Positions 1 to 64,000 of a stretch of DNA of 64,000 nt are shown here, piece by piece. The position numbers were made by a program, and so were the translations under genes. Below the pieces are notes generated by a model. That model worked only from the letters and a program-made list of their open reading frames with translations. It was not told the origin of the DNA and made no database searches. The number at the start of each line of letters is the position of its first letter. The first letter of the stretch is position 1. The DNA is from Methanobacteriota archaeon (GTDB lineage Archaea > JAADCQ01 > Methanopyri > Methanopyrales > Methanopyraceae): contig JAMOPO010000052.1 in the NCBI GenBank assembly GCA_027064425.1, positions 124,001-188,000 on the forward strand, in the 5' to 3' direction.

Positions 1-2
1 TC

Positions 3-635
3 CTACCCGGCTTCCACTGCGGCGCCTGCGGATACGACCGTTGCGACGACTTCGCCCGCGCACTGGTTCGCGGCGAGGCCGACATCAGCGACTGCCCGTA
101 CCTACGGACCGAGCGGTTCGAGGAACAGCGCCGTCGGATCCTGGAGCTGCTCGGTGAGCTCGAGGAAGAGGAGGAGAAGGAGGAGATCCGAGGCGTTCTC
201 GACGACTACGAGGCCGACCTGGTCCTGGCCCCACTCCCCGACGAGCCGGCCTGCCGGGAGACCCTTCACCCGTTCGACCCGGACGCGGACGTCGAGGAGG
301 GAGAGGTGATCCGGTACCGGCCCTGGGGCTGCCCGATCACCCACTTCGCCCGGGTGCTGCGCGCGGAGAAGGGGTTACTCACGGTGCACGTGGTGGGGCC
401 CAGGCACCGGCTCGGTGAGGAGGACTTCGAGTTCCGGGACGTCGGCCTGTGCCTGGTGGTCGGGTTCGAGGGCGTGGTCAAGGAGGGCCGGGTGCCGGAC
501 GTTGGGGAGACCGTGCGGTTCCTCCCCGAGCACTGCATGATGCAGAAGGTGCACTCGGGCGTGGTCGTGGAGGCCGTCGGCGATCGGGTCGTCATCGAGT
601 GCATCGACCTGAAGGTGTGGGCGCCGCCCCGGTAA
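3..635 (+). CDS. Fe-S cluster (PF04060-like) protein, 5' truncated
   Basis: The reading frame is open at the left edge and ends with TAA, so the N-terminus is missing and 210 residues are visible. The fragment begins [14 protein letters not shown] and continues to DCPYL. This gives cysteines at fragment residues 6, 9, 14 and 31, in the pattern of the small 4Fe-4S domain found in CdhE/AcsC and related proteins. A Glu/Lys-rich stretch follows (about 50-65), then a beta-rich C-terminal domain with Cys-Met-Met near residue 178. A cluster-binding or redox role is inferred; the partner is unknown. It converges on the DUF89 gene downstream. Confidence 0.7.
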
Positions 636-650
636 CCGCAAGCGAGTTGA

Positions 651-676
651 ACCCGGGTGTGGCGAGACGCCCGGGT
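651..676. terminator. Inverted repeat between convergent genes
   Basis: ACCCGGG at 651-657 pairs with CCCGGGT at 670-676 around a 12-nt loop. It lies in the roughly 100-nt gap between two convergent genes. A terminator or 3'-end hairpin role is inferred from position only; no U-tract follows on either strand. Confidence 0.3.
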
Positions 677-734
677 GATGGGGAGCGAGGAACCCTGCCG
701 AGCCGCCGGCGGTGAGGAAGGGTCGACTTGCCGA

Positions 735-1643
735 CTACTCCAGCTCCTCCCACCTGCGCACGTTCTCCTCGCCCGGCTTCCACTCGGCGGCGACGTTGTC
801 TCCCACGCTCACGCCCAGCTCCCTCGCCACCGGCTCGCACTTCGCTCGGAGCAGAAAGTACACGGGAACGTCCGGGAAGGGCTCCTCCGGGATCGACTCG
901 AAGTTCCCCTGCCCCTTGGACAGTACCAGGTCGGCGCTCTCCAGCGCCTCGCGCAGCTCGGACCCCGCCTCGGTCACCAGCAAACCCAGCATCTCAGCCC
1001 CGGTGTCGATGACCTCGCACACATCCGTCAGCCCGACCTCCCGGGCATCCTCCAGCGTCGCGTCGTTGACGATCGGGGCGCCCCGAACCACCGCGATGAC
1101 CTCCGCCTCCAGGTCCTCCGTGAGCACCTCGATCAGGAGCCGGTCGAAGGCGATCTCGCCGGCGTTGTCGCACAGGTACACGATCCTCTTCCCGCGCAGC
1201 TCGTCCGGGTCCAGGTCGTACACGGCGAACTCGGGCTTCCGCACCTCCTCGCGCAGCTCCTCAACGTCGAACTCGTGCCCGGCCACCGCGAAATCGATCG
1301 TGTTGCCCACGATCGCCGCTGCGGCCGCTCGCCTCAGCCGCTCCTCGGGGTCCAGCCCCTCCAGCACCCGCTCAAGCTTTTCCACGAGCTCCAAGGCGAC
1401 CCGGTTGGCCCGCCTCTTCTCCTCCTCGTAGGGGTCCTCGTCCTCGGCGTACTTCATCACGGCCCGCTGGGCCTCCGTGCCCAGGCGCGGGGGCTGCGGT
1501 GTGGGCTCGCGCTCGTAGAGCTCCAGCACCCGTCGGGTGGCCTCCGCGATCGCCCGCCCCCTGTCCTCCCTCGGAACGGCCCTGTTGATCGTGTTGACCG
1601 CGATCTCCAGCACGCAGGGGATGCACTCCGGGACCGCCCGCAG
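735..1643 (-). CDS. DUF89 / damage-control phosphatase family protein
   Basis: A 302-residue protein of the DUF89 family, metal-dependent phosphatases thought to remove damaged phosphometabolites. It has an N-terminal PECIPC motif (Cys7, Cys10), the hallmark LCDNAGEI (Asp159-Asn160) and KGQGNFES near residue 243, all expected active-site elements. The chosen start is CTG at 1643, with GGGGGAG five bases upstream and the stop of the previous gene 14 nt upstream. An in-frame ATG exists at 1748, but it would add 35 residues unlike the family and lie 90 nt inside the upstream gene. The likely substrate is unknown. Confidence 0.8.
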   Translation of the reverse strand: MRAVPECIPCVLEIAVNTINRAVPREDRGRAIAEATRRVLELYEREPTPQPPRLGTEAQRAVMKYAEDEDPYEEEKRRANRVALELVEKLERVLEGLDPEERLRRAAAAAIVGNTIDFAVAGHEFDVEELREEVRKPEFAVYDLDPDELRGKRIVYLCDNAGEIAFDRLLIEVLTEDLEAEVIAVVRGAPIVNDATLEDAREVGLTDVCEVIDTGAEMLGLLVTEAGSELREALESADLVLSKGQGNFESIPEEPFPDVPVYFLLRAKCEPVARELGVSVGDNVAAEWKPGEENVRRWEELE

Positions 1644-1657
1644 ACCGGCTCCCCCCG

Positions 1658-2905
1658 CTACCTGAGGAACACCCAGGCGTAGGCCTTCGGCACGTTCACG
1701 AGCTTGTCCGTGGGCCACAGCCCGATCGGTGCCGGGGAGGCTAGGCACGCCAGGATGAGGAGCAGCAGGAGCAGCGGACCCCAGTCCTTTCGCTCGTCAT
1801 CATCCAAGAACGAGCGGTCCGAGGGGATTGAGGAGGTGTACCTGAACAGCACGAACGCGGCGATGAACGCGACGTGGTACCATCGCAGGCACGCCTGCGC
1901 CAGGACCGACGCCGCTGAGAACCACTTGACGAGCCGCGTGTTGAGGTAGTAACGCATGACGTAGCCTCCTTCCAGCGGGTAGATCGGCAGGGCGGCCAGC
2001 CAGGTGACGGCCAGCCCCGCCCACCCGGCCAGCGTGAGCGGGTTCGCCTTCAGCCCCAGTTTGCCGGCCAGGAAGAGCGTCCACAGGTTGTGAACGACCT
2101 GGACCTTCACCGGAACGTGGCGCTGCAGGCTCCCCAGCACGAAAACCGCGGTGGACAGCACGAACCCCGTGGCGAGCCCGGCCACACCGATCCTGCACAG
2201 CGACTCCGACAGCATCGGCTTCACGTCGGCCCGCACGATGGACGTGTACACGCCCGGGAAGTAAAAAACCGGGAGCACCAGCGGCAGCCGCGGTCTGAGC
2301 CCCTCCCGGGCCGCCACCCGGAGCTTCGCGAGCTCCTTGCCGAAGTATATCACCGAGAACGCCAGCGCGAACTCCAGACCGTACCACGGGCTCCGGAACG
2401 CGTACCAGCCGGCCGCCCAGGCGAAGCACGGGACGGACAGCAGTAGGAGCGGCAGGTGTGCCGGCTCCTCCTCCGGCACGGCGTGCCGGACGACCCTGAT
2501 CGCGCCCGCCTCGCCCTTCGGCTCCGCCGTAAACCCCAGCTCGGCCAACCGGCGGGCCAGCTCCCGTGGATCCCCGCGCCGGTCGTACTCGAACTCGATT
2601 GACCCATCCTCGCAGATGCGATGGTCGCTAACCTCGTATCCGGCCTCCTCCAGCGCTTCCTTCAGCTCCCGCAGCTCCCCGTGGTCTGGAAACGCGCTGG
2701 GGTCCGCCTCGGTTCGGAACACGCCCTCCACGATCAGGTCGGAACCGCACTCCGGGCACCGGCCCCGACGCTCGTACACCACCTCACCCTCGTGCGGCTT
2801 GAACCGGAAGTAGTCGCACTCGGTGCACGCCAGCAGGGCGACGACGTTGTACTCCTCCTCCACCTCCTCGGTGGCGACCGGCTCAAAGGGGAGCTGCCGC
2901 CTCAA
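1658..2905 (-). CDS. Zinc-ribbon membrane protein, degenerate site-2 protease homologue
   Basis: A 415-residue protein. Residues 27-53 hold a zinc ribbon (CTEC, CPEC). After a mixed soluble region (60-145), several hydrophobic segments run from about 150 to the end. The order of motifs matches M50 site-2 proteases of the plant EGY type: a membrane helix, a motif followed by a Leu/Pro-rich LPLVLPVFYFPG segment, then NPLTLAGWAGL and LEGG. Where HExxH is expected the sequence is GKELA (189-193), and LDGG is LEGG (311-314). Both zinc-ligating histidines are missing, so peptidase activity is unlikely. The start is TTG after GGGGA. It is translated just after the YjbQ gene. Confidence 0.6.
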   Translation of the reverse strand: MRRQLPFEPVATEEVEEEYNVVALLACTECDYFRFKPHEGEVVYERRGRCPECGSDLIVEGVFRTEADPSAFPDHGELRELKEALEEAGYEVSDHRICEDGSIEFEYDRRGDPRELARRLAELGFTAEPKGEAGAIRVVRHAVPEEEPAHLPLLLLSVPCFAWAAGWYAFRSPWYGLEFALAFSVIYFGKELAKLRVAAREGLRPRLPLVLPVFYFPGVYTSIVRADVKPMLSESLCRIGVAGLATGFVLSTAVFVLGSLQRHVPVKVQVVHNLWTLFLAGKLGLKANPLTLAGWAGLAVTWLAALPIYPLEGGYVMRYYLNTRLVKWFSAASVLAQACLRWYHVAFIAAFVLFRYTSSIPSDRSFLDDDERKDWGPLLLLLLILACLASPAPIGLWPTDKLVNVPKAYAWVFLR

Positions 2906-2907
2906 CG

Positions 2908-3330
2908 CTACTCGTCCCCTACCACCGTGACCAGGACCCGTCTCGTTCGTGGTCCATCGAGCTCCACGAACAGCACCGACTGCCAGGTCCCCAGCACCGG
3001 AGCACCGTCCGAGACGGGAAGGGTGACGGAGGATCCCAGCAGGATCGCCCGGAGGTGAGCGTCCGCGTTGTTGTCAACCTTGTCGTGCTCGTACCCCGCA
3101 CCCTCCGGGACCAGGTCCTCGAGCTTGTTGACCACGTCCTTGAGCAGGCCGGACTCCGGCTCGTTCACGATCACACCTGCCGTCGTGTGCCGGGAGTACA
3201 CGTGCACGATGCCCTCGCGGATGCCGCTCCCCTCCACCGCCTCCCTCACATCGTCCGTGATGTCCACGAGTTGAACGCGCCGCTCGGTCTTTACCGTCAG
3301 CTCCGTGCGGTACACCGCCAAACCGCACAC
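2908..3330 (-). CDS. UPF0047 / YjbQ family protein
   Basis: A 140-residue protein covering the whole family. Family signatures are present: HVYSRHTTAGVIVNEPESGL (residues 43-62), the KVDNNADAHLRAILLGSS stretch and the C-terminal GTWQSVLFVELDGPRTR. Members can replace thiamine-phosphate synthase in E. coli in vivo, but their natural role is unsettled. The start is probably GTG at 3330; GTG at 3315 is possible. It is followed after 2 nt by the zinc-ribbon membrane protein, so the two are probably co-transcribed, and it is divergent from mscS. Confidence 0.85.
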   Translation of the reverse strand: MCGLAVYRTELTVKTERRVQLVDITDDVREAVEGSGIREGIVHVYSRHTTAGVIVNEPESGLLKDVVNKLEDLVPEGAGYEHDKVDNNADAHLRAILLGSSVTLPVSDGAPVLGTWQSVLFVELDGPRTRRVLVTVVGDE

Positions 3331-3350
3331 CCCGGGGGGATGACGCTGTC

Positions 3351-4073
3351 GTGCCGCTACCCACCCCGCACGTGGAGCAGCCCCTGAAGCTCATCGGCTC
3401 GGTCGTTATAGCGTTGATCCTGGTCAAACTCGCCGCCCGAGCGGCCGGGACCATCCGGGACCGGCTGGAACGGGAGGACCTCCCCGACCTAGCCTGGTGG
3501 GCCGAGAAGTCCATCCTGTACGGCACCTACCTGATCGCGCTGACGACCGTCCTGGAGTCGCTCGGAATCAGCATCTGGGCCCTAATCACCGGCCTCGGGC
3601 TGGCCGGGGCCGGAGTCGCCGTAGCCGCCAGGAAGCTCCTCGCCAACATCATCTCGGGCCTCTACCTCGCCGTAGAGCGCCCCTTCGAGGTGGGCGACCG
3701 CATCCGAGTGGGCGACTATCAAGGCGAGGTGGTGGACATCCGCGTCCGATGCACCGTGCTCCGTCACCGCGGTCGAGACCTCATCGTCCCGAACTCCATC
3801 CTCGTCGAGGAGACGGTCGAGCGGCTCGACGCGAGGGAGGAGGTCGACCTGCGCGTCCGCGTCCCGGGCCCCGCGACCGAGGTCAGGCGCCTGATCGACC
3901 GGCTGGAGGAGGAACTTAAAAAGGCCGGGGCGGAGCACCTGAGCCTGGAGGTCGAGCACCTGGAGCCCGGGGAGGCCCGGCTGCGGATCCGCTCCCTCGG
4001 ATTGCCCAGGGAGCGGGTTCAGGAGGTTGTCGACAGTATTCTAGTGAAGAGGCCTGGCGGGACGGACCGCTGA
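3351..4073 (+). CDS. mscS: MscS-type mechanosensitive channel
   Basis: A 240-residue small MscS. Two hydrophobic helices (about 12-30 and 55-75) are followed by the Gly/Ala-rich pore helix containing GLGLAGAGVAVAARK (about 81-95) and the beta domain with PFEVGDRIRVGDYQGEVVDI. The last 80 residues form the alpha/beta C-terminal domain. It is expected to release solutes across the membrane on osmotic downshock, relevant for a cell holding molar levels of cyclic diphosphoglycerate (family knowledge). The start is GTG; only 20 bp separate it from the divergent YjbQ gene. Confidence 0.85.
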   Translation: MPLPTPHVEQPLKLIGSVVIALILVKLAARAAGTIRDRLEREDLPDLAWWAEKSILYGTYLIALTTVLESLGISIWALITGLGLAGAGVAVAARKLLANIISGLYLAVERPFEVGDRIRVGDYQGEVVDIRVRCTVLRHRGRDLIVPNSILVEETVERLDAREEVDLRVRVPGPATEVRRLIDRLEEELKKAGAEHLSLEVEHLEPGEARLRIRSLGLPRERVQEVVDSILVKRPGGTDR

Positions 4074-4155
4074 GGGATGACGACTACGGGAGCCGGGAGC
4101 GGATCCCGCCCCCCTCTGCTTACGAACCCGACAAGGCCGGGCGGGAGGGGATAGC

Positions 4156-5064
4156 GTGACCGAGCTCGAGGTGAACGGGGTGCCGGTGGAGGACACGTAC
4201 TGCGAGGCGTTCAAGGGCCTCTACGCCCGGTTCATCGTGACCGCGGCCGACGAGCGTCCGCTGAAGGAGGCCGCCGAAAACGTCGCCGCCCTGCCCGCCA
4301 CCGTGTTCGGCGAGTCGGAGGCGGGCGTCGAGCGCTGGCTCGACGAGGACGAGACCCCGGACGGCCGACCCGGGTTCATCGCGCAGGTGTGGGTCGAGCA
4401 CGGGGATAAGGCCGTCGAGAAGCTCGAGCGGGAGCTGGGCAAGCGGATCCGCCAGGGCGTCCTCGTGCGCCCCACCACCCGAGTCTTCGACGCCTGCGAG
4501 GACCCGGTCGGCTACATCGACACCGAGCGCCCCATCGGGCGCTGCGGGGACGGGTACGAGTACACCGACGTCAAGTTCGGCCGCGAGGTCGTCAACATCC
4601 CGATCATGATGGGGGAGTTCCAGATCGAGCGACGCCTGGGCTACGGCGAGGGAGTTGCCGGGGGCCTCGTCTGGCTCTTCTGCGAGGACACGGAGGCGGC
4701 CCTGGAGGCCGGATACCGCGCGGTCGACGCGCTCAAGGATCTCGAGGGCGTCATCACCCCGTTCAACGTCTGCGCCGCGGGGTCCAAGCCCGAGACCATC
4801 TACCCCGACATCGGACCCACCACCAACCACCCGTACTGCCCCACGCTCCGGGACCGGATCCTGGACTCCAAGGTGCCCGAAGGCGTGGAGGCGATCCCGG
4901 AGATCGTGATCAACGGAGTCTCCCTGGACGCCGTCAAGAAGGCCATCCGTATCGCCATCGAGGCGGCGACCGAGGTCGATGGCGTGGTCAAGGTCACCGC
5001 CGGGAACTTCGGAGGCAAGCTCGGCGACTATCGAATCCCGCTCCGGGAGTGCCTGCGAGAATGA
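4156..5064 (+). CDS. ftr: Formylmethanofuran:tetrahydromethanopterin formyltransferase paralogue
   Basis: A 302-residue member of the Ftr family, which moves the formyl group from formylmethanofuran to tetrahydromethanopterin in CO2 reduction to methane. Family signatures are GRPGFIAQVWV, GVAGGLVWLF and, at the C-terminus, PEIVINGVSLDAVKKAI and GVVKVTAGNFGGKLG. As I remember the crystallised M. kandleri enzyme, it starts MEINGVEVEDTF and differs at many positions, so this is more likely a second paralogue than the main enzyme. The start is GTG with GGGAGGGGAT upstream. Its stop overlaps the PfkB kinase start. Confidence 0.8.
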   Translation: MTELEVNGVPVEDTYCEAFKGLYARFIVTAADERPLKEAAENVAALPATVFGESEAGVERWLDEDETPDGRPGFIAQVWVEHGDKAVEKLERELGKRIRQGVLVRPTTRVFDACEDPVGYIDTERPIGRCGDGYEYTDVKFGREVVNIPIMMGEFQIERRLGYGEGVAGGLVWLFCEDTEAALEAGYRAVDALKDLEGVITPFNVCAAGSKPETIYPDIGPTTNHPYCPTLRDRILDSKVPEGVEAIPEIVINGVSLDAVKKAIRIAIEAATEVDGVVKVTAGNFGGKLGDYRIPLRECLRE

Positions 5065-5951
5065 GCGTGGAGGTCGTCGGACTCGGCGCCATCAACGTGG
5101 ACGAGCTCCTGCACCTCCCTCGAATGCCGGAGGAGGACGACTCCGTCCCCGTCGAGCGGCACGAGCGCCGCGGCGGCGGGTCCGCCGCCAACACCGTCTG
5201 CTGGCTCGCCCACCTCGGTCGCCGCACCGGCTTCGTCGGCAAGGTCGGGAGCGACGACCTGGCCGAGTTCGCGCTCCGAGAGTTCGAGAAGTACGGCGTT
5301 GACACCTCCAGGATCGTCCAAGGCGAGGGGCGCACGGGCGTCGCCTACTGCCTGATCTCCGGGAGCGACCGCCGCATCCTCGTGGATCCCGGCGTCAACG
5401 ACGAGCTGCGCGTCGAGGACGTGGACCTGGACTACATCCTCGAGGCCGAGCTCCTCCACACCAGCTCCTTCATCGGCCTCCGGACCGAGACCTCGCTGGA
5501 GACGCTGCTGACCGTCATGCGCGAGGCCAGCGGCGAGATCGCCGTCACCTTCACCCCCGCCACCATGGTTCTCCGCGGCTACAGCTACCTCGAACCCTAC
5601 CTCCGCGCCGCCGACGTGGTGTTCCTGAACGAGACCGAAGCCAAGCAGCTCACCGGCAGCGTCGAGGACACCCTCAACCGGCTCTCCCGGCTCACCGACA
5701 TCGTGGTGGTGACCCGCGGGCCCGAGCCCGCCCTCGTACGGTGCGGGAACGAGACTCTGGAGGTCCCACCCGAGCGCGTCCCCGAGGAGGAGATCGTCGA
5801 CCCGACCGGGGCCGGCGACGCCTTCGCCGCCGGCTTCATCGACGGGCTGCTCCGCGGCGACCCACCCGACAAGTGCTGCGAGCGCGGGCACGAAGTGGCA
5901 CGAGAATGCCTCAAAGTGATGGGCTGTCGACCGGGTCTCGATAACCGGTGA
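5061..5951 (+). CDS. PfkB/ribokinase family sugar or nucleoside kinase
   Basis: A 296-residue cytoplasmic kinase. The N-terminal substrate motif RRGGGSAANT (about 36-45) and the C-terminal DPTGAGDAFAAGF (247-259), with Asp253 as catalytic base, define the PfkB family. The substrate cannot be read from the sequence. The start is ATG at 5061 in an ATGA overlap with the stop of the Ftr paralogue, so they are probably translated together. A GTG 12 nt upstream is possible but has no better ribosome binding site. The C-terminal tail is Cys-rich (Cys275, Cys276, Cys284 and Cys290). Confidence 0.85.
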   Translation: MSVEVVGLGAINVDELLHLPRMPEEDDSVPVERHERRGGGSAANTVCWLAHLGRRTGFVGKVGSDDLAEFALREFEKYGVDTSRIVQGEGRTGVAYCLISGSDRRILVDPGVNDELRVEDVDLDYILEAELLHTSSFIGLRTETSLETLLTVMREASGEIAVTFTPATMVLRGYSYLEPYLRAADVVFLNETEAKQLTGSVEDTLNRLSRLTDIVVVTRGPEPALVRCGNETLEVPPERVPEEEIVDPTGAGDAFAAGFIDGLLRGDPPDKCCERGHEVARECLKVMGCRPGLDNR

Positions 5952-6153
5952 GCGGGGGCGGGGCCGGTGAGCCTCCTCTGGGAGACCTGACATCCCACAA
6001 TCCCGAGCCACGTTTACCTGGCGATAACCCCAGCGGACCCCTCCTTTACCATCCTGGGCGTCCCGCTGTCGGTAATCGCTTACAGGCTACTCAAGGGCAC
6101 GCTCAAGCTTGGACGCGACCCGAGCGAACCAAGCGGTAAGGAGGGCCGAGCTC
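5952..6153 (+). other. 202-bp gap with an open hydrophobic frame
   Basis: No gene with a normal start was found. From 5991, one frame reads through the gap with no stop and encodes YLAITPADPSFTILG and VPLSVIAYRLLKGTLKLG, which look like a membrane segment followed by a basic flank. It has no ATG, GTG or TTG before 6159. A stop-terminated frame at 5948-6139 looks like chance. GGAGGG at 6140-6145 is the ribosome binding site of the next gene. Confidence 0.3.
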
Positions 6154-6405
6154 ATGGGTTGGGGTTACCGCAAGATTTACCACAAGAAAGTTATCCCACA
6201 CCACCATCCGGGTTACCACAAGAAGGTGATCGTGCACCACCATTACCACCATCCGCTGCTCCCATGGGGTCACCACTGGACGCACTCCTCCCACCCGGTG
6301 GTGTCAGCGCACCACGGTCACGGGGTTTCGGTAACTCTTCCAGTGATCCTGCTGGGACTCCTGCTCGCCCTGCTGCTCGCCTCGGCCCGCCCTACTTCCG
6401 AATGA
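6154..6405 (+). CDS. Histidine-rich single-pass membrane protein
   Basis: An 83-residue protein with 17 histidines, nearly all in the first 55 residues. Two tandem copies of YHKKVI-x-HHH (starting at residues 9 and 21) are followed by HHP and GHH clusters, and a hydrophobic helix spans about 58-77. I recognise no family. The His clusters suggest binding of Ni, Zn or Co at the membrane surface; this is inference. The start ATG follows GGAGGG by 8 nt. Codons are less GC-biased at the third position than in neighbouring genes. The 3' end overlaps convergent queE by 14 nt. Confidence 0.65.
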   Translation: MGWGYRKIYHKKVIPHHHPGYHKKVIVHHHYHHPLLPWGHHWTHSSHPVVSAHHGHGVSVTLPVILLGLLLALLLASARPTSE

Positions 6406-7117
6406 ACCCCGCCAGCTTGTGCACCTGCGGTAGGATCCGGACCTCCGACTTCACCCCCCTCGCCAGCCCCCACAGCTCCCCCAGCCCGGGCTCCTTCTCA
6501 CCGTCCGTAGCCGGTTGCAGGACGATGGTGTCCAACTCCAGCCCATCGAGCCTCTCAAGGACGTCCGGAGCAATCTCGAAACACTCCTCCGAGTACAGCA
6601 CCAGCTTGGCGTAGACCAGCTCGCAGCGCTCCCTGACGCGCTCCAGGAACTCCAGGCACCGATCCGGAAATCCCTCCATTCTGGGACCGTGAGACGGCAG
6701 CTTCACGTCCGCCGAGACAATGTCCACCTCGACCCTCTCGGCCCGGTCCGGAAGGGAGGCGTTCGTTTCAAGGAGGACCCGGAAGCCACGCTCTCTCAGC
6801 TCCCTGATCAGCCTCTGTAGCGCGCTAAGGGGCTGCACCAGCGGCTCGCCACCCGTGAGCGAGACGGTGCGGAACGCCCCCACCTCCTCCTCCAGGCTAA
6901 CAACGGCCTCAACGAGCCGATCGGGCCGCGCCGGGCTGTCCACGGTGCCCAGCTCCTCGCCGTCCGGGTCGAGCACGGGCGCCTCAGGGCGCGCGCTCCG
7001 GGACGCCGGCTCGTCGCAGTAGTGGCAGCTCAGGTTGCACCCGGAGAACCGGATGAAGGACTGGGGCTCTCCGACCAGGGGCCCCTCTCCCTGAACCGAG
7101 GCGAAGACCTCGTACAC
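6392..7117 (-). CDS. queE: 7-carboxy-7-deazaguanine synthase (radical SAM)
   Basis: A 241-residue radical SAM enzyme that converts 6-carboxytetrahydropterin to 7-carboxy-7-deazaguanine, on the route to archaeosine in tRNA. The cluster motif is CNLSCHYC (Cys27, Cys31, Cys34), with YEVFASVQGEG at the N-terminus and TGGEPL as the SAM-binding GGE motif. The start chosen is GTG at 7117, two bases after the queD stop, because it gives the family's usual N-terminus. A TTG at 7159 would overlap queD by 40 nt. The pairing with queD supports the call. Confidence 0.88.
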   Translation of the reverse strand: MYEVFASVQGEGPLVGEPQSFIRFSGCNLSCHYCDEPASRSARPEAPVLDPDGEELGTVDSPARPDRLVEAVVSLEEEVGAFRTVSLTGGEPLVQPLSALQRLIRELRERGFRVLLETNASLPDRAERVEVDIVSADVKLPSHGPRMEGFPDRCLEFLERVRERCELVYAKLVLYSEECFEIAPDVLERLDGLELDTIVLQPATDGEKEPGLGELWGLARGVKSEVRILPQVHKLAGFIRK

Positions 7118-7119
7118 GT

Positions 7120-7617
7120 TCAGCCGAGGCGGACGCGAGCCTCGGCCCCTTGCCCCCAACCCTCATCAACCCTCACTCGCAGCTCTTTCAGGTTCTCCTC
7201 CCCTTCCAGCTCACGTCGTAGCTCTCGGGCGAGGTACCTGGCGAGGTCCTCGGCCGAGAGGGACTCCGCGGGGACGAACGCGACGTCCTCCTCGGGGAAC
7301 ACGTACCGCTTGCCGTCCGGCAGCTCGACCTCCACCTCGCCGTCCTCGCGGCGGACCCTGAACTGGTCGGATTCGGTGGGGATCAGCACCCGGTGGTCCA
7401 ATGGTTTTATCAGCTCCCTGACGAGGCTTTTCAGCCTGTCGAAGTCGTACACGAACCCGTGCGGCTCCGTCCTGCGCCCCCTCAGCTCTATCGACACGTG
7501 GTAAGTGTGACCGTGCAGCCTCCCGCACTTGCCGTGCCCGGGGATCACGTGACAGGCAGAGAACCTTAGACCGAGCTCCCGACCGTCCAGGTACACGCGC
7601 AATCGCGGCTCCCCCAC
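7120..7617 (-). CDS. queD: 6-carboxytetrahydropterin synthase
   Basis: A 165-residue QueD/PTPS family enzyme acting just before QueE in deazaguanine synthesis. The zinc ligands are His23 (FSACHV) and His35/His37 (RLHGHTY), with Cys31 in the GKCGRLHGH context as the catalytic thiol. Residues 84-125 form an acidic insert common in archaeal members. It is the first gene of a two-gene minus-strand unit with queE. Its first codons overlap the left stem of the C/D-box sRNA on the other strand. Confidence 0.88.
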   Translation of the reverse strand: MGEPRLRVYLDGRELGLRFSACHVIPGHGKCGRLHGHTYHVSIELRGRRTEPHGFVYDFDRLKSLVRELIKPLDHRVLIPTESDQFRVRREDGEVEVELPDGKRYVFPEEDVAFVPAESLSAEDLARYLARELRRELEGEENLKELRVRVDEGWGQGAEARVRLG

Positions 7618-7676
7618 CGATGATGATCAGCCGGAACTCCGACGCCAGATGACGTGCCCTGGCTTTACTGAGGTGG
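7614..7676 (+). ncRNA. C/D-box sRNA (2'-O-methylation guide)
   Basis: All elements of an archaeal C/D sRNA are present in order. A terminal stem CCACC (7614-7618) pairs with GGTGG (7672-7676). Box C is ATGATGA (7620-7626), box D' CCGA (7639-7642), box C' CAGATGA (7646-7652, GATGA core) and box D CTGA (7668-7671). Guides are 12 nt (7627-7638) and 15 nt (7653-7667). The D' guide can pair over 10 nt, with one G-U, with UUCCGGUUGA near the 5' end of archaeal 16S rRNA as I remember it. The gene sits between divergent queD and pheT. M. kandleri is known for many such RNAs. Confidence 0.7.
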
Positions 7677-7756
7677 CGTACGGGGTCGGCGGTTAAGGCC
7701 CTCATCACCCTTCGGCCACCGCCGTAGGTCCTCATCCCCCGAGGGGGTTGAGCGGC

Positions 7757-9526
7757 GTGCCGGTGGTCACGATCCGGCACGACAAGCTGGTCGAGCTGCT
7801 GGACGAGGACGTGTCCTTCGACGAACTAGCGCACGAGCTGATCCCGATGCTGGGCAGCGACGTGGAGCGCATCGACGAGCGGGAGGGCGTCATCGAGACC
7901 GAGTTCTTCCCGAACCGGCCGGACCTGTACAGCGTGGAGGGGGTCGCCCGGGCGCTCAAAGGGTTTATGGGGCTGGAGACGGGGCTGCCCGAGTACCCAG
8001 TCGGCGACTCCGGGATCCGGGCCCGCGTGGAGGAGAGCGTGCTGGACGAGCGGCCCTGCCTGGCGCTGGCCGTGGTCCGCGGGGTCGAGCTGGACGAGTG
8101 GGACCTGGAGCATCTGATGGAGTTCCAGGAGCACCTGCACTGGGTCATCGGCAGAGACCGCCGCAAGGCGGCCATCGGCATCCACGACCTGGACGCCGTT
8201 GAGCCGCCACTCCGCTACCTGGCGGTGGACCCGGACGACGAGGACTGGGCCTTCGAGCCGCTGGACCACCCGGGAGAGGAGATGACCCCGGCCGAGGTGC
8301 TCAAGCGGCACGAGAAGGGTCGAGAGTACGGCCACCTGGTGGGCGAGCGGGCCCCGATCCTGGCCGACGAGGAGGGGCCGATATCACTGCCGCCGGTGAT
8401 CAACTCCGAGCGCACTCGAGTTACGGAGGACACGACCGACCTGCTGATCGACGTAACCGGCACCGGGTGGCGCCCGGTCCTGGACGCCCTGCACGTGATC
8501 GTGTGCAACCTGGCCGAGCGGGGCGCCAAGATCGAGCGGGTGGAGATCGTCGGCGCGTACGAGCGGATCACCCCGACGATGGAGATCGACGTGTGGGACG
8601 TCCCAGTTCGGGAGGCTCGAAGGCTGCTCGGCGTCGAGCTCTCGGGCGAGGAGCTCGAGGAGCTGCTCTCTCGAGCCCGGCACGAGGCGGTGTTCGTCCC
8701 GGAGGGCGAGCGCGAGCTCCGGGAGCTCCCGCTGCCGGATCACTTCCACGTCGAGGCCGACTGGAGGGAGCTCCCACCAGTTCTGCACGACGAGGACGTC
8801 GTCCGCGTCTTCGTCGGCCCGTGGCGGACCAACATCCTCCACGAGTGGGACCTGATCGAGGACGCGGGCATCATGTACAATTACTCAAAGTTCGAGCCCC
8901 GACCGCCGCGCGTGTACACCGAGTCCCGGGCGGACGAGGAGCGGGAGTTCATCGGCCTGGTCCGGGACATCCTCGCCCGGCTCAAGTTCGTGGAGGTCAA
9001 CTCGCTGACGCTGACCAGCCCGGAGATGAACTACCGCAAGATGCGGCTCGAGCCCGACGGGCGGGCGGTCAAGATCGCCAACCCGATCCAGAGGGAGTAC
9101 ACCATGGTGCGCACTTGGGTCCTGCCGTCCCTGCTCCGCTTCCTGTCGGACAACAAGCACCGGCCCTACCCGCAGCGCGTGTTCGAGGTGGGCGAGGTGG
9201 CCGAGCTGGACGAGGAGGCCGAGACGGGCGCTAGCGACCGCTGGAAGCTGGCCCTGGCGGTGGCGGGGCCGGGGACCGGTTTCTCCGAGATCAAGTCGGT
9301 GGTGGAGGCCCTGCTGCGCGAGCTCGACGTGCGGGAGTGGGAGGTGAAGGAGCTGGATCACCCATCATTTATTAATGGGAGGTGCGCCGAGGTCCTTGTG
9401 AACGGCCTGAAAATAGGCTTCTTCGGCGAGATCCACCCGGAGGTGCTGGAGGAGTTCGATTTAGAGGTCCCCGTCGCCGCCGGTGAGTTCGAGATTTCCG
9501 CCCTCAGAAGGGCGGCCGGGTGGTGA
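7757..9526 (+). CDS. pheT: Phenylalanyl-tRNA synthetase beta subunit
   Basis: A 589-residue archaeal/eukaryotic-type PheRS beta chain, which pairs with PheS (not in this window) to charge tRNA-Phe. Family features are ETEFFPNRPDLYSVEGVARAL near residue 50, the B3/B4 region, and the C-terminal domain with NPIQREYTMVRTWVLPSLL and GEIHPEVLEEF. I chose GTG at 7757 because GAGGGGG lies nine bases upstream; TTG at 7748 abuts the ribosome binding site. It is followed after 3 nt by ftsZ, so it may head the ftsZ-secE-spt5-ribosomal protein operon. Confidence 0.93.
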   Translation: MPVVTIRHDKLVELLDEDVSFDELAHELIPMLGSDVERIDEREGVIETEFFPNRPDLYSVEGVARALKGFMGLETGLPEYPVGDSGIRARVEESVLDERPCLALAVVRGVELDEWDLEHLMEFQEHLHWVIGRDRRKAAIGIHDLDAVEPPLRYLAVDPDDEDWAFEPLDHPGEEMTPAEVLKRHEKGREYGHLVGERAPILADEEGPISLPPVINSERTRVTEDTTDLLIDVTGTGWRPVLDALHVIVCNLAERGAKIERVEIVGAYERITPTMEIDVWDVPVREARRLLGVELSGEELEELLSRARHEAVFVPEGERELRELPLPDHFHVEADWRELPPVLHDEDVVRVFVGPWRTNILHEWDLIEDAGIMYNYSKFEPRPPRVYTESRADEEREFIGLVRDILARLKFVEVNSLTLTSPEMNYRKMRLEPDGRAVKIANPIQREYTMVRTWVLPSLLRFLSDNKHRPYPQRVFEVGEVAELDEEAETGASDRWKLALAVAGPGTGFSEIKSVVEALLRELDVREWEVKELDHPSFINGRCAEVLVNGLKIGFFGEIHPEVLEEFDLEVPVAAGEFEISALRRAAGW

Positions 9527-9529
9527 CCC

Positions 9530-10732
9530 TTGGAACAGATCGTCAAGTCAGCGCTGGAGCGAATGGAGGAGGAAGTCAAGGGGGGAGAAGCCCCACCCCA
9601 CCGCGACCGTAGCCAGTCCGAAGAGGACCAAGAGCTGATGGAGGTCCTGGAGGAGGCTCGCGCCAAGATCCTGGTCGTGGGCGTCGGCGGGGCGGGCAAC
9701 AACACCGCCACCCGGCTCAAGGAGGAGGGGATCGAGGGCGCGGAGATCGTCGCCGTGAACACGGACGCTCAGGACCTCGTCGCCTGCAAGGCGGACAGGA
9801 AGGTGTTGATCGGCTACGAGCTCACCCGCGGGCTCGGCGCGGGCGGGGACCCGCGCATCGGCGAGGAGGCTGCGAAGGAGGACATCGACAAGATCAAGGA
9901 GGTCGTCGAGGGCGCGGACATGGTGTTCGTGACCTGCGGGCTCGGCGGCGGGACCGGGACAGGGGCCGCCCCCGTCATCGCTGAGGCCGCCCGGAAGAGC
10001 GGCGCCCTCACCATCGGGGTCGTCACCCTCCCGTTCTCCGTGGAGGGCCGCAAGCGCATCGAGAACGCGCTCGAGGGGCTGGACAAGCTCAAGCAGGTCG
10101 TGGACACGTGCATCGTCATCCCGAACGACCGTCTCCTGGAGATCGTCCCCGACCTGCCCATCACCGCCGCGTTCAAGGTCGCCGACGAGGTCCTGATCAA
10201 CGCGGTGAAGGGCATCACCGAGATGATCACCAAGCCGGGTCTCATGAACCTCGACTTCGCGGACGTGAAGGCCGTGATGGAGGACGGCGGCCTCGCGCTC
10301 ATCGGTATCGGAGAGGCGGAGAACGATTCCGAATCCAACCGCTCGGTCAAAGCCGTCGAGAGCGCCCTGAACAACCCGCTCGTCGAGGTCGACGTGAGCG
10401 GGGCGACGGGAGCCCTGGTCAACATCGTCGGCGGGAAGGACCTGACCCTCAAGGAGGCTGAGGAGGTGGTGGAGCTGGTGGCCTCCGAGCTGGCGGAGGA
10501 CGCGACCATCATCTGGGGCGCTCAGATCGACGAGGACCTGAACGACATCCTCCGCGTCACGGTCATCGTGACCGGGATAGAGGACGTCGACTTCCACTCG
10601 ATGTTCAACATCTCCGGCTCCGGCCGCCGCGAGGAGGAAGAGGAGGAGCGTCCCCTGGAAACCAGGAAACGCGAGGAAGAGAAAAGGAAAAGGGAGACCC
10701 CCTCGATCGACGAGCTGGAGAAGATCCTGTAG
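9530..10732 (+). CDS. ftsZ: Cell division protein FtsZ
   Basis: A 400-residue tubulin-like GTPase that forms the division ring. GTP-binding loops are visible: GVGGAGNN (51-58), the signature GGGTGTG (139-145) and the T7 loop NLDFADVK. A charged N-terminal extension of about 45 residues and a Glu/Arg-rich C-terminal linker precede the terminal SIDELEKIL, the likely partner-binding tail. The start is TTG three bases after pheT. Its place before secE, spt5 and the L11-L1-P0 genes is the usual euryarchaeal arrangement of ftsZ1. Confidence 0.95.
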
Positions 10733-10743
10733 GGGGATCCCCC

Positions 10744-10929
10744 GTGAGCGCGCTCCGCGACCTCATCGAGTTCCTCCGCGAGTGCCGGATGGTCCTGAAA
10801 GCCGCCCGCAAGCCCACCCGGGACGAGTACCTTGAGTCCGCCAAGATCGCGGGCGCGGGCATCCTGATCGTCGGCGGGATCGGGTTCCTGATCCGGGTGA
10901 TCGTCCAGGTCCTGCAACTATATTACTAG
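10744..10929 (+). CDS. secE: Preprotein translocase subunit SecE/Sec61-gamma
   Basis: A 61-residue single-pass membrane subunit of the Sec translocon. An amphipathic N-terminal helix ([19 protein letters not shown]) precedes the family's basic-proline junction and a transmembrane helix at about 34-58 ([19 protein letters not shown]). The start is GTG. The stop lies 15 nt before the spt5 start, and the gene order ftsZ-secE-spt5 confirms identity despite the small size. Confidence 0.92.
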
Positions 10930-10944
10930 GTGGGGCCGGGCGCG

Positions 10945-11460
10945 TTGGCGGAGGAGAATGGGGAGAACGGCGAGGAGACGGAGTCAAAGTTCTACGCCGT
11001 CCGCGTGCAGGCTGGTAGGGAGAAGAACGCCGCGGAAATGCTCGCGATGCGGGCCCGGAAGCGCATCAAGGAGGACAACGCGGACCTCGGCCTGAAAGCC
11101 ATCATCGCCCCGGACGATCTCCGCGGGTACTTCATCCTGGAGGTCGAGGATCTCACCGATGAGCTCCGGGAGCTCGTGTACGACCTGCCCGACGCGCGCG
11201 GTATCGTGGACAAGCAGATCGACTTCGAGGAGATCGACCACTACTTCGCGCCGAAGCCAGAGGCCGTGGAGATCAGCGAGGGCGACATCGTCGAGATCCT
11301 CTCCGGACCGTTCAAGGGCGAGAAGGCCCGCGTCGTAAGCGTCGACGAGTCCCGAGGAGAGATCACCGTCGAGCTGCTCGAGGCGCCCGTGCCCATCCCC
11401 GTAACGGTAAAAGTCGACTCCCTCCGGCTCCTGCGGGAAGAGGAGGAGTACGAGGAGTAA
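10945..11460 (+). CDS. spt5: Transcription elongation factor Spt5 (NusG family)
   Basis: A 171-residue protein with an NGN domain (FYAVRVQAGREKNAAEML to about residue 95) and one KOW domain (EGDIVEILSGPFKGEKARV). With Spt4 it clamps RNA polymerase and increases processivity. I chose TTG at 10945 because GGTGGGG lies upstream at proper distance; GTG at 10930 would begin directly at the secE stop. The N-terminus is Glu-rich. It lies between secE and rpl11 as usual. Confidence 0.92.
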   Translation: MAEENGENGEETESKFYAVRVQAGREKNAAEMLAMRARKRIKEDNADLGLKAIIAPDDLRGYFILEVEDLTDELRELVYDLPDARGIVDKQIDFEEIDHYFAPKPEAVEISEGDIVEILSGPFKGEKARVVSVDESRGEITVELLEAPVPIPVTVKVDSLRLLREEEEYEE

Positions 11461-11487
11461 TCAAGTGGGGTTGGGGGCGCCCTCCCC

Positions 11488-12000
11488 ATGGGCAAGGAGG
11501 AGGTTGAAGTGCTGATCGAGGGAGGTAAGGCCGACCCCGGACCACCGTTGGGACCGGCCCTCGGACCGCTGGGAGTTAACATCCAGGAAGTGGTGGAGGA
11601 GATCAACAAGAAGACCAAGAAGTTCGAGGGAATGGAGGTTCCAGTTAAGATCATCGTGGATACGGAAACCAAGGAATTCGAGGTTAAAGTCGGATCACCA
11701 CCGACGTCAGCGATCATCAAGAAGGAGCTCGGTATCGACAAGGGAGCCCACGAGCCCAGGCGCGAGACCGTCGGCGATCTGTCAATGGAGCAGGTGATCA
11801 AGATCGCCAAGATGAAGTTCGACGACCTGCTCTCGTACGACCTCAAGACGGCCGTCAAGGAGATCCTTGGAACCTGCGGCAGCATGGGCGTGACGGTGGA
11901 GGGCAAGGACCCGAAGGAGGTCCAGAAGGAGGTGGACGAGGGCAAGTGGGACGATCTGATCGAGAAGCACGAAAAGGAGCTCAAGGAGGAGGAAGAGTAG
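11488..12000 (+). CDS. rpl11: Ribosomal protein L11 (uL11)
   Basis: A 170-residue ribosomal stalk-base protein. It has the conserved proline-rich switch region [15 protein letters not shown] (about 18-32), the N-terminal domain to about residue 75 and the C-terminal rRNA-binding domain with [19 protein letters not shown]. The tail is Lys/Glu-rich. The start is ATG. It binds the GTPase-associated region of 23S rRNA. It is followed by rpl1 and rplP0. Confidence 0.96.
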
Positions 12001-12016
12001 CGGCGGGTGACCCGGG

Positions 12017-12661
12017 TTGCTGAAGAAGGAGGACCTGATCGAGCCGCTGGAGAAGGTCGTGGAGTACTCCCCGCCCCGCCGCTTCCTGGAGTCCGTTGAC
12101 ATGATCATCAACCTCACCGGCGTCGACCTGTCCGACCCCTCCCAGCGCATCGACAAGGAGGTGGTGCTGCCCCACGGTCGCGGCAAGCCGGTGAAGGTCT
12201 GCGTGATCGCCGAGGGCGAGATGGCCCGGGAGGCTGAGGAGGCCGGGGCGACGGTCATCACGAGGGAAGACCTCCAGCGGCTCGCGGAGAACAAGCGCGA
12301 GGCCAAGAAGCTGGCCCGGAAGCATGACTTCTTCTACGCCCAGGCCGACCTCATGCCTGAGGTGGGTCGCGTGCTCGGACCCGTCCTGGGCCCGCGGGGC
12401 AAGATGGCCAAGCCGATCCCACCCAACGCCGACGTCAAGGCCGTCATCGAGCGCGCGCACCGCACGGCCCGCGTCAAGATGCGCGACCAGCCGGTCATTC
12501 ACACGGTCATCGGCGCCCGCAACATGGAGCCGGAGAAGCTGGCCGAGAACGCCATGACGGTCATCAACGAGGTCGTGTCCGAGCTCGACAAGGGCTGGTC
12601 CCAGATCGACTCCATCTTCGTGAAGACTACGATGGGCCCGGCCGAGCGGGTGTACCCGTAG
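12017..12661 (+). CDS. rpl1: Ribosomal protein L1 (uL1)
   Basis: A 214-residue L1 stalk protein. The conserved VLGPRGKMAKPIPP motif and the C-terminal segment FVKTTMGPAERV are present. In related archaea L1 represses its own operon by binding an mRNA copy of its rRNA site (established in Methanococcus); I did not identify that site here. The start is TTG, with GGGTGA eight bases upstream. Confidence 0.96.
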   Translation: MLKKEDLIEPLEKVVEYSPPRRFLESVDMIINLTGVDLSDPSQRIDKEVVLPHGRGKPVKVCVIAEGEMAREAEEAGATVITREDLQRLAENKREAKKLARKHDFFYAQADLMPEVGRVLGPVLGPRGKMAKPIPPNADVKAVIERAHRTARVKMRDQPVIHTVIGARNMEPEKLAENAMTVINEVVSELDKGWSQIDSIFVKTTMGPAERVYP

Positions 12662-12674
12662 GGGCGTGAGCGCG

Positions 12675-13754
<1,080 letters not shown>

Positions 13755-13775
13755 CCCGGGCCGGGGGCCACGCCC

Positions 13776-14312
13776 CTGCCCCATAACGTCGTTCTTACCG
13801 GCAGGCCCGGCGTCGGCAAGACCACGATTTGTCTCAAGGTTCGAAACGATTTGGAGGACCGCGGCTACACCGTCGGCGGCATTTACTGCCCCGAGGTGCG
13901 GCGCGGCGGCCGGCGCGTAGGGTTCAAGATCGTCGACCTGACCGAGGACGACGAGTACCCGCTCGCGGAGGTGGGCGCCCCCGGCCCGCGCGTGGGCCGC
14001 TACGGCGTTTACGTTGAGAACCTCGAGCGCGCGGCCGACTCCATCGAGCGCGCCGTCGAGGAGGCGGACCTGGTCATCGTGGACGAGGTCGGCCCGATGG
14101 AGCTCAAGTCCGAGCGGTTCGTCGAGGCCGTCGAGACCGCGGCCGACGCCGAGACCCCGACCATTTTCGTCGTCCACGAGCGTTCCCGGCACCCGACCGT
14201 GGTCGACCTCCGCGAGCGCCGCGACGACGCTGAACGCTACCGCGTCACGCTCGAGAACCGGGACCGACTTCCGGAGGAGATCGTCCAGCTGGTGCTGGAC
14301 TGGCTCGAGTAA
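13776..14312 (+). CDS. Nucleoside-triphosphatase, THEP1 type
   Basis: A 178-residue P-loop NTPase. Walker A is GRPGVGKTT (9-17) and Walker B-like VIVDEVGPMEL lies near residue 98. Such enzymes hydrolyse ATP, GTP and other NTPs in vitro; their cellular role is unknown. After the rplP0 stop (same frame), the only start-like codon before the P-loop is CTG at 13776, with GGGGG eight bases upstream. The next GTG/TTG lies beyond Walker A. A CTG start is therefore inferred. Confidence 0.85.
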   Translation: MPHNVVLTGRPGVGKTTICLKVRNDLEDRGYTVGGIYCPEVRRGGRRVGFKIVDLTEDDEYPLAEVGAPGPRVGRYGVYVENLERAADSIERAVEEADLVIVDEVGPMELKSERFVEAVETAADAETPTIFVVHERSRHPTVVDLRERRDDAERYRVTLENRDRLPEEIVQLVLDWLE

Positions 14313-14330
14313 GGGACCGCGGGTGATAGC

Positions 14331-16010
14331 GTGGAGAGGGTCACCTGCGACGTCCTCGTGATCGGGGGCGGCGGCGCGGCCCTACGGGCCGCGATAGAGG
14401 CGGCCCGCCACGACCTGAGCGTCGTGATCGTGTCCAAAGGCCCCCTCGGCCGGAGCGGCTGCACCGTCATGGCCGAGGGCGGTTACAACGCCGTCCTGAG
14501 GACCGAGTCCCCCGACGACTCCTTCGAGCTGCACTTCCGGGACACCGTGGAGGGAGGCTCCTACCTCAACGACCAGCGACTGGTCGAGATCCTGGTTCGG
14601 GAGGCGCCCGACCGCCTCCTCGACCTGGAGAACTACGGGGCCGTGTTCACCCGCAACGAGGACGGCACCCTCGCCCAGCGCCCCTTCGGCGGTCAATCCC
14701 GACCCCGGACGTGCTACGCCGGCGACCGCACCGGCCACGAGATCGCCATGGCCCTGCTGGACGAGGTGCGCCGCCTGGACCGCGTCCGCACGCTCGAGAA
14801 CGTGATGGCCTACCGGCTGATCAAGGACGACGACGGCCGCATCGCGGGCGCGCTGTGCCTGGACCTGGAGCGGGAGGACACCCTCGTCGTCCTGGCCCAC
14901 GCCACCATCCTCGCCACCGGCGGGGCCGGCCAGATTTACCCGGTCACCACCAACCCCGCGTACAAGACCGGCGACGGGTACGTCATGGCCCTGAAGGCGG
15001 GCTGCCCGCTCATCGACATGGAGATGGTCCAGTTCCATCCCACCGGGATGGTGTACCCCGAGAGCGCCCGGGGCATCCTCGTCACCGAGGCCGTCCGCGG
15101 CGAGGGCGGCCGCCTATACAACGCGGAAGGAGAGCGCTTCATGAAGCGGTACGACCCCGACCGGATGGAGCTGGCGACCCGGGACGTGGTGGCCCGAGCC
15201 ATCTACCGCGAGATCAAGGAGGGTCGGGGCACCGAGCACGGGGGCGTGTACCTCGACCTCACCCACCTGCCCGACGAGGTGATCGAGACGAAGCTCGAAA
15301 CCACCCTCCGCCAGTTCCTCCGCTACGGGATCGACATCCGTGAGGAGCCGATGGAGGTAGCGCCCACCGCCCACCACTTCATGGGAGGCGTCCCCATCAA
15401 CGAGCGCGCCGAGACCCCGCTCCCCCGACTCTTCGCCTGCGGTGAGGTCACCGGCGGCGTCCACGGGGCCAACCGGCTGGGAGGTAACGCGCTGGCCGAC
15501 ACCCAGGTGTTCGGGTGCCGAGCCGGCCTGTACGCCGCGAAGCTCGCCCGCCGGCTTCGAGCGCGAGGGGAGCGACCCCGCGTGAGCAGGCTCCGACTGC
15601 TGGATCTCGAGTCCAAGCTCTGGGAGCGGCTCGGAGAGGAGGACCCCCTCGAGGTCCGCCGCGAGCTCCGAAAGACCATGTGGGATCACGTGGGCCTCGA
15701 GCGCTCCGAGCGCGGGCTGAAGAAGGCCATCAAGCGCCTGGAGGAGCTCAAGCGCCGCGTGGAAGAGCGCGGCGTCGACGACGGCCCCGGGCTGCGGCTC
15801 GCCCTCGAGACGGTCAACATGATCGAGGTCGGGCTGGCCGTCGCCCGCTCCGCACTCTTCCGTCGTGAGAGTCGAGGCGCCCATTACCGCACGGACTACC
15901 CCGAGCGCGACGACGAGAACTGGCTCAAGCACACCGTCTACCGGCCCGACGGGAGCCTCGGGACCAAGCCGGTCGACGTCAGCCGGATAGATCCTCGATC
16001 ACAGGATTGA
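14331..16010 (+). CDS. tfrA: Thiol:fumarate reductase subunit A (flavoprotein)
   Basis: A 559-residue FAD-dependent subunit of the succinate dehydrogenase/fumarate reductase family. The N-terminal Rossmann motif is DVLVIGGGGAALRAAIEA, followed by GRSGCTVMAEGG. Catalytic-region motifs are FHPTG, EAVRGEGGRLYN, RDVVARAI and HHFMGGV. In methanogens this subunit reduces fumarate with electrons from coenzymes M and B to make succinate for biosynthesis and heterodisulfide (family knowledge). The partner TfrB is not in the window. It starts at GTG 14331 and its 3' end overlaps convergent ade by 32 nt. Confidence 0.85.
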   Translation: MERVTCDVLVIGGGGAALRAAIEAARHDLSVVIVSKGPLGRSGCTVMAEGGYNAVLRTESPDDSFELHFRDTVEGGSYLNDQRLVEILVREAPDRLLDLENYGAVFTRNEDGTLAQRPFGGQSRPRTCYAGDRTGHEIAMALLDEVRRLDRVRTLENVMAYRLIKDDDGRIAGALCLDLEREDTLVVLAHATILATGGAGQIYPVTTNPAYKTGDGYVMALKAGCPLIDMEMVQFHPTGMVYPESARGILVTEAVRGEGGRLYNAEGERFMKRYDPDRMELATRDVVARAIYREIKEGRGTEHGGVYLDLTHLPDEVIETKLETTLRQFLRYGIDIREEPMEVAPTAHHFMGGVPINERAETPLPRLFACGEVTGGVHGANRLGGNALADTQVFGCRAGLYAAKLARRLRARGERPRVSRLRLLDLESKLWERLGEEDPLEVRRELRKTMWDHVGLERSERGLKKAIKRLEELKRRVEERGVDDGPGLRLALETVNMIEVGLAVARSALFRRESRGAHYRTDYPERDDENWLKHTVYRPDGSLGTKPVDVSRIDPRSQD

Positions 16011-17625
16011 CCAACCGGACCTCCTTCCCCTCCACCCGCACCATCCCACGGTCGGTCAGCCGCACCTCCGGGACCACCGGCAGCGTCACGAAGGAGAGCA
16101 CCTGGAACGGGTCCCCCTCCACGTCGGACAGCTCGCGCACCCGCTCCAGGACCGACCCGTACGCCTCGACGAACTCCTCCGGCTCCCGGGATGACATCAA
16201 CCCCGCCACGTCCAACTCGACCGCCTCGCACCCACCATCCCAGACCACCCCAACGCATCCCCCCAACCGGCCGGCCAGCCTCACCCCCTCCCGAACCAGC
16301 CGCAGGTCCCGGCCGACCACCACCACGTTGTGGGCGTCGTGAGCGACCGTCGTAACCAGCGCGCACTCGAGGTCGTCGATCCCCTCCAGGAAGCCCAGCG
16401 ACCAGCTCCCCTCCCCGTACCGGTCCACCACGACCAGGAACGCGATCCCCTCCTCCATCACCCTACCGTCCCGAATCGTGATCTCCTCCACGACCTCCCG
16501 GGTCCTGATCGTCCCCGGCCTGACCCCCACGCACCTCACCCGGTACCTACCGTCCTCGAACCCGATATCCTCCGGGTCGACGCCCACCTCCACCCGGGGA
16601 AGCTCCGCCTCCGCCCCCTCGAACTCCGCATCCTCCCTCGGGGTTCCCTCCAGGAAGACCCGCCGGGGTTCGACTTCCTCCAACCCGCTCAGCACGACCA
16701 CGTCCGCGTGGTAGCCGGGGGCCAACCGACCGGTCCTCAGCCCGTAGCACAGGGACGGGTTCAGGGTCACCGTCCCGAGCGCCTCCAGCGGGTCGAACCC
16801 CGCCTCCACGGCCCGCCTGACCATCTTGGCCAGCGAGACCTCGTCCATGTCGCTCGCGTGGAGATCATCCGTCACGAAGCACACGCCGCTGAGATCGTCC
16901 AGCGCCTCGAGGGCGGCCTCCAGGTCCCGGGACGAGGAACCCTCCCGGACGAACGTCCACACGCCCAGCTCACGCCTCCACCGGAACTCCTCCCCCGTCG
17001 AGCACTCGTGGTCGGTCTCCGGCCCCGCGGAAAAGTACCGCGCGGCCCCGGGACCCACGAGGCCGGGGGCGTGCCCGTCGACCCTCAGCCCCATCCGCCG
17101 GGCCAGCCGCACGAGCTCGTCCTTCCGCCCCTCCAGGACCCCCTCCACGTCCATCATCTCGCCCAGCGCCACCACCATCGGGTGGTCGGCGTACCGCTCC
17201 ACGATCTCCGGCGTCACCTTCCCCCGAACGGTCTCGAACGGCTCCCCAAGGGCCGGCACGCACGATGGAAGCGCCAGGTAGAACTTGAAAGGTCGGGCCC
17301 GCTCGGCGGTTCTCAGAGCCCACCTCAACCCCTCCTCGCCCGCCACGTTCACGACCTCGTGTGGATCCCACACGACCGACGTCACGCCGCGCTCGGAGAC
17401 GACCCGCGCGTAGCCGGGCGGGCTCAGACCGGAGCTCTCCACGTGCACGTGAGCGTCCACGAAGCCCGGGCAGATAACCCCGTCGACCTCGATCACGTCC
17501 ACGTCGCCCAGCTCGTCGGGCAGGTCGGAGAACACGCCCAGGATGCGACCCCTCTCCCAGACGACGTAGCCGGGACGAACGCGCGAGAACCAGGGGTCAA
17601 CGACGCGACCGTGAAGCGCCCTCAG
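15979..17625 (-). CDS. ade: Adenine deaminase
   Basis: A 548-residue amidohydrolase that converts adenine to hypoxanthine and ammonia. Metal ligands DAHVHVESS (His59, His61), WDPHEVVNV, TDDLHASD and VAHDAHNVVVVG match the family in order. Conserved sequence begins upstream of the first GTG (17535) with ALHGRVVDP. The frame back to the preceding stop (17677-17679) has no ATG, GTG or TTG. CTG at 17625, six bases after GGGGGGA, restores the normal length and is taken as the start. Confidence 0.9.
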   Translation of the reverse strand: MRALHGRVVDPWFSRVRPGYVVWERGRILGVFSDLPDELGDVDVIEVDGVICPGFVDAHVHVESSGLSPPGYARVVSERGVTSVVWDPHEVVNVAGEEGLRWALRTAERARPFKFYLALPSCVPALGEPFETVRGKVTPEIVERYADHPMVVALGEMMDVEGVLEGRKDELVRLARRMGLRVDGHAPGLVGPGAARYFSAGPETDHECSTGEEFRWRRELGVWTFVREGSSSRDLEAALEALDDLSGVCFVTDDLHASDMDEVSLAKMVRRAVEAGFDPLEALGTVTLNPSLCYGLRTGRLAPGYHADVVVLSGLEEVEPRRVFLEGTPREDAEFEGAEAELPRVEVGVDPEDIGFEDGRYRVRCVGVRPGTIRTREVVEEITIRDGRVMEEGIAFLVVVDRYGEGSWSLGFLEGIDDLECALVTTVAHDAHNVVVVGRDLRLVREGVRLAGRLGGCVGVVWDGGCEAVELDVAGLMSSREPEEFVEAYGSVLERVRELSDVEGDPFQVLSFVTLPVVPEVRLTDRGMVRVEGKEVRLVNPVIEDLSG

Positions 17626-17822
17626 CGACCGTCCCCCCGAGGGAAGGAGGTACGGCGGGGAGGTAGGCGCGCGGGGTCATCGGTCGGCTCGTCGGCCCAC
17701 TCCCCCGCGCTTGTGGCCCGGCGGAGCCCACGCGGGGTCATCCCCGGAGTCTCCGCGTCACCCGCGCCGGTTGGACCGGGCCGTGCCCCGTCCCCAAGTC
17801 GCGGCGTATGAAGTTACCGCCT
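17626..17822. repeat. 197-bp gap with short repeats
   Basis: The gap between ade and the GT-C-like gene, both on the minus strand, holds a 12-nt direct repeat CGCGGGGTCATC at 17670-17681 and 17731-17742. It also has a 7-bp inverted repeat GGCCCGG/CCGGGCC at 17715-17721 and 17776-17782. I see no tRNA, no open frame with a start and no clear TATA box. The region should carry the ade promoter; its first bases upstream of the gene contain GGGGGGA, the ribosome binding site. Confidence 0.3.
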
Positions 17823-18884
17823 CTAAATCATCGACCCCCGGGCCACGCAGCGCACGTACACCCAGGCCGCCACCAGGAAGTTGTACACGACGGCGCCGTC
17901 CAGCAGGGCCCGGGCGAGGGCCGGGGGAACGTGCACCGCCGGGGTGGGAGGCGGCGGGAGGAACAGATCCTCCAGCCTGTAAAACCGACCATCCTCCGCG
18001 TTGAAGTATCCGTGGCTGGCGGAGACGTGCAGCCCCGCGGCCACGGTGAACAGCGCCCCCGTCGAGAGGAGGAGAAGCCCCAGCCGCTCGGACGCCAGGC
18101 ACGCGGCCGGACAGCTCACCGCCCAGTAGTTAGGGTTAACCACCTTGGAGAACGCCAGGAGGGCCGCCCCCACCGCGCACGAGCGACGCTCCGGCTCGCC
18201 CGGGGCGACGAGTGGGAGGAGCATGGCGGCGGCCAACAGCGCCACCGGCAGCTCGGTGGGCGGGGTGACCAGCGTCCAGATGGAGCAGTTCTGCGGCGGG
18301 CGGCCCATCTGGAACAGGACCACGTCCTGCAGGAACGCCCAGCCGTTGCCAAGGAGGTACGGGACCAGGACGACCGCCGTGACGAGCACGAAAGCGATCA
18401 GCGACTCGCGGCGCAGGTGAGGGAGGGCCAGCAGTCCCGCGGTGGGCTTGGTCCAGAACGCGAGCGCCGCCAGCGTCCCGCCCAGCCAGCGCTCCCGCAT
18501 GATGATCGCCGCGAGGGCCATGGAGACGGGGATGGGATCCAGCTGCCAGAACGCGCACGGGTAGGCCGTGGAGAGCGCCACCACCAGCTGTCCCGTCCGA
18601 CCCATCCCCACGCGGCGGGCGCAGTAGACGCACGCCAGGGTCCCGATCCACACGGGGAGCTTCCACAGGAGTCGGAAGCGCCAGTCGAGCGGGTTCAGCC
18701 CCAGCAGCCCGTGCCCCAGGTACCAGACGAGTGCCGGGAGCAGGGAGCCGAGGGGAGGGTAGTGAACGTCGGTCTTAGCGTAGTAAGTCAGCGGGTGGGA
18801 GATGATCTTGGGGCACCAGCTCATCCACTTCTCGTAGTCCGGGGCGTACACGGCCGTCAAGAGCCACCAAATCACGTCCGCCAT
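17823..18884 (-). CDS. Multi-pass membrane protein, GT-C glycosyltransferase-like
   Basis: A 353-residue protein with about eight or nine hydrophobic helices. After the first short helix, an outward loop carries APDYEKWMSW and then DVHYPPLGSLLPAL. An acidic first loop and a YPPL motif are typical of lipid-phosphate-sugar-dependent GT-C enzymes (GT87/PMT-like). The donor would be a dolichyl-phosphate sugar and the acceptor a surface glycan or protein; this is inference. ATG at 18884 follows AGGTGA. The C-terminal loop FLPPPPTPAVHVPP is proline-rich. Confidence 0.5.
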   Translation of the reverse strand: MADVIWWLLTAVYAPDYEKWMSWCPKIISHPLTYYAKTDVHYPPLGSLLPALVWYLGHGLLGLNPLDWRFRLLWKLPVWIGTLACVYCARRVGMGRTGQLVVALSTAYPCAFWQLDPIPVSMALAAIIMRERWLGGTLAALAFWTKPTAGLLALPHLRRESLIAFVLVTAVVLVPYLLGNGWAFLQDVVLFQMGRPPQNCSIWTLVTPPTELPVALLAAAMLLPLVAPGEPERRSCAVGAALLAFSKVVNPNYWAVSCPAACLASERLGLLLLSTGALFTVAAGLHVSASHGYFNAEDGRFYRLEDLFLPPPPTPAVHVPPALARALLDGAVVYNFLVAAWVYVRCVARGSMI

Positions 18885-19034
18885 CACTTCACCTCCGGAC
18901 CCTGCGACGGTCCGCAGCTCGTGCCCTCGTCATCGGTTCAACTCAGAGAAGGCCAGATTCTTCATCCCGTCCCCCGATATCGTTACGCGATCTTTAACGA
19001 TTCGCGGCAAAGAGGAGGAGGGGGCGTGAGGGGG

Positions 19035-20087
19035 TTAGAGCTTCAGCGTGCCCAGGCTCACCGAGCCCAGGTACTTCACGACCGGCGAGGCCAGCGTCGT
19101 CAGCAGCTGGTCCATCGCCTGGACCACTGGTGCCACGATCTGCGCGGCCTGCTTCACGCCCTTGTCGGCCAGGTACCCCACCAGCGCGGTGATCACCGGC
19201 ACCGCCAGGCCGGCGGCGCTGGCGGTCGTGACCACCATCTTGCCCTCGATGCCCAGCTGCTCAGCCAGGTCCACGATCACGTTGTCCAGCGTGGCCACAC
19301 CGGCCAGGTACATCGCCAGCGTGACCACCGGCGCCAGCAGCGTGCCGACGTCCAGCATCGTCAGCGTGTTGACGAGCTGCTTGTGGTCCATCGCCCACCC
19401 GGCCAGCAGGTCGGTCGCCAGTGCCGCCGTCAGTCCGGCTCCGACGACGACGTCCTGCTCGACGTACTCACGGATACCCAGCTGGTCCAGCAGGCTCTGC
19501 AGCGTGCCCTTCAGGTCCGTTCCTAGCGCGTCATCGATCGCACTGGTGATCGGGTACCCCATCAGCGCGTCCAGCATGGCGATCGCCGGCACAGCCAGCA
19601 GCGCGTCCTTGACCAGCGCTCCCGTCAGGTGGACCGGCTTCACCGCCGGCGCCACGACCTCGACCGTCACCTCCTTGGTCGCGGTGCCACCCTTGATGCC
19701 GTACTGCGGCAGGTCTGGGAACCGCGCGGTCACCGTGATCGTGTGCTTACCCGGCGTCAGCTCCAGGGTCGCGGTCACCGTCTTGGTCTCGCCGAGCCGG
19801 TACGGTGGGGTGATCTTGGTCGTGTGGACCACGTTCCCGTCCACGGCGAACGTCACGGTCGTCGGCGTGCGCCGGATCGTGTACGGGTAGTTACCGGACC
19901 ACGTGATGACCGCGGTTACCTGGACGGCGGCCTTCTTCTCGCCCGGCTTGAGCTGAACCTTGGCCGGCGCCTGAACCTCCTTGATCTCCGGCTTGATGGT
20001 GTACTTAGCACCGTACACCTTGGCCTCCGCGGCGCCCACTAGGGCGCCCGCCAGAGCCACGAGGAGGGCGAGGAGCAGGCGCTTCAT
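19035..20087 (-). CDS. Secreted or surface protein with an Ig-like domain
   Basis: A 350-residue protein with a clear signal peptide (MKRLLLALLVALAGALVGAAEA, cleavage near 22). Residues 25-150 are beta-rich with an immunoglobulin-like pattern (VTFAVDGNVVHTTKI, LELTPGKHTITVTARF). The rest (150-345) is unusually hydrophobic, Ala/Leu/Val-rich, with several membrane-like helices and few charges. No family recognised. Codons are strongly biased to common ones and it has its own TATA box, which suggests high expression. A cell-surface role is inferred. Confidence 0.65.
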   Translation of the reverse strand: MKRLLLALLVALAGALVGAAEAKVYGAKYTIKPEIKEVQAPAKVQLKPGEKKAAVQVTAVITWSGNYPYTIRRTPTTVTFAVDGNVVHTTKITPPYRLGETKTVTATLELTPGKHTITVTARFPDLPQYGIKGGTATKEVTVEVVAPAVKPVHLTGALVKDALLAVPAIAMLDALMGYPITSAIDDALGTDLKGTLQSLLDQLGIREYVEQDVVVGAGLTAALATDLLAGWAMDHKQLVNTLTMLDVGTLLAPVVTLAMYLAGVATLDNVIVDLAEQLGIEGKMVVTTASAAGLAVPVITALVGYLADKGVKQAAQIVAPVVQAMDQLLTTLASPVVKYLGSVSLGTLKL

Positions 20088-20120
20088 GCGAGGTCACCCC
20101 GGACCCGCGGGCCGATCAGA

Positions 20121-20137
20121 CTTATTTTACCTTTTTG
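20121..20137 (-). promoter_or_regulatory. Candidate TATA box for the secreted protein gene
   Basis: On the minus strand the sequence AAAAAGGTAAAATAAG stands out in a GC-rich setting. GTAAAATAAG (20121-20130) lies 34-43 bases upstream of the ATG at 20087, a suitable distance for an archaeal TATA box with a short leader. It lies in the 68-nt gap after ilvC, so the surface protein can be transcribed independently. Confidence 0.5.
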
Positions 20138-20155
20138 GGAAACCTTGGTCGGTGA

Positions 20156-21136
20156 TTAGTCCTCAAATCCCATCATCTTCCTCAACTTCCGCCCTACCCG
20201 CTCGATCTCGTGGTTCTCGATCTCCTTGCGCAGCCGCCGGAGCACAATTCGTCCCGACTCGTTCTCCATGGTCCACTCCCGGGCGAACTCGCCGCTGCGG
20301 ATCTCCTCCAGCACCTTCTTCATCTCCTCCTTGTTGATGATCCGCTTGCCGCGCGTGAGTCCTCCGTACTCAGCGGTGTTCGAGACGGCCTCCAGCATCC
20401 CCGTGAGTCCCTTCTTGTGGATCAGGTCCACGATGAGCTTCAGCTCATGCAGCGTCTCGAAGTAGGCTACCTCCGGCTGATAACCCGCCTCCACCAGCGT
20501 CTCGAAGGCGTACAGAATCAGGTACAGCACGCCGCCCACCAGGTCGACCTGCTCTCCGAACAGATCCGTCTCGACCTCCTCCCGGAACGTGGTCTCGATG
20601 ACGCCCGCGCGGGTGAACCCCATGGCCTTGGCCATGGCCAGGGCGATGTCCTTCGCCTTGCCCGTGTAGTCCTGGTGCACGGCCACCAGGGCCGGGGTGC
20701 CGAACCCCTCCGTGTACAGCTTGCGCACCATGTCCCCCGGTCCTTTGGGTGCTACTAGGATCACGTCTACGTACTCCGGCGGTTCAATGAGGCCGTAGTG
20801 AATGTTGAACGCGTGGCTGAAGCCCAGCGCGTCTCCCTTGCTCAGGTTGTCGTGAATGTGTTCTCGGTACACCTTGGGCTGGACCTCGTCGGGGATCAGG
20901 ATGTGCACGATGTCGCCCTGCTCGGCCGCCTCCGGGATCGGCAGGACCTCGAACCCGTCCTCCTTCGCCCGCTTCCAGGACGGTCCGCCCTCGCGCACGC
21001 CGATGATCACGTCGACGCCCGAGTCCCGGAGGTTCTTGGCCTGAGCCTCGCCCTGATTCCCGTAGCCGATCACCGCAACCGTCTTGCCCTCCAGCACGTC
21101 TAGGGAGGCGTCCTCGTCCCCGTAAATCTTGGCCAA
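20156..21136 (-). CDS. ilvC: Ketol-acid reductoisomerase
   Basis: A 326-residue class I enzyme of branched-chain amino acid synthesis. The NADPH-binding motif is [15 protein letters not shown], with DVIIGVREG after it. The metal and substrate residues are seen in [26 protein letters not shown]-like sequence ([14 protein letters not shown]) and the helical C-terminal domain ending [15 protein letters not shown] and SNTAEYGG. The start is TTG, 19 nt after the L14e gene, so the two are probably one transcript. Confidence 0.95.
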
Positions 21137-21155
21137 GCCGCCCGCCCCGCTGGCC

Positions 21156-21440
21156 TCAGTCGGACTTAACGATGCCCTCCTTAACCAGGTCCAGGAGGCC
21201 GGCCTCCTCCAGCGCCTCCTTCACCTCCTCGTCCGACGCGCCCCGCTCGATGTCGATCTTCTCCGGCGTCGGCTCCAGGTGCTTCACGTTACACCTTCTC
21301 CGACGAACCCCGGTGATCTCCTTCGGGCCGGTCACGATGACGAAATTCTCATCTATGATGTCCACGACGACGCAGTACCTGCCGGCCTCCCTGCCGGCGG
21401 TTTTCACGCAGATTCGACCGATCTCGATCGGGGCCGCCAC
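21156..21440 (-). CDS. rpl14e: Ribosomal protein L14e (eL14)
   Basis: A 94-residue KOW-type ribosomal protein. [20 protein letters not shown] at the N-terminus and [14 protein letters not shown] are typical of archaeal L14e. The GTG start is preceded by GGGGGATGATG. It is separated from its usual adk/cmk/secY neighbours and is followed by ilvC. A membrane protein gene begins 24 nt away on the other strand. Confidence 0.92.
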
Positions 21441-21464
21441 GGCATCATCCCCCGGGGGTTCCGG

Positions 21465-22925
21465 TTGGCCAGGTTGTTCGGCAGGTCGGCGTGGCTTGCC
21501 CTAGCAGCCGGTTTAACAACGTTGTTGGCCTACTTGGCGCACCTCGGGCACGAGTCCGTGACCCACGCCCCGAACCGTCACGCGGCCGAAAACGCCCCGC
21601 TCCACTACGCGATCTGCGCCATCATCGCCGCGTGCGCGGTCCGGCTCACGCCGGGTTATTCAGCCCTGAACGTCCTCCTGAACTGCGCGCTCAGGGAGAC
21701 GCCGAGACCGCTACCGACCGGGCCGTGGCTGGCGTGGCAAGGGCTCAAGGTCGGGGCCCTGATCGTCCTCCTGCACGGATTCCCCACGGTCCCCGTCGTG
21801 CACTGGATCGCCTCCGGCAACCCGGCCCGGGTGGTCCTGGCCCTCGGGATCCTGCTCGGTCCCCCGTTCAAGGTCAGGGCCGCGATGCTCCTGCTCTCTC
21901 ACCTGGCCAGCGCCGCGCTGGACGCGCAGGAGTACGCGAACGACCGCGAGCTGCTGGAGTCCGCGATGATCTCGCACGGCCTCCGCATCGCGGCCGTGGT
22001 CCTGGGGATCGCCACCGTCACCCTCGCCACCTACCCCATTATCTCAATGTACCTCCTCCCACTGCTGGCCTTCCTGGCGGCCCTCAGCCTGCACCTGTGG
22101 TCTCAGTCCCGGCTTCCATGGCGGGAGTACCGCCAACTGAGCGGGCTGATCGACCGGATTAAGCGAGGCCTTATCCTGGCGGTGGCGCTGCTCCCCACCG
22201 TTCCGGTCCTGGACCTCCTGACCGGCGTCCCCACGGAGCTGACGATCCACGCGTGGGCCACCATGGTCGGAGAGGCCGTCCTGCAGCCCCACTCGGTGAA
22301 GCTCGACCCCGCCTCCTACCTGACCCAAACCCCCGCCCAGCTCTCCCGAGCCTGGAGCGCGGGACGCTCCCCGGTGTGGGGCGTCACCGGAGACCGGCTG
22401 CAGGTCGTGGTCAGCGACGGGCGCGGCCACGGCTGGGTCATCGACCCCAGGTCCGGGGCGATCAGAGGTACTCTCAAGGTTCCCATCGAGGCCATTGAGC
22501 GGCAGGAGGACGCGCTCCGGCGTGCGTTCCCGTACCTCCGACCCGGGGCGCCCGTGCTGAGGGACGGTCGAGTCCGGGTGAGCGCGTGGATCGTCGCCGA
22601 CGTGTGGCTGCCGTTCCTGGGGTTCACCCTGGCACTGCCCGTCTCGGGTGATCCGGCCCTCCCGAGGAACGAGTGGGGGCTCGCCTGGTACCCGGCCCGC
22701 TGGAGGGGTCGACTGGTGCCCGTGCTCATCCCGATCGAGACGCTGGCGATGCCGGTCCTTGAGGTGCCGGGCGAGGCCCTGGTCTCGATCCCCCCGCCGC
22801 GTTCCCTGAAACTGTGGCTGCACGGGCCCGGGTTCGTCCGCATCGACCGGGGGAGGGTGATCCTCCTGAGACCGGAGTATCGGTCCGACGGGACGCTGAA
22901 GCGCCTGGAAGCGATCAGGGTGTGA
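21465..22925 (+). CDS. Polytopic membrane protein with soluble C-terminal domain
   Basis: A 486-residue protein of unknown function. About eight hydrophobic helices fill residues 8-260, interrupted by a His/Asn/Arg loop ([20 protein letters not shown]). Residues 270-486 are soluble and beta-rich, with [16 protein letters not shown] and [21 protein letters not shown]; the first resembles ligand-binding beta domains but I do not assign it. TTG at 21465 follows GGGGG by six bases. Thirteen nt separate it from the ASH-Ski2 gene downstream, so the two may share a transcript. Confidence 0.6.
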
Positions 22926-22938
22926 GGGGTACGGTAGC

Positions 22939-25404
22939 GTGAAGGCGGCCGTCTTCCTCGAGCGGAAGGGGAACAAGGTGCGGATCGCGTTCACCGAGGA
23001 CGATCCCAGGTCCGGGGCGGAGATAGAAAGGGAGGCTCTGCTGGAGCTGGGCCCGGACGAGCGGCCGGTGAGAGGCGTGCTGGACGGTGATCCGACCCCG
23101 CCGGACAAGATCCTCAACCGGGTCCGGGCGGCGGGCACCGTTCTGGCGCGCGGGGACCTGGCCAAGACCGCCGAGCGACTTCTCGGCGGCAAGGTCGAGC
23201 GGGCGGAGTTCTGCCGCCGTTGCCTGGCCTCGGACAAGATCACGGTCCTTGACGGCGGGTACAAGTTCGGGGACGTGCGCGTCTGCGGGGAGTGCGCCGA
23301 GGAGATCCTGGAGGAGGAGCTGAGGTTCCGCGTCCCGAACTTCTCGCAGACCCTGCTGGAGCGCCTGAAGGAGCTCTTGGACCGGTTCCGCGACGTCGAC
23401 CGCGTGATCGAGATGGTGGACCCCTCGTTCGACCCGGCCCGCGAGGACGAGAAGACGCGGTGGGACGTGGTCGAGGCGGAGGATGAGGAAGAGGAGGAGC
23501 GCCTGCCGATCTCGAAGGTGGACGCCCCGGCCCGACTCATCAGCCTCCTGCGCGAGCTCGGGTACCGCGAGCTGACCCCGGTTCAGACCAAGTGCGTACG
23601 CGCGGGCCTGCTGGAGGGCGAGAACCTGCTGGTGGTGTCTCCCACCGGGTCCGGGAAGACGCTCGTGGCCGAGCTCGCGGGCCTGACCCGGGTGCTCGAG
23701 GAAGGGAAGAAGATGGTCTACCTGGTGCCCCTCGTGGCGCTGGCCAACCAGAAGTTCCGCGAGTTCCGGGAAAAGTACGGCGAGAGGCTCAACGTCGGCG
23801 TCCGACTCCAGGTCGGTGCGACCAGGCTGAAGGAGTTCTCGAGACCGGAGCGGGGCCCCGACCCGGAGGAGGCGGACATCATCGTGGGGACGTACGAGGG
23901 GTTCGACCTGCTCCTCCGCACCCGGGCGATCGACCCGGACGAGATCGGTGTGGTTGTGATCGATGAGGTGCACAGCTTGGCCGACGAGGACCGAGGTCCC
24001 CGGCTGGACGGTCTTATTTGCCGCCTTAAGACCCTGACCGACGCGCAGCTACTGGGCCTGTCGGCCACGGTGGGCAACCCGGAGGAGCTCGCGGAGTACC
24101 TCGACGCGCGCCCGGTCATCCACGAGCGGAGGCCGGTACCGTTGGAGTATCACCTCGTGATCAACCAAGACCGACGGCAGAAGTGGGACCGCATCGCCCG
24201 GCTCGTGGAGGCGGAGTGGGAGACGGAGTACTCCACCGGCTACCGGGGCCAGACGATCGTCTTCACCCACTCCCGGCAGAACACGCACCGCCTGGCCGAC
24301 TTCCTCCAGGAGCGGACGGGGCTGGACGTCGCCCCCTACCACGCTGGGCTGCCCTACGACCGGCGCAAGTCGACCGAGCAGGCCTTCGAGCGGGGCGAGC
24401 TGGCGGCCGTCGTCACGACCGCGGCCCTCGGCGCGGGCGTCGATTTCCCAGCCTCTCAGGTGATCTTCGAGAGCCTGGCGATGGGTGTCGAGTGGCTGAC
24501 GCCCATGGAGTTCCAGCAGATGGCGGGGCGGGCTGGACGGCCCGGTTACCACGACCGGGGCAAGGTCGTCCTGATGGTGGAGCCGGGGCGCCGGTACCAC
24601 TCCGGTCAAGAGGACACCGAGGACAAGGTCGCCTTCCGACTGCTCGAGTCGGAGCCGGAGCCGGTCGAGGTGGAGTACGACGATGAGGACGAGCGCGAGC
24701 AGGTGCTGGCGCACGTGGCCAGCGGCGCCGCCTCCTCCCCGGAGGAGCTCCGACGGGTCTGCTCCGAATCCTTCGGGTTCGCCGGCGACCCGGAGCGGAG
24801 GCTCAAGGAGCTTCGGGAGATGGGGTTCGTGAAGGGGTTCAAGCTGACGCGCCGGGGCCGGGTGGCCGCCCGCTACTTCGCCGGACCGCGCACGGTGCAC
24901 CGGCTCGTCGAGTCCGAGCGAGAGGATCCACTGCAGGCCGTGGCCGAGGTGTGCCCGTTCGAGCGGCTGCAGCTGTCCCCCTCGATCCGGCGGGCGGTCG
25001 AGCGGGTCACGAGGATGTCCGTGCCCGCCCGCTTCGAGGACGCCCTGGAGGTCATCCACTCCGAGCGCCGCGAGGTGCTTGAGCACCTACCCAAGAAGGA
25101 GCGTGACCGACTGATCAAACTGATCCGAGCGGTGGACTGCGGGTGCGATGCGTTCCCGCACTGCGATCACGTGCCCGCCAAGGCCTCTGCGCTGCTGCTG
25201 AGGACGCGCTTAGAGGGTAAATCAGTCTTCGCCATGCCCAGGGAGCTGGAGCGGAGGTACGGTCTAACGGCGTACCCGACCGACGTCGCGAGCTGGCTGG
25301 AGGAGGTGATCCGGCTCCTGGAGTGCGCGGCCGAAATCGCGGAGGAGCCGGGGATGAGGGCGGCGGCGGAGGCCCTCGCCGATCCCTGGTCTACCCGCCG
25401 CTGA
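22939..25404 (+). CDS. Archaea-specific Ski2-like helicase (ASH-Ski2)
   Basis: An 821-residue superfamily 2 helicase. The N-terminal domain has a four-cysteine zinc finger (CRRC ... CGEC, about residues 94-117). The helicase core has Walker A SPTGSGKT, DEVH box VVVIDEVHSL, LSATVGNPEEL and QMAGRAGRPG. The C-terminal part has a winged-helix-like region and CGCDAFPHCDH, a second possible metal site. The zinc finger plus DEVH core is the ASH-Ski2 architecture, which works with RNase J in archaeal RNA decay (family knowledge). The start is GTG. Confidence 0.85.
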   Translation: MKAAVFLERKGNKVRIAFTEDDPRSGAEIEREALLELGPDERPVRGVLDGDPTPPDKILNRVRAAGTVLARGDLAKTAERLLGGKVERAEFCRRCLASDKITVLDGGYKFGDVRVCGECAEEILEEELRFRVPNFSQTLLERLKELLDRFRDVDRVIEMVDPSFDPAREDEKTRWDVVEAEDEEEEERLPISKVDAPARLISLLRELGYRELTPVQTKCVRAGLLEGENLLVVSPTGSGKTLVAELAGLTRVLEEGKKMVYLVPLVALANQKFREFREKYGERLNVGVRLQVGATRLKEFSRPERGPDPEEADIIVGTYEGFDLLLRTRAIDPDEIGVVVIDEVHSLADEDRGPRLDGLICRLKTLTDAQLLGLSATVGNPEELAEYLDARPVIHERRPVPLEYHLVINQDRRQKWDRIARLVEAEWETEYSTGYRGQTIVFTHSRQNTHRLADFLQERTGLDVAPYHAGLPYDRRKSTEQAFERGELAAVVTTAALGAGVDFPASQVIFESLAMGVEWLTPMEFQQMAGRAGRPGYHDRGKVVLMVEPGRRYHSGQEDTEDKVAFRLLESEPEPVEVEYDDEDEREQVLAHVASGAASSPEELRRVCSESFGFAGDPERRLKELREMGFVKGFKLTRRGRVAARYFAGPRTVHRLVESEREDPLQAVAEVCPFERLQLSPSIRRAVERVTRMSVPARFEDALEVIHSERREVLEHLPKKERDRLIKLIRAVDCGCDAFPHCDHVPAKASALLLRTRLEGKSVFAMPRELERRYGLTAYPTDVASWLEEVIRLLECAAEIAEEPGMRAAAEALADPWSTRR

Positions 25405-25723
25405 GCTCCTCGAGCGCCCGGCGCGCGAGCTCCGCCGCCTTCCTGCCCCGGACGGTTAACGCCCCCTCCACCTCCGTGCCGAGCACCGTGGCGCGAATGC
25501 GGGCCTCCACCTCCTCCTCTCGCACCTCACCCTCAACGTCCACGGAGTATCGATCCTTCGCGTCCTTCAGCCTCACCTGGTAGGAGTCACCCTCTAGCTC
25601 GACGTCGATCTCCGCATTCTTGACGACGTCGACGACGGCCACCACCGACTGCTCCAGCACCTGCATCGCGAGCCGCATGACGTTCTCCGGCGTCATGTAC
25701 TTCTTCACCAGCTTGTCGAGCAA
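25391..25723 (-). CDS. Small uncharacterised alpha/beta protein
   Basis: A 110-residue protein. An N-terminal helical part (LDKLVKKYMTPENVMRLAMQ) is followed by a beta-rich half with alternating VELEGDSYQVRLKD, YSVDVEGEVREEE and IRATVLGTEVEGALTVRG. No family recognised. TTG at 25723 is preceded by GGGGG at seven bases; an upstream in-frame ATG at 25750 lacks a ribosome binding site and overlaps the start of the divergent gene. The 3' end overlaps convergent ASH-Ski2 by 14 nt. Confidence 0.6.
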   Translation of the reverse strand: MLDKLVKKYMTPENVMRLAMQVLEQSVVAVVDVVKNAEIDVELEGDSYQVRLKDAKDRYSVDVEGEVREEEVEARIRATVLGTEVEGALTVRGRKAAELARRALEELSGG

Positions 25724-25748
25724 GGCGGTGCCCCCGGTGGTGGTACCC

Positions 25749-26621
25749 ATGTCCGGCGAGCGCCGGGAGTACCGGCTGATCCCGGTGAGGGATAAGTACT
25801 GGCGGGTAGGCTCCGGGGCGTTGAAAAACGCGTTGACGGCGCTCGAGGGGGTTGAGCTGCGGGACGGGGACGTGCTGCTGGTCTCCGAGAAGGCGGTGGC
25901 CGTGGCCGAGGGAGAGCTCATCGACGAGCGCGAGTACGAGCCCGGTCCCCTGGCCAAGCTGCTGGTGACCCTGTGGATGAGGATCGTCTGGGGGCGGATA
26001 CTGGGGCCGCTGCTGGGACCGCTGATGGATCCGCCGCTGCGCGAGGAGACCATCCGGAACTTTCGACGCTATCCGAAGCGGGAGGGAGCGATGCACAAGC
26101 AGATGATCCTTGAGGAGTTCGGCCTGCTTCACGCGCTGGAGCCGGTATCGGAGGCCGGCTGCGACGTGGGGAACGTCCCGGGGTACTTCGCCGCGCCCGT
26201 CCCGGCCTCGGCCGACCGGTTCGCGCGACGCTTGAGGGAGCGGCTGCGCGAGGACCGCGGGGTGGACGTGTCCGTCGTCGTGGGAGACACCGACAAGACG
26301 TACGAGCTCTTCGGTGTACTCTTCACGACGATCGCTCGGGCGCACCCGGAGATAATCTCCGGGACGGGCGTCCTAGGGTTCCTAATCGGCCGACTCCTGG
26401 CGCGAACCCTGGGCCCGACGCCCGTCGCCATCGCGGGCGACGTGGAGGTCCGGGAGGCGATTCGGCTCCTGAAAGAGGCCGAGCGGGTCCGGACGAAGGG
26501 GGCGGGGCGCACGGTCTACGACGCGCTGGACGAGGTGGGCGACCCGGGGCGCCTCGACGAGGACTTCCTGAACAGGTTCGAGCACGTGCCGATCGTGGTG
26601 GCTCGCCCCGTCAGCCGGTGA
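25749..26621 (+). CDS. F420-0:gamma-glutamyl ligase family protein
   Basis: A 290-residue protein resembling PF01996, the CofE fold. Matching parts are RLIPVRDKYWRV at the N-terminus, DGDVLLVSEKAVAVAEGELID, the long middle domain, and GPTPVAIAGDVEVREAI followed by GRTVYDALDEVGDPGR. CofE adds glutamates to F420-0. The sequence departs from canonical CofE and is longer than usual, so a paralogue with another substrate is equally possible. The ATG shares the palindrome CATG with a divergent in-frame ATG of the neighbouring gene. Confidence 0.6.
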   Translation: MSGERREYRLIPVRDKYWRVGSGALKNALTALEGVELRDGDVLLVSEKAVAVAEGELIDEREYEPGPLAKLLVTLWMRIVWGRILGPLLGPLMDPPLREETIRNFRRYPKREGAMHKQMILEEFGLLHALEPVSEAGCDVGNVPGYFAAPVPASADRFARRLRERLREDRGVDVSVVVGDTDKTYELFGVLFTTIARAHPEIISGTGVLGFLIGRLLARTLGPTPVAIAGDVEVREAIRLLKEAERVRTKGAGRTVYDALDEVGDPGRLDEDFLNRFEHVPIVVARPVSR

Positions 26622-27201
26622 GCTTCAGCCCGTACTTCTCGATCTTCTCCGCGACCTTCCGTGCCGCCTTCTCCGGCTCGTCCTCGGTCTTCGCGCCCGT
26701 GCACACGGCCTTACCCGAGTAGAACAGGAGCATCGCCACGTCGGGCTCCTTGAGCCGCAGCACCAGGCCGGGGAACTGCTCGGGCTCGTACTCGATGCCC
26801 TCCACGTCCTCGTCCTCCGTGAGCACCTCCGCGATCATGTCCAGGTCCAGCGAGACGTTGAAGTCAATCGAGGCCACGATGTTCTGGATCTCGATCTCGG
26901 GCTCGCCCTCGAACTCGACCCCGCACTTCTTCTCCAGGTCCTCCCGCACCCGCTCCACGCTCTCGTAGATCTGCTCCCTGGTCTTGGCCCCGGTGCAGAC
27001 CATCTTTCCGGACCGGAAGATCAGCACCACGGTGCCGATGTCCTCCAACCGGTAAACGAGGCCCGGGAACTGCTCAGGCTCGTACTCACCCTGCAGGATC
27101 ACGGAGCACTCGTCCAGGTTAACTTCACCCTTCAGATCCACCGAGGCCACGATGTTCTGGATGTCTACCTCGGGCTCGATTTCCTTCGATTCTTCCGCCA
27201 T
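26611..27201 (-). CDS. tbp: TATA-box-binding protein
   Basis: A 196-residue protein made of two direct TBP repeats: IQNIVASVDLKGEVNLDE ... YEPEQFPGLVYRL and IQNIVASIDFNVSLDLD ... YEPEQFPGLVLRL, each ending in GK(M/A)VCTGAKT. It binds TATA boxes and recruits TFB and RNA polymerase. The N-terminal eight residues are acidic. ATG at 27201 is preferred over ATG at 27219 because GGGGGG lies ten bases upstream. Its first 77 nt overlap the end of the AnmK-like gene in another frame; its 3' end overlaps the convergent F420-ligase-like gene by 11 nt. Confidence 0.96.
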   Translation of the reverse strand: MAEESKEIEPEVDIQNIVASVDLKGEVNLDECSVILQGEYEPEQFPGLVYRLEDIGTVVLIFRSGKMVCTGAKTREQIYESVERVREDLEKKCGVEFEGEPEIEIQNIVASIDFNVSLDLDMIAEVLTEDEDVEGIEYEPEQFPGLVLRLKEPDVAMLLFYSGKAVCTGAKTEDEPEKAARKVAEKIEKYGLKLTG

Positions 27202-28156
27202 TGGGAGGGGACCCCCCATCGCATGGTAGTGCCGGGACCGGCTCGCCCTCCAAATACCTCAGCCCCAGCAGGCACAGCCCTCGCGCCTCGAGGTCCTCAC
27301 CCGCGAAGACGGCCACCTCGCCACCCCACAGCTCCGACACCCTCCGTTTTAAAAGTTCGTTTTTAACACCACCGCCCGAGAGCACCAGCAGGTCCGCGTC
27401 GAACCGGGACGCGTTCCTCACGATCGTCTCCGCCACCAGCTCGGTCACCGTCCGCAGCGCGTCCTCCGGCTCCCCCTCGAACTCGGAGAGCACGGGCTTC
27501 AGCAGCCGCTCCTGCTCCGGCGGAACGACGCCTAGACTGCCCTTGACCGGGCCGAACACCGGCTGACCGTCCGCCTCCAACCCCTCCAGCCTCCGCCTCA
27601 GCCCTCCGTCCACCTCGCCCCGGGCCGCGGCCCGCCCGCCCTCGTCGTACTCCTCCCCCAGCAGCTCCCGGGCCGCCAGATCGATGGGAAAGGTGCCGGG
27701 GCACACGACCGCCTTCCCGAAGTCCGGGTCGCCGCCCTCGATCGGCGTCACGACCGCCATCGCGCCCACGTCCACGTGCACGCAGTCCGGGTACTCCTCC
27801 GCCACGCAGTACGGCGCGCCCACGGCGTCACCGTCCGGGGCTCCCCACGGGTCCCCGTACACCGCCAGCGTGGGCACGCCCGTCCGCTCGTGGATCATCG
27901 GTCCCAGGATCAGACCCAGCTCGTCCACGATCGTGCCCACGACGACCAGGTCCGGATCCACCTCCCGGACCCGGCGGACGACCCGGGGGGCGATCTCGCG
28001 GCGCAGCGCGCGCCGGCTCTCCTCGAGCGGGAACACGCACGAGATCTTGCCGAAGACCCCCTCCTCCCGGGCCACGATCTCCCACTCGCCCCGCTCGTTC
28101 ATCAAGCAGTAGTCCGTGCCCGTGTTCCCCAGCTGAACCCCCAGCACCCGGACCAA
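27125..28156 (-). CDS. AnmK-like (anhydro-N-acetylmuramic acid kinase family) protein
   Basis: A 343-residue ASKHA-fold protein. Phosphate-1-like motif GVQLGNTGTDY is near the N-terminus; GAPYCVAEEYPDCVHVDVGA parallels the GAPL...NIGG region of AnmK. Further AnmK-like segments are YDEGGRAAARGEVDGGL and LVLSGGGVKNELL. AnmK phosphorylates anhydro-MurNAc during wall recycling in bacteria; Methanopyrus has pseudomurein, so the substrate here is open. TTG at 28156 follows AAGGGGG. The last 26 codons, including the stop, lie over tbp and read as low-complexity Gly/Pro/Arg. Confidence 0.5.
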   Translation of the reverse strand: MVRVLGVQLGNTGTDYCLMNERGEWEIVAREEGVFGKISCVFPLEESRRALRREIAPRVVRRVREVDPDLVVVGTIVDELGLILGPMIHERTGVPTLAVYGDPWGAPDGDAVGAPYCVAEEYPDCVHVDVGAMAVVTPIEGGDPDFGKAVVCPGTFPIDLAARELLGEEYDEGGRAAARGEVDGGLRRRLEGLEADGQPVFGPVKGSLGVVPPEQERLLKPVLSEFEGEPEDALRTVTELVAETIVRNASRFDADLLVLSGGGVKNELLKRRVSELWGGEVAVFAGEDLEARGLCLLGLRYLEGEPVPALPCDGGSPPNGGRIEGNRARGRHPEHRGLGGSEG

Positions 28157-28180
28157 GCGCGCCGGCCCCCTTCCCGATGA

Positions 28181-28190
28181 CGATTTAAGA
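28181..28190 (+). promoter_or_regulatory. Candidate TATA element for the rpl22 operon
   Basis: CGATTTAAGA is the only AT-rich stretch in the 77-nt gap between the divergent AnmK-like gene and rpl22. It lies about 44-53 bases before the TTG start of rpl22, a reasonable TATA position. This implies that rpl22 starts its own transcript here. Confidence 0.4.
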
Positions 28191-28233
28191 GCAGTGAAAC
28201 CCCGGCCGGGGTCCGGAAACGGGGGCGGATCGC

Positions 28234-28713
28234 TTGACGAGGACGAAGAAGTGGCATTACTCGATTCCACCCGAGGAGCTGGACGAGGACCGCACCGCCA
28301 AGGCCTTCATCCGCGAGCTGAGGATCTCGCCCAAGCACGCCCGCGAGATCTGCCGGGCCATCCGCGGCAAGCCGCTCGACGAGGCCAAGGAGTTCCTGAA
28401 GCGCGTGATCCGGAAGGAGGAGGCGGTGCCCTTCAGGAAGCACAAAAAGAAGGTTCCGCACCGCCGGCAGATCCGGCCGGGATGGGACGCCGGTAGGTTC
28501 CCGCAGAAGGCCGCGCGCGAGATCCTACGGGTCCTGGAGCACGCGGAGGCCAACGCCGAGCAGAAGGGCCTGGACACGGACCGCCTCTACATAAAGCACA
28601 TAGCGGCGCACAAGGGCCGCGTGATCCGCGGCTGGATCCCGCGAGCCTTCGGGCGAGCGACCCCGTTCAACACGCCCACCACGCACATCGAGGTGATCCT
28701 GGAGGAGCGCTAG
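28234..28713 (+). CDS. rpl22: Ribosomal protein L22 (uL22)
   Basis: A 159-residue exit-tunnel protein. The conserved parts are [20 protein letters not shown], the Lys/His-rich loop [13 protein letters not shown] and the C-terminal hairpin [20 protein letters not shown]. The start is TTG. It is followed by rps3, rpl29 and sui1 as in other archaea, but rps19, normally just upstream, is missing; a divergent gene lies there instead. Confidence 0.95.
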
Positions 28714-28727
28714 GGGGAGCCCCCGCC

Positions 28728-29444
28728 ATGGTGATGTACGGTGAGAACGTCCCGGTGCACAAGAAGTTCGTGCAGTACGGCATGCTGAAGACCGAGCTGG
28801 ACGAGTACCTGGAGAAGGAGCTGGATCGCGCCGGTTACGGCGGGATGCGGCTCCAGCGCGTGCCGAACGCGACCAAGATCATCGCGTACGTCGAGCGGCC
28901 GGCCATCGCCATCGGTCGCCGCGGGCGCAACATCCGCCGCATCGAGGAGGAGGTGCAGGAGAAGTTCCCGCTCCTGGGCCGCGTCACGATCGAGGTCAAG
29001 GAGATCCCAGTACCGGAGCTCAACCCACGCGTCGTCGCCCGCCGGCTCGCGTCCGCGATCGAGCGCGGCGTCCACTTCCGTCGTGCGGCCTACGGCGCCC
29101 TGCGTCGCATCATGAACGCGGGTGCCAAGGGCGCGCTCATCAAGCTCTCGGGCAAGCTGATCGGCGCTCGGGCCCGGACGGAGAAGTTCATGGACGGCGT
29201 GGTCAAGTACTGCGGCGAGCCCGGTGACGAGTACATGATCGAGGGCTACGTCCAGGCGATCACCAAGCCGGGAGCCATTGGCGTTACCGTAAAGATCATG
29301 CCACCCGACGTGGAACTGCCGGACGAGATCGAGGTCAAGCCGCCGGAGGAGGTGGAGGACAAGCTGAAGGAGCTCGTCGGCGAAAAGGCCGAGGAGGAGA
29401 GCGAGGAGGAGAAGCCGGAGGAGTCCGAGGAGGGGGAGGAGTAG
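28728..29444 (+). CDS. rps3: Ribosomal protein S3 (uS3)
   Basis: A 238-residue small-subunit protein. A KH domain is seen in IAYVERPAIAIGRRGRNIRR, followed by the S3 C-terminal domain with ARRLASAIERGVHFRRAAYG and GVTVKIMPPD. The acidic C-terminal tail (about 205-238, Glu-rich) is long. ATG at 28728 follows AGGGGGAG. rpl29 starts 3 nt after the stop. Confidence 0.95.
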   Translation: MVMYGENVPVHKKFVQYGMLKTELDEYLEKELDRAGYGGMRLQRVPNATKIIAYVERPAIAIGRRGRNIRRIEEEVQEKFPLLGRVTIEVKEIPVPELNPRVVARRLASAIERGVHFRRAAYGALRRIMNAGAKGALIKLSGKLIGARARTEKFMDGVVKYCGEPGDEYMIEGYVQAITKPGAIGVTVKIMPPDVELPDEIEVKPPEEVEDKLKELVGEKAEEESEEEKPEESEEGEE

Positions 29445-29447
29445 CCC

Positions 29448-29681
29448 ATGGGCAAGTACAAGCTGCACTCGGACGACATCCGCGAGATGTCCCCGGAGGA
29501 GCGGCGCGAGAAGCTCAAGGAGCTTAAGGCGGAGCTGCTCAAGGAGATGACCTCCAAGTCCGTCGCCGGCGTCCCGGAGAATCCCGGGAGGGTAAGAGAA
29601 ATAAAGAAGAACATCGCCAGAATTCTCACGATAGAGCGCGAGGAGGAGCTTAAGAAAATCCGAGAGGCCGAAAAACGCTGA
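29448..29681 (+). CDS. rpl29: Ribosomal protein L29 (uL29)
   Basis: A 77-residue two-helix ribosomal protein near the exit tunnel. Typical segments are DIREMSPEERREKLKELKAE and VREIKKNIARILTIEREEEL. It lies in the conserved order S3-L29-SUI1. The start ATG is immediately downstream of rps3. Confidence 0.94.
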   Translation: MGKYKLHSDDIREMSPEERREKLKELKAELLKEMTSKSVAGVPENPGRVREIKKNIARILTIEREEELKKIREAEKR

Positions 29682-29699
29682 GGGGAAGGCCCCGGAAAG

Positions 29700-30020
29700 A
29701 TGCAGGACGAAGACGTCTGCCCCGTTTGCGGACTTCCGAAGGAGCTCTGTGTTTGTGAGGAGGTCTCTAAGGAGACCGTTGAGAAGATCAAGATCTACAC
29801 GGAGCAGGTCCGGCCCGGCAAGATCGTCACCATCATCGAGGGCCTCGATGACACGGACGTTGACCTCCAGGAGCTCGCGAGCAAGTTGAAGAAGGAGTGC
29901 GCCTGCGGAGGCACCGCCAAGGAGGGCAAGATCATCCTACAGGGCGATCACCGGAACAAGGTCCGGGAGTACCTGATTAAGAAGGAAGGGTTCCCGGAAG
30001 ACACCATCGAGGTCTCCTAG
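29700..30020 (+). CDS. sui1: Translation initiation factor aIF1 (SUI1)
   Basis: A 106-residue SUI1 protein. An N-terminal zinc ribbon (CPVCGLPKELCVC, residues 7-19) is followed by the SUI1 core: GKIVTIIEGLD, LASKLKKECACGGTAKEGKI and LQGDHRNKVREYLIKK. It monitors start-codon selection on the 30S subunit. Its stop overlaps the convergent methyltransferase gene by 4 nt; in other archaea the RNase P protein Rpp29 follows directly. Confidence 0.94.
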   Translation: MQDEDVCPVCGLPKELCVCEEVSKETVEKIKIYTEQVRPGKIVTIIEGLDDTDVDLQELASKLKKECACGGTAKEGKIILQGDHRNKVREYLIKKEGFPEDTIEVS

Positions 30021-30745
30021 CCGGCACCGGCCCTGAGCCCGGCGATGAACACCCTCCTACCAGAGACCTCCCGCGGGAACGCCACCCCAACCTTCACCTT
30101 GAACCCCTCTTTCTCCAGGAACTTGCCCCGGATCCGGCACACGGTCAGCTGGTGACGCACCGAGTCTTCGGCCCGCTTCAGCTCGCGCTTAAGCCACTCG
30201 TACTCGCTTTCTTCTTTCACGCCGGGCCGCACCCCTAGTTCGTCTATTATCACCCTAGGGCTCGCCCGCCCGTAGCAGCACGGGACCACCAGTGCGACGC
30301 GCGCCCCGAGCTCCCGGGCCAGCTCCAGCATCCGGTCCGTTAGCGTGCCGCAGAGGTGCAGTCCGACCACGACGTCCGCCCGTTTCACGCTGATCCCGAC
30401 GCGGCCCGAGACCACCTCGTGCAGGTCCCACGTCTCGAACCTCAGGTTGCTCACACCCACGGACTCCAGGTACTCCTCCAGGACCGGCCACGACTTGAAC
30501 TCGCGGACGTCGAACCCCAGCACCTCGCACGAGGGACACGACAGGGCCATCGCGGCGGTCAGCGCCCCGCGACCGCACCCGGCGTCCACGATCACGTCTC
30601 CCGGCCTGACCCACGTGCACAGGAGCTCCAGCAGCCTCCCCACCTGCTCCCGCTTACGATGGGCGTCCCGGGCCGAGCTGGGGAACGCCTCTCGAGGCAG
30701 GTACAGCCGCTCCTCCCCGTGGGGGCCACGATACTTGACCTCCAC
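30017..30745 (-). CDS. SAM-dependent methyltransferase
   Basis: A 242-residue class I methyltransferase. The SAM motif is VIVDAGCGRGALT (about 52-64), followed by LGFDVREFKSWPVLEEYL. VVGLHLCGTLTDRMLELA and ALVVPCCYGRAS resemble the METTL25/GSTCD-type methyltransferase-like family. The substrate is unknown. It is inverted between sui1 and the Rpp29 gene, which are normally adjacent, so it interrupts the ribosomal cluster. The first codons overlap divergent rnp1 by 11 nt. Confidence 0.8.
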   Translation of the reverse strand: MEVKYRGPHGEERLYLPREAFPSSARDAHRKREQVGRLLELLCTWVRPGDVIVDAGCGRGALTAAMALSCPSCEVLGFDVREFKSWPVLEEYLESVGVSNLRFETWDLHEVVSGRVGISVKRADVVVGLHLCGTLTDRMLELARELGARVALVVPCCYGRASPRVIIDELGVRPGVKEESEYEWLKRELKRAEDSVRHQLTVCRIRGKFLEKEGFKVKVGVAFPREVSGRRVFIAGLRAGAG

Positions 30746-30989
30746 GGCTCACCCCCCGAGGCCCGAGGACCTCCTTGGCAAAAAATTCAGGGTCGTAAGG
30801 GCCCGCTCCCGGCCTCACTACGGCACCCGCGGCAGGATCCTTGGCTTCACCAGGAACTGCCTGGTCTACGGCGACCGCCGGGACCAGAAGCTCCTACCGC
30901 TCGACGGAGTCATCCTCGAGGTGGAAACCGAGGAGGGGAGGATCAGGGTGGAGGGGGACCAGCTACTCCGACTCCTTCGCGATCCTTAG
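30735..30989 (+). CDS. rnp1: RNase P protein component 1 (Rpp29/Pop4)
   Basis: An 84-residue protein matching archaeal Rpp29, an Sm-like beta-barrel subunit of RNase P. LLGKKFRVVRARSRPHYGTR, ILGFTRNCLVYG and QKLLPLDGVILEVE follow the family's order of strands, and RVEGDQLLRLLRDP is the C-terminus. It is slightly short. TTG at 30735 with GGGGG nine bases upstream is the only start preceding the conserved part. In other archaea Rpp29 lies between sui1 and rps17; here it is cut off from both. Confidence 0.72.
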   Translation: MTSTAHPPRPEDLLGKKFRVVRARSRPHYGTRGRILGFTRNCLVYGDRRDQKLLPLDGVILEVETEEGRIRVEGDQLLRLLRDP

Positions 30990-31721
30990 CAGCTCAATGG
31001 GTACTGGCACGACCAGCGTGACGTTCTCCTCCGCGGACACCTCCGAGAGCGTCTGAAGCAGCCGCAGCAGCCCCGGATCCACGCCCAGCTTCTCCGCCGC
31101 CTCCTTCAGGTCCTTAGCGGCCTGGCGCTCGGCCCGGGCCTGGATGATCCTCGCCCGCCGGTCCCGCTCGGCCTCCGCCTGCCGCGCCATCGCCCGCCGC
31201 ATCTCCTCCGGGAGGACGACGTCCCGGATCTCCACGTCCACGATCCTAACGCCCCAGTCCCTCGTCTTCTCGTCGATGATCTCCTTGATCCGCTCGCTCA
31301 GCTCCTCCCGCTTGGCCAGCACGTCGTCCAGCTCCACCTCGCCCAGGACCGATCGAAGGGTCGTCTGGGCCAGGTTGAACACCGCCCCCTCGTAGTCCCC
31401 CACGTTGAGCACCGCGCGGGCCGGGTCGACCACGCGGTAGTAGATCACGGCGTCCACCTTGATCGGCACGTTGTCCCTCGTGATCACCTCCTGCGGCGGG
31501 ATCTCCCGGGTGATGACCCGCAGGTCCACCTTAACCAGCCGGTCGATGACCGGGATGATCAGGTTCAGCCCGGGTGGTCGCGTGCCCACGTACCTGCCCA
31601 ACCGCAAGAGCACGCCGCGCTCGTACTCGTTCAACACCCTCACGGACATGGCCAGCAGGACCAGCGCCGCCCCGAGACCGACCGCCAGCCACTTCCACGG
31701 GATCGTCGCCCACGAGATCAT
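30963..31721 (-). CDS. SPFH/stomatin-like membrane protein
   Basis: A 252-residue prohibitin/stomatin family protein. An N-terminal membrane helix (about 10-28) is followed by the SPFH domain with EYERGVLLRLGRYVGTR, PGLNLIIPVIDRL and VPIKVDAVIYYRVVDP. A helical region rich in Ala, Arg and Glu (about 185-225) would form a coiled coil. Such proteins build membrane scaffolds and often associate with NfeD, encoded 4 nt upstream in overlap. The start is ATG; the 3' end overlaps convergent rnp1 by 27 nt. Confidence 0.9.
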   Translation of the reverse strand: MISWATIPWKWLAVGLGAALVLLAMSVRVLNEYERGVLLRLGRYVGTRPPGLNLIIPVIDRLVKVDLRVITREIPPQEVITRDNVPIKVDAVIYYRVVDPARAVLNVGDYEGAVFNLAQTTLRSVLGEVELDDVLAKREELSERIKEIIDEKTRDWGVRIVDVEIRDVVLPEEMRRAMARQAEAERDRRARIIQARAERQAAKDLKEAAEKLGVDPGLLRLLQTLSEVSAEENVTLVVPVPIELLRIAKESE

Positions 31722-32155
31722 CGCTCTTTAACCCCCTCCCGCGAGGGTTCCGCCGGCTCGACCTCGAGCCGGCTCCCCAGCACCCTTCTCACGACGACGC
31801 GGTCACCCTCGCCGAGATCCGCCTCGGACACGGCGTCCCAGACCTCGCCTCGCACCTCCACTCGGAGCGGATCCGAGGACACCACCACTCCCTCCTCACC
31901 GCGCAGCTGGCTCGCGTCCGCGGGGCCGCCCTCCGCCGACCCGGCCCGCCGGCGCCCGACCAGTCCCCAAACCTGCATCACCAAGATCAGCGCGCCAGGC
32001 GGCCCGGTGACCAGGAGGAGCTTGGGATCTCGGAGCCAGCTTCCCAGCCATAGGAGCCCGACTCCCACCGCGGAGACGACCCCGGTGTTGGCCAGGCAGT
32101 CCGCGGCGATCATGGTCCCACCCGAAAGCATGAGGACGTGCGGGAGCCAGTCCAC
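31718..32155 (-). CDS. NfeD-like membrane protein
   Basis: A 145-residue short NfeD. Two or three hydrophobic helices occupy residues 5-65. The C-terminal 60 residues form the NfeD OB-fold domain (GEEGVVVSSDPLRVEV, GDRVVVRRVLGSRLEVEP). The stop overlaps the start of the stomatin-like gene by 4 nt, the typical NfeD-SPFH pairing. The start is GTG. Confidence 0.82.
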   Translation of the reverse strand: MDWLPHVLMLSGGTMIAADCLANTGVVSAVGVGLLWLGSWLRDPKLLLVTGPPGALILVMQVWGLVGRRRAGSAEGGPADASQLRGEEGVVVSSDPLRVEVRGEVWDAVSEADLGEGDRVVVRRVLGSRLEVEPAEPSREGVKER

Positions 32156-32212
32156 GGCCCGGACCCCGCTACCTCTATTTCCACTACGAGCGTGAACCGA
32201 GTGGGGAGCACC

Positions 32213-33523
32213 GTGGACGTCATCGTGGGTGCCGGTCCGGCGGGGCGGACCTGCGCGCTAGTGCTGGGCCGGGCGGGTAGAAAAGTCCTGCTAATTGACC
32301 GGAAGGGTAAGAAGGGGGTCGGTGGGAAGTGCCTCAACGAGGCGTGCATGGTGGTGGGCGCGCTGGTCGAGGTCGCGCGGTTGGTGGCCTGGTCCAGGCT
32401 GGGGATCCCCGGGGTTGAGCTGTCGGTGGACGTGGATTACAGGGAGCTGACGCGCGGGGTGAAAAAGACGCTCGCCAAGATCAGGTCCAAGCTGCTCAGG
32501 GAGGTGCGAGACGCCGGCGTCGAGGTGGTCAGGGGCGAGGTGGATCGGGTCGAGGAGGGTCCGGCGGTTCGGGTGAACGGTGAGCGGCTGGAGGCGGATC
32601 ACGTCCTCCTCGCGACCGGCTCCGTGCCCAAGGTCCCCGACGTGGACGGCGTGGAGCTGGACGACGTGGTGACCTACCGGGAGCTCTTGGACATCGACCT
32701 CCCGGGAGAGGCGTGCGTGGTCGGGGGCGGCCCGACGGCCCTGGAGCTAGCGTTCGTCTTCGCGGCGCTCGGGTCCGAGGTCACCCTGACCTACCGGTCG
32801 CAGCTGCTGCCGGGCTACCCGCGTGAGGTGGTCAAGGAGGCGGTCCGGGACCTGAAGTTGGTCGGCGTCGAGGTGGTGCGCGGGGGCGAGCTGAGGGAGA
32901 TCCGGGAGACGACCAACGGGCTGGAGTGCGAGTTCGAGTGCGGCTTCGTGGTGGCGGACGTCGTGCTGCTGGGCACGGGGCTGCGCCCGAACTCCGAGGT
33001 GGCGGCCAGGTCCGGGATCGAGGTGGGTGAGGATGGGGAGGTCGTGGTTGACGACCGGATGAGGACCTCCATGCCGGGGGTGTACGCGGCGGGCGACGTC
33101 ACCGGCCCTCCCTACCTGGCCCCGGTGGCGAGGTACGAGGGGCTGGTGGCGGCCCTGAACATGCTCGGGCGCGATGCGCGGCGCGAGCACCCCTCAATAC
33201 CTCGGGTCGTGAGACTCTTCCGCGACATCGGGCGCACGGAGGTTAAGGCGGCGTGGGAGGGGCGTCGCGAGGCTCCGGCCGGCGGCTCGGCCTTCTGGCT
33301 GTTCGCCCGCGGGTTTGAGGGGAAGCTGGTGGGGAGAAGGAGAGGCAAGACGTCCGAGCTGTTCACGGTGGGCCCGAACGCGTCGGAGTTCCTCCACTAC
33401 GCCGGCCTCGTGCTGGACGAGAACTCCGGCGGATCGGAGGTCATCGAGGTGCACCCGACGGCCGATCCCGTCATCCACCTGGTGAAGGAGCTCAGGCTGG
33501 AGGACCTAATGAACCGCTCTTAA
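32213..33523 (+). CDS. Dihydrolipoamide dehydrogenase-like flavoprotein disulfide reductase
   Basis: A 436-residue class I pyridine nucleotide-disulfide oxidoreductase. FAD motif VDVIVGAGPAGRTCAL is at the N-terminus; the redox pair is GGKCLNEACM (C-x4-C). NAD(P) motif is VVGGGPTALELAFVFAALG, and PGVYAAGDVTG is the second FAD motif. The C-terminal HPTADPVIH resembles the HPTxxE catalytic base region but lacks the usual Glu. The true substrate is unclear. GTG at 32213 follows GGGGAG. No 2-oxoacid dehydrogenase genes are near. It converges with metG, overlapping by 4 nt. Confidence 0.8.
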   Translation: MDVIVGAGPAGRTCALVLGRAGRKVLLIDRKGKKGVGGKCLNEACMVVGALVEVARLVAWSRLGIPGVELSVDVDYRELTRGVKKTLAKIRSKLLREVRDAGVEVVRGEVDRVEEGPAVRVNGERLEADHVLLATGSVPKVPDVDGVELDDVVTYRELLDIDLPGEACVVGGGPTALELAFVFAALGSEVTLTYRSQLLPGYPREVVKEAVRDLKLVGVEVVRGGELREIRETTNGLECEFECGFVVADVVLLGTGLRPNSEVAARSGIEVGEDGEVVVDDRMRTSMPGVYAAGDVTGPPYLAPVARYEGLVAALNMLGRDARREHPSIPRVVRLFRDIGRTEVKAAWEGRREAPAGGSAFWLFARGFEGKLVGRRRGKTSELFTVGPNASEFLHYAGLVLDENSGGSEVIEVHPTADPVIHLVKELRLEDLMNRS

Positions 33524-35178
33524 CCCTCCGGGAGCAGGTTCCTGGCCCTCTCCAGGTCCTCCTCGGTCACCTTCGGGAACACGGGCTCCGGCTCGGGTAT
33601 CGAGCCGGCGCGCACGTCCCGGAGCGCCTCCTCCCACTCCTGATCGTGAACCGAGCTCTCGTAACCCAGGCTCCGCCACAGCTTGTCCGCGCTCTCCGGT
33701 AGGAACGGGGCCAGCATCACGGCTAGCGCCTTCACGATCCTCGCGCAGCCCTTCAGGACGCGCCTGCACTCCTCCGGGTCCTCCTTCCGCAGGTTCCACG
33801 GCTCCCGCTCCTGGAAGTACTCGTTCCCGAAGCTGGACAGGTCCAGGACCGCGTACAGTGCCTCCCGGAACTTGAAGTCCTCCAGCAGCTCCGTCACCCG
33901 CTCATGGTGCTCCTCGATCTCCTCGACGACCTCCTCCTCCGCCTCCACGCCCGGAATCTCACCGTCCAGGAACCGGTGGATGAACGAGAGCGTGCGGTAC
34001 GCGAAGTTGCCCAGGTTGGCGATCAGCTCGTTGTTGATCTTGTCGCGGAACTCGTCCCAGGAGAAGTCCGCGTCCTTCGTCAGCGGGCTCATCGTGATCA
34101 GGTAGTACCGCAGGTAGTCCGCCGGGAACAGCTCCACGAAGTCTCGCACCCAGACGACCCAGCCCCGACTGGTGCTCATCTTCCGACCCTCGAGGGTCAG
34201 GTACTCACCCGCCACGACCGTGTGCGGCAGGTTCGCACCGACGCCCATCAGCATGGCCGGCCAGAACAGGACGTGGTGCACGATGATGTCCTTCCCGATG
34301 AAGTGGATGATCTTAGTGTCACCATCGAACCAGTACTCCCTCCAGTCCCGACCCTCCCGCTCGCAGTACTGCTTCGTGAACGTGACGTACCCGATCGGTG
34401 CGTCGAACCACACGTAAAACACCTTGTCCTCGTAGCCCTCGAGCGGGATGGGCACGCCCCAGTCGATGTCGCGAGTGATGTCCCAGTCTCGGAGCCCCTC
34501 CTTAATCCACTCCAGCGCGTAGTTCCGGACGTTCCTGGGCAGGTTCTCGTTGGACTCTATCCACTCCTTCAGGTCCTCCTCGAACTCGCTGAGCTTGAAG
34601 AACAGGTGCTTTACCCTCCGCACCTCCGGCTCGGAGTTACAGATCACGCACCGCGGGTCCTCGAGCTGCGTGGGCTCGAGGTGCCGCCCGCACGCCTCGC
34701 AGTGATCACCCCGCGCTCCCTCCTCACCGCAGTACGGGCACCGACCCTCCACGTACCGGTCCGGCAGGGGCCGCTCGCACTTCGGGCAGTACAGCTGCTC
34801 AACCTCACGCTCCTCGATGTACCCCTTCTCGTGCAACCGCTCGAAGAACCAGTGGGTCATCTTCACGTGCTCCTCGTTGAACTCCCGGCACGTGCACGAG
34901 AACTCGTCGAACTCAATGTTCAGCCGCTCCAGGTCCTCCTTGATCCTCTCGTGGTACTTGCGGACGATCTCCTCCGGCTCCTTGCCCTCGAGCTCGGCCT
35001 GCAGCGCGATCGGGACCCCGTGGTTATCCGTGCCGCCGATGTGGACCGCGTCCACGCCTCGCATCTTGAGGAACCGGGTGTACACGTCCGCGGGCAGGTA
35101 GGTGCTGCGCACGTGCCCGATGTGCAGTGGTCCGTTGGTGTAGGCGAGGGCCGTCGTCACCAGGACCCGCTCGCTCAC
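33520..35178 (-). CDS. metG: Methionyl-tRNA synthetase
   Basis: A 552-residue class I synthetase. HIGH is present as PLHIGHVR, KMSKS as GRKMSTSRG. Two zinc knuckles are seen (CPKC/CPYC and CEAC/CVIC, about residues 129-185). The anticodon-binding helical domain fills the C-terminal third. The C-terminal tRNA-binding OB domain found in some MetRS proteins is absent. The start is GTG, 12 nt after the membrane-anchored protein gene upstream on the same strand. Confidence 0.95.
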   Translation of the reverse strand: MSERVLVTTALAYTNGPLHIGHVRSTYLPADVYTRFLKMRGVDAVHIGGTDNHGVPIALQAELEGKEPEEIVRKYHERIKEDLERLNIEFDEFSCTCREFNEEHVKMTHWFFERLHEKGYIEEREVEQLYCPKCERPLPDRYVEGRCPYCGEEGARGDHCEACGRHLEPTQLEDPRCVICNSEPEVRRVKHLFFKLSEFEEDLKEWIESNENLPRNVRNYALEWIKEGLRDWDITRDIDWGVPIPLEGYEDKVFYVWFDAPIGYVTFTKQYCEREGRDWREYWFDGDTKIIHFIGKDIIVHHVLFWPAMLMGVGANLPHTVVAGEYLTLEGRKMSTSRGWVVWVRDFVELFPADYLRYYLITMSPLTKDADFSWDEFRDKINNELIANLGNFAYRTLSFIHRFLDGEIPGVEAEEEVVEEIEEHHERVTELLEDFKFREALYAVLDLSSFGNEYFQEREPWNLRKEDPEECRRVLKGCARIVKALAVMLAPFLPESADKLWRSLGYESSVHDQEWEEALRDVRAGSIPEPEPVFPKVTEEDLERARNLLPEG

Positions 35179-35190
35179 CTCGCCTCCCCC

Positions 35191-35805
35191 CTACAGGACG
35201 TAGCCCCACTTCACTGGGGTGACGTTGGCCAGCGAGACCGGCTTCAAATCCTCCGCCTTCAGCACTCCCGTGATCGAGTAGGCCACCGGGTACTCGTCGT
35301 CCAGCGACGCCACCTCGAACTCGTAGATCGATCCCCGCTTCTCGGCCCGGAACACCGCCAGGATCGCCGGCGCCCGCTCCAGCCTCCTCGCCAGCCGCTC
35401 CGGGTCGACCCACGGGTTCCTGACCTGCACCTCCACGACGTACGCCTCCACCTGGTCGAGGAAAACCGCCGGCGCCCTGCCCAGCCCCTCCCGACGCAGC
35501 GTCCGGCTGATCAGCTGCCCCAGCTCCCACTTGGACATGGGCCTCGGAAGCCGCACGATTATGCACGCCTCCACGGACGAGGGGGCCGTCTTAACGCCGC
35601 CCACCCTCACGACGTACGGGACCCGGAGCAGCGCTCGATGGACGTCCTTCGGCTTGAGCCCCGGCCTCAGGTTGCAGATGACGACGTGGTAGCACGCCAC
35701 CTGGGCCCCCTTGGACGAGATGGCCCACTGGTACGCCAGGATCCCCGCCACCGAGCCCGTCAGGGCGGCCGCCAAAACGACGATCGCCACCCTGCCCGCC
35801 CGCAC
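35191..35805 (-). CDS. Membrane-anchored protein with strand-helix repeats
   Basis: A 204-residue protein with one N-terminal membrane helix (about 5-25) and an outside domain. I see about three similar units of a hydrophobic strand, a Pro-containing turn and a helix: CYHVVICNLRPGLKPKDVHR, ACIIVRLPRPMSKWELGQLI and AYVVEVQVRNPWVDPERLAR. No known family. A second protein in the window (47894-48781) has the same architecture. GTG at 35805 is seven bases after GGGGG; GTG at 35811 is closer to the ribosome binding site. Confidence 0.6.
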   Translation of the reverse strand: MRAGRVAIVVLAAALTGSVAGILAYQWAISSKGAQVACYHVVICNLRPGLKPKDVHRALLRVPYVVRVGGVKTAPSSVEACIIVRLPRPMSKWELGQLISRTLRREGLGRAPAVFLDQVEAYVVEVQVRNPWVDPERLARRLERAPAILAVFRAEKRGSIYEFEVASLDDEYPVAYSITGVLKAEDLKPVSLANVTPVKWGYVL

Positions 35806-35807
35806 GC

Positions 35808-36701
35808 TCACAGCCCCCTGCTCACCGCCACGGTCATCAGTATCGACATCCCCGTCACCCAGGCGACGGAGTTCGGCGCCACCGGCTGCGCGAGGTAGCC
35901 CAGCACCCGGATCAGCGCCTGTACCAGCATCGGGAGCACCCCGACCACCGCGGCACCGACCAGCCACCGCTTACACCACCGCGGCCTCACCGCCCAGACC
36001 AGGTAGAGGCCCAATCCCGCCACCAGCGGCTTGCACATGAACCCGCCGTCAACGGCCCCGAGCACGGTGAGGAACCCGGCGACGGAGAGCATGATCGGCT
36101 CCAGCACCGTCCCGCGCCGCTCGTGCACGCTCAGCGGGTGGAGGAACCCCAGCGCGACGTAAGCGGCCACCGTGATCAGCGCGAGGGGGACGGCGAGAGG
36201 CCAGGGGACGTACTTCGCCAGCACCGAGCCGTAATGGTACTTGGTGCGGACGTGGCGGAGCGCCAGGTCCAGAATCTTACCCACGCACGCCTTCAGCGCG
36301 TGGGTGTGCGTGAGGGACGTCGTCTCCCCGACCGAGCCTCCACCCGTGATGACGACGAGGGTGCCGGCCTTCATCCGGTACGGCGTGTTCAGCTGGATGA
36401 CCAGCTGGCCGAGGTAGGGAAGCAGGGCGATGCCGACCACCGTCGCGCCCGCCGCGCGGTTCCCAACCTCGAGCACGGGCCGACCGTGGCCCGCCAGCAG
36501 CAGGCACATCAGCCCAACGTGAGCGAGCAGGAGCGCGGGTTTAGCCTCCGTGGACCCCGTCAGTACCGGGTAGAAGAACTCGCGCACCAGGGCGTCGAGT
36601 GGCGTGTCCGTAGCGACCAGGAGCGCCGCGATTCCCAGCAGGAACGCTCCCGCGAGCCGGAGGTACCGGTCAACCCTCGACCGCCTCGAGGATGCGGTCA
36701 A
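35808..36701 (-). CDS. Polytopic membrane protein
   Basis: A 297-residue protein with about eight hydrophobic helices and basic loops. A Gly/Thr-rich outside loop after helix three (VITGGGSVGETTSLTHTH) includes conserved-looking Glu and His residues. I recognise no family. TTG at 36701 overlaps the upstream glycosyltransferase gene by 32 nt with GAGGGG ahead of it. Its stop lies 3 nt before the next gene, suggesting that the glycosyltransferase, this protein and the anchored repeat protein form one operon. Confidence 0.55.
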   Translation of the reverse strand: MTASSRRSRVDRYLRLAGAFLLGIAALLVATDTPLDALVREFFYPVLTGSTEAKPALLLAHVGLMCLLLAGHGRPVLEVGNRAAGATVVGIALLPYLGQLVIQLNTPYRMKAGTLVVITGGGSVGETTSLTHTHALKACVGKILDLALRHVRTKYHYGSVLAKYVPWPLAVPLALITVAAYVALGFLHPLSVHERRGTVLEPIMLSVAGFLTVLGAVDGGFMCKPLVAGLGLYLVWAVRPRWCKRWLVGAAVVGVLPMLVQALIRVLGYLAQPVAPNSVAWVTGMSILMTVAVSRGL

Positions 36702-37638
36702 CAGCCTCGGCCCCTCCGCGGACCAGCCACCTGCCGTCCGGGCGCTCGGCGACCTCCACCGGGTCGGTCTCCTCCACCTCGTCCAGGCTCAGCACGGGAA
36801 CCCCCGACTCCCGGGCGATCCAGTGACTTAAGTGCCTCGGATGCAGCTCCCACACCTTGACCGCCCTGTTGCCCACCACGCACGCCTCAATGGTCACCCC
36901 GAACCCCCCGGAGAAGACGACCGTGTCGGCCACCATCATCGCGCCGGGCAGGTCCACGAATCCGCGCAGGCGGTCGAACCCCGGGGGCGCGCCGACGCGG
37001 AACGGAACGACGAGCGGGTCGTGCTCGGACAGCCGCCTCAGGAGCCGCCTCGCCCCCTCCTCCGTCACGTCCCCTCCCAGGCAGACCAGCACACGATCCC
37101 GGCACTCCTCGGGCACCGGGCCCGGGATCTCACCCCTGAGGTGCCGCTCGGCGAGGTACTGGGCCAGCGGCGGCCCCGGGATGACCCTCGCCCGCGCGCC
37201 CGACCTCCGCTCCAGCTCCCTCGCGAACTCCCGGGAGAAGGGAACCAGTACCTCGGAGGCGAACCGGACCACCTCCACCGGGTTGTACACGTCCATTTCC
37301 ACGTGCACGGACCTGACGCGCAGCGCCGCGGCCGCGAGCAGGGACTTCCGCGCGTCCCCGGTGTTGCCGGAGGATAGCACGACCGAGGGCCGATCCCGAG
37401 CCATCCGCGCCAGCACCCGGGTCAGGTCCACCGCGAAGCCGAGGTAGCCGCGCCACCCCTCCCGTCGCCTAGACCTGCCGAGCGTGCGCGCGTCCCGCCC
37501 CTCCCACCGTAGCACCTCGGAGCCGCGCCCGTGCCCGTACACCCGAACGTCCCAGCCCTCGCGCTCGAGCCGCTCGAGGACCGGGAGCAGGTTCTTCGCC
37601 GGCGAGGGTTCTACAAGGGCGAACGCCCGCTCACCCAC
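36670..37638 (-). CDS. Predicted glycosyltransferase (MurG/DUF354-like)
   Basis: A 322-residue GT-B-like protein without membrane helices. It starts ALVEPSPAKNLLPVLERL, contains VVLSSGNTGDARKSLLAAAA (a typical donor-domain GN-rich stretch) and ends in a MurG-like nucleotide-sugar region with VVFSGGFGVTIEACVVGNRA. The middle IPGPPLAQYLAERHL is a plausible domain linker. It could act in glycolipid or pseudomurein synthesis. GTG at 37638 overlaps the hisB stop by 8 nt, and the gene heads the two membrane genes downstream. Confidence 0.6.
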   Translation of the reverse strand: MGERAFALVEPSPAKNLLPVLERLEREGWDVRVYGHGRGSEVLRWEGRDARTLGRSRRREGWRGYLGFAVDLTRVLARMARDRPSVVLSSGNTGDARKSLLAAAALRVRSVHVEMDVYNPVEVVRFASEVLVPFSREFARELERRSGARARVIPGPPLAQYLAERHLRGEIPGPVPEECRDRVLVCLGGDVTEEGARRLLRRLSEHDPLVVPFRVGAPPGFDRLRGFVDLPGAMMVADTVVFSGGFGVTIEACVVGNRAVKVWELHPRHLSHWIARESGVPVLSLDEVEETDPVEVAERPDGRWLVRGGAEAVDRILEAVEG

Positions 37639-38230
37639 GTCCCAGCCTCCCCTTGGTGGACGGGACGCCCTCCTCGACCACCTCCACCGCCTCCCGCAGG
37701 GCCCGAGCCACCGCCTTGAACATTGCCTCCACGGCGTGATGATCGTTGTCCCACGCCCGGAACTCCACGTGCATCGTGGTCCCGGAGTTCTCGCAGAAGC
37801 TGCGCCAGAAGTGCGGTACGTTCTCCAGCGAGAGCGGTGGATCGCCGATCCCGGGTCGGGAGGGATTGAACCCGCTGACCCGGAGGTAGGCCCGACCGGA
37901 CAAGTCCAGGGCGCAGAGGACCAGGGAGCCATCCATGGGTACCATGGACCAGGCCATCCGGCGGATCCCGGACCGGTCGCCCAGAGCCTCGTCGAGCGCC
38001 TTGCCCAGGCAGATGCCCACGTCCTCCACCACGTGGTGATCGTCCACCTCCAGGTCGCCCACCACCTCGACCTCCAGGTCCAGTCCACCGTGAAGCGCCA
38101 GCTGTTCCAGCAGGTGGTCAAAGAACGGGAGCCCGGTGTCAACGTCGGCGGAGCCCTCCCCGTCGAGATCCATCCGGACGCTGACGTCCGTCTCCTCGGT
38201 CCTCCGCCGGACCTCTCCCACCCTGCTCAA
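37631..38230 (-). CDS. hisB: Imidazoleglycerol-phosphate dehydratase
   Basis: A 199-residue monofunctional HisB for histidine synthesis. Manganese-binding motifs are both present: HHVVEDVG (about 65-72) and HHAVEAMFKA near residue 163, with FFDHLLEQLALHGG and DLSGRAYL between. No phosphatase domain is fused. The start is TTG. It overlaps the start of the glycosyltransferase gene by 8 nt; no other his gene is nearby. Confidence 0.95.
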   Translation of the reverse strand: MSRVGEVRRRTEETDVSVRMDLDGEGSADVDTGLPFFDHLLEQLALHGGLDLEVEVVGDLEVDDHHVVEDVGICLGKALDEALGDRSGIRRMAWSMVPMDGSLVLCALDLSGRAYLRVSGFNPSRPGIGDPPLSLENVPHFWRSFCENSGTTMHVEFRAWDNDHHAVEAMFKAVARALREAVEVVEEGVPSTKGRLGRG

Positions 38231-38295
38231 CGCGACTCTCCCCGCCGATCGATCCGTCTAAAAGGCCGGCTCGGGGCATCGGGCCGGGCGATCGC

Positions 38296-38694
38296 GTGGA
38301 GCGCGCGCTGGCGGCTGCGTGCGTGCTGCTGGGCGCGGTGCTGCTGTGGGCGTCCCACGGGGTGCCAGAGGATAAGGTTACGGCCGCGAGCCTTCGCGGG
38401 CTTCCGGACGGAACGCTGGTGCTCGTGGACGGGAAGGTCTCACGGCTTGTCACGCTCCGGCGCGGGTGCTTGGTGGAGGTGCGGGTTAGGGACGGCACGG
38501 TGCCGGTGTACCTCACGGAGTCCGCCGGTCGGGAGCGTGTGCCGGCCCCGGGCGAAAGGTTTCGAGCCCTGGGCCGAGTGGAATCCTACGAGGGTAGGAA
38601 GGAGGTGAGGGTTGATGCGTCGGGGCTACGTGCTGCCGGTGGCGGTGGGCGTTCTGGTGGCCCTGATCCTGCCGTACGTGGTGTACGGTGGTAA
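38296..38694 (+). CDS. Membrane-anchored OB-fold-like protein
   Basis: A 132-residue protein with an N-terminal membrane or signal helix (about 3-20), then a beta-rich domain: DGTLVLVDGKVSRLVTLR, EVRVRDGTVPVYLTES and RFRALGRVESYEGRKEVRVD. The strand pattern is that of an OB fold such as those in tRNA-anticodon or BOF-type proteins; function unknown. The last 26 codons, with the stop, overlap the next gene by 80 nt and read GGGGRSGGPDP, a low-complexity tail. The start is GTG. Confidence 0.55.
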   Translation: MERALAAACVLLGAVLLWASHGVPEDKVTAASLRGLPDGTLVLVDGKVSRLVTLRRGCLVEVRVRDGTVPVYLTESAGRERVPAPGERFRALGRVESYEGRKEVRVDASGLRAAGGGGRSGGPDPAVRGVRW

Positions 38695-39418
38695 GCCGGA
38701 GGGTCCGGGCTACCCGACGGAGCTTTACGGGTTCAGGGTCAGCCTGGCGAGTCCCGATCTGGCCGTCACGGACATCGTACCCAGGAAGACGCTGCTGATG
38801 GAGCACGAGCTGCGGGTCGACTCGCCGGGCTGGTCGGTGCACTTCGTGCCGGACTGGCCTCCCGTCGTTCTGGTTCACGCGGTGAGAATGAGCGACGAAG
38901 AACTGGCGGTTAGGAACCTGTGGGCGGTCGTCCTCCAGGAGGGTGCCGGGCGGATCTTCATGCCGGACGAGTTCGTGGAGGGCGGCGTGCCGGGGCTGAT
39001 CACGGGGATCGCCGGCCAGGCGTGGGCGTGGAAGCACCTGAAGTGGGCCCGGAAGTACGGGGTGATCCACGGGCTGCGGAGGTACGCGCGGGAGGTGGGC
39101 CCGAGCCGGGTAAGTCGAGAGATCCGTCGGGAGTACGGGAAGGAGCCGTGGCGGGCCCTGCTGGACTTCTGTGAGATGATGCGGTGCAGCGACGTGGGGC
39201 GCTTCCTGCGCTCCAAGCGCCTGTCCTTCCGGGACTTCTTAACCAGCCGGGATCCGGAGTTAGTCGCCCAGGTCCTGACGGTGCTGGACCTGGGCAGACT
39301 GGACCCGGAGGTGGCTAAGAAGAGGATCCGGTACGTGTTGGACGCTCGGGCGTACCCGCTGCCAAAAAGTGAGGAGTGGGCGTTGAGGGAGGCGGCGCGG
39401 AGGCTGCTTCACGGGTGA
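38615..39418 (+). CDS. Uncharacterised secreted or anchored protein
   Basis: A 267-residue protein with an N-terminal hydrophobic helix (VLPVAVGVLVALILPYVV, about 6-23). The first half of the outer part is beta-rich; a central segment IFMPDEFVEGGVPGLITGIA precedes a helical, Arg/Lys-rich second half. No family recognised. ATG at 38615 follows GGAGGTGAGG, located inside the upstream gene, so translation of the two is linked. It converges with tfb, overlapping by 10 nt. Confidence 0.5.
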   Translation: MRRGYVLPVAVGVLVALILPYVVYGGKPEGPGYPTELYGFRVSLASPDLAVTDIVPRKTLLMEHELRVDSPGWSVHFVPDWPPVVLVHAVRMSDEELAVRNLWAVVLQEGAGRIFMPDEFVEGGVPGLITGIAGQAWAWKHLKWARKYGVIHGLRRYAREVGPSRVSREIRREYGKEPWRALLDFCEMMRCSDVGRFLRSKRLSFRDFLTSRDPELVAQVLTVLDLGRLDPEVAKKRIRYVLDARAYPLPKSEEWALREAARRLLHG

Positions 39419-40326
39419 AGGTCGATGCCCAGGGCCTCGCAGATCTCCTTGTACCGGTTGCGGATGGTGACCTCGGTTACCTTGGCGACCTCGGCGATCT
39501 CCCGCTGCGTCCGGCGTTCGCCCTCGAGGATGCAGGCGATGTAGAGGGCCGCGGCGGCGATGCCGGCGGGACCCTTGCCCACGGTGATGCCCTTCTCCTT
39601 CGCCTTCTCGATGATCTCCTGCGCCTTCGCCTCGACGTCCTCCGAGACGTTCAGCTTGGACGCGAAGCGTGGCAGGTGGTCCGAGGGCTCGGTCGGGCGC
39701 TGGTTGAGTCCGAGCTTGCGCTGCAGGACCCGGTAGGCGCGGAGGATCTCGTTCTCGTCGGGCATGTTCAGCGCCTCGGCGATCTCGCGGGCCGTGCGTG
39801 GGTGCCTCGTCTCCTTGCACGCGGCGAAGACGGCCGCTCCGAGCACGCTCTCGATCCCGCGCCCGCGGACGATTCCCTTCTCGTACGCCTTCCGGTAGAT
39901 CGCGGCGGCGCGCTCCTTCGCCGGCTCGGGGAGCTGCAGCTTGGAGGCCAGCACCTCGAGCTCTTGGAACGCCTGCTGGAAGTTACGCTCCCGGCTGCTG
40001 GAGGCCTTGATCCGGTTGTCCCAGGTTCTCAGCCGCTGCATGTGCGGGTTCTTCCGTCCGGAGGAGTCGCGCAGCTCGCGGTCGATGATCGTGGACAGGC
40101 CCTTATCCGGCAGCCGGACCTTCGCGGGCTCCCCGGTCCGGGAGCGGCGCTGCCGCTGGTCGGAGTTGAAGTGGCGCCACTCCGGGCCGGGGTCGATCAC
40201 GGGTTCCTCGTTCACGAGCCCGCACTTCTCGCAAACGTACTCACCGCGCTCCTCATCGAAGACGATCTCGCGGGACCCGCAGGCCGGGCAGACCATCTCC
40301 CCAGCATCCTTCTCAGAATTAGCCAT
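39409..40326 (-). CDS. tfb: Transcription initiation factor TFB
   Basis: A 305-residue TFIIB homologue. The N-terminal zinc ribbon is CPACGS ... CEKCG (cysteines near 13, 16, 33, 36), followed by the B-finger region and GPEWRHFNSDQ. Two cyclin repeats contain AAAIYRKAYEKGIVRGRGI and AAALYIACILEGERRTQREI; the second carries the helix-turn-helix IAEVAKVTEVTIRNRYKEI. It bridges TBP-DNA and RNA polymerase. It follows gar1 by 16 nt, the conserved gar1-tfb pair. Confidence 0.96.
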   Translation of the reverse strand: MANSEKDAGEMVCPACGSREIVFDEERGEYVCEKCGLVNEEPVIDPGPEWRHFNSDQRQRRSRTGEPAKVRLPDKGLSTIIDRELRDSSGRKNPHMQRLRTWDNRIKASSSRERNFQQAFQELEVLASKLQLPEPAKERAAAIYRKAYEKGIVRGRGIESVLGAAVFAACKETRHPRTAREIAEALNMPDENEILRAYRVLQRKLGLNQRPTEPSDHLPRFASKLNVSEDVEAKAQEIIEKAKEKGITVGKGPAGIAAAALYIACILEGERRTQREIAEVAKVTEVTIRNRYKEICEALGIDLHP

Positions 40327-40342
40327 GCCTCGGCACACCCCA

Positions 40343-40621
40343 TTACCTCCGCCGGGGTCGCCTACGCCTTCTCCTCGGGGGCCTACGCCTGCGTCTGGGC
40401 GGGATGAACAGCTCCTTGCCCACGAATCTCTCCAACCGCTCCTTCGACTTGTCCCGGATCGCCACGTAGGGCTTGTCCGCAGGCCCGAACACGTCGACGA
40501 TGATGCCCACACGCTCCCGGCGGCGGGTCACCACGGGCGCGCCCAGCGGCGGTACCTCCTCGGCTCGGGCGATCAGGTTCCCCCGAGGGGTTACGTGCAG
40601 GGCCTTCCCGAGCCTGCGCAT
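40343..40621 (-). CDS. gar1: H/ACA RNP protein Gar1
   Basis: A 92-residue Gar1. The beta-barrel core contains GNLIARAEEVPPLGAPVV, GIIVDVFGPADKPYVAIR and the C-terminal tail is a run of Arg and Pro (RRRRRPPRRRRRR). It binds Cbf5 and stimulates H/ACA-guided pseudouridylation. The gar1-tfb order supports the call. ATG at 40621 follows GGAGGCGGTG. TAAAGGATAA at 40661-40670 on the minus strand is a possible TATA box. Confidence 0.9.
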   Translation of the reverse strand: MRRLGKALHVTPRGNLIARAEEVPPLGAPVVTRRRERVGIIVDVFGPADKPYVAIRDKSKERLERFVGKELFIPPRRRRRPPRRRRRRPRRR

Positions 40622-40660
40622 GGTGACACCGCCTCCATGTTCGATGTTGAGGCTCCGGCT

Positions 40661-41185
40661 TTATCCTTTACGCGTGAACCTCCGGCTAACGCGCTCCTGA
40701 CGCGACCGCTTGTTGGCACACTCAGAGCACACGTCGACTTTCTTGTTGCTCTTAAACCTCTTACCACACAGTTTGCACCTGCACTCGTAGAGGCGCGCCC
40801 GCTTCCCCTCCCGCCTCGCCATCCGCTTGATCCGGCTCGTCCGCTCCACCTCCCGGGTCAGGTAGAACCAGGTATCACCGAACACGTCTCGGCCCCGCAT
40901 GACCACCTTCCTCGCCACCTCCAGCCCGGACGGGTCCCCCCTCATGGCCCGGACCATCGCGCTTAAGAACTGCCTCTCCCGGTACCGGTAGATGTCGATG
41001 GCGTCGTTCGGGCAGACGCGGACGCACTCGTCGCACGCGTCGCAGGCCTCCAGGTTTACGATCACGACCTCGTCGCCCTTCACATCCAGCACGCCGCGGT
41101 CGCACACCTCCACGCAGAGCGCGCAGGAGGGACCCTCGCAGCGCTCCCGATCGATCTCGATCCTTCGGACCGCCAACTCCTCCAC
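40661..41185 (-). CDS. 2x[4Fe-4S] ferredoxin domain fused to a zinc ribbon
   Basis: A 174-residue protein. The N-terminal part has two ferredoxin cysteine sets: CEGPSCALCVEVC (16-28) and CDACDECVRVCPN (about 48-60). A basic helical linker (about 65-130, RYRERQFLSAMVRAMRG) leads to CRCKLCGKRFKSNKKVDVCSEC (residues about 135-156 as CxC-x2-C and CxxC), a zinc-ribbon-like site. The basic C-terminus suggests nucleic acid contact. The combination is unusual and I know no function for it. It is divergent from the next gene by 8 nt. Confidence 0.65.
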   Translation of the reverse strand: MEELAVRRIEIDRERCEGPSCALCVEVCDRGVLDVKGDEVVIVNLEACDACDECVRVCPNDAIDIYRYRERQFLSAMVRAMRGDPSGLEVARKVVMRGRDVFGDTWFYLTREVERTSRIKRMARREGKRARLYECRCKLCGKRFKSNKKVDVCSECANKRSRQERVSRRFTRKG

Positions 41186-41193
41186 CCCAGGGG

Positions 41194-41598
41194 ATGAAAC
41201 GCTTGAACGTGCATGTTAGGGAGCGGGAAGGAGACGTCGTGCTGGAGTTCTGCGGGGAGGACGGGTGCATCCAGGTGTCGGCCCGGGCCTTCTACACCGC
41301 GGTGATAATGAGCGGCGAGGACACCGTGGAGAAGACCAAGGAGCTCCTCACCAAGCCCTTCGAGCTGCTCGGGGAGGATCCCCCCGAGGTGCGCGTCCGC
41401 AGGTCGGAGGATCCGGAGGGTACCCTGCTGAACCCTTGGGTGACCTCGTCGCACGAGGAGGTCGAGTTCTTTACGTTCGAGCTGGAACGGGGAGGCGAGA
41501 CTTTAAAACTCTCCTTGGCAGTCCCGCGCGGCTCTCGGGGCGGCACCTCAAAAATCAAGGAGGTCATTAACCTATTGAAGTCTCGACTCCCGTGGTGA
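41194..41598 (+). CDS. Uncharacterised protein, first gene of the PhoU/FtsZ-like unit
   Basis: A 134-residue soluble alpha/beta protein. Parts are LNVHVREREGDVVLEFCGED, a helical section FYTAVIMSGEDTVEKTKELL and a beta-rich second half EVEFFTFELERGGETLKLSL ending in a helix. No family recognised. It begins ATG after GGGG and ends 18 nt before the HTH-PhoU gene, the first of four closely packed genes on the plus strand. Confidence 0.55.
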   Translation: MKRLNVHVREREGDVVLEFCGEDGCIQVSARAFYTAVIMSGEDTVEKTKELLTKPFELLGEDPPEVRVRRSEDPEGTLLNPWVTSSHEEVEFFTFELERGGETLKLSLAVPRGSRGGTSKIKEVINLLKSRLPW

Positions 41599-41616
41599 GC
41601 CGGAGGTGAGCTCGTC

Positions 41617-42546
41617 TTGTACCCGCGGGGTAGAAAGGCCACCCTGGCCGCGATCCTGCGCACGATCCTGAAGGATCAGCCCTCAACGCAGAAAGAGATA
41701 GCCGAGAAGGTGGGCGTCTCGCGGCGGTACGTGACGGAGCTGCTTCAGCCGCTGATGGAGAAGGGGGCCGTTTTCCGGACGTACGCCGTCGACATGACCA
41801 AGCTCCGCCGGCACTTCCCCGAGCTGTTCGAGGAGCTCGGTCGACACATCTACGAGGACATCGAGTCGCACCTGGAGAGCGTCCGCCCCTACTTCGAGCG
41901 GATGATCGACCTGACGGAGTCACAGGTGGAGAGCGCGATCCTGGCCATCGAGGAGGACCCGAGCCTCGCCCAGAAGATCGTGAAGATGGACGAGGAGGTC
42001 AACCGGCTGGACGAGGAGATCCGGCTGTACGTTCGAGCGCTTCCAACGTTCCACCCGTGCGAGGAGGCGGGGAAAGTCTCGACGCTCCTCCTCGAGATCT
42101 CGCACTGCATCGAGCGGATCGGAGACTACGCGTGCAACATCGCGGAGGTGGCGGACAGGATCGGAACGCTCTCCGACCTGGGGTGCTGGGAGGAGCTCAA
42201 GGAGGCCGCGGAGCGGGCCCGGTCGATGGTCTCGACCTCGTACGACGCGTTCCTATCCCTGTCCAAGCGTCGGGTCAAGAAGGCCGCGGAGGACGTGTAC
42301 CGGCAGGAGGAGCGCGTCCACGATAGCATAATAAAGGCCTGCGACGATGCGATCAAGGAAACGGAGGAGTTTCCGTCCCGCGCCCGGTACCTCTTCGCCG
42401 TGTCACGCGTGACGAAGGACGTCGAGCGCATCGCGGACAAGGCCGTCGATATCGTCGACTACACGCGAGAGCTGGTCGAGGGTCGACCGCGCGACCTGAC
42501 CCCGGAGCAGGAGGTGAGGGGAACCATCCCGGCCGACACCGCGTAA
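41617..42546 (+). CDS. HTH-PhoU domain protein
   Basis: A 309-residue protein. Residues 8-60 form a winged helix: ILRTILKDQPSTQKEIAEKV and GVSRRYVTELLQPLMEKGAV. Two PhoU helical bundles follow: HLESVRPYFERMIDLTESQV with EEVNRLDEEIRLYVRALPTF, then ISHCIERIGDYACNIAEVAD, and a repeat ending VERIADKAVDIVDYTREL. E/D-R-x-x-D motifs are the PhoU metal/phosphate signatures. It may link phosphate state to transcription. No pst genes are present here; instead it precedes the FtsZ-like gene by 16 nt. The start is TTG. Confidence 0.8.
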   Translation: MYPRGRKATLAAILRTILKDQPSTQKEIAEKVGVSRRYVTELLQPLMEKGAVFRTYAVDMTKLRRHFPELFEELGRHIYEDIESHLESVRPYFERMIDLTESQVESAILAIEEDPSLAQKIVKMDEEVNRLDEEIRLYVRALPTFHPCEEAGKVSTLLLEISHCIERIGDYACNIAEVADRIGTLSDLGCWEELKEAAERARSMVSTSYDAFLSLSKRRVKKAAEDVYRQEERVHDSIIKACDDAIKETEEFPSRARYLFAVSRVTKDVERIADKAVDIVDYTRELVEGRPRDLTPEQEVRGTIPADTA

Positions 42547-42562
42547 GGGGGGTGCCGGGACG

Positions 42563-43288
42563 GTGCACTACGTCGGGCTGGGCGGCTTCGGATGCCGGTT
42601 CTCCTCCCACGCTTCCAACGCCGGCTTCCGAGTGCTCGCCTGCGTCGGCTCCAAGGGTGACCTCCTGCGGGTCTCGGAGGGCAAGACCGTCGAGGTAGCA
42701 CCGGACATCGGCTACAACCGCGACTGGCGTCGAGCCTCCGAGGAGCTCGCGGATCACGAGAAGGCCATGAACACGATCCGCAAGTGCCTCGAGCAGCACC
42801 TGGACGGCCCCACGCTCATGGCGTTCGGACTGGGCGGAGCAGTGGGGTTCGCGCTCGCCCGACCCTTCCTCGAGGACCCTCCCGTCCCCTTCGTCCTCCT
42901 CGTCACGATCCCGGGCGAGTCCGAGGATCCCCAGGTCCGACGCAACGCGCGCGAGCAGGTGGACGTGGTGCTGAAGGTCTCCTCCAAGCTCCCGATCCTC
43001 TGGGTGGACAACGATATTGGTGGAGGCTACGACCGGGTCAACCGGATGCTCGAGAAGACGCTCTCCGAGTTCCGGGAGTTCCTGAACGTCCCGGTCGAGG
43101 AGCTCCCGAACATGGCCGGGAACTACGCGGTCTCCCCCTCCCTACCCGGCGAGCGCGTGACCGAGGAGATCGTCAAGACGAACCCCAGCGAGATCCGTCG
43201 GCTCGTGAGCGATCGGGAGCCCGAGGAGCGCGTGATCAAGGAGGAGCGGAAGGGGCCGGACCCGGACTCACTGAGGGAGCTGTTCTAG
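42563..43288 (+). CDS. Short FtsZ/tubulin-like GTPase homologue
   Basis: A 241-residue protein. YVGLGGFGCRF (4-13) resembles the FtsZ T1 loop [26 protein letters not shown] (88-105) lies where FtsZ has [16 protein letters not shown], and LLVTIPGESEDPQVRRNARE with ILWVDND (to 151) aligns with Fts[15 protein letters not shown] ... CIVIPND. The signature GGGTGTG is altered, and the region that should hold the T7 loop and the C-terminal domain is short. It is thus a divergent tubulin-superfamily protein; nucleotide binding is possible, polymerisation doubtful. GTG start. Confidence 0.5.
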   Translation: MHYVGLGGFGCRFSSHASNAGFRVLACVGSKGDLLRVSEGKTVEVAPDIGYNRDWRRASEELADHEKAMNTIRKCLEQHLDGPTLMAFGLGGAVGFALARPFLEDPPVPFVLLVTIPGESEDPQVRRNAREQVDVVLKVSSKLPILWVDNDIGGGYDRVNRMLEKTLSEFREFLNVPVEELPNMAGNYAVSPSLPGERVTEEIVKTNPSEIRRLVSDREPEERVIKEERKGPDPDSLRELF

Positions 43289-43301
43289 GGGGCGGCCTCC
43301 G

Positions 43302-43529
43302 ATGACTCGGAAGGCCAGGGTCACGCTCACGCTCTCAGAGGACGCCCTGGCCCGGGTCCTGGCGGCCAAGGACGCGCTGGAGGGGGAGAGCATCTCCTCC
43401 ACGGTCGGCAAGCTGGTGAAGTTCGGGTTCGCCTACCTACGAGAGAAGTTCCCCGAGCTCTTCGAAGGCATCGACCTGGAGGAGTACCGCCACAAGGCCC
43501 GAGAGCGCTGGTTCAGCGAGCGGTCATAA
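43302..43529 (+). CDS. Ribbon-helix-helix-like small protein
   Basis: A 75-residue protein. A first strand KARVTLTLSEDALARVLAAK followed by helix and turn GESISSTVGKLVKFGFAYLR fits a ribbon-helix-helix DNA-binding fold. The C-terminal 30 residues are acidic, then basic. It could regulate its own operon, whose other members are the FtsZ-like and HTH-PhoU proteins; no operator was identified. ATG follows GGGGGCGG; the FtsZ-like gene ends 13 nt upstream. Confidence 0.55.
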   Translation: MTRKARVTLTLSEDALARVLAAKDALEGESISSTVGKLVKFGFAYLREKFPELFEGIDLEEYRHKARERWFSERS

Positions 43530-43537
43530 CTTTTAAC
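43526..43537 (+). promoter_or_regulatory. Candidate TATA element for argJ
   Basis: ATAACTTTTAAC overlaps the stop of the RHH gene and lies 30-41 bases upstream of the argJ ATG. It is the only AT-rich patch in this gap and is at the expected TATA distance for a short-leader transcript. It implies that argJ and the ornithine cyclodeaminase gene are transcribed apart from the upstream unit. Confidence 0.45.
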
Positions 43538-43566
43538 TCCCCGCCTCCCCACGCCCGGGGCGCCGC

Positions 43567-44730
43567 ATGGAGGTTCCCTCGGGCTTCCTGCTTGGCGGCG
43601 TGAAGCGGGACGTAGGCGTGGGCCTGCTGTTCTCCGAGACCAGGTGCTCGGTCGCGGGCGTATTCACGCGGAACACCCTCCGCGCCGCTCCCGTCGAATA
43701 CTCCGAGGAGGTGTGCTCCCGCGGGCGCGCCCGTGGAGTGATCGTCAACAGTGGCCACGCGAACGCTCTCACCGGCGAGGAGGGGATGCAGGACGTCCTC
43801 CGGATGGCCGACGGCGCCTCACGGCTGTTCGGGGTGCCCGACGACGAGGTTCTAGTGTGCTCGACCGGAGTCATCGGCGAGCGGCCGCCCGTGGACAGGA
43901 TCCTGAAGCTGGCCGAGGAGGTCTGGGAGTCCCGGATGGGGTCCGATCCGGAGCACGTCCGCGCCTTCAACGAGGCCATCATGACGACGGACACTCGGGA
44001 GAAGGTCTCGTCGTACTCCGGCGGCGACTGGTGCCTCCTCGGGGTGGCGAAGGGCGCCGGCATGATCCACCCGCGGATGTCGACCATGCTGGCCTTCCTG
44101 ATCACGGACGTCCGGGCCGCGTCCCACGATCTCCAGCCCGTGCTGCGAGACGCCGTCGAGGACACGTTCAACATGATCAGCGTGGACGCCGACGAGAGCA
44201 CCAACGACACCGTCCTCCTGATGGCCAACGGGGCGTCCGGGCTCGAGGTGGGCAGGGACGTGCCGGAGTCTGAGTTCGAGAAGGCCGTGAGGAAGGTGTG
44301 CGAGGACTTGGCCCGGGAGATCGCTCGGGACGGTGAGGGATCGACCAAGCTCCTGGAGGTGGAGGTGCGCGGGGCTCGGTCCCGGAAGGAGGCCAGAAGG
44401 GCTGCCAGGGCGGTGGTCTCCTCCAACCTGGTGAAGGCCGCCCTCTTCGGCGAGGACCCGAACTGGGGGAGGGTGGGCGCGGCGATCGGCGCCGCGCGGG
44501 TCGATGTCGACCCGAGCTCCCTCAAGATCATCTTCGAAAGCTCGGAGGGAAGGGTGGTAACCTACGACGGCGGTCCCGTCAAGTTCGATGAGGAGGAGGC
44601 GGCGCGGATTTTATCCGACCGAGAGGTCCGGATCGTGGTGGACCTGGGAGTGGGTGACGAGTCCGCCCGCGCCTGGGGGTGCGACCTGACCTACGATTAC
44701 GTCAAGATAAATGCCGAGTACCGCACGTGA
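43567..44730 (+). CDS. argJ: Glutamate N-acetyltransferase / ornithine acetyltransferase
   Basis: A 387-residue OAT that makes ornithine from N-acetylornithine while acetylating glutamate in arginine synthesis. The precursor is expected to self-cleave before Thr in [14 protein letters not shown] (the usual motif ends MATML; here Ser replaces Ala). Other marks are [14 protein letters not shown] and the C-terminal [17 protein letters not shown]. The start is ATG. Its stop overlaps the next gene's GTG by 4 nt. Confidence 0.95.
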
Positions 44731-45992
44731 AGATCGGGCGCGCACAGGGGAAGCCCGCCGTGCCGGAGGAGATCATCGAGCTCAAGGGTCACATCATCGA
44801 CTCCCTGATCCTGTCCAAGGTGCTAGACACGATCATGGAGATGGGCGGGGACTTCGAGATCCTAGAGTTCGAGGTCGGAAAGCGCAAGACGGACCCCAGC
44901 TACGCCAAGATCCTTGTGAAGGCGGACGACCCCGACCACCTCAGCGAGATCATCACGGAGCTGAGAAAGTACGGCGCGGTGCCCGTCGAGTCGGACGAGG
45001 TCCGGGTGGAACCGGCCCCCGCCGACGGTGTCTGCCCGCGCGGCTTCTACACCACCACCAACCACCCGACCTTCGTGAAGTTCGACGGCGAGTGGATTGA
45101 GGTGGAAAACATCGAGATGGACTGCGCGATCGTGATCTACCCGGAGGAGAAGCGGGCCGTGGCCAAGCCCATCCGGGAGGTAAAGAAGGGCGAGCTGGTG
45201 GTGGTCGGGGACCGCGGGGTCAAGGTCAAGCCGCCGGAGCGACCGCGCGGTAGGACCGGCATCTTCGGGTTCATGGAGAGCGACGTGTCGCCCGAGAAGC
45301 CCACGCCCACCCTGATCCGTCAGATCGCCGAGGAGCTCGAGGAGCACCGGAAGAACGGCAAAATCGTCGTGGTGGTGGGGCCGGCCGTCATCCACGCCGG
45401 GGCCCGGGACCACCTCGCGTGGATGATCCGGAACGGATACGTGGACGTTCTCTTCGCGGGCAACGCGGTGGCCGTGCACGACGTGGAGGCGAGCCTGTTC
45501 GGGACCTCGCTGGGCGTGGACCTGGAGACGGGGGAGCCCGTGAAGGGCGGGCACAGCCACCACCTGTACGCGATCAACGAGATCCGCCGCGTGGGCGGCC
45601 TCAAGCAGGCGGTGGAGAAGGGGATTCTGAAGGACGGGATCATGTACGAGTGCATCGTGAACGACGTGCCCTACGTCCTGGCGGGCTCGATCCGGGACGA
45701 CGGACCCATCCCGGACGTGATCACCGACGTCATGGAGGCGCAGAAGGAGATGCGGCGCCACCTGCGCGGAGCCACGCTGGTCCTCATGCTCGCCACGATG
45801 CTGCACTCGATCGCCACCGGGAACCTGCTGCCGTCCTGGGTGAAGACCATCTGCGTGGACATCAACCCGGCCGTGGTCACGAAGCTCATGGATCGAGGCA
45901 CGGCGCAGGCGCTGGGGATAGTGTCGGACGTGGGGGTGTTCCTGCCGGAGCTGGTGAAGGAGCTCAAGAAGATTCGGAACGACGGCGAGTAG
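44727..45992 (+). CDS. Ornithine cyclodeaminase, LOR/SDH (TIGR00300) family
   Basis: A 421-residue protein of the LOR/SDH-like family. The N-terminal domain has [20 protein letters not shown] and [16 protein letters not shown]; the C-terminal Rossmann-like domain has [18 protein letters not shown] and [20 protein letters not shown]. The characterised Methanococcus member makes proline from ornithine (family knowledge), consistent with its overlap with argJ. I took GTG at 44727 in GTGA; an earlier in-frame start would overlap argJ more. The C-terminus overlaps a convergent small gene by 29 nt. Confidence 0.85.
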
Positions 45993-46251
45993 GTCGCCCC
46001 GGGCCGGAGAACTCCTCCACTCTCTTCTCGAGAAGCTCCTCCATCACTTTTTTAGCCTCTTTTAACGCCTCTTTGGTGCCCCTGAACGCCAGTACGGTGG
46101 TCTTCATACCTCCCCGCTCCAGCTCCCGCTGGACGACTTTCACGTCGCACCTCCGCTCGACTTCGGCGATGATGTCAGCCGGCACGCCTAATGGGATGAT
46201 CATGTCGTACTTTTTGGCGTCCTTCTCCTCACCATCGCCGTTCTCGCTCAC
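45964..46251 (-). CDS. Small uncharacterised basic/acidic protein
   Basis: A 95-residue soluble protein. After a charged N-terminus, [40 protein letters not shown] and [20 protein letters not shown] give a beta-alpha-beta-beta-alpha pattern similar to a KH- or ferredoxin-like fold; the tail is basic. No family recognised. It starts GTG, 29 nt from the divergent 2-phosphoglycerate kinase gene. Confidence 0.5.
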
Positions 46252-46280
46252 GGCGAGATCCCCGACGGGGGTGTGAAAGG

Positions 46281-47249
46281 TTGGCGGAAAAAGGTAGCGG
46301 GCCCAAGAAGAAGGGCGGAAAGGAGGACCGCGAGCGCGAGCGGATCACGGTGAAGTCCAGGCACTACGAGATGCCATTCTCACGCGGGGTCTTGGCCCGA
46401 TCACTCACGGCCATCGGCGTGGAACCGCACAAAGCCTACGAGATCGCCCTGAAGATCAAGCGCGAGCTGCAGAAGGAGGGAGTCCGCGAGATCACCACGG
46501 ACGAGCTGGCCGAGATCATCCGGGAGAAGCTCGAGGAGATCGACGAGTCGCTGGCCGAGCGGTACGAGCTCTGGCGCCGGATCAAGAAGCGCGAGGAGCC
46601 GATCATCGTGCTGATCGGCGGTGCTTCCGGCGTCGGGACCTCCACGATCGCCGCCGAGGTCGGCCACCGACTCGGCATCACGAACGTGATCGGCACGGAC
46701 GCCATCCGCGAGGTCATGCGCCGCGTGCTGGCCGAGGAGCTGTACCCGACCCTCTACGAGTCCTCGTACACCGCCTGGAAGCGGCTACGGTACAAGCCCG
46801 CCGAGGACCCCGTGATCACCGGGTTCCTGGACCACTCGGAGCCCGTCGTCGTGGGCATTGAAGGCGTTGTCAACCGCTCGATCAACGAGGGCATCCACGT
46901 GATCATCGAGGGCGTGCACATCGTCCCACGGCTCCTCAAGAAGGAGATCCTCAACTACCCGAACGTGTTCGCCTTCATGCTGGCCGTGGAGGACGAGGAG
47001 GCGCACAAGTGGCGATTCTACGCGAGGTCCCGTGACACCAAGCTGTCCCGCCCGGCCGAGCGGTACCTGAAGTACTTCGAGGAGATCCGGAAGATCCACG
47101 ACTTCCTGGTCGAGGACGCGGAGGAGCACGACATCCCGGTGATCAACAACGAGCATATCGACGAGACGGTCGACCAGATCGTGAGCTACATATCATCCAA
47201 GCTGCTGAAGGGTGAGAAGGAGCTGTCGAAGAGCACATCCTGGTGGTGA
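46281..47249 (+). CDS. 2-phosphoglycerate kinase
   Basis: A 322-residue kinase. Residues 20-110 contain an ATP-cone-like domain (PFSRGVLARSLTAIGVEPHK), followed by the P-loop GGASGVGTSTIAAEV and the kinase region with NVIGTDAIREVMR and IEGVHIVPRLL. It makes 2,3-bisphosphoglycerate, the precursor of cyclic 2,3-diphosphoglycerate, which Methanopyrus accumulates as a thermoprotectant (established for the family). The start is TTG. A CBS-domain protein follows after 4 nt. Confidence 0.9.
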   Translation: MAEKGSGPKKKGGKEDRERERITVKSRHYEMPFSRGVLARSLTAIGVEPHKAYEIALKIKRELQKEGVREITTDELAEIIREKLEEIDESLAERYELWRRIKKREEPIIVLIGGASGVGTSTIAAEVGHRLGITNVIGTDAIREVMRRVLAEELYPTLYESSYTAWKRLRYKPAEDPVITGFLDHSEPVVVGIEGVVNRSINEGIHVIIEGVHIVPRLLKKEILNYPNVFAFMLAVEDEEAHKWRFYARSRDTKLSRPAERYLKYFEEIRKIHDFLVEDAEEHDIPVINNEHIDETVDQIVSYISSKLLKGEKELSKSTSWW

Positions 47250-47253
47250 GCCC

Positions 47254-47676
47254 ATGAGCCTGCTGGAGGACCTCGAGCGGTGCCGGGCCGAGGATCTCAT
47301 GACGGAGGACCCGATCACCGCCTCCCCGGACGACGGGGTCATCGAGGCCTTCGAGACCATGCTCAGGAACGACATCGGGGCGCTCCCCGTCACGGACGAC
47401 GAGAACCACCTGCTGGGCATCGTCACTCGCACCGACCTCGGGAAGGCGCTCCTCGAGGACCGGTACGAGCCGGGGACCACCGTCGAAGAGGTCATGGAGG
47501 AGGACGTGGTGGTGGCGCACCCCGACGACGATCTCCGTACCGTCCTGAAAAAGATGTGTTCCGCGCCCGAGGGCATCTACAACCAGCTGCCCGTGGTGGA
47601 CGATAACGGACGGCTCTTAGGTATCATCGCGGATGGGGACATCATCAGGTGGCTCGCCAGTCGAGTGGAGAAGTAG
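47254..47676 (+). CDS. CBS-domain pair protein
   Basis: A 140-residue protein with two CBS motifs: AEDLMTEDPITASPDDGVIE ... GIVTRTDLGKAL and VEEVMEEDVVVAHPDDDL ... GIIADGDIIRWLAS. CBS pairs bind adenine nucleotides and act as energy sensors. With 2-phosphoglycerate kinase 4 nt upstream, a regulatory link to diphosphoglycerate synthesis is possible but not shown. The start ATG is just after the kinase stop. Confidence 0.88.
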   Translation: MSLLEDLERCRAEDLMTEDPITASPDDGVIEAFETMLRNDIGALPVTDDENHLLGIVTRTDLGKALLEDRYEPGTTVEEVMEEDVVVAHPDDDLRTVLKKMCSAPEGIYNQLPVVDDNGRLLGIIADGDIIRWLASRVEK

Positions 47677-47678
47677 AA

Positions 47679-47897
47679 GTGAAGCTGAGCGAGCGGCCCC
47701 CGAGGGAGCTCTCAGAGCTGCTTCAAGATCACGGTCTTACGGTGCGGGACGACGGTCGGACCGTGCTCATCCGTGGGTCCAAGGACGATCTGCTGGAGGC
47801 CCTGCTGAACGTCCCACCGAAGCTGTCCATGTCTTCCCGAAAAGTCATCAAAGAGCTGTGGAGGGCGCTGGGAGCGGACCGACCGCGGCTCCGCTAG
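47679..47897 (+). CDS. Small uncharacterised protein downstream of the CBS gene
   Basis: A 72-residue soluble protein. KLSERPPRELSELLQDHGLT, VRDDGRTVLIRGSKDDLLEA and SMSSRKVIKELWRALG suggest a strand-helix small fold with a basic C-terminus. No family recognised. GTG at 47679 is two bases after the CBS stop with GGAG ahead of it. The stop overlaps a convergent gene by 4 nt. Confidence 0.5.
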   Translation: MKLSERPPRELSELLQDHGLTVRDDGRTVLIRGSKDDLLEALLNVPPKLSMSSRKVIKELWRALGADRPRLR

Positions 47898-48781
47898 AAC
47901 ACCGAGTAGCTACCCTTCACCACCGAATTGTCCACCAGGAAGACCCGCTGCCGGCCCCCCATGTTGGACATCCAGAGCCAGAGCTCAACGCTGCCGCTCT
48001 TGGCGTGTTCCGGCAGGACCATCGCGGGCACCGTTCGACCCTCGAAGTTCACCGTCCGGCTCCCGATCTTCTCCTCGCCCGGGCCCAGCAGGGTGACGCT
48101 CACCCTACCCAGCTGTACCGTAAGCTGCTCTAGCACCAGACAGCCTCTGGCCCCCGTCTCCTTCAGCGCCCGCTCGATCTGCCGCTTGACCTCCACGTGC
48201 TTCCCGTCGCTAACGTTGCACAGGACCCGCCCGATCACCGCGTTGTATCGGACTTTAACGTCCGGACCGTCCATGACCCGGCGGCCGAGCTCCCGCCTAA
48301 CCGCCTCCTTCACGCGCTTCGCGTCGGGCTTGCCGTCGTACGAGGCCTGGAACATGAACACGGATCCCTTGATTACCACGCTCCGCTGCGCCATCACCTT
48401 GTCCTTCAGCGCCTTCTCCACGTCCTTCCTGGCCTGATTGGGGTCCATCGTGATCGGCACCAGGGCGTCAACGATCACGACCTCCTGGCCGGCCAGCTTC
48501 GTTTTCTGCGCGGAGACTCTCTCCACGCCCTCGACGCCCTCCACCACCTTCTTCAGGTCCCGCTCCGACACCCCGGGCTTAGGTACGGTCAGGACCCGGA
48601 CGATCGACACCTGATAGTCGCGCACGATCCTCGCCTTCACGACGCCCTCCGCCGCGGCCACCTGGGTCGCCTGCCCGGTGAGGGTGAACGTGGGGATGGC
48701 GGACAGAACCATCATCGCGGCCAGGAACAGGATGCCGCCCACCACGATCGTGCGTCGGTGTCGGCGAATCCAGTCGAACAC
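47894..48781 (-). CDS. Membrane-anchored protein with four strand-helix repeats
   Basis: A 295-residue protein. A basic N-terminus and one membrane helix (about 13-33) precede four similar units, each a strand, Pro/Asp turn and helix: VSIVRVLTVPKPGVSERDLK, IVDALVPITMDPNQARKDVE, SVFMFQASYDGKPDAKRVKE and VIGRVLCNVSDGKHVEVKRQ. The last 75 residues are beta-rich. Function unknown. The protein at 35191-35805 has the same plan. It follows the CYTH gene by 3 nt on the same strand. Confidence 0.6.
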   Translation of the reverse strand: MFDWIRRHRRTIVVGGILFLAAMMVLSAIPTFTLTGQATQVAAAEGVVKARIVRDYQVSIVRVLTVPKPGVSERDLKKVVEGVEGVERVSAQKTKLAGQEVVIVDALVPITMDPNQARKDVEKALKDKVMAQRSVVIKGSVFMFQASYDGKPDAKRVKEAVRRELGRRVMDGPDVKVRYNAVIGRVLCNVSDGKHVEVKRQIERALKETGARGCLVLEQLTVQLGRVSVTLLGPGEEKIGSRTVNFEGRTVPAMVLPEHAKSGSVELWLWMSNMGGRQRVFLVDNSVVKGSYSVF

Positions 48782-48784
48782 GGC

Positions 48785-49333
48785 TCACTCCCCCGCGCGC
48801 TCCATGAGCATCTCCAGGTAGGACTTCCGGATCCGCTCGCCCTCGGCCCCCAGCTCCTCCGCCAGCCGACGGAGGTCCTTCTCCGCCCGCTCAATCTCGG
48901 AGCGGTCCTTCACGGAGCACTCCAGCTCCAGGAACGTCCCCAACCCCTCGACCTCGTCCAGCGTCACCTCAACCTCCCGTCCCGCGAACTTCACCCGGTA
49001 CACCTCCCGTCGTTTCTTAACCTTCACCCGCTCCAGCGGCTCGAACCCTAGTTTTCGCAAAATTTTGTCCATGGCCCCGAAGTCCTCCACCTCGACCTCC
49101 ACCTCCTCCCGGGACTTCTCCTCCCCCACCCGGGGCCCCTTGTACGTCAGGACGGTCCGATCGCCCGCCCGGCGCAGGCGTAGCGCCTCGTCCGTCTCCC
49201 CGAAGTCCCTGCACGGGTGCTGGTAGTACAGGTCCACCTGCTCCACCTCGCCCTCAGGCTCGCCCATCTCCCGGAGCCTCTCCCTGACCTCCTCCGGGTT
49301 CTCGACCGCTATCTTCACCTCCACCTCGAACAC
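48785..49333 (-). CDS. CYTH-domain protein (class IV cyclase / triphosphatase family)
   Basis: A 182-residue CYTH protein. The signature ExExK is FEVEVKI at the N-terminus; ALRLRRAGDRTVLTYKGPR and VEVTLDEVEGLGTFLELEC supply the further tunnel residues. Archaeal members may hydrolyse triphosphates or act as cyclases; activity is untested here. GTG at 49333 lies six bases after GGGGGA; GTG at 49339 would abut it. Its first 80 nt overlap the end of the CLC gene. Confidence 0.85.
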   Translation of the reverse strand: MFEVEVKIAVENPEEVRERLREMGEPEGEVEQVDLYYQHPCRDFGETDEALRLRRAGDRTVLTYKGPRVGEEKSREEVEVEVEDFGAMDKILRKLGFEPLERVKVKKRREVYRVKFAGREVEVTLDEVEGLGTFLELECSVKDRSEIERAEKDLRRLAEELGAEGERIRKSYLEMLMERAGE

Positions 49334-50498
49334 GCCCACTCCCCCGCAACAGCTCGGTCAGGAACCCCGGATTAACGGAAAGGTAGCCCAGGACCGCGCC
49401 GAGCGCCGCCGGCACGGCGCAGTCGATCCCGAAGAGCTCCATCACCAGCACCGCGGCCGAGACCGGGGCGTCGAAGGCCACCGCCAGGAACGCGGACATG
49501 GAGGCTGCGACCGCCGCCGGTGCGGGCAGCCCCACCGCCTCGCGGACGGCGGACCCGAAGAAGGCCGACGCGCACACGACTGGCGAGACGAAGCCCGCCG
49601 GCACGCCGCTCCCCAGGGTGAGCGACGTGGCCGCGACCTTGCCCAGGAACGCCAGCAGCGACTCGGCCGGCCCCATCCGCCCCATCGCCGCCGAGGACGC
49701 CCAGTCCAGTCCTAACCCCGTGGCCTGCGGGACCACCAACCCCAGCGCCGCCACCGACAGTCCGGCGAGCAGTGATCGGGCCTCCGACCTGGGGATCCTG
49801 TGCAGCCATCGGTAAACGACCTGGACCGCGAGCACCAGCCCCCGTGCGGCCGCGGCCGAGACCAGCCCCACGACTGTCAATTTAGGCAGGTCCACCCAGG
49901 AGTAAGCGTACGGGGCGTGGGCCGTCAGCAGGTAGCGCTTCCCCAGGATCAGGCAGTAGACCGTGTACCCGGTGACGCTGGCGACGACGGCGGGCGGCAG
50001 GCACGCGTACCTCAGCCTCCCCGTGAGCGCCTCCAGCGCGAACAGGGCGGCGGCGACCGGGGCGCAGAGGACGCCGGCCACGCCGCCGGACGCGGCCGCG
50101 GCCACCAGCCACTCCCGCCGCAGCCCGGTCAGGCCCCACCGATCCGCGCACCACCGACCCAGGGACACGCAGGATTGCACGCAGGGGCCCACCTGGCCCC
50201 CGCTACCGCCCGCCCCGATCACGACCCCGGCCAGCAGGAGCTTGAGCGCGCCGGCCACCGGGTTCCTGGCCTCTCCGCGCCGAGCGACGTCCAGGCCCGT
50301 GCCTGGGAGCTCCGGATGCAGCGAGCTCAGGGCTCCGGCAAGCGCCATTACCACCGGCGTCAGCCACCCTGATCCGCCCGACAGCCGGCTCACGACCGCG
50401 ATGGTCCAGGTGATGGCGGAGGCGCACAGTCCGCCGGCAGCCCCCAGGGCCAGGGTCGCCGCCGTCCACCGCACCGCTAACGTTAGATCGGTCCGCAG
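49254..50498 (-). CDS. CLC-family chloride channel/transporter
   Basis: A 414-residue membrane protein with the CLC helix pattern. The second family motif reads GSGGQVGPC, so the gating glutamate of GxEGP is Val103; the first motif reads GTGLD (66-71) instead of GSGIPE. The third motif, GFVSP, is intact. Lack of the glutamate suggests a passive channel. The ribosome binding site GAGGGG is seven bases before CTG at 50498; GTG at 50474 is an alternative without a site. The last codons overlap the CYTH gene and read as Gly/Arg-rich. Confidence 0.75.
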   Translation of the reverse strand: MRTDLTLAVRWTAATLALGAAGGLCASAITWTIAVVSRLSGGSGWLTPVVMALAGALSSLHPELPGTGLDVARRGEARNPVAGALKLLLAGVVIGAGGSGGQVGPCVQSCVSLGRWCADRWGLTGLRREWLVAAAASGGVAGVLCAPVAAALFALEALTGRLRYACLPPAVVASVTGYTVYCLILGKRYLLTAHAPYAYSWVDLPKLTVVGLVSAAAARGLVLAVQVVYRWLHRIPRSEARSLLAGLSVAALGLVVPQATGLGLDWASSAAMGRMGPAESLLAFLGKVAATSLTLGSGVPAGFVSPVVCASAFFGSAVREAVGLPAPAAVAASMSAFLAVAFDAPVSAAVLVMELFGIDCAVPAALGAVLGYLSVNPGFLTELLRGSGRVRGGGEDSGREPGGGQGEAPGDGRA

Positions 50499-50523
50499 GG
50501 CCGACCCCTCCCGGGGCCGGGTG

Positions 50524-50853
50524 ATGGGGTGGGAGCTGAGGGTCGAGCGGCGCTGGGATGAGACCGTCTGCGGTCGGGTCCGGGAGCTGTACTCCAACGA
50601 GGACTTCTCACTAGCGGAGGTCGTGGTGGATGGGGAGGGTGAGGAGCACTACCACGAGCGGACTCTGGAGGTCTATTACGTGCTCGAGGGGCGCGGTCGC
50701 GTTCACGTGAACGGGCGCCCCGTGGACGTGCGGCCTGGGGACGTGATCGTCCTGGAACCTGGGGTAAGGCATAAGGTGGAGGGCAAGCTCAGGCTCCTCG
50801 TCGCGTGCTCGCCCCCGTTCGATCCGGACGACGTGCACGTGGAGGAGGGATGA
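50524..50853 (+). CDS. Cupin-domain protein
   Basis: A 109-residue single cupin. Motif 1 HYHERTLEVYYVLEGRGRV supplies HxH and Glu metal ligands; motif 2 PGDVIVLEPGVRHKVEG supplies the last His. The reaction is unknown. ATG at 50524, or GTG at 50521, follows GGGGCCGG. It is divergent from the CLC gene and probably first of the plus-strand group leading to PAN. Confidence 0.85.
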   Translation: MGWELRVERRWDETVCGRVRELYSNEDFSLAEVVVDGEGEEHYHERTLEVYYVLEGRGRVHVNGRPVDVRPGDVIVLEPGVRHKVEGKLRLLVACSPPFDPDDVHVEEG

Positions 50854-50887
50854 TGAGCTAAGCCTACGCCGACCCGGGCCGGGAGTG

Positions 50888-51187
50888 ATGGAACGGGTGA
50901 GCTGCCTGACCTCCCGGGTTCGAGTCATCCTGCGGCTCCGGGTACCGGAGGAGGTGATCCGATCCCTCGACCCGGACTCGGACCCCTGGTGCTCCGTGCG
51001 CGACCGAACGATCCGGATTCGAGGGGACGGGTTCGGGCCCGTGAAGCACGCCACCGACGACGTGCTCCGGTGCGTGAAGGCTGGCCTGTCGGCGGTGAGG
51101 GTGGCGGAGGATGCAGCCGCTGACGAGGAGGAACAAGGACGAGCACCCGGCCGTGACCGATCCGGACACGACGATCATCCTGGGTGA
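50888..51187 (+). CDS. KEOPS subunit Pcc1-like protein
   Basis: A 99-residue protein. RVRVILRLRVPEEVIRSLDP, WCSVRDRTIRIRGDGFGPVK and ATDDVLRCVKAGLSAVRVAE fit the two-strand/helix Pcc1 fold of the KEOPS complex, which makes t6A in tRNA. The short length fits, but conservation is low. The last 25 codons, with the stop, overlap the next gene by 77 nt and read as charged low-complexity sequence. ATG at 50888 directly follows a GTG. Confidence 0.5.
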   Translation: MERVSCLTSRVRVILRLRVPEEVIRSLDPDSDPWCSVRDRTIRIRGDGFGPVKHATDDVLRCVKAGLSAVRVAEDAAADEEEQGRAPGRDRSGHDDHPG

Positions 51188-51818
51188 CGTTCAGGCGACC
51201 CCGGACTGCGTGATCGGCGAGCGCGTCCGGCTGGGTCCCGACGTGGAGATGCGCGGGGCGTTGATCTCCGGGGAGTCCGTGGTCTACAACTCGGAGCTCG
51301 AGGGGTGCGCGGTGGGCAAGAGGACGACCGTCACGGGCCGGGTTTCGGAGGGCGTCACGATCCACCACGGCTCCGTCCTCGGGCAGCTGAAGGTCAGTGG
51401 GGACATCGAACCCCCCGTCATCGGGTCCGGAGCCTTCGTGGGACCGGGGGTCTCTCTGCTTCCCGGCACCGAGGTGGGCGAGGAGGCCGTGCTCCTCCCG
51501 AACAGCGTGGTGACCGAGCGCGTCCCCCGCCGCGGCGTGGTGGGCGGGAACCCCGCGATGCCTCGCGGCGTGGTCGTGGACGTGGAGCGGGTGGAGGTCG
51601 AGTTCGACGGATCGGAGTTCGAGGTCGAGGGACGCCGGGGGCGCGCCTTCGATCTCAGGCTAACTGACGGCGGGCTGGAGGTCGAGGAGGACCGCCCCCA
51701 CGAGTTCGGGGTGATCGCCGAGAAGCGGCCGAGGATCGTCCGGCTGGGACACGCGATCGAGCTGCCGCGGCGGCCCTTCACCTTCCCCCTCTACGTGCTC
51801 CAGCTGAAGACCAAGTAG
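51111..51818 (+). CDS. Left-handed beta-helix (hexapeptide-repeat) protein
   Basis: A 235-residue protein. Hexapeptide turns occupy residues about 20-150: ATPDCVIGERVRLGPDVEMR, SVVYNSELEGCAVGKRTTVT and VIGSGAFVGPGVSLLPGTEV, ending VVGGNPA, typical of acyltransferases. The C-terminal 85 residues are beta-rich and unlike known transferases. The catalytic His is not obvious (IHHGS is possible). ATG at 51111 has GAGGGTGG ahead; GTG at 51153 is an alternative. Function unknown. Confidence 0.65.
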   Translation: MQPLTRRNKDEHPAVTDPDTTIILGDVQATPDCVIGERVRLGPDVEMRGALISGESVVYNSELEGCAVGKRTTVTGRVSEGVTIHHGSVLGQLKVSGDIEPPVIGSGAFVGPGVSLLPGTEVGEEAVLLPNSVVTERVPRRGVVGGNPAMPRGVVVDVERVEVEFDGSEFEVEGRRGRAFDLRLTDGGLEVEEDRPHEFGVIAEKRPRIVRLGHAIELPRRPFTFPLYVLQLKTK

Positions 51819-51829
51819 GGGGACCGCCG

Positions 51830-52435
51830 GTGCCCGTCCGCGACTCGGTCCTCATTGACACGGAGGTGGAGGAGGGCCTGGTCATTGGGAGCGTCCTGGA
51901 GGGTTGCGAGGTTCGGAGGGCGGCGGTCGTAGGAACCGTGGCCCACGGGGAGCGGTTCGAGGGGACGGTGGTGGTCGGCGGACGGCCCACCGACGGTGAG
52001 GTGACGGTTGTTCCCGTCCGCGCCGGTGAGTGGGGGGCCGCGTCCGGCGAGGACGAGGTGAGCGTCCCGGACTCGGACGGTGAGGACGTTCTCGCGATCG
52101 TGGCGGACGTGAGCGCGATGGGGCTGCTCCGCGATCTCCTGAAGATCGAGCCGCGACGGGTGGGGCACCACGCTCTCTTCACGTTCTCGGGCTCGCTGCC
52201 GGCCCGGCTCAGGAGGCGCCTGGTGGGGAACCTGGACCTGTTCCGGGAGTGCTGCCCGTGCGCCTACCTGCGAGTTAGCGGCACCGTCATCGCTTTCCGG
52301 GGCGGCAAGCAGGTCTTCGATGAGCCCGGGGAGGTCGAGTATCGGGACGTGCTGGTCGTGCGGGACGGCAGGCCGGTGCTGTCGGCCTGGAAGGCGGCGA
52401 CGAAGAGCGTGATCTCCGAGCTGGGGGCCGGGTGA
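51830..52435 (+). CDS. Uncharacterised protein, possible partner of the beta-helix protein
   Basis: A 201-residue protein. The N-terminal 55 residues (DSVLIDTEVEEGLVIGSVLE, GCEVRRAAVVGTVAHGERFE) have a turn pattern like a short beta-helix, similar to the preceding gene's product. The rest is alpha/beta with LFRECCPCAYLRVSGTVIAF. No family recognised. GTG follows AGGGGGACC, 12 nt after the previous stop, and its own stop overlaps the CitG-like start by 4 nt. Confidence 0.5.
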   Translation: MPVRDSVLIDTEVEEGLVIGSVLEGCEVRRAAVVGTVAHGERFEGTVVVGGRPTDGEVTVVPVRAGEWGAASGEDEVSVPDSDGEDVLAIVADVSAMGLLRDLLKIEPRRVGHHALFTFSGSLPARLRRRLVGNLDLFRECCPCAYLRVSGTVIAFRGGKQVFDEPGEVEYRDVLVVRDGRPVLSAWKAATKSVISELGAG

Positions 52436-53346
52436 CTCGCGTGGCCGGTCTCCGCGAGCTCCCGGACCTCTTCTGTCGGGCCGTCGTGGTGGAGGTCCTG
52501 TCGGGCCCGAAGCCGGGGCTCGTGGATCCCGTCTCACCGAGCCCGCACCGGGACATGGGGCCCGGCGAGTTCTTCTCCTGTCTTCCCGAGCTGAACCGGT
52601 GCCTGCGCGAGGCACTGGAGCTGGGGCTAGACCGCGAGCCGGTGGAAGAGGTCGTGGATCTGATCCCCGCCTGGAACGTGGACGTGCTGACGGCGTCCTC
52701 CGGCCCGAACTCCGTGCGCGGGGTGCTGTTCCTGGGCGCCGTGTACTGCTACTCGGCCGGGTGGGAGGGGGACGTCTTCCCGTTCTCTCGGATCCGCGAG
52801 GTCGGGAGGCTCTGCGCGGAGAAGCTGTGGGACAGGACGGAGACGAAGTGCGGTCGAAGGCGAGTCCGAGAGGGATTAGCGGGAATCTTCGGCGAGGCGG
52901 CGTCCGGGCTTATGACCGCGAGGACGGTGTCGTTGTCCACCCTGGTCTCGGTGCTGCGCCGGGGCGGAACGCTTGAGGAGGCCGTCGTGCAGTCGGTCCT
53001 GGCCTGCATGTCCGTTCTGGAGGACGCCGGGCTCCCCCCGCGGACGCGGGAGTGGGTGAGGCGAAGGTCCCGCGAGGTGTTGGAGATGGGAGGGGTGTTG
53101 ACCCGGCGGGGTCGGGAGGAGCTCTGGTCCTTTGTGGAGGAGTGCGCACGGAGGGAGGTCAGCCCGGGCGCGTCGGGGGACGTGACGATCGTTGGGCTCG
53201 TGCTGCTCTTCCTCCGGTGGGGGAGGGACCTTTCCTCCCCGTATCTTGATCCTCCGGGACGGTGGGGTCGGGGAGCAGGTGGGGAGGACCGTTCGGGTCC
53301 TGGTGCGCGGGGACGGGACGCGGGTCGTGGCCTCTCGAGGGGATAG
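52432..53346 (+). CDS. CitG/MdcB-like triphosphoribosyl-dephospho-CoA synthase family protein
   Basis: A 304-residue protein with the family's marks: GPKPGLVDPVSPSPHRDM (KPGLVD...H.DM), GPNSVRGVLFLGAVYCYSAG and the C-terminal SPGASGDVTIVGLVLLFLRW. In bacteria these make the prosthetic group of citrate or malonate decarboxylase acyl carriers; the archaeal role is unknown. GTG overlaps the previous stop by 4 nt. The last 23 codons lie over the next gene and read as Gly/Arg-rich low complexity. Confidence 0.7.
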   Translation: MTRVAGLRELPDLFCRAVVVEVLSGPKPGLVDPVSPSPHRDMGPGEFFSCLPELNRCLREALELGLDREPVEEVVDLIPAWNVDVLTASSGPNSVRGVLFLGAVYCYSAGWEGDVFPFSRIREVGRLCAEKLWDRTETKCGRRRVREGLAGIFGEAASGLMTARTVSLSTLVSVLRRGGTLEEAVVQSVLACMSVLEDAGLPPRTREWVRRRSREVLEMGGVLTRRGREELWSFVEECARREVSPGASGDVTIVGLVLLFLRWGRDLSSPYLDPPGRWGRGAGGEDRSGPGARGRDAGRGLSRG

Positions 53347-53863
53347 GAAGTTTTTTAAGCGAAGCGAGGTCGGGGTCGAGCGAGAGTTAACGCCGTGGGA
53401 GGCCTACCGGGAGATTTGTACCCGGCTGGAGCTTAACTCGCTGGAACCTCCCGAGGACGTCGGGCACCCGGTCGACCCCGAGACGGGGTACCGGGTGCTG
53501 GAGCTCCTGGACCTGTTATGGCGGTCCGGGATCGAGGGGCTGGGCGTAACCGGCACGGTGGGCTGCGCGGCACCCCTCCACGACCTTACGGTGGGGAATC
53601 CGGTCGGGTGGACGAGCCTCCGGGTGGCGAACCCCGGCTCCGACCTCGACTTAATAATCAGGGAGAAGGGAACTCTACGGGAGCTCCTGAACCTGGGCTT
53701 TAGAGTCGTCAGGCGACGGGGTGACGGGGCGCTCCTGTCCCCGGAGCGGGTCACGGGTTTCCGTACTCCTCTACTCGACGTGAGGTGGGGGTGCGACGTT
53801 GGCGGACGACCTGGACAGCCTCCTGCCGAAGACCTCAGAGAGCACCAGCCTGAGCACCCTTAA
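53279..53863 (+). CDS. Predicted nucleotidyltransferase
   Basis: A 194-residue protein. [20 protein letters not shown] with preceding NPG is the GSDxDL motif of the polymerase-beta nucleotidyltransferase fold, and LLDVRWG later could supply the third acidic residue. The N-terminal half has [20 protein letters not shown] and [17 protein letters not shown] at 53279 is preferred over TTG at 53246 for ribosome-binding-site spacing. It overlaps the CitG-like gene by 68 nt and PAN by 65 nt. Confidence 0.6.
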
Positions 53864-55262
53864 GAGCCTGAAGAACGCGCTCGAGGAGCTGGCTGGTAAG
53901 TCGGACTCGAACATCGAGGGACTGGTGGAGGCGCTGGACGACCTGATCACGCTGATGGAGAAGACCGGGGTGAAGGACCTCCGCGACCTCATCGAGGAGT
54001 TCAAGGACCTCAAGCAGGAGAAGAAGCGCCTGGAGGAGCTCCTGCAGGAGTACTTCAAGCGGCTTGAGGAGCTGGAGCGGAAGCTGAAGGCGCAGGAGGA
54101 GAAGCTCAGGATCGAGGCGCGGCGCCGGAAGACGCTGGAGAAGGAGCTGGAGATGGAGCGGGACGAGAAGGCCGAGCTGCGGGAGGAGCTCCGGCGGAAG
54201 GAGGTGATGATCGAGAAGCTCCGGAACGACCTGCAGCGGCTGAAGAAGCCGCCGCTGATCGTGGGCACGGTGGAGGAGGTGCTCGACGACGGCCGCGTCA
54301 TCGTCAAGAGCTCGACCGGGCCGAAGTTCGTCTCGAACGTCAGCCCAACCGTGGACAAGGACAAGATCGAGCCGGGCGCGAACGTGGCGCTGAACCAGCA
54401 GAGCATGGCCGTCGTCGACGTGCTGCCCTCGGAGAAGGACCCGCGGGTCACGGCCATGGAGGTGGAGGAGGATCCGGACGTCACGTACGACGACATCGGC
54501 GGCCTCGACAAGCAGATCCAAGAGATCCGAGAGGTCGTGGAGAAGCCGCTCAAGGAGCCCGAGCTGTTCGAGAAGGTCGGCGTCGAGCCGCCGAAGGGCG
54601 TGCTCCTGTACGGACCGCCCGGCACGGGTAAGACCCTGCTCGCCCGCGCGGTCGCTCACCACGCGGACGCGACGTTCATCCGGCTCGCCGCGCCCGAGCT
54701 CGTCCAGAAGTTCATCGGCGAGGGTGCCCGGCTGGTGCGCGAGCTGTTCGAGCTGGCTCGGGAGAAGGCTCCGAGCATCATCTTCATCGACGAGATCGAC
54801 GCCATCGGCGCCCGACGCATGCGGGACGCCACGAGCGGCGACCGCGAGGTGCAGCGGACGCTGACGCAGCTCCTGGCCGAGATGGACGGCTTCGACCCGC
54901 TCGACGACATCAAGGTCATCGCCGCGACCAACCGGAAGGACATCCTGGACCCGGCACTGCTCCGGCCCGGCCGGTTCGACCGGCACATCAAGATCCCGCT
55001 GCCGGACGAGGAGGGCCGCTACGAGATCTTCAAGATCCACACGCGGGACATGAACCTCGCCGACGACGTCGACCTGCGGAAGCTGGCCAAGATGACGGAG
55101 GGCGCCTCGGGCGCCGACATCAAGGCGATCTGCACCGAGGCCGGTATGATGGCCATCCGCGAGGACCGGGACGTCGTCACCATGCGCGACTTCGTGAAGG
55201 CCGTCGAGCGCGTCCTGGGCCAGCGAGAGGAGGAGGGAGAGTACAAGCGGGCGTACCACTAA
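53799..55262 (+). CDS. pan: Proteasome-activating nucleotidase PAN
   Basis: A 487-residue AAA+ ATPase that unfolds substrates for the 20S proteasome. A long coiled coil (about residues 60-150) and OB domain ([20 protein letters not shown]) precede Walker [12 protein letters not shown], Walker [12 protein letters not shown] and the arginine finger LLRPGRFDR. The C-terminus ends AYH, close to the HbYX docking motif. It is longer than the usual 400-430 residues because of the N-terminal region. TTG follows GGTGGGGG. Confidence 0.95.
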
Positions 55263-55352
55263 GGCACCACCGGCCCCCGCTCACCCAACGCCCCTCCGGA
55301 ACACCGGGAATGAAGAGGCGGTTGCTGGCGGACCGGGAAGGGATGATGAGTA

Positions 55353-56033
55353 GTGGGCGAGCGGACCTACCTGCGCGTCGGAAACCTCACCATCCGAGCC
55401 TACCCGCCGGATGAGGCCGTCGAGACCGTGCGCCGACTAGCCTCCGAGCTCGACACCGACGCCCCGGGTGAGCTGAAGGAGGCCGTCCCGGTCGACCTCC
55501 TCCAGTCCGACTTCTTCTCGCCCGAGGCCCGCGTTCTGATCGCCCACTCCGACCGCGGTCCCATCGGCTGCGTCGGCGCCGACCCCGACACCTCCAGGCA
55601 CCCGCACAACGTCTTCGGCCTGGTCGTCTCACCACGGGTCCGCAACCGTTACCAGACGGGGCATCTGCTCCTCGCCGCCGCGCTGCGCTTCCTGCGAGAG
55701 TCCGGGACCGAGGTCGCCCGGACCACCCCCATTCGGAGGGCCCTACCGTTCTTCACGGGGATCCGCGCCGACCCGACCCACGTCTGGAAGGAACTCGACC
55801 TTCGAGTAAAGTGGTACCGGCGGACCCGCGACGACGCCTTCTTGGACCTGTCCAGGGTGCCCGAGGAGCTGCGCGAGGAGCTCCTCTTGATGCGAGTAGA
55901 GACCGTGGACGCCCCGCGGGAGCCCACACCGTTCCACCGCCTGGACCCGGAGAGGCCCGTGCACACCTTCCGGTCGGGCGTGAGAGGATTCACCCTCACG
56001 GCCCGGCTGGGGGGAGCCGGAGGTGGAGGTTAG
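55353..56033 (+). CDS. GNAT-like acetyltransferase family protein
   Basis: A 226-residue protein. VLIAHSDRGPIGCVGADPDT and VFGLVVSPRVRNRYQTGHLL resemble the strand 3-4/acetyl-CoA loop of GNAT proteins, with RNRYQTGHLL in the position of Q/RxxGxG/A. The C-terminal third is not typical. Substrate unknown. GTG at 55353 follows GGATGATGAG. The stop overlaps the next gene by 11 nt. Confidence 0.5.
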   Translation: MGERTYLRVGNLTIRAYPPDEAVETVRRLASELDTDAPGELKEAVPVDLLQSDFFSPEARVLIAHSDRGPIGCVGADPDTSRHPHNVFGLVVSPRVRNRYQTGHLLLAAALRFLRESGTEVARTTPIRRALPFFTGIRADPTHVWKELDLRVKWYRRTRDDAFLDLSRVPEELREELLLMRVETVDAPREPTPFHRLDPERPVHTFRSGVRGFTLTARLGGAGGGG

Positions 56034-56742
56034 CATCATCCTGCCGACGTACAACGAGCGCGAGAACCTGCCCAGGATCGTCCCGGAGATCGAGCGGGTG
56101 ATCGACCGCGAAGGTTGGGACGCGGAGATCCTAGTCGTGGACGATGACTCACCGGACGGGACCGCGGAGGTGGCCAAGGAGCTGGCGGAGGAGTACGGCA
56201 ACATCCGCGTCATCGTTCGCAAGGAGCGGCCCGGGCTGGGACTCGCCTACCGCCGAGGCTTCCGGGAGGCGGAGGGTGACGTCGTCGTCTGCATGGACGC
56301 CGACGGTCAGCACCCGCCCGAGCACCTGCCGGACATCGTGAACCCGGTCCTCGACGGAGAGTGTGACTTCGGGCTGGGTTCTCGGTACGTGGAGGGGGCT
56401 CGGGTCGAAAACTTCCCGTGGTACCGCCGGCTGAACTCCTGGGGCGCGCGGCTCGTAGCCAAGCTCCTCCTGAGGCTCCCCTACCGCGACCCTACCAGCG
56501 GCTTCCGGGCCATTCGGCGGGAGATCCTGGAGGAGGGGAGACCGTTCGTCTCCGAGGGCTTCGAGATCCAGGTGGAGACGCTGGCCAAGGCTCACCACCT
56601 CGGGTACGAGGTTCGGGAGGTCCCATTCACGTTCAAGCCCCGGGAGCGGGGGTCCTCGAACGTCGACCTCCAGCAGATCCTGCGCTACCTGCGCGGCGTG
56701 CTGAGAATCCGCAGGGACCTTCGTCAGCGGGGTCTCCTGTAA
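56023..56742 (+). CDS. Dolichol-phosphate-sugar synthase (GT2)
   Basis: A 239-residue family 2 glycosyltransferase. SIILPTYNERENLPRIVPEI and ILVVDDDSPDGT at the N-terminus, the DxD motif VCMDADGQHPPEHL, and YRDPTSGFRAIRREIL match dolichol-phosphate mannosyl/glucosyltransferases. No C-terminal membrane helices are present. The lipid-linked sugar could serve GT-C enzymes such as the one at 17823-18884; that is inference. The start is GTG. Confidence 0.88.
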   Translation: MEVSIILPTYNERENLPRIVPEIERVIDREGWDAEILVVDDDSPDGTAEVAKELAEEYGNIRVIVRKERPGLGLAYRRGFREAEGDVVVCMDADGQHPPEHLPDIVNPVLDGECDFGLGSRYVEGARVENFPWYRRLNSWGARLVAKLLLRLPYRDPTSGFRAIRREILEEGRPFVSEGFEIQVETLAKAHHLGYEVREVPFTFKPRERGSSNVDLQQILRYLRGVLRIRRDLRQRGLL

Positions 56743-56744
56743 AC

Positions 56745-56752
56745 GATATATC
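56745..56752 (+). promoter_or_regulatory. Candidate TATA box for the CoA-disulfide-reductase-like gene
   Basis: GATATATC lies in the 42-nt gap upstream of the ATG at 56785, at 33-40 bases, with a purine-rich element just ahead. It is the clearest TATA-like sequence in this region and suggests independent transcription of the flavoprotein and the transporter genes behind it. Confidence 0.55.
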
Positions 56753-56784
56753 AGGCGTCCCCGTCGGCCCGCCCGGGCCCCGCG

Positions 56785-58122
56785 ATGCGCGTGGTGGTCG
56801 TCGGCGGAGGGGCGGCCGGCATCACCGCCGCCCGAACCGCCCGGGAGCTGGGCGCGGAGGTCACGCTGATCACCGAGGACGATCGAGTCGCGTACTCCCC
56901 CTGCGCCATCCCGTTCGTTCTTTCGGGTGAGATCGAGGACGCCGATTCCATCGTCATGCGAGACCCGGAGTACTACGAGCGGCTGGGCATCAACCTGAGG
57001 CTCGAGACGAGGGTTGAGGAGGTGGACCCGGAGGAGGGGATCGTTGAGACCGAGGACGAGACGTTCGAGTTCGACGCGGCGGTCCTGGCCGTGGGTGGGG
57101 AGCCACTGATCCCTCCCATCGAGGGGTCGGACCTCGACGGCGTCCTCACCGTCCGCTGGTTCTCGGACATCGAGCGGCTGGAGCGGGCCGTTCAGTCCGC
57201 CGAGCGGGCGGTGGTGGTCGGGGCCGGCCCCATCGGCGTTGAGATGGCGCACGCGCTGCGCAGCCGCGGGCTCGAAGTAACCCTGGTCGAGATGCTGGAT
57301 CGAGTCCTCCCCCAGCTGCTGGACGGCGACACCGCCGCGGAGCTGCAAGAGGTGATGGAGAAGGAGGGCGTCCGGGTCCTGCTGGGCGACCCCGTCGAGA
57401 GGATCGAGGGCGACGAGTCGGTGGAGGCGGTGGTGGTGGGCGGCGAGGAGATCGAGGCGGATCTCGTGGTCATGGCGGCGGGGGTTCGTCCTCGAACCGA
57501 GCTCTTTGAGGCGATGGGCGCCTCGGTTACCCCGTTCGGCGTCGAGGTTGACCCGGCCCTCCGGGTCAAGTCCGAGGATGGGGGCGTCATGGAGGGCGTT
57601 TACGCGGCCGGAGACTGCGTGGCCGACTGGTGCCCGATCACCGGAGAAACCGTGCCCAGCCAGCTCGGGACGGTGGCCGTGCGTCAGGGCCGCATCGCCG
57701 GCAGGAACGCCGTCGAGGGGCCGAAGATCACCTGGCCCGGGACGCTCAACACCGCGGTGGTCTGCGCGTTCGGTCTGGAGGCGGCCGGGTGCGGTCTCAC
57801 GGAGGCCAGGGCTGAGGAGGTCGGGATGGAGGTGGTCTCGGCGACCGTCAGCACGACGACTCGGGCCCGGTACTACCCGGGCGGTGAGGAGATCACGGTG
57901 AAGCTCATCGCCGACGCTTACACCCACCGGATCGTGGGCGCGCAGGCGGTGGGGGGAGAGCGGGTCAGGGAGCGCGTGGACGCGATCGCGCTGGCGATCC
58001 GGCTGGGAGCGAAGGTGGAGGACCTCCTATCGTGGGACTACTCGTACTCGCCCCCGGTCGCCCGGGTGGTGGAACCCTTCTACGAGGCCGCGGAGCGGCT
58101 CCGGGAGGAGCTCAAGGGATGA
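56785..58122 (+). CDS. CoA-disulfide reductase / NADH oxidase-like flavoprotein
   Basis: A 445-residue flavoprotein. FAD motif MRVVVVGGGAAGITAARTAR; redox cysteine in YSPCAIPFVLSG (Cys43); NAD(P) motif VVVGAGPIGVEMAHALRSRG; second FAD motif YAAGDCVAD. The single active Cys marks the CoADR/Nox/Npsr group, which reduces CoA disulfide, O2 or polysulfide; the actual substrate is unknown. ATG start; stop overlaps the next gene by 4 nt. Confidence 0.85.
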   Translation: MRVVVVGGGAAGITAARTARELGAEVTLITEDDRVAYSPCAIPFVLSGEIEDADSIVMRDPEYYERLGINLRLETRVEEVDPEEGIVETEDETFEFDAAVLAVGGEPLIPPIEGSDLDGVLTVRWFSDIERLERAVQSAERAVVVGAGPIGVEMAHALRSRGLEVTLVEMLDRVLPQLLDGDTAAELQEVMEKEGVRVLLGDPVERIEGDESVEAVVVGGEEIEADLVVMAAGVRPRTELFEAMGASVTPFGVEVDPALRVKSEDGGVMEGVYAAGDCVADWCPITGETVPSQLGTVAVRQGRIAGRNAVEGPKITWPGTLNTAVVCAFGLEAAGCGLTEARAEEVGMEVVSATVSTTTRARYYPGGEEITVKLIADAYTHRIVGAQAVGGERVRERVDAIALAIRLGAKVEDLLSWDYSYSPPVARVVEPFYEAAERLREELKG

Positions 58123-58631
58123 ACCTGCGCCGTGATCTCCTCGCCGCCTTTTCCTCGCTGATGGCGCTGGTCGTGATGGAATCATTCACGGGGTTCACCC
58201 TGGAGGCGCTGAAGGCCAAGTGGGCCAGGCACCCGGAGCTGCTGGCGATGCTGCCCGCGCTGATGGACTTTCGCGGGAACGTCGCCCTGGCTCACTCCGC
58301 CAGGATGACCACCGCGGAGCACCTGGGAGACTCGCGCCGGGTCATGATGGGCTCCGCGGCCGCGCTCCTAACGAGCTTCTTCGTGCCGCCCATCATCGCG
58401 CTCGTGACGCACTGGTCCTACGGTGGCAGTCTCAGCACGCTGGTCGCGGTGGCGCTGCTGACGGTCCTCTCCGTGGCCGCCGCGGTGACCCCGGCCACGA
58501 TCGGCGTGGTGAGGATCGCCGTGAGGTGGGGCGTGGACCCGGACAGGGTGGCGCCCGCCGTGACGACGGCGCTGTCCGACGTACTCACCGTCGTCCTCCT
58601 GTTCACCCTGGCGGAGGTGATCTTCCGTTGA
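58119..58631 (+). CDS. Half-size MgtE/SLC41-like cation transporter (first)
   Basis: A 170-residue membrane protein with about five helices. HPELLAMLPALMDFRGNVAL matches the start of the MgtE membrane domain, and VTPATIGVVRIAVRWGVDPD with AVTTALSDVLTVVLLF the end. Full MgtE proteins are dimers of a longer domain; here two 170-residue halves are encoded back to back. Divalent cation (Mg) transport is inferred. It overlaps both neighbours by 4 nt. Confidence 0.8.
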   Translation: MNLRRDLLAAFSSLMALVVMESFTGFTLEALKAKWARHPELLAMLPALMDFRGNVALAHSARMTTAEHLGDSRRVMMGSAAALLTSFFVPPIIALVTHWSYGGSLSTLVAVALLTVLSVAAAVTPATIGVVRIAVRWGVDPDRVAPAVTTALSDVLTVVLLFTLAEVIFR

Positions 58632-59140
58632 GGCGGGAACTGCTGAGCGTCCTGGCCTCGATGCTTCTGGTGTCCGCCCTGCTGGCCGCCTGGAGCTCCT
58701 ACGTGGGGTCCTTTTTGGCCCGGCTCGAGGCCAAGCTGGAGCACAACCCCGGGCTGGCGGCCGTGCTGCCGGTGCTTATGGCCACCACCGGGGCGGCGGC
58801 CGCGTCCTTCGGCAGCAAGCTCTCCACCCGCGTCCACCTCGGCACGGTCAGCGCCCGCAGGCTGGTGTACGACGCCGCCGTTCAGGCACTCGCGCTGATC
58901 CTGGCCATGTCCGCGTACACGACCCTGGTCACGACCGTCTTCTCGGGCCAGCTGTCCCTCGTGCGCACGGTTCTAGAGTCCACGGTCCTGACGTACCTGC
59001 TCGCGGTGTTCGTTGCGCTGGTCTCCACTTTCGCGAGCGTGAAGCTGGGCCTCGACCCGGACGACGTGGTGGGTCCCATCGTGACCACGGCGGCCGACTC
59101 CGCGGGCATCGTGATCACGCTACTCCTCTCGCCGGGGTAG
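58628..59140 (+). CDS. Half-size MgtE/SLC41-like cation transporter (second)
   Basis: A 170-residue membrane protein, the same length as its neighbour. HNPGLAAVLPVLMATTGAAA parallels the first half's motif; the end is DPDDVVGPIVTTAADSAGIV, matching the family's conserved PxxTxxxD element. The two proteins probably form a heterodimeric channel. TTG at 58628 overlaps the previous stop in TTGA. A PhoU/RCK-C protein follows after 5 nt. Confidence 0.8.
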   Translation: MRRELLSVLASMLLVSALLAAWSSYVGSFLARLEAKLEHNPGLAAVLPVLMATTGAAAASFGSKLSTRVHLGTVSARRLVYDAAVQALALILAMSAYTTLVTTVFSGQLSLVRTVLESTVLTYLLAVFVALVSTFASVKLGLDPDDVVGPIVTTAADSAGIVITLLLSPG

Positions 59141-59145
59141 GGACG

Positions 59146-59763
59146 TTGAGCGAGGCCGAGGAGAAGGACATGGAGCGCATCGAGGAGATCCTCAAGCGCC
59201 GGACCGTCGTCGACCTGCTGACCGAGATGAAGAACCTGGCGCAGCTCTCCGTGGACCTGGCCTACGCCGTGCTGCTGTTCGGCAGCGAGGAGCTGGCCGA
59301 GGAGGTGAAGAGGATCGAGTCCAGGATCGACGAGCTCTCGCTGTCGCTGAAGGCCAAGCTGGCCCTGGCGGTCCGCAGCGTCGAGGACGTGCGGAAACTG
59401 CTCCCGCTCATGGAGCTGGCCCAGTCCATGGAGGTCATCACCGACGCGGCCAACGACGTCGCCGAGACCGTCGCGATGGGCGCCGAGCCGCACCCGATCG
59501 TTAAGGAGGCGATCGCGAAGTCCGAGGAGAAGTTCAAGCTCGTACGCGTGGAGGAGGGGTCCGAGCTCGACGGGCGAACCCTCGGCGAGCTGAAGCTGGC
59601 CAGCAAGACGGGGATGCACGTGGTCGCCATCCGGCGCGGGCGGACCTGGATCGTGGGTCCCGACAAGCACACCGAGATCCGCGCCGGGGACGTGCTCATC
59701 GTCCGGGGCCGGGAGGAGGGGTTCAAGAGGTTGAAGCGCATGGCCCGGGGGTCACCCGAGTGA
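59146..59763 (+). CDS. PhoU-RCK_C (TrkA-C) regulatory protein
   Basis: A 205-residue protein. Residues 10-115 form a PhoU-like helical bundle (SVDLAYAVLLFGSEELAEEV; MEVITDAANDVAETVAMG); residues 125-200 are a TrkA-C domain (VRVEEGSELDGRTLGELKLA; GDVLIVRGREEGFKRL). Such proteins regulate ion transporters by ligand binding; the adjacent half-MgtE pair is the likely target. TTG start; stop overlaps the HTH gene by 4 nt. Confidence 0.85.
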   Translation: MSEAEEKDMERIEEILKRRTVVDLLTEMKNLAQLSVDLAYAVLLFGSEELAEEVKRIESRIDELSLSLKAKLALAVRSVEDVRKLLPLMELAQSMEVITDAANDVAETVAMGAEPHPIVKEAIAKSEEKFKLVRVEEGSELDGRTLGELKLASKTGMHVVAIRRGRTWIVGPDKHTEIRAGDVLIVRGREEGFKRLKRMARGSPE

Positions 59764-60056
59764 GCGAGTGGGAGACTCGACGTGAGAAGATCATCCGACT
59801 GCTGACGGAGTCCAAGGAGCCTCTAACCCTGGACGAGATTGCGGCGATGGTGGGAGAAGAGGACCGCCGCAAGGTCATCGAGGATCTGGAGCACATCGCC
59901 AAGACCGTCCGGAAGGAGGGTAAGCGGCTTCTAATGGAGCCCGCCCGGTGCAACAAGTGCGGCTACGTGTTCAAGAGCGCCCGGGTCCGGCCCCCATCCA
60001 GGTGCCCGCGCTGCAAGTCCGAGTGGATCCAGCCTCCGCGATTCACGATCAGGTAA
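59760..60056 (+). CDS. HTH-zinc ribbon transcriptional regulator
   Basis: A 98-residue protein. A winged helix (KIIRLLTESKEPLTLDEIAA) is followed by a zinc ribbon CNKCGYVFKS ... CPRCKSEW (cysteines at about 64, 67, 82, 85). It matches the archaeal HTH-Zn ribbon family (COG3357). Co-translation with the PhoU-RCK_C and MgtE-like genes (overlaps of 4 nt) suggests control of the cation transporter unit. Confidence 0.85.
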   Translation: MSEWETRREKIIRLLTESKEPLTLDEIAAMVGEEDRRKVIEDLEHIAKTVRKEGKRLLMEPARCNKCGYVFKSARVRPPSRCPRCKSEWIQPPRFTIR

Positions 60057-60058
60057 CG

Positions 60059-60640
60059 CTAGGACTCGTGCAGCAGCCTCAGATGGTACTCCAGCTGCCG
60101 CCCCCCGACGGGCACGTGCAGGTAATCCCCGACCACCCGGGCCCGGCCCAAGGTCTCAACACCCGACTCGGTGGCCTTGACGACCTCCAGCTCCTCCGTC
60201 ACCGCAACCATCTCACCGGGCCGGGTGAACCCCAGGGGTCGGCACCTCACGCCATCGACCTCCAGGTACCCGGACTGCATGTTGAAGGCGATCCGGTCCC
60301 ACCGGATCCAAACACCGTCCCGCTCCCCGGTCACGATCAGGCTCTCGTACGTCCTGACCTCGAAGTTCCGGCCGAAGAACGCCAGGACGTATCTCCCGCG
60401 AACCCGCCGGACGTCCAGGTAGACCTCTCCGACCCGTCGGTGCGGGACCACCGACGGGACCACGATCCCGCGGCCCACCTTCCGCACGCGCACCGGCTCG
60501 ACCAGCGCACCCTCCTCTGCGCGCACGGGTACCACGTAATACCCGGCCTTAGACTCTACGGAGACTAAACACATCGTTCCGAACTTCTCCAGCCCCGCCA
60601 CCCGGCCCAGCTTGACGTAATCGTCGTGGGAGCGGGTCAT
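60059..60640 (-). CDS. Uncharacterised beta-rich protein
   Basis: A 193-residue soluble protein. It is dominated by short strands: GYYVVPVRAEEGALVEPVRV, GEVYLDVRRVRGRYVLAFFG, RTYESLIVTGERDGVWIRWD and GEMVAVTEELEVVKATESGV. No family recognised; the pattern may be a beta-barrel or propeller-like fold. ATG at 60640 overlaps the stop of the upstream gene; AGGAGGT is just ahead. It converges with the HTH gene. Confidence 0.5.
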   Translation of the reverse strand: MTRSHDDYVKLGRVAGLEKFGTMCLVSVESKAGYYVVPVRAEEGALVEPVRVRKVGRGIVVPSVVPHRRVGEVYLDVRRVRGRYVLAFFGRNFEVRTYESLIVTGERDGVWIRWDRIAFNMQSGYLEVDGVRCRPLGFTRPGEMVAVTEELEVVKATESGVETLGRARVVGDYLHVPVGGRQLEYHLRLLHES

Positions 60641-61452
60641 CACCTCCTATTTCCAACCCCCTGCACCGCACCGGAGGCTCCTGCACGTTCTTGGGGACGT
60701 ACATCATCGAGCACGGCCCCCTCCACCTCCACGACCCGCTCCACGAGACCCGTCACGATCTCCGAGGTCCTACCCAGCACCACCGCGGGGCTCCAGCTGA
60801 ACATCCGATAGCCCGTGTTCCGGGAGGTCAGCACGCCGGCCGCTTCCAGCGCGTCGAGTATCCTCGTCCCCAGGCTGAACCGGCGCAGGTCGGGGCACAG
60901 GTCTCGGAGGATCTCCGTGGCTGAGAGGTAGTCGGAGCGTACCTTCCTCACGTCCCACTCCGCGATCTTGGCCAGGATCCTGGACTTAACCTGCCCCACG
61001 AACGAGCGGACGTTCTCCTCCATCGCGTCCGCCCTCACACCCTCCGCGGCCGGACACTTCCCGTGAGGCGGCCAGGACGTCAGCTCGTCGCCGTCCTCTC
61101 CCGACCTTACAAACTCGACCTCCACTTCGCGGCGCAGGCTGGCCGGGAGGAAGTCCAGGAACACCTGGGAGTACACCAGGAGGGTCGCCTCCTGGGCTCG
61201 ATCCGCGATCGTAGAGACCACGTTGTAAACCTTCGATCGCAGGGTGCGCAGAGGATCCCCATCCGCGCAGCCCAGCCACTCGTGGGCGGCGGGCACGTCG
61301 ATGTGAGCCACCACCAGCCGCTCTACATCGGGCTCGATCCCGGCGGTGATCCCCGACAGGGAGGTCGCGTCCGACACGTCGAGGAGCTCACAGTTCTCGG
61401 GCAGCGCGCCCTCGGGGTCGTAACACGGCGGGCAGACTATTACTCTTAGCAC
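60640..61452 (-). CDS. Uncharacterised protein with a possible C-terminal HTH
   Basis: A 270-residue soluble protein. VIVCPPCYDPEGALPENCEL with CPPC at the N-terminus, ERLVVAHIDVPAAHEWLGCA and ATLLVYSQVFLDFLPASLRR give an alpha/beta first half; the helical segment FSLGTRILDALEAAGVLTSR with RMFSWSP after it looks like a winged helix. No family recognised. GTG is 2 nt after the truA stop, so it is co-transcribed with truA and the next gene. Confidence 0.45.
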   Translation of the reverse strand: MLRVIVCPPCYDPEGALPENCELLDVSDATSLSGITAGIEPDVERLVVAHIDVPAAHEWLGCADGDPLRTLRSKVYNVVSTIADRAQEATLLVYSQVFLDFLPASLRREVEVEFVRSGEDGDELTSWPPHGKCPAAEGVRADAMEENVRSFVGQVKSRILAKIAEWDVRKVRSDYLSATEILRDLCPDLRRFSLGTRILDALEAAGVLTSRNTGYRMFSWSPAVVLGRTSEIVTGLVERVVEVEGAVLDDVRPQERAGASGAVQGVGNRR

Positions 61453-61454
61453 GG

Positions 61455-62225
61455 TTAGCCCTCCCCACCCGTCCTCAGTAACAACTTGCCTCCGTGCAGT
61501 ATTACATCTTCGCTTGAGAACCAGTCCTCCTCCTCATCCAGACGGTCCAAGTTGACGTTCCGGTACTCCACCTTCCAGAGCACCAGCCCGCCCGCGGGCA
61601 TGCACCTGGGCTTCTCGTCCGGCCGGTAGTCGCCGGAGAGCAGGCGGTCCGCATCCTCCGGCTCCCGGTCCCCCCGCCCCACCTCCCACACGAACCCCGC
61701 CATCCTCCGGACCATCTCCCACAGGAACCGCTCGGCCCGGACGCGTAGAACGTAGCGACCGGGAACCCACTCCACGACCTCGCACTCCTCAACGCGCACG
61801 CGCGGGTCCCGGCCGTCCTCCCGCCTGAAGGCCGAGAAGTCGTGCTCACCGACCAGCCTCTCCGCGGCCTCCCGGGCCTCCTCCGGGCGGTCCAGCGGGC
61901 CCAGGAAGTACCGGTACTCCTTAGCCACGGCGTCCCGCCGGGGGTCGAAGCCCGAGGGCACGCGCGCGGTCGCCACCACCCGGATGTCCTCCGGTAGCCG
62001 GGCGTTGAGGGCGCCGGGCACCGCCCTCTCGATCTCGCCCCTCACCGTCACGACCTGGTAACGCGCGTGAGCTCCGGCGTCCGTCCTCGAGGCGTACCCG
62101 ACCAGCTCGAGCTTCAGGTCCGACAGCGCCCGCCTCAGCTCCCCTTCCACCGTGGGCACGTCGGGCTGATACTGAAACCCGTGGTAATTCGTCCCGTCGT
62201 AGGCGACTCGGAGGGCCGCGAGCAC
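61455..62225 (-). CDS. truA: tRNA pseudouridine synthase A
   Basis: A 256-residue TruA that modifies anticodon-stem uridines 38-40. RVAYDGTNYHGFQYQPDVPT and the catalytic loop ASRTDAGAHA (Asp active site) are clear, with FLWEMVRRMAGFVWEVGRGD at the C-terminal part. The start is GTG. It follows the AIR synthase-related gene by 6 nt and precedes two unknown genes on the same strand. Confidence 0.93.
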   Translation of the reverse strand: MLAALRVAYDGTNYHGFQYQPDVPTVEGELRRALSDLKLELVGYASRTDAGAHARYQVVTVRGEIERAVPGALNARLPEDIRVVATARVPSGFDPRRDAVAKEYRYFLGPLDRPEEAREAAERLVGEHDFSAFRREDGRDPRVRVEECEVVEWVPGRYVLRVRAERFLWEMVRRMAGFVWEVGRGDREPEDADRLLSGDYRPDEKPRCMPAGGLVLWKVEYRNVNLDRLDEEEDWFSSEDVILHGGKLLLRTGGEG

Positions 62226-62231
62226 CTCGGC

Positions 62232-63131
62232 CTACCCCGGCGGCTTGTAGGGCAGCCGCTTGAAGACCTCGATCATCTCGTCCCGGGAGACGATCTCCCG
62301 ATCACCGAACCGCACGCAGGGCTCCTCGATGATCTCACCCGCCACGGTGAACGGGCAGTTCTCCTCGAAGGCGATCTCGGCCGCTCGCTCCACGTCGTCC
62401 GGGTGAATGCACACCATGAAAATTCCGAGGTAGCCGGTCCACGTCGAGTACGGCATGGAGCGCAGCACGGCGCCCTTCCGGGCCTTGCCCAGCATCTCCA
62501 GCAGGTTACCTAATATCCCGCCCCGGCTCGCGTCCTTCGCCGCGCTGATGTCGATGCCCTCCCGGATGAACCGAAGGAAGGCGTTGAACTTCACCTTCGC
62601 CCGCCGAACCCGCTCGCCCACCTCGCCTCGCACCGGTTCACCCAGGAAGACCAGCTTGTCCCCGGGCCGCGCCGTTCCGTCCGGGATCGGCTCCTTGGAG
62701 ATCAGTCGACCAACCACCGCCACGGACACGCACGGAACCAGCTCCGGGTGCGACTGCGTGTTCCCGCCCAGGATCTGAATCCCCAGCCCTTCCGCCTGCT
62801 TGCGCAGGTCCTCCAGAATCTCCTCCGCCTGCTCCTCGTCCTCCGCCTGCACGGAGTCGAAAGCCACCAGCGGCTCGCCGCCCGTCACCACCACGTCCGC
62901 GGCCGAGTGGATGATCGCCGTCTTGCGCCCGATCTTCGCCGGGTACGGCCCCTCCATATTGATAACCAGACGCTCGCCGTCCACCTCTATGACCGTCGCG
63001 TCGTCTCCCTGGAGCGGCCCGAGGATCACGTTCCACTCCTCGGGCACCTCGCGAAACAGCCGCCGACAGAAGTTCGTCTCCTCGATGTGCTCCAGCAGCC
63101 GCTCCAGGTCCACCTCTGGGACCTCGCTCAA
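62232..63131 (-). CDS. AIR synthase-related protein (possible methanogenesis marker 2)
   Basis: A 299-residue protein of the PurM/ThiL/HypE ATP-binding fold. GDDATVIEVDGERLVINMEG and KTAIIHSAADVVVTGGEPL are the nucleotide/metal region; ILGGNTQSHPELVPCVSVAV and DASRGGILGNLLEMLGKA complete it. It resembles the AIR synthase-related methanogenesis marker family (TIGR03267), though I cannot confirm by search. TTG at 63131 overlaps the stop of the TctA-like gene. Substrate unknown. Confidence 0.7.
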   Translation of the reverse strand: MSEVPEVDLERLLEHIEETNFCRRLFREVPEEWNVILGPLQGDDATVIEVDGERLVINMEGPYPAKIGRKTAIIHSAADVVVTGGEPLVAFDSVQAEDEEQAEEILEDLRKQAEGLGIQILGGNTQSHPELVPCVSVAVVGRLISKEPIPDGTARPGDKLVFLGEPVRGEVGERVRRAKVKFNAFLRFIREGIDISAAKDASRGGILGNLLEMLGKARKGAVLRSMPYSTWTGYLGIFMVCIHPDDVERAAEIAFEENCPFTVAGEIIEEPCVRFGDREIVSRDEMIEVFKRLPYKPPG

Positions 63132-64000
63132 CCCGCAACCCCCGCGAGCTTCAGCGCCGTTGGTACGGCGAGCGCCGCGCTGCACACCGACGGATCGACG
63201 CCCCTCCTCAGCGCGTAAATCCCTATTCCCGAGCAGAGCAGGCAGAGCCCCAGCGCGCCCGGGCCCCGGTGAGCCGCCAGCGCCAGGAGCGCCGCGGTGA
63301 CGATCGCGGTCGCCACCTGGGCGCGGACGCCCGTCAGCACACTCCCAAAGACCCGGGACGAGTACACCAGGAGCCACGTCCCGAGCGGGAGGGAGGCCGC
63401 GTAAAGGCCGGCCGCGGTCAGCGCCTCCCCCAACGTCAGCTCCCCTACGTGCTCCTGCAGGAACACCGAGGCACCGCTCCTCGGGTTGCCAAGGGCGTGG
63501 AGGGCGAGAATGGACGAGAGATTATCTGAGGCGTCGACCCCGGAGACAACCATGATGTACTCGTCCTCGCCCCTCACCCCGAGCCGCCGCAAAAGCGAGA
63601 TGACGTTGGCCGGACCCAAGCCGAGCAGGAGCCCCAGGACCACCCCGGTGAACGTCCCCAGCAGTCCGCATCTCACCAGCTTGGCGCCCGGGACGCTGGC
63701 TCTCGCCCTCGCCTGCCTCGGCACCTCCGGCCGGTTGAGGGCGCAAGACACGCCCGGTCCCACCGCGTAGAACCCCGTCAGCATCGACTCGATCGGTCCC
63801 GGGACGCTGACGCCGGCGCCCAGCAGGGCCAGACAGCCCGCGCCCGCGCTGGCCCCCGCGATCAGGAAGCCGTCGAGGCCGTTGTCTAGGATCTGGAGCC
63901 CGATCACCGCCAGGATCAGGATCGGGACGATCGGCCGGAGGGCGTCGTAAGCCGTCGCGATAACCCCGGAGAGAATCGGTAGGAGCGGGGCGGTGATTAA
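63128..64000 (-). CDS. TctA-like membrane transport protein, 5' truncated
   Basis: The frame is open at the right edge; 290 residues are visible and the N-terminus is missing. It has about eight hydrophobic helices and matches the archaeal TctA-like family (tripartite tricarboxylate transporter large subunit relatives). GFLIAGASAGAGCLALLGAG and the PGPIESMLTGFYAVGPGVS region are characteristic, as is the GEDEYIMVVSGVDASDNLSS loop. No TctB/TctC partner is visible. Its stop overlaps the next gene's TTG by 4 nt. Confidence 0.7.
   Translation of the reverse strand, partial: LITAPLLPILSGVIATAYDALRPIVPILILAVIGLQILDNGLDGFLIAGASAGAGCLALLGAGVSVPGPIESMLTGFYAVGPGVSCALNRPEVPRQARARASVPGAKLVRCGLLGTFTGVVLGLLLGLGPANVISLLRRLGVRGEDEYIMVVSGVDASDNLSSILALHALGNPRSGASVFLQEHVGELTLGEALTAAGLYAASLPLGTWLLVYSSRVFGSVLTGVRAQVATAIVTAALLALAAHRGPGALGLCLLCSGIGIYALRRGVDPSVCSAALAVPTALKLAGVAG

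Follow-up and report, generated by a model that had tools for sequence, protein, structure and literature searches.

What is a protein that resembles the nucleotide-binding core of FtsZ doing directly behind a phoU gene, and does it belong with that gene at all? The question is raised by a locus of Methanopyrus, a heat-loving, methane-making archaeon, in the stretch of 64,000 nt analyzed here (the window). Four codirectional ORFs spaced by 18, 16, and 13 nt are present there, as the initial annotation had described. Gene 1 (41194..41598 (+)) encodes 134 aa and could be assigned to no family. Gene 2 (41617..42546 (+)) had been read as a fusion of an HTH and a PhoU protein, which was confirmed by two stretches matching PF01895 (E 1.5e-27) and an N-terminal match to HTH_24 (E 2e-8). 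Gene 3 (42563..43288 (+)) encodes a predicted nucleotide-binding-domain protein of the tubulin/FtsZ superfamily, 241 aa long and without the C-terminal (activation) domain; its GTG start codon (42563) has a counterpart in the TTG with which the M. kandleri ortholog begins, so that the start codons agree. Gene 4 (43302..43529 (+)), which is found only where an ortholog of gene 3 occurs, encodes a small partner protein of 75 aa.

Whether the four genes form one unit was judged from five Methanopyrus genomes (G000, which contains the window, to G004; G002 we take to be M. kandleri AV19). Gene 1 and the HTH-PhoU gene stand side by side, in this order, in all five. Behind them, and before argJ, genes 3 and 4 are present in only three (G000, G001, and G002); in G003 and G004, argJ follows phoU directly and genes 3 and 4 are missing from an otherwise intact locus. 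The earlier proposal of a four-gene unit is therefore wrong, although the search for the same four genes that had been proposed with it was successful in part, the order being kept in M. kandleri and G001 and genes 3 and 4 being absent from G003 and G004. Gene 1 and phoU are the older, ancestral pair, and genes 3 and 4 are a separable two-gene cassette, present or absent together and independent of PhoU. The HTH-PhoU gene, which lies upstream of the cassette and not in it, is thus only an accidental neighbor of the tubulin-like gene, even if read-through transcription from phoU is still possible because gene 3 lies directly behind it. As to the history of the cassette, gene 3 has a dN of 0.26 relative to its M. 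kandleri ortholog, close to that of the neighbors phoU (0.22) and argJ (0.24), which suggests that the pair was vertically inherited. The genome closest to the window, G003 (PhoU 84% identical), retains at its phoU-argJ junction a gap of 51 nt with the motif CTTTAAG, akin to the CTTTTAA that precedes argJ in the window. Genes 3 and 4 probably predate the split between the window and M. kandleri and were later deleted in G003; they may have been gained after G004 had branched off.

The kinship of gene 3 with tubulin and FtsZ is genuine and rests on three lines, namely profile-profile comparison with controls, a genome-wide profile search, and a structure model built without FtsZ. For the first, a family profile was made from six Methanopyrus sequences, three orthologs (that of the window and those of two genomes, 67% identical) and three paralogs (24-27% identity). 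Compared by hhalign with 13 archaeal FtsZs, it gave a probability of 96% and a score of 70.6, far above 150 column shuffles (13.4 ± 2.3; maximum 21.1) and the reversed profile (17.5); orthologs alone scored 60.8 and paralogs alone 63.6. The alignment runs through loops T1, T3, T4, and T5 in order, in agreement with the initial annotation, which had aligned the protein with the FtsZ core by eye at T1, T4, T5, and T6. For the second, 394 archaeal genomes were searched with the profile, and the non-Methanopyrus matches inspected were almost all FtsZ1, FtsZ2, CetZ (that of Thermococcales included), or FtsZ-like proteins, apart from a few short spurious matches such as a MoeB-like protein. For the third, an AlphaFold2 model was computed with the window protein and a single paralog as input. 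Its pTM was 0.57, with pLDDT between 68 and 83 for residues 1-50 and low confidence beyond residue 110. In Foldseek, ranks 1-7 were all FtsZ, CetZ, or TubZ, and ArnA-type folds appeared from rank 8. VIA-align against the PDB placed CetZ2 first (Z 11.8 over 160 residues), before CetZ1 (11.7), M. jannaschii FtsZ (10.5), and tubulin (10.4), the top 50 rows all belonging to the tubulin superfamily (Z 9.9-11.8). The structural check suggested earlier thus pointed to the tubulin fold first and not to an unrelated one. The single-sequence model was poor (pLDDT 40), and its Foldseek matches, from the same superfamily, are supportive only. A tubulin-superfamily fold is therefore predicted for gene 3 with high confidence. 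Pfam, NCBIfam, PHROGs, and PADLOC scans gave no usable match for gene 3; PF00091 reached 12 bits in its orthologs, against a cut-off of 33, and the window protein had no Pfam match. A search of genome contigs for related loci found none with the single sequence and one paralog with the alignment, a search of viral contigs found none, and a literature search yielded no paper describing Methanopyrus proteins of this type. Gene 3 marks a diverged branch of the superfamily that is missed by current Pfam and NCBIfam models.

Which parts of the domain have been kept and which have been lost can be followed along the sequence. The T1 loop, VGLGGFGCR (42572..42598 (+)), contains the motif G..GC[RK] common to all paralogs. 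The T4 loop FGLGGAVGFALA (42824..42859 (+)) stands in place of the FtsZ signature and is followed by T5 and H5, TIPGESEDPQVRRNA (42905..42949 (+)), all three being located by alignment. T6 is WVDND (43001..43015 (+)), equated by eye with VIPND of FtsZ; MAFFT places it a few columns off, and the model has a strand there (E146-151). The core helix H7, GYDRVNRMLEKTLSEFREFL (43025..43084 (+)), is supported by a model helix (H155-174) and by the alignment, and a degenerate T7-like segment, LPNMAGNYAV (43103..43132 (+)), placed by MAFFT with moderate confidence, lacks the catalytic NxDxxD of FtsZ. Retained are thus GLGGFGC in T1, TIPGESED..RRNA in T5, VDND in T6, and YDRVNRMLEKTL in H7. Changed are T1 (Asn to Arg), T2 (NTD to GSK), T4 (GGGTGTG to GGAVGFA), and T7 (NxDxxD to NMAGNYA), the equivalences in T6, H7, and T7 being partly by eye. 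T4 reads GGAIG, LGATG, or GGAVG in the paralogs, none of which has GGGTG[ST]G. The alignment to FtsZ stops at H7 and the degenerate T7; the remainder is a charged tail ending in PDP[DE]SLRELF, and the model shows no structured domain after H7. Both the altered signature and the missing C-terminal domain had been recognized in the initial annotation. The C-terminal peptide PDPDSLRELF (43256..43285 (+)) is identical in nine of ten residues in M. kandleri. The canonical FtsZs of Methanopyrus have a conserved terminal tail of the DLE[KR]IL type, whose likeness to SLRELF was seen by eye only.

Despite these losses, gene 3 is under purifying selection (dN/dS 0.22), and its identity to the M. kandleri ortholog is 81% in the nucleotide-face loops but 53% elsewhere in the domain (Fisher p 1e-4). 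Together, these values indicate that the protein is functional and not the product of a decaying pseudogene. The conservation of the nucleotide face could, however, reflect a constraint of the fold alone, and as judged from its sequence, the pocket could have lost the ability to bind GTP with the T2 NTD, the T4 GGGTGTG, and the T1 Asn of FtsZ.

Comparison with known members of the superfamily shows how far gene 3 has departed from each. It resembles archaeal FtsZ1 (PF00091 plus PF12327), its best profile-profile match, in having T1, T3, T4, T5, and T6 in order and H7, but it is shorter than FtsZ (241 versus about 400 aa) and lacks the NxDxxD of T7, the C-terminal domain, and the intact signature. 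CetZ2 and CetZ1 are the top structural matches, and H7 resembles that of CetZ (AYERINYTIVERIASLLAL/YERINYTIVERI, with YERVN and YERIN alike); in contrast to gene 3, CetZ keeps GGGTGAG, T7, and the C-terminal domain. By subfamily, the orthologs scored 47.5 with FtsZ1, 35.0 with CetZ, and 21.6 with FtsZ2 in hhalign, and because such scores depend on template diversity, gene 3 is placed in none of the three. FtsZl1 and FtsZl2 are likewise diverged, with a C-terminal region that is unlike FtsZ and long, coiled-coil or mixed, and FtsZl1 has no recognizable T6-H7 (PMC2875224, Makarova & Koonin 2010). Unlike gene 3, which is much shorter, both keep GGGTG[ST]G and the long extra C-terminal regions (PMC2875224). 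Gene 3 is thus a homolog within the superfamily and not an FtsZ, a CetZ, or a tubulin.

What such a protein might do follows from the way in which its relatives work. The GTPase site of an FtsZ subunit becomes complete only with the T7 loop of the adjacent one. Subunits of the tubulin superfamily complement one another's active sites in this way, and for that reason the nucleotide-binding domain is not normally separated from the C-terminal domain that bears T7. Gene 3, lacking T7 and the second domain yet under purifying selection, would therefore show what the first domain does on its own. Because T7 and the C-terminal domain are lost, its product would neither stack normally into protofilaments nor hydrolyze GTP by the FtsZ mechanism, and it is very probably non-polymerizing. 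Of the two longitudinal interfaces it would offer one, the nucleotide face; as this face is retained and is the best-conserved part, docking would most likely occur through it, putatively on the T7 side of the single FtsZ of the cell. In this way gene 3 may act on division as a dispensable regulator that caps or sequesters FtsZ, and the 75-aa protein would either bind the gene 3 protein or control the expression of gene 3. That gene 3 is in general a Methanopyrus-specific, non-polymerizing, regulatory pseudo-FtsZ is given a probability of about 0.45. FtsZ as its target, taken alone and in the strict form, is a tentative and rather doubtful identification, and it seems unlikely that a natural FtsZ nucleotide-binding domain acts as an endogenous cap or sequestering factor of FtsZ with a dedicated small regulator, that is, as an inhibitor evolved from the filament protein.

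The likely target is the only canonical FtsZ of the cell, of the FtsZ1 type, encoded in the same window (9530..10732 (+); PF00091 E 5e-53) in the neighborhood of secE/spt5/L11/L1/L10; each Methanopyrus genome has one PF00091 match above the cut-off, always FtsZ1-type. SepF and an FtsA-like protein are present in every Methanopyrus, which alone among archaea has the latter (PMC8178401), and the two together make its division apparatus unusual. The FtsA-like and ABC permease genes occur in all five genomes and hence do not correlate with the presence of the cassette. That G003 has no member of the gene 3 family anywhere in its genome means that the cassette is dispensable, which counts against a core role in division. 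SulA and MciZ inhibit the assembly of FtsZ by occupying its T7 face. The proposed action of gene 3 would be analogous in blocking one end of the longitudinal interface of FtsZ, but their folds are unrelated to FtsZ, whereas the candidate inhibitor here is a homolog of it. In Methanopyrus, with its one FtsZ and an otherwise odd divisome (SepF and the FtsA-like protein), gene 3 would make it possible to test capping directly.

The small gene 4 is more conserved than gene 3 (88% identity to its M. kandleri counterpart; dN/dS 0.04) and had no match among Pfam, PHROGs, or PDB profiles. The initial annotation had named it an RHH protein, which was not borne out: compared by hhalign with a set of nine RHH domains from archaea, genuine Thermococcales CdrS among them, its score was equaled by 41 of 150 shuffles, in a test of low power (Neff 1.1). 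By eye, a strand-helix-helix pattern is plausible, so that gene 4 may still have an RHH fold. The cassette could be read as a toxin-antitoxin-like or addiction module, in which a free mimic of the FtsZ domain poisons division and the 75-aa protein neutralizes it and represses the pair. Precise gain or loss of two genes at one locus, a small partner far better conserved than the large protein, and the co-occurrence of both genes in all three genomes that have either would fit. However, no toxin, antitoxin, or defense family was matched, the large gene comes first although the antitoxin usually does, gene 4 is not verified as an RHH protein, the cassette was not found on the plasmids or phages searched, and its divergence, similar to that of the neighboring genes, suggests vertical descent rather than mobility. 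We consider this quite unlikely.

Of the known loci in which a tubulin homolog is paired with a small regulator, cdrS-ftsZ2, widespread in archaea (PMC7439475, PMC8406309; "parD" in PMC8178401), comes nearest. Here, too, a gene of the superfamily adjoins a gene for a small protein and is probably co-transcribed with it. The cassette might be the degenerate remnant of a cdrS-ftsZ2 locus from which the canonical FtsZ2 was lost in Methanopyrus, with gene 4 as a CdrS-type regulator; the wide distribution of that pair, confirmed in a Thermococcales genome with CdrS beside FtsZ (a search of 20 loci gave no CdrS next to FtsZ), and the restriction of Methanopyrus to FtsZ1 would be consistent with this. 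Yet the order of the genes is reversed, the RHH_1 protein of the known locus lying immediately upstream of ftsZ2 and gene 4, without a match to RHH_1, lying downstream; the similarity of gene 4 to CdrS/RHH_1 does not exceed that of shuffles; gene 3 does not qualify as a canonical FtsZ2, its orthologs scoring lower with FtsZ2 than with FtsZ1 or CetZ, template-dependent as these scores are; and the paralogs lie at unlinked loci without such a partner. A remnant of this kind appears very unlikely.

It had also been suggested that the four genes form an operon in which the PhoU-HTH protein, responding to phosphate, controls a tubulin-like system. The tight spacing, which makes read-through from phoU likely, and the order kept in two genomes, that of M. 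kandleri being one, speak for it, but in G003 and G004 the gene 1-phoU pair is intact with argJ directly behind it, homologs of phoU occur widely in archaea unaccompanied by the tubulin-like gene, and the paralogs are not near phoU. With the cassette separable from PhoU and gene 4 unproven as an RHH protein, a response to phosphate is unsupported and this operon improbable. Even less probable is a merely fortuitous likeness to FtsZ, with the glycine-rich loops of gene 3 belonging to a common Rossmann-like protein for a nucleotide or cofactor. The Pfam tubulin model matched the gene 3 family with E 0.1 only, and a PDB sequence profile search returned no canonical FtsZ, only weak Rossmann/ABC matches (NmrA/MoeB-type) and one weak TubZ/RepX row (E 0.5), besides the ArnA-type folds seen in Foldseek; against this stand the hhalign score with its ordered loops, the genome matches inspected, and the uniform VIA-align rows. 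That a DNA partition system of the TubZ/TubR kind left this pair in the chromosome as a relic, with gene 4 as the DNA-binding adaptor, is hardly credible: gene 3 adjoins the gene of a small, possibly DNA-binding protein, and the structure matches include TubZ and PhuZ, but TubZRC comprises a filament-forming TubZ, which has a C-terminal domain, and an array of centromere repeats, both missing here, where the gaps of 16 and 37 nt leave no room for a centromere, only short chance repeats and no iteron array were found, plasmid or phage relatives are lacking, and divergence is of the vertical kind.

Beyond the locus, the diverged paralogs of gene 3 were found only in Methanopyrus, two in G004 and one in M. 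kandleri, at unrelated loci with neither a PhoU neighbor nor a gene 4-like partner; with their different neighbors, they may differ from gene 3 in role.

Gene 1 of the four codirectional genes (41194-41598, + strand), which encodes a protein of 134 residues, is limited to Methanopyrus. It always precedes the HTH-PhoU gene, and a ferredoxin-like gene is oriented divergently to it.

The single canonical FtsZ of Methanopyrus, encoded in the window at 9530-10732 (+ strand), carries a C-terminal tail of the type [DE][DE]LE[KR]IL, which is conserved in all five genomes compared. A GID motif was reported to be nearly invariant in the SepF-binding tails of archaeal FtsZs (PMC8178401). This motif was absent from the FtsZ tails of all five Methanopyrus genomes, despite the fact that SepF is present.

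In M. kandleri (locus L013, 8388-9892), the second tubulin-like paralog is followed downstream by a HEPN-like gene, whose match to PF05168 (E = 0.02) stayed under the cut-off. Next to a tubulin-like paralog of another Methanopyrus genome, G004, lie a gene for an MgtC/DUF4010 membrane protein, 239 nt upstream, and a convergent histone-deacetylase-like gene (locus L012, 1640-3923).

One archaeal family contains five FtsZ-like genes in tandem within ∼5 kb (G019, contig C7, 14017-19047, locus L015; G040, contig C1, 900648-905695); in a third genome, at least four were found (G060, contig C54, locus L014). Some of the encoded proteins have altered T4 signatures (e.g., GGGTASGG and GGGAGTGG), and two further FtsZs are encoded elsewhere in the genome. 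Diverged FtsZ-like proteins of ∼341 residues, from one archaeal family (L028, 568-1593; L037, 874-1902), have SFGGTGASG as T4 and an unusual C-terminal half.
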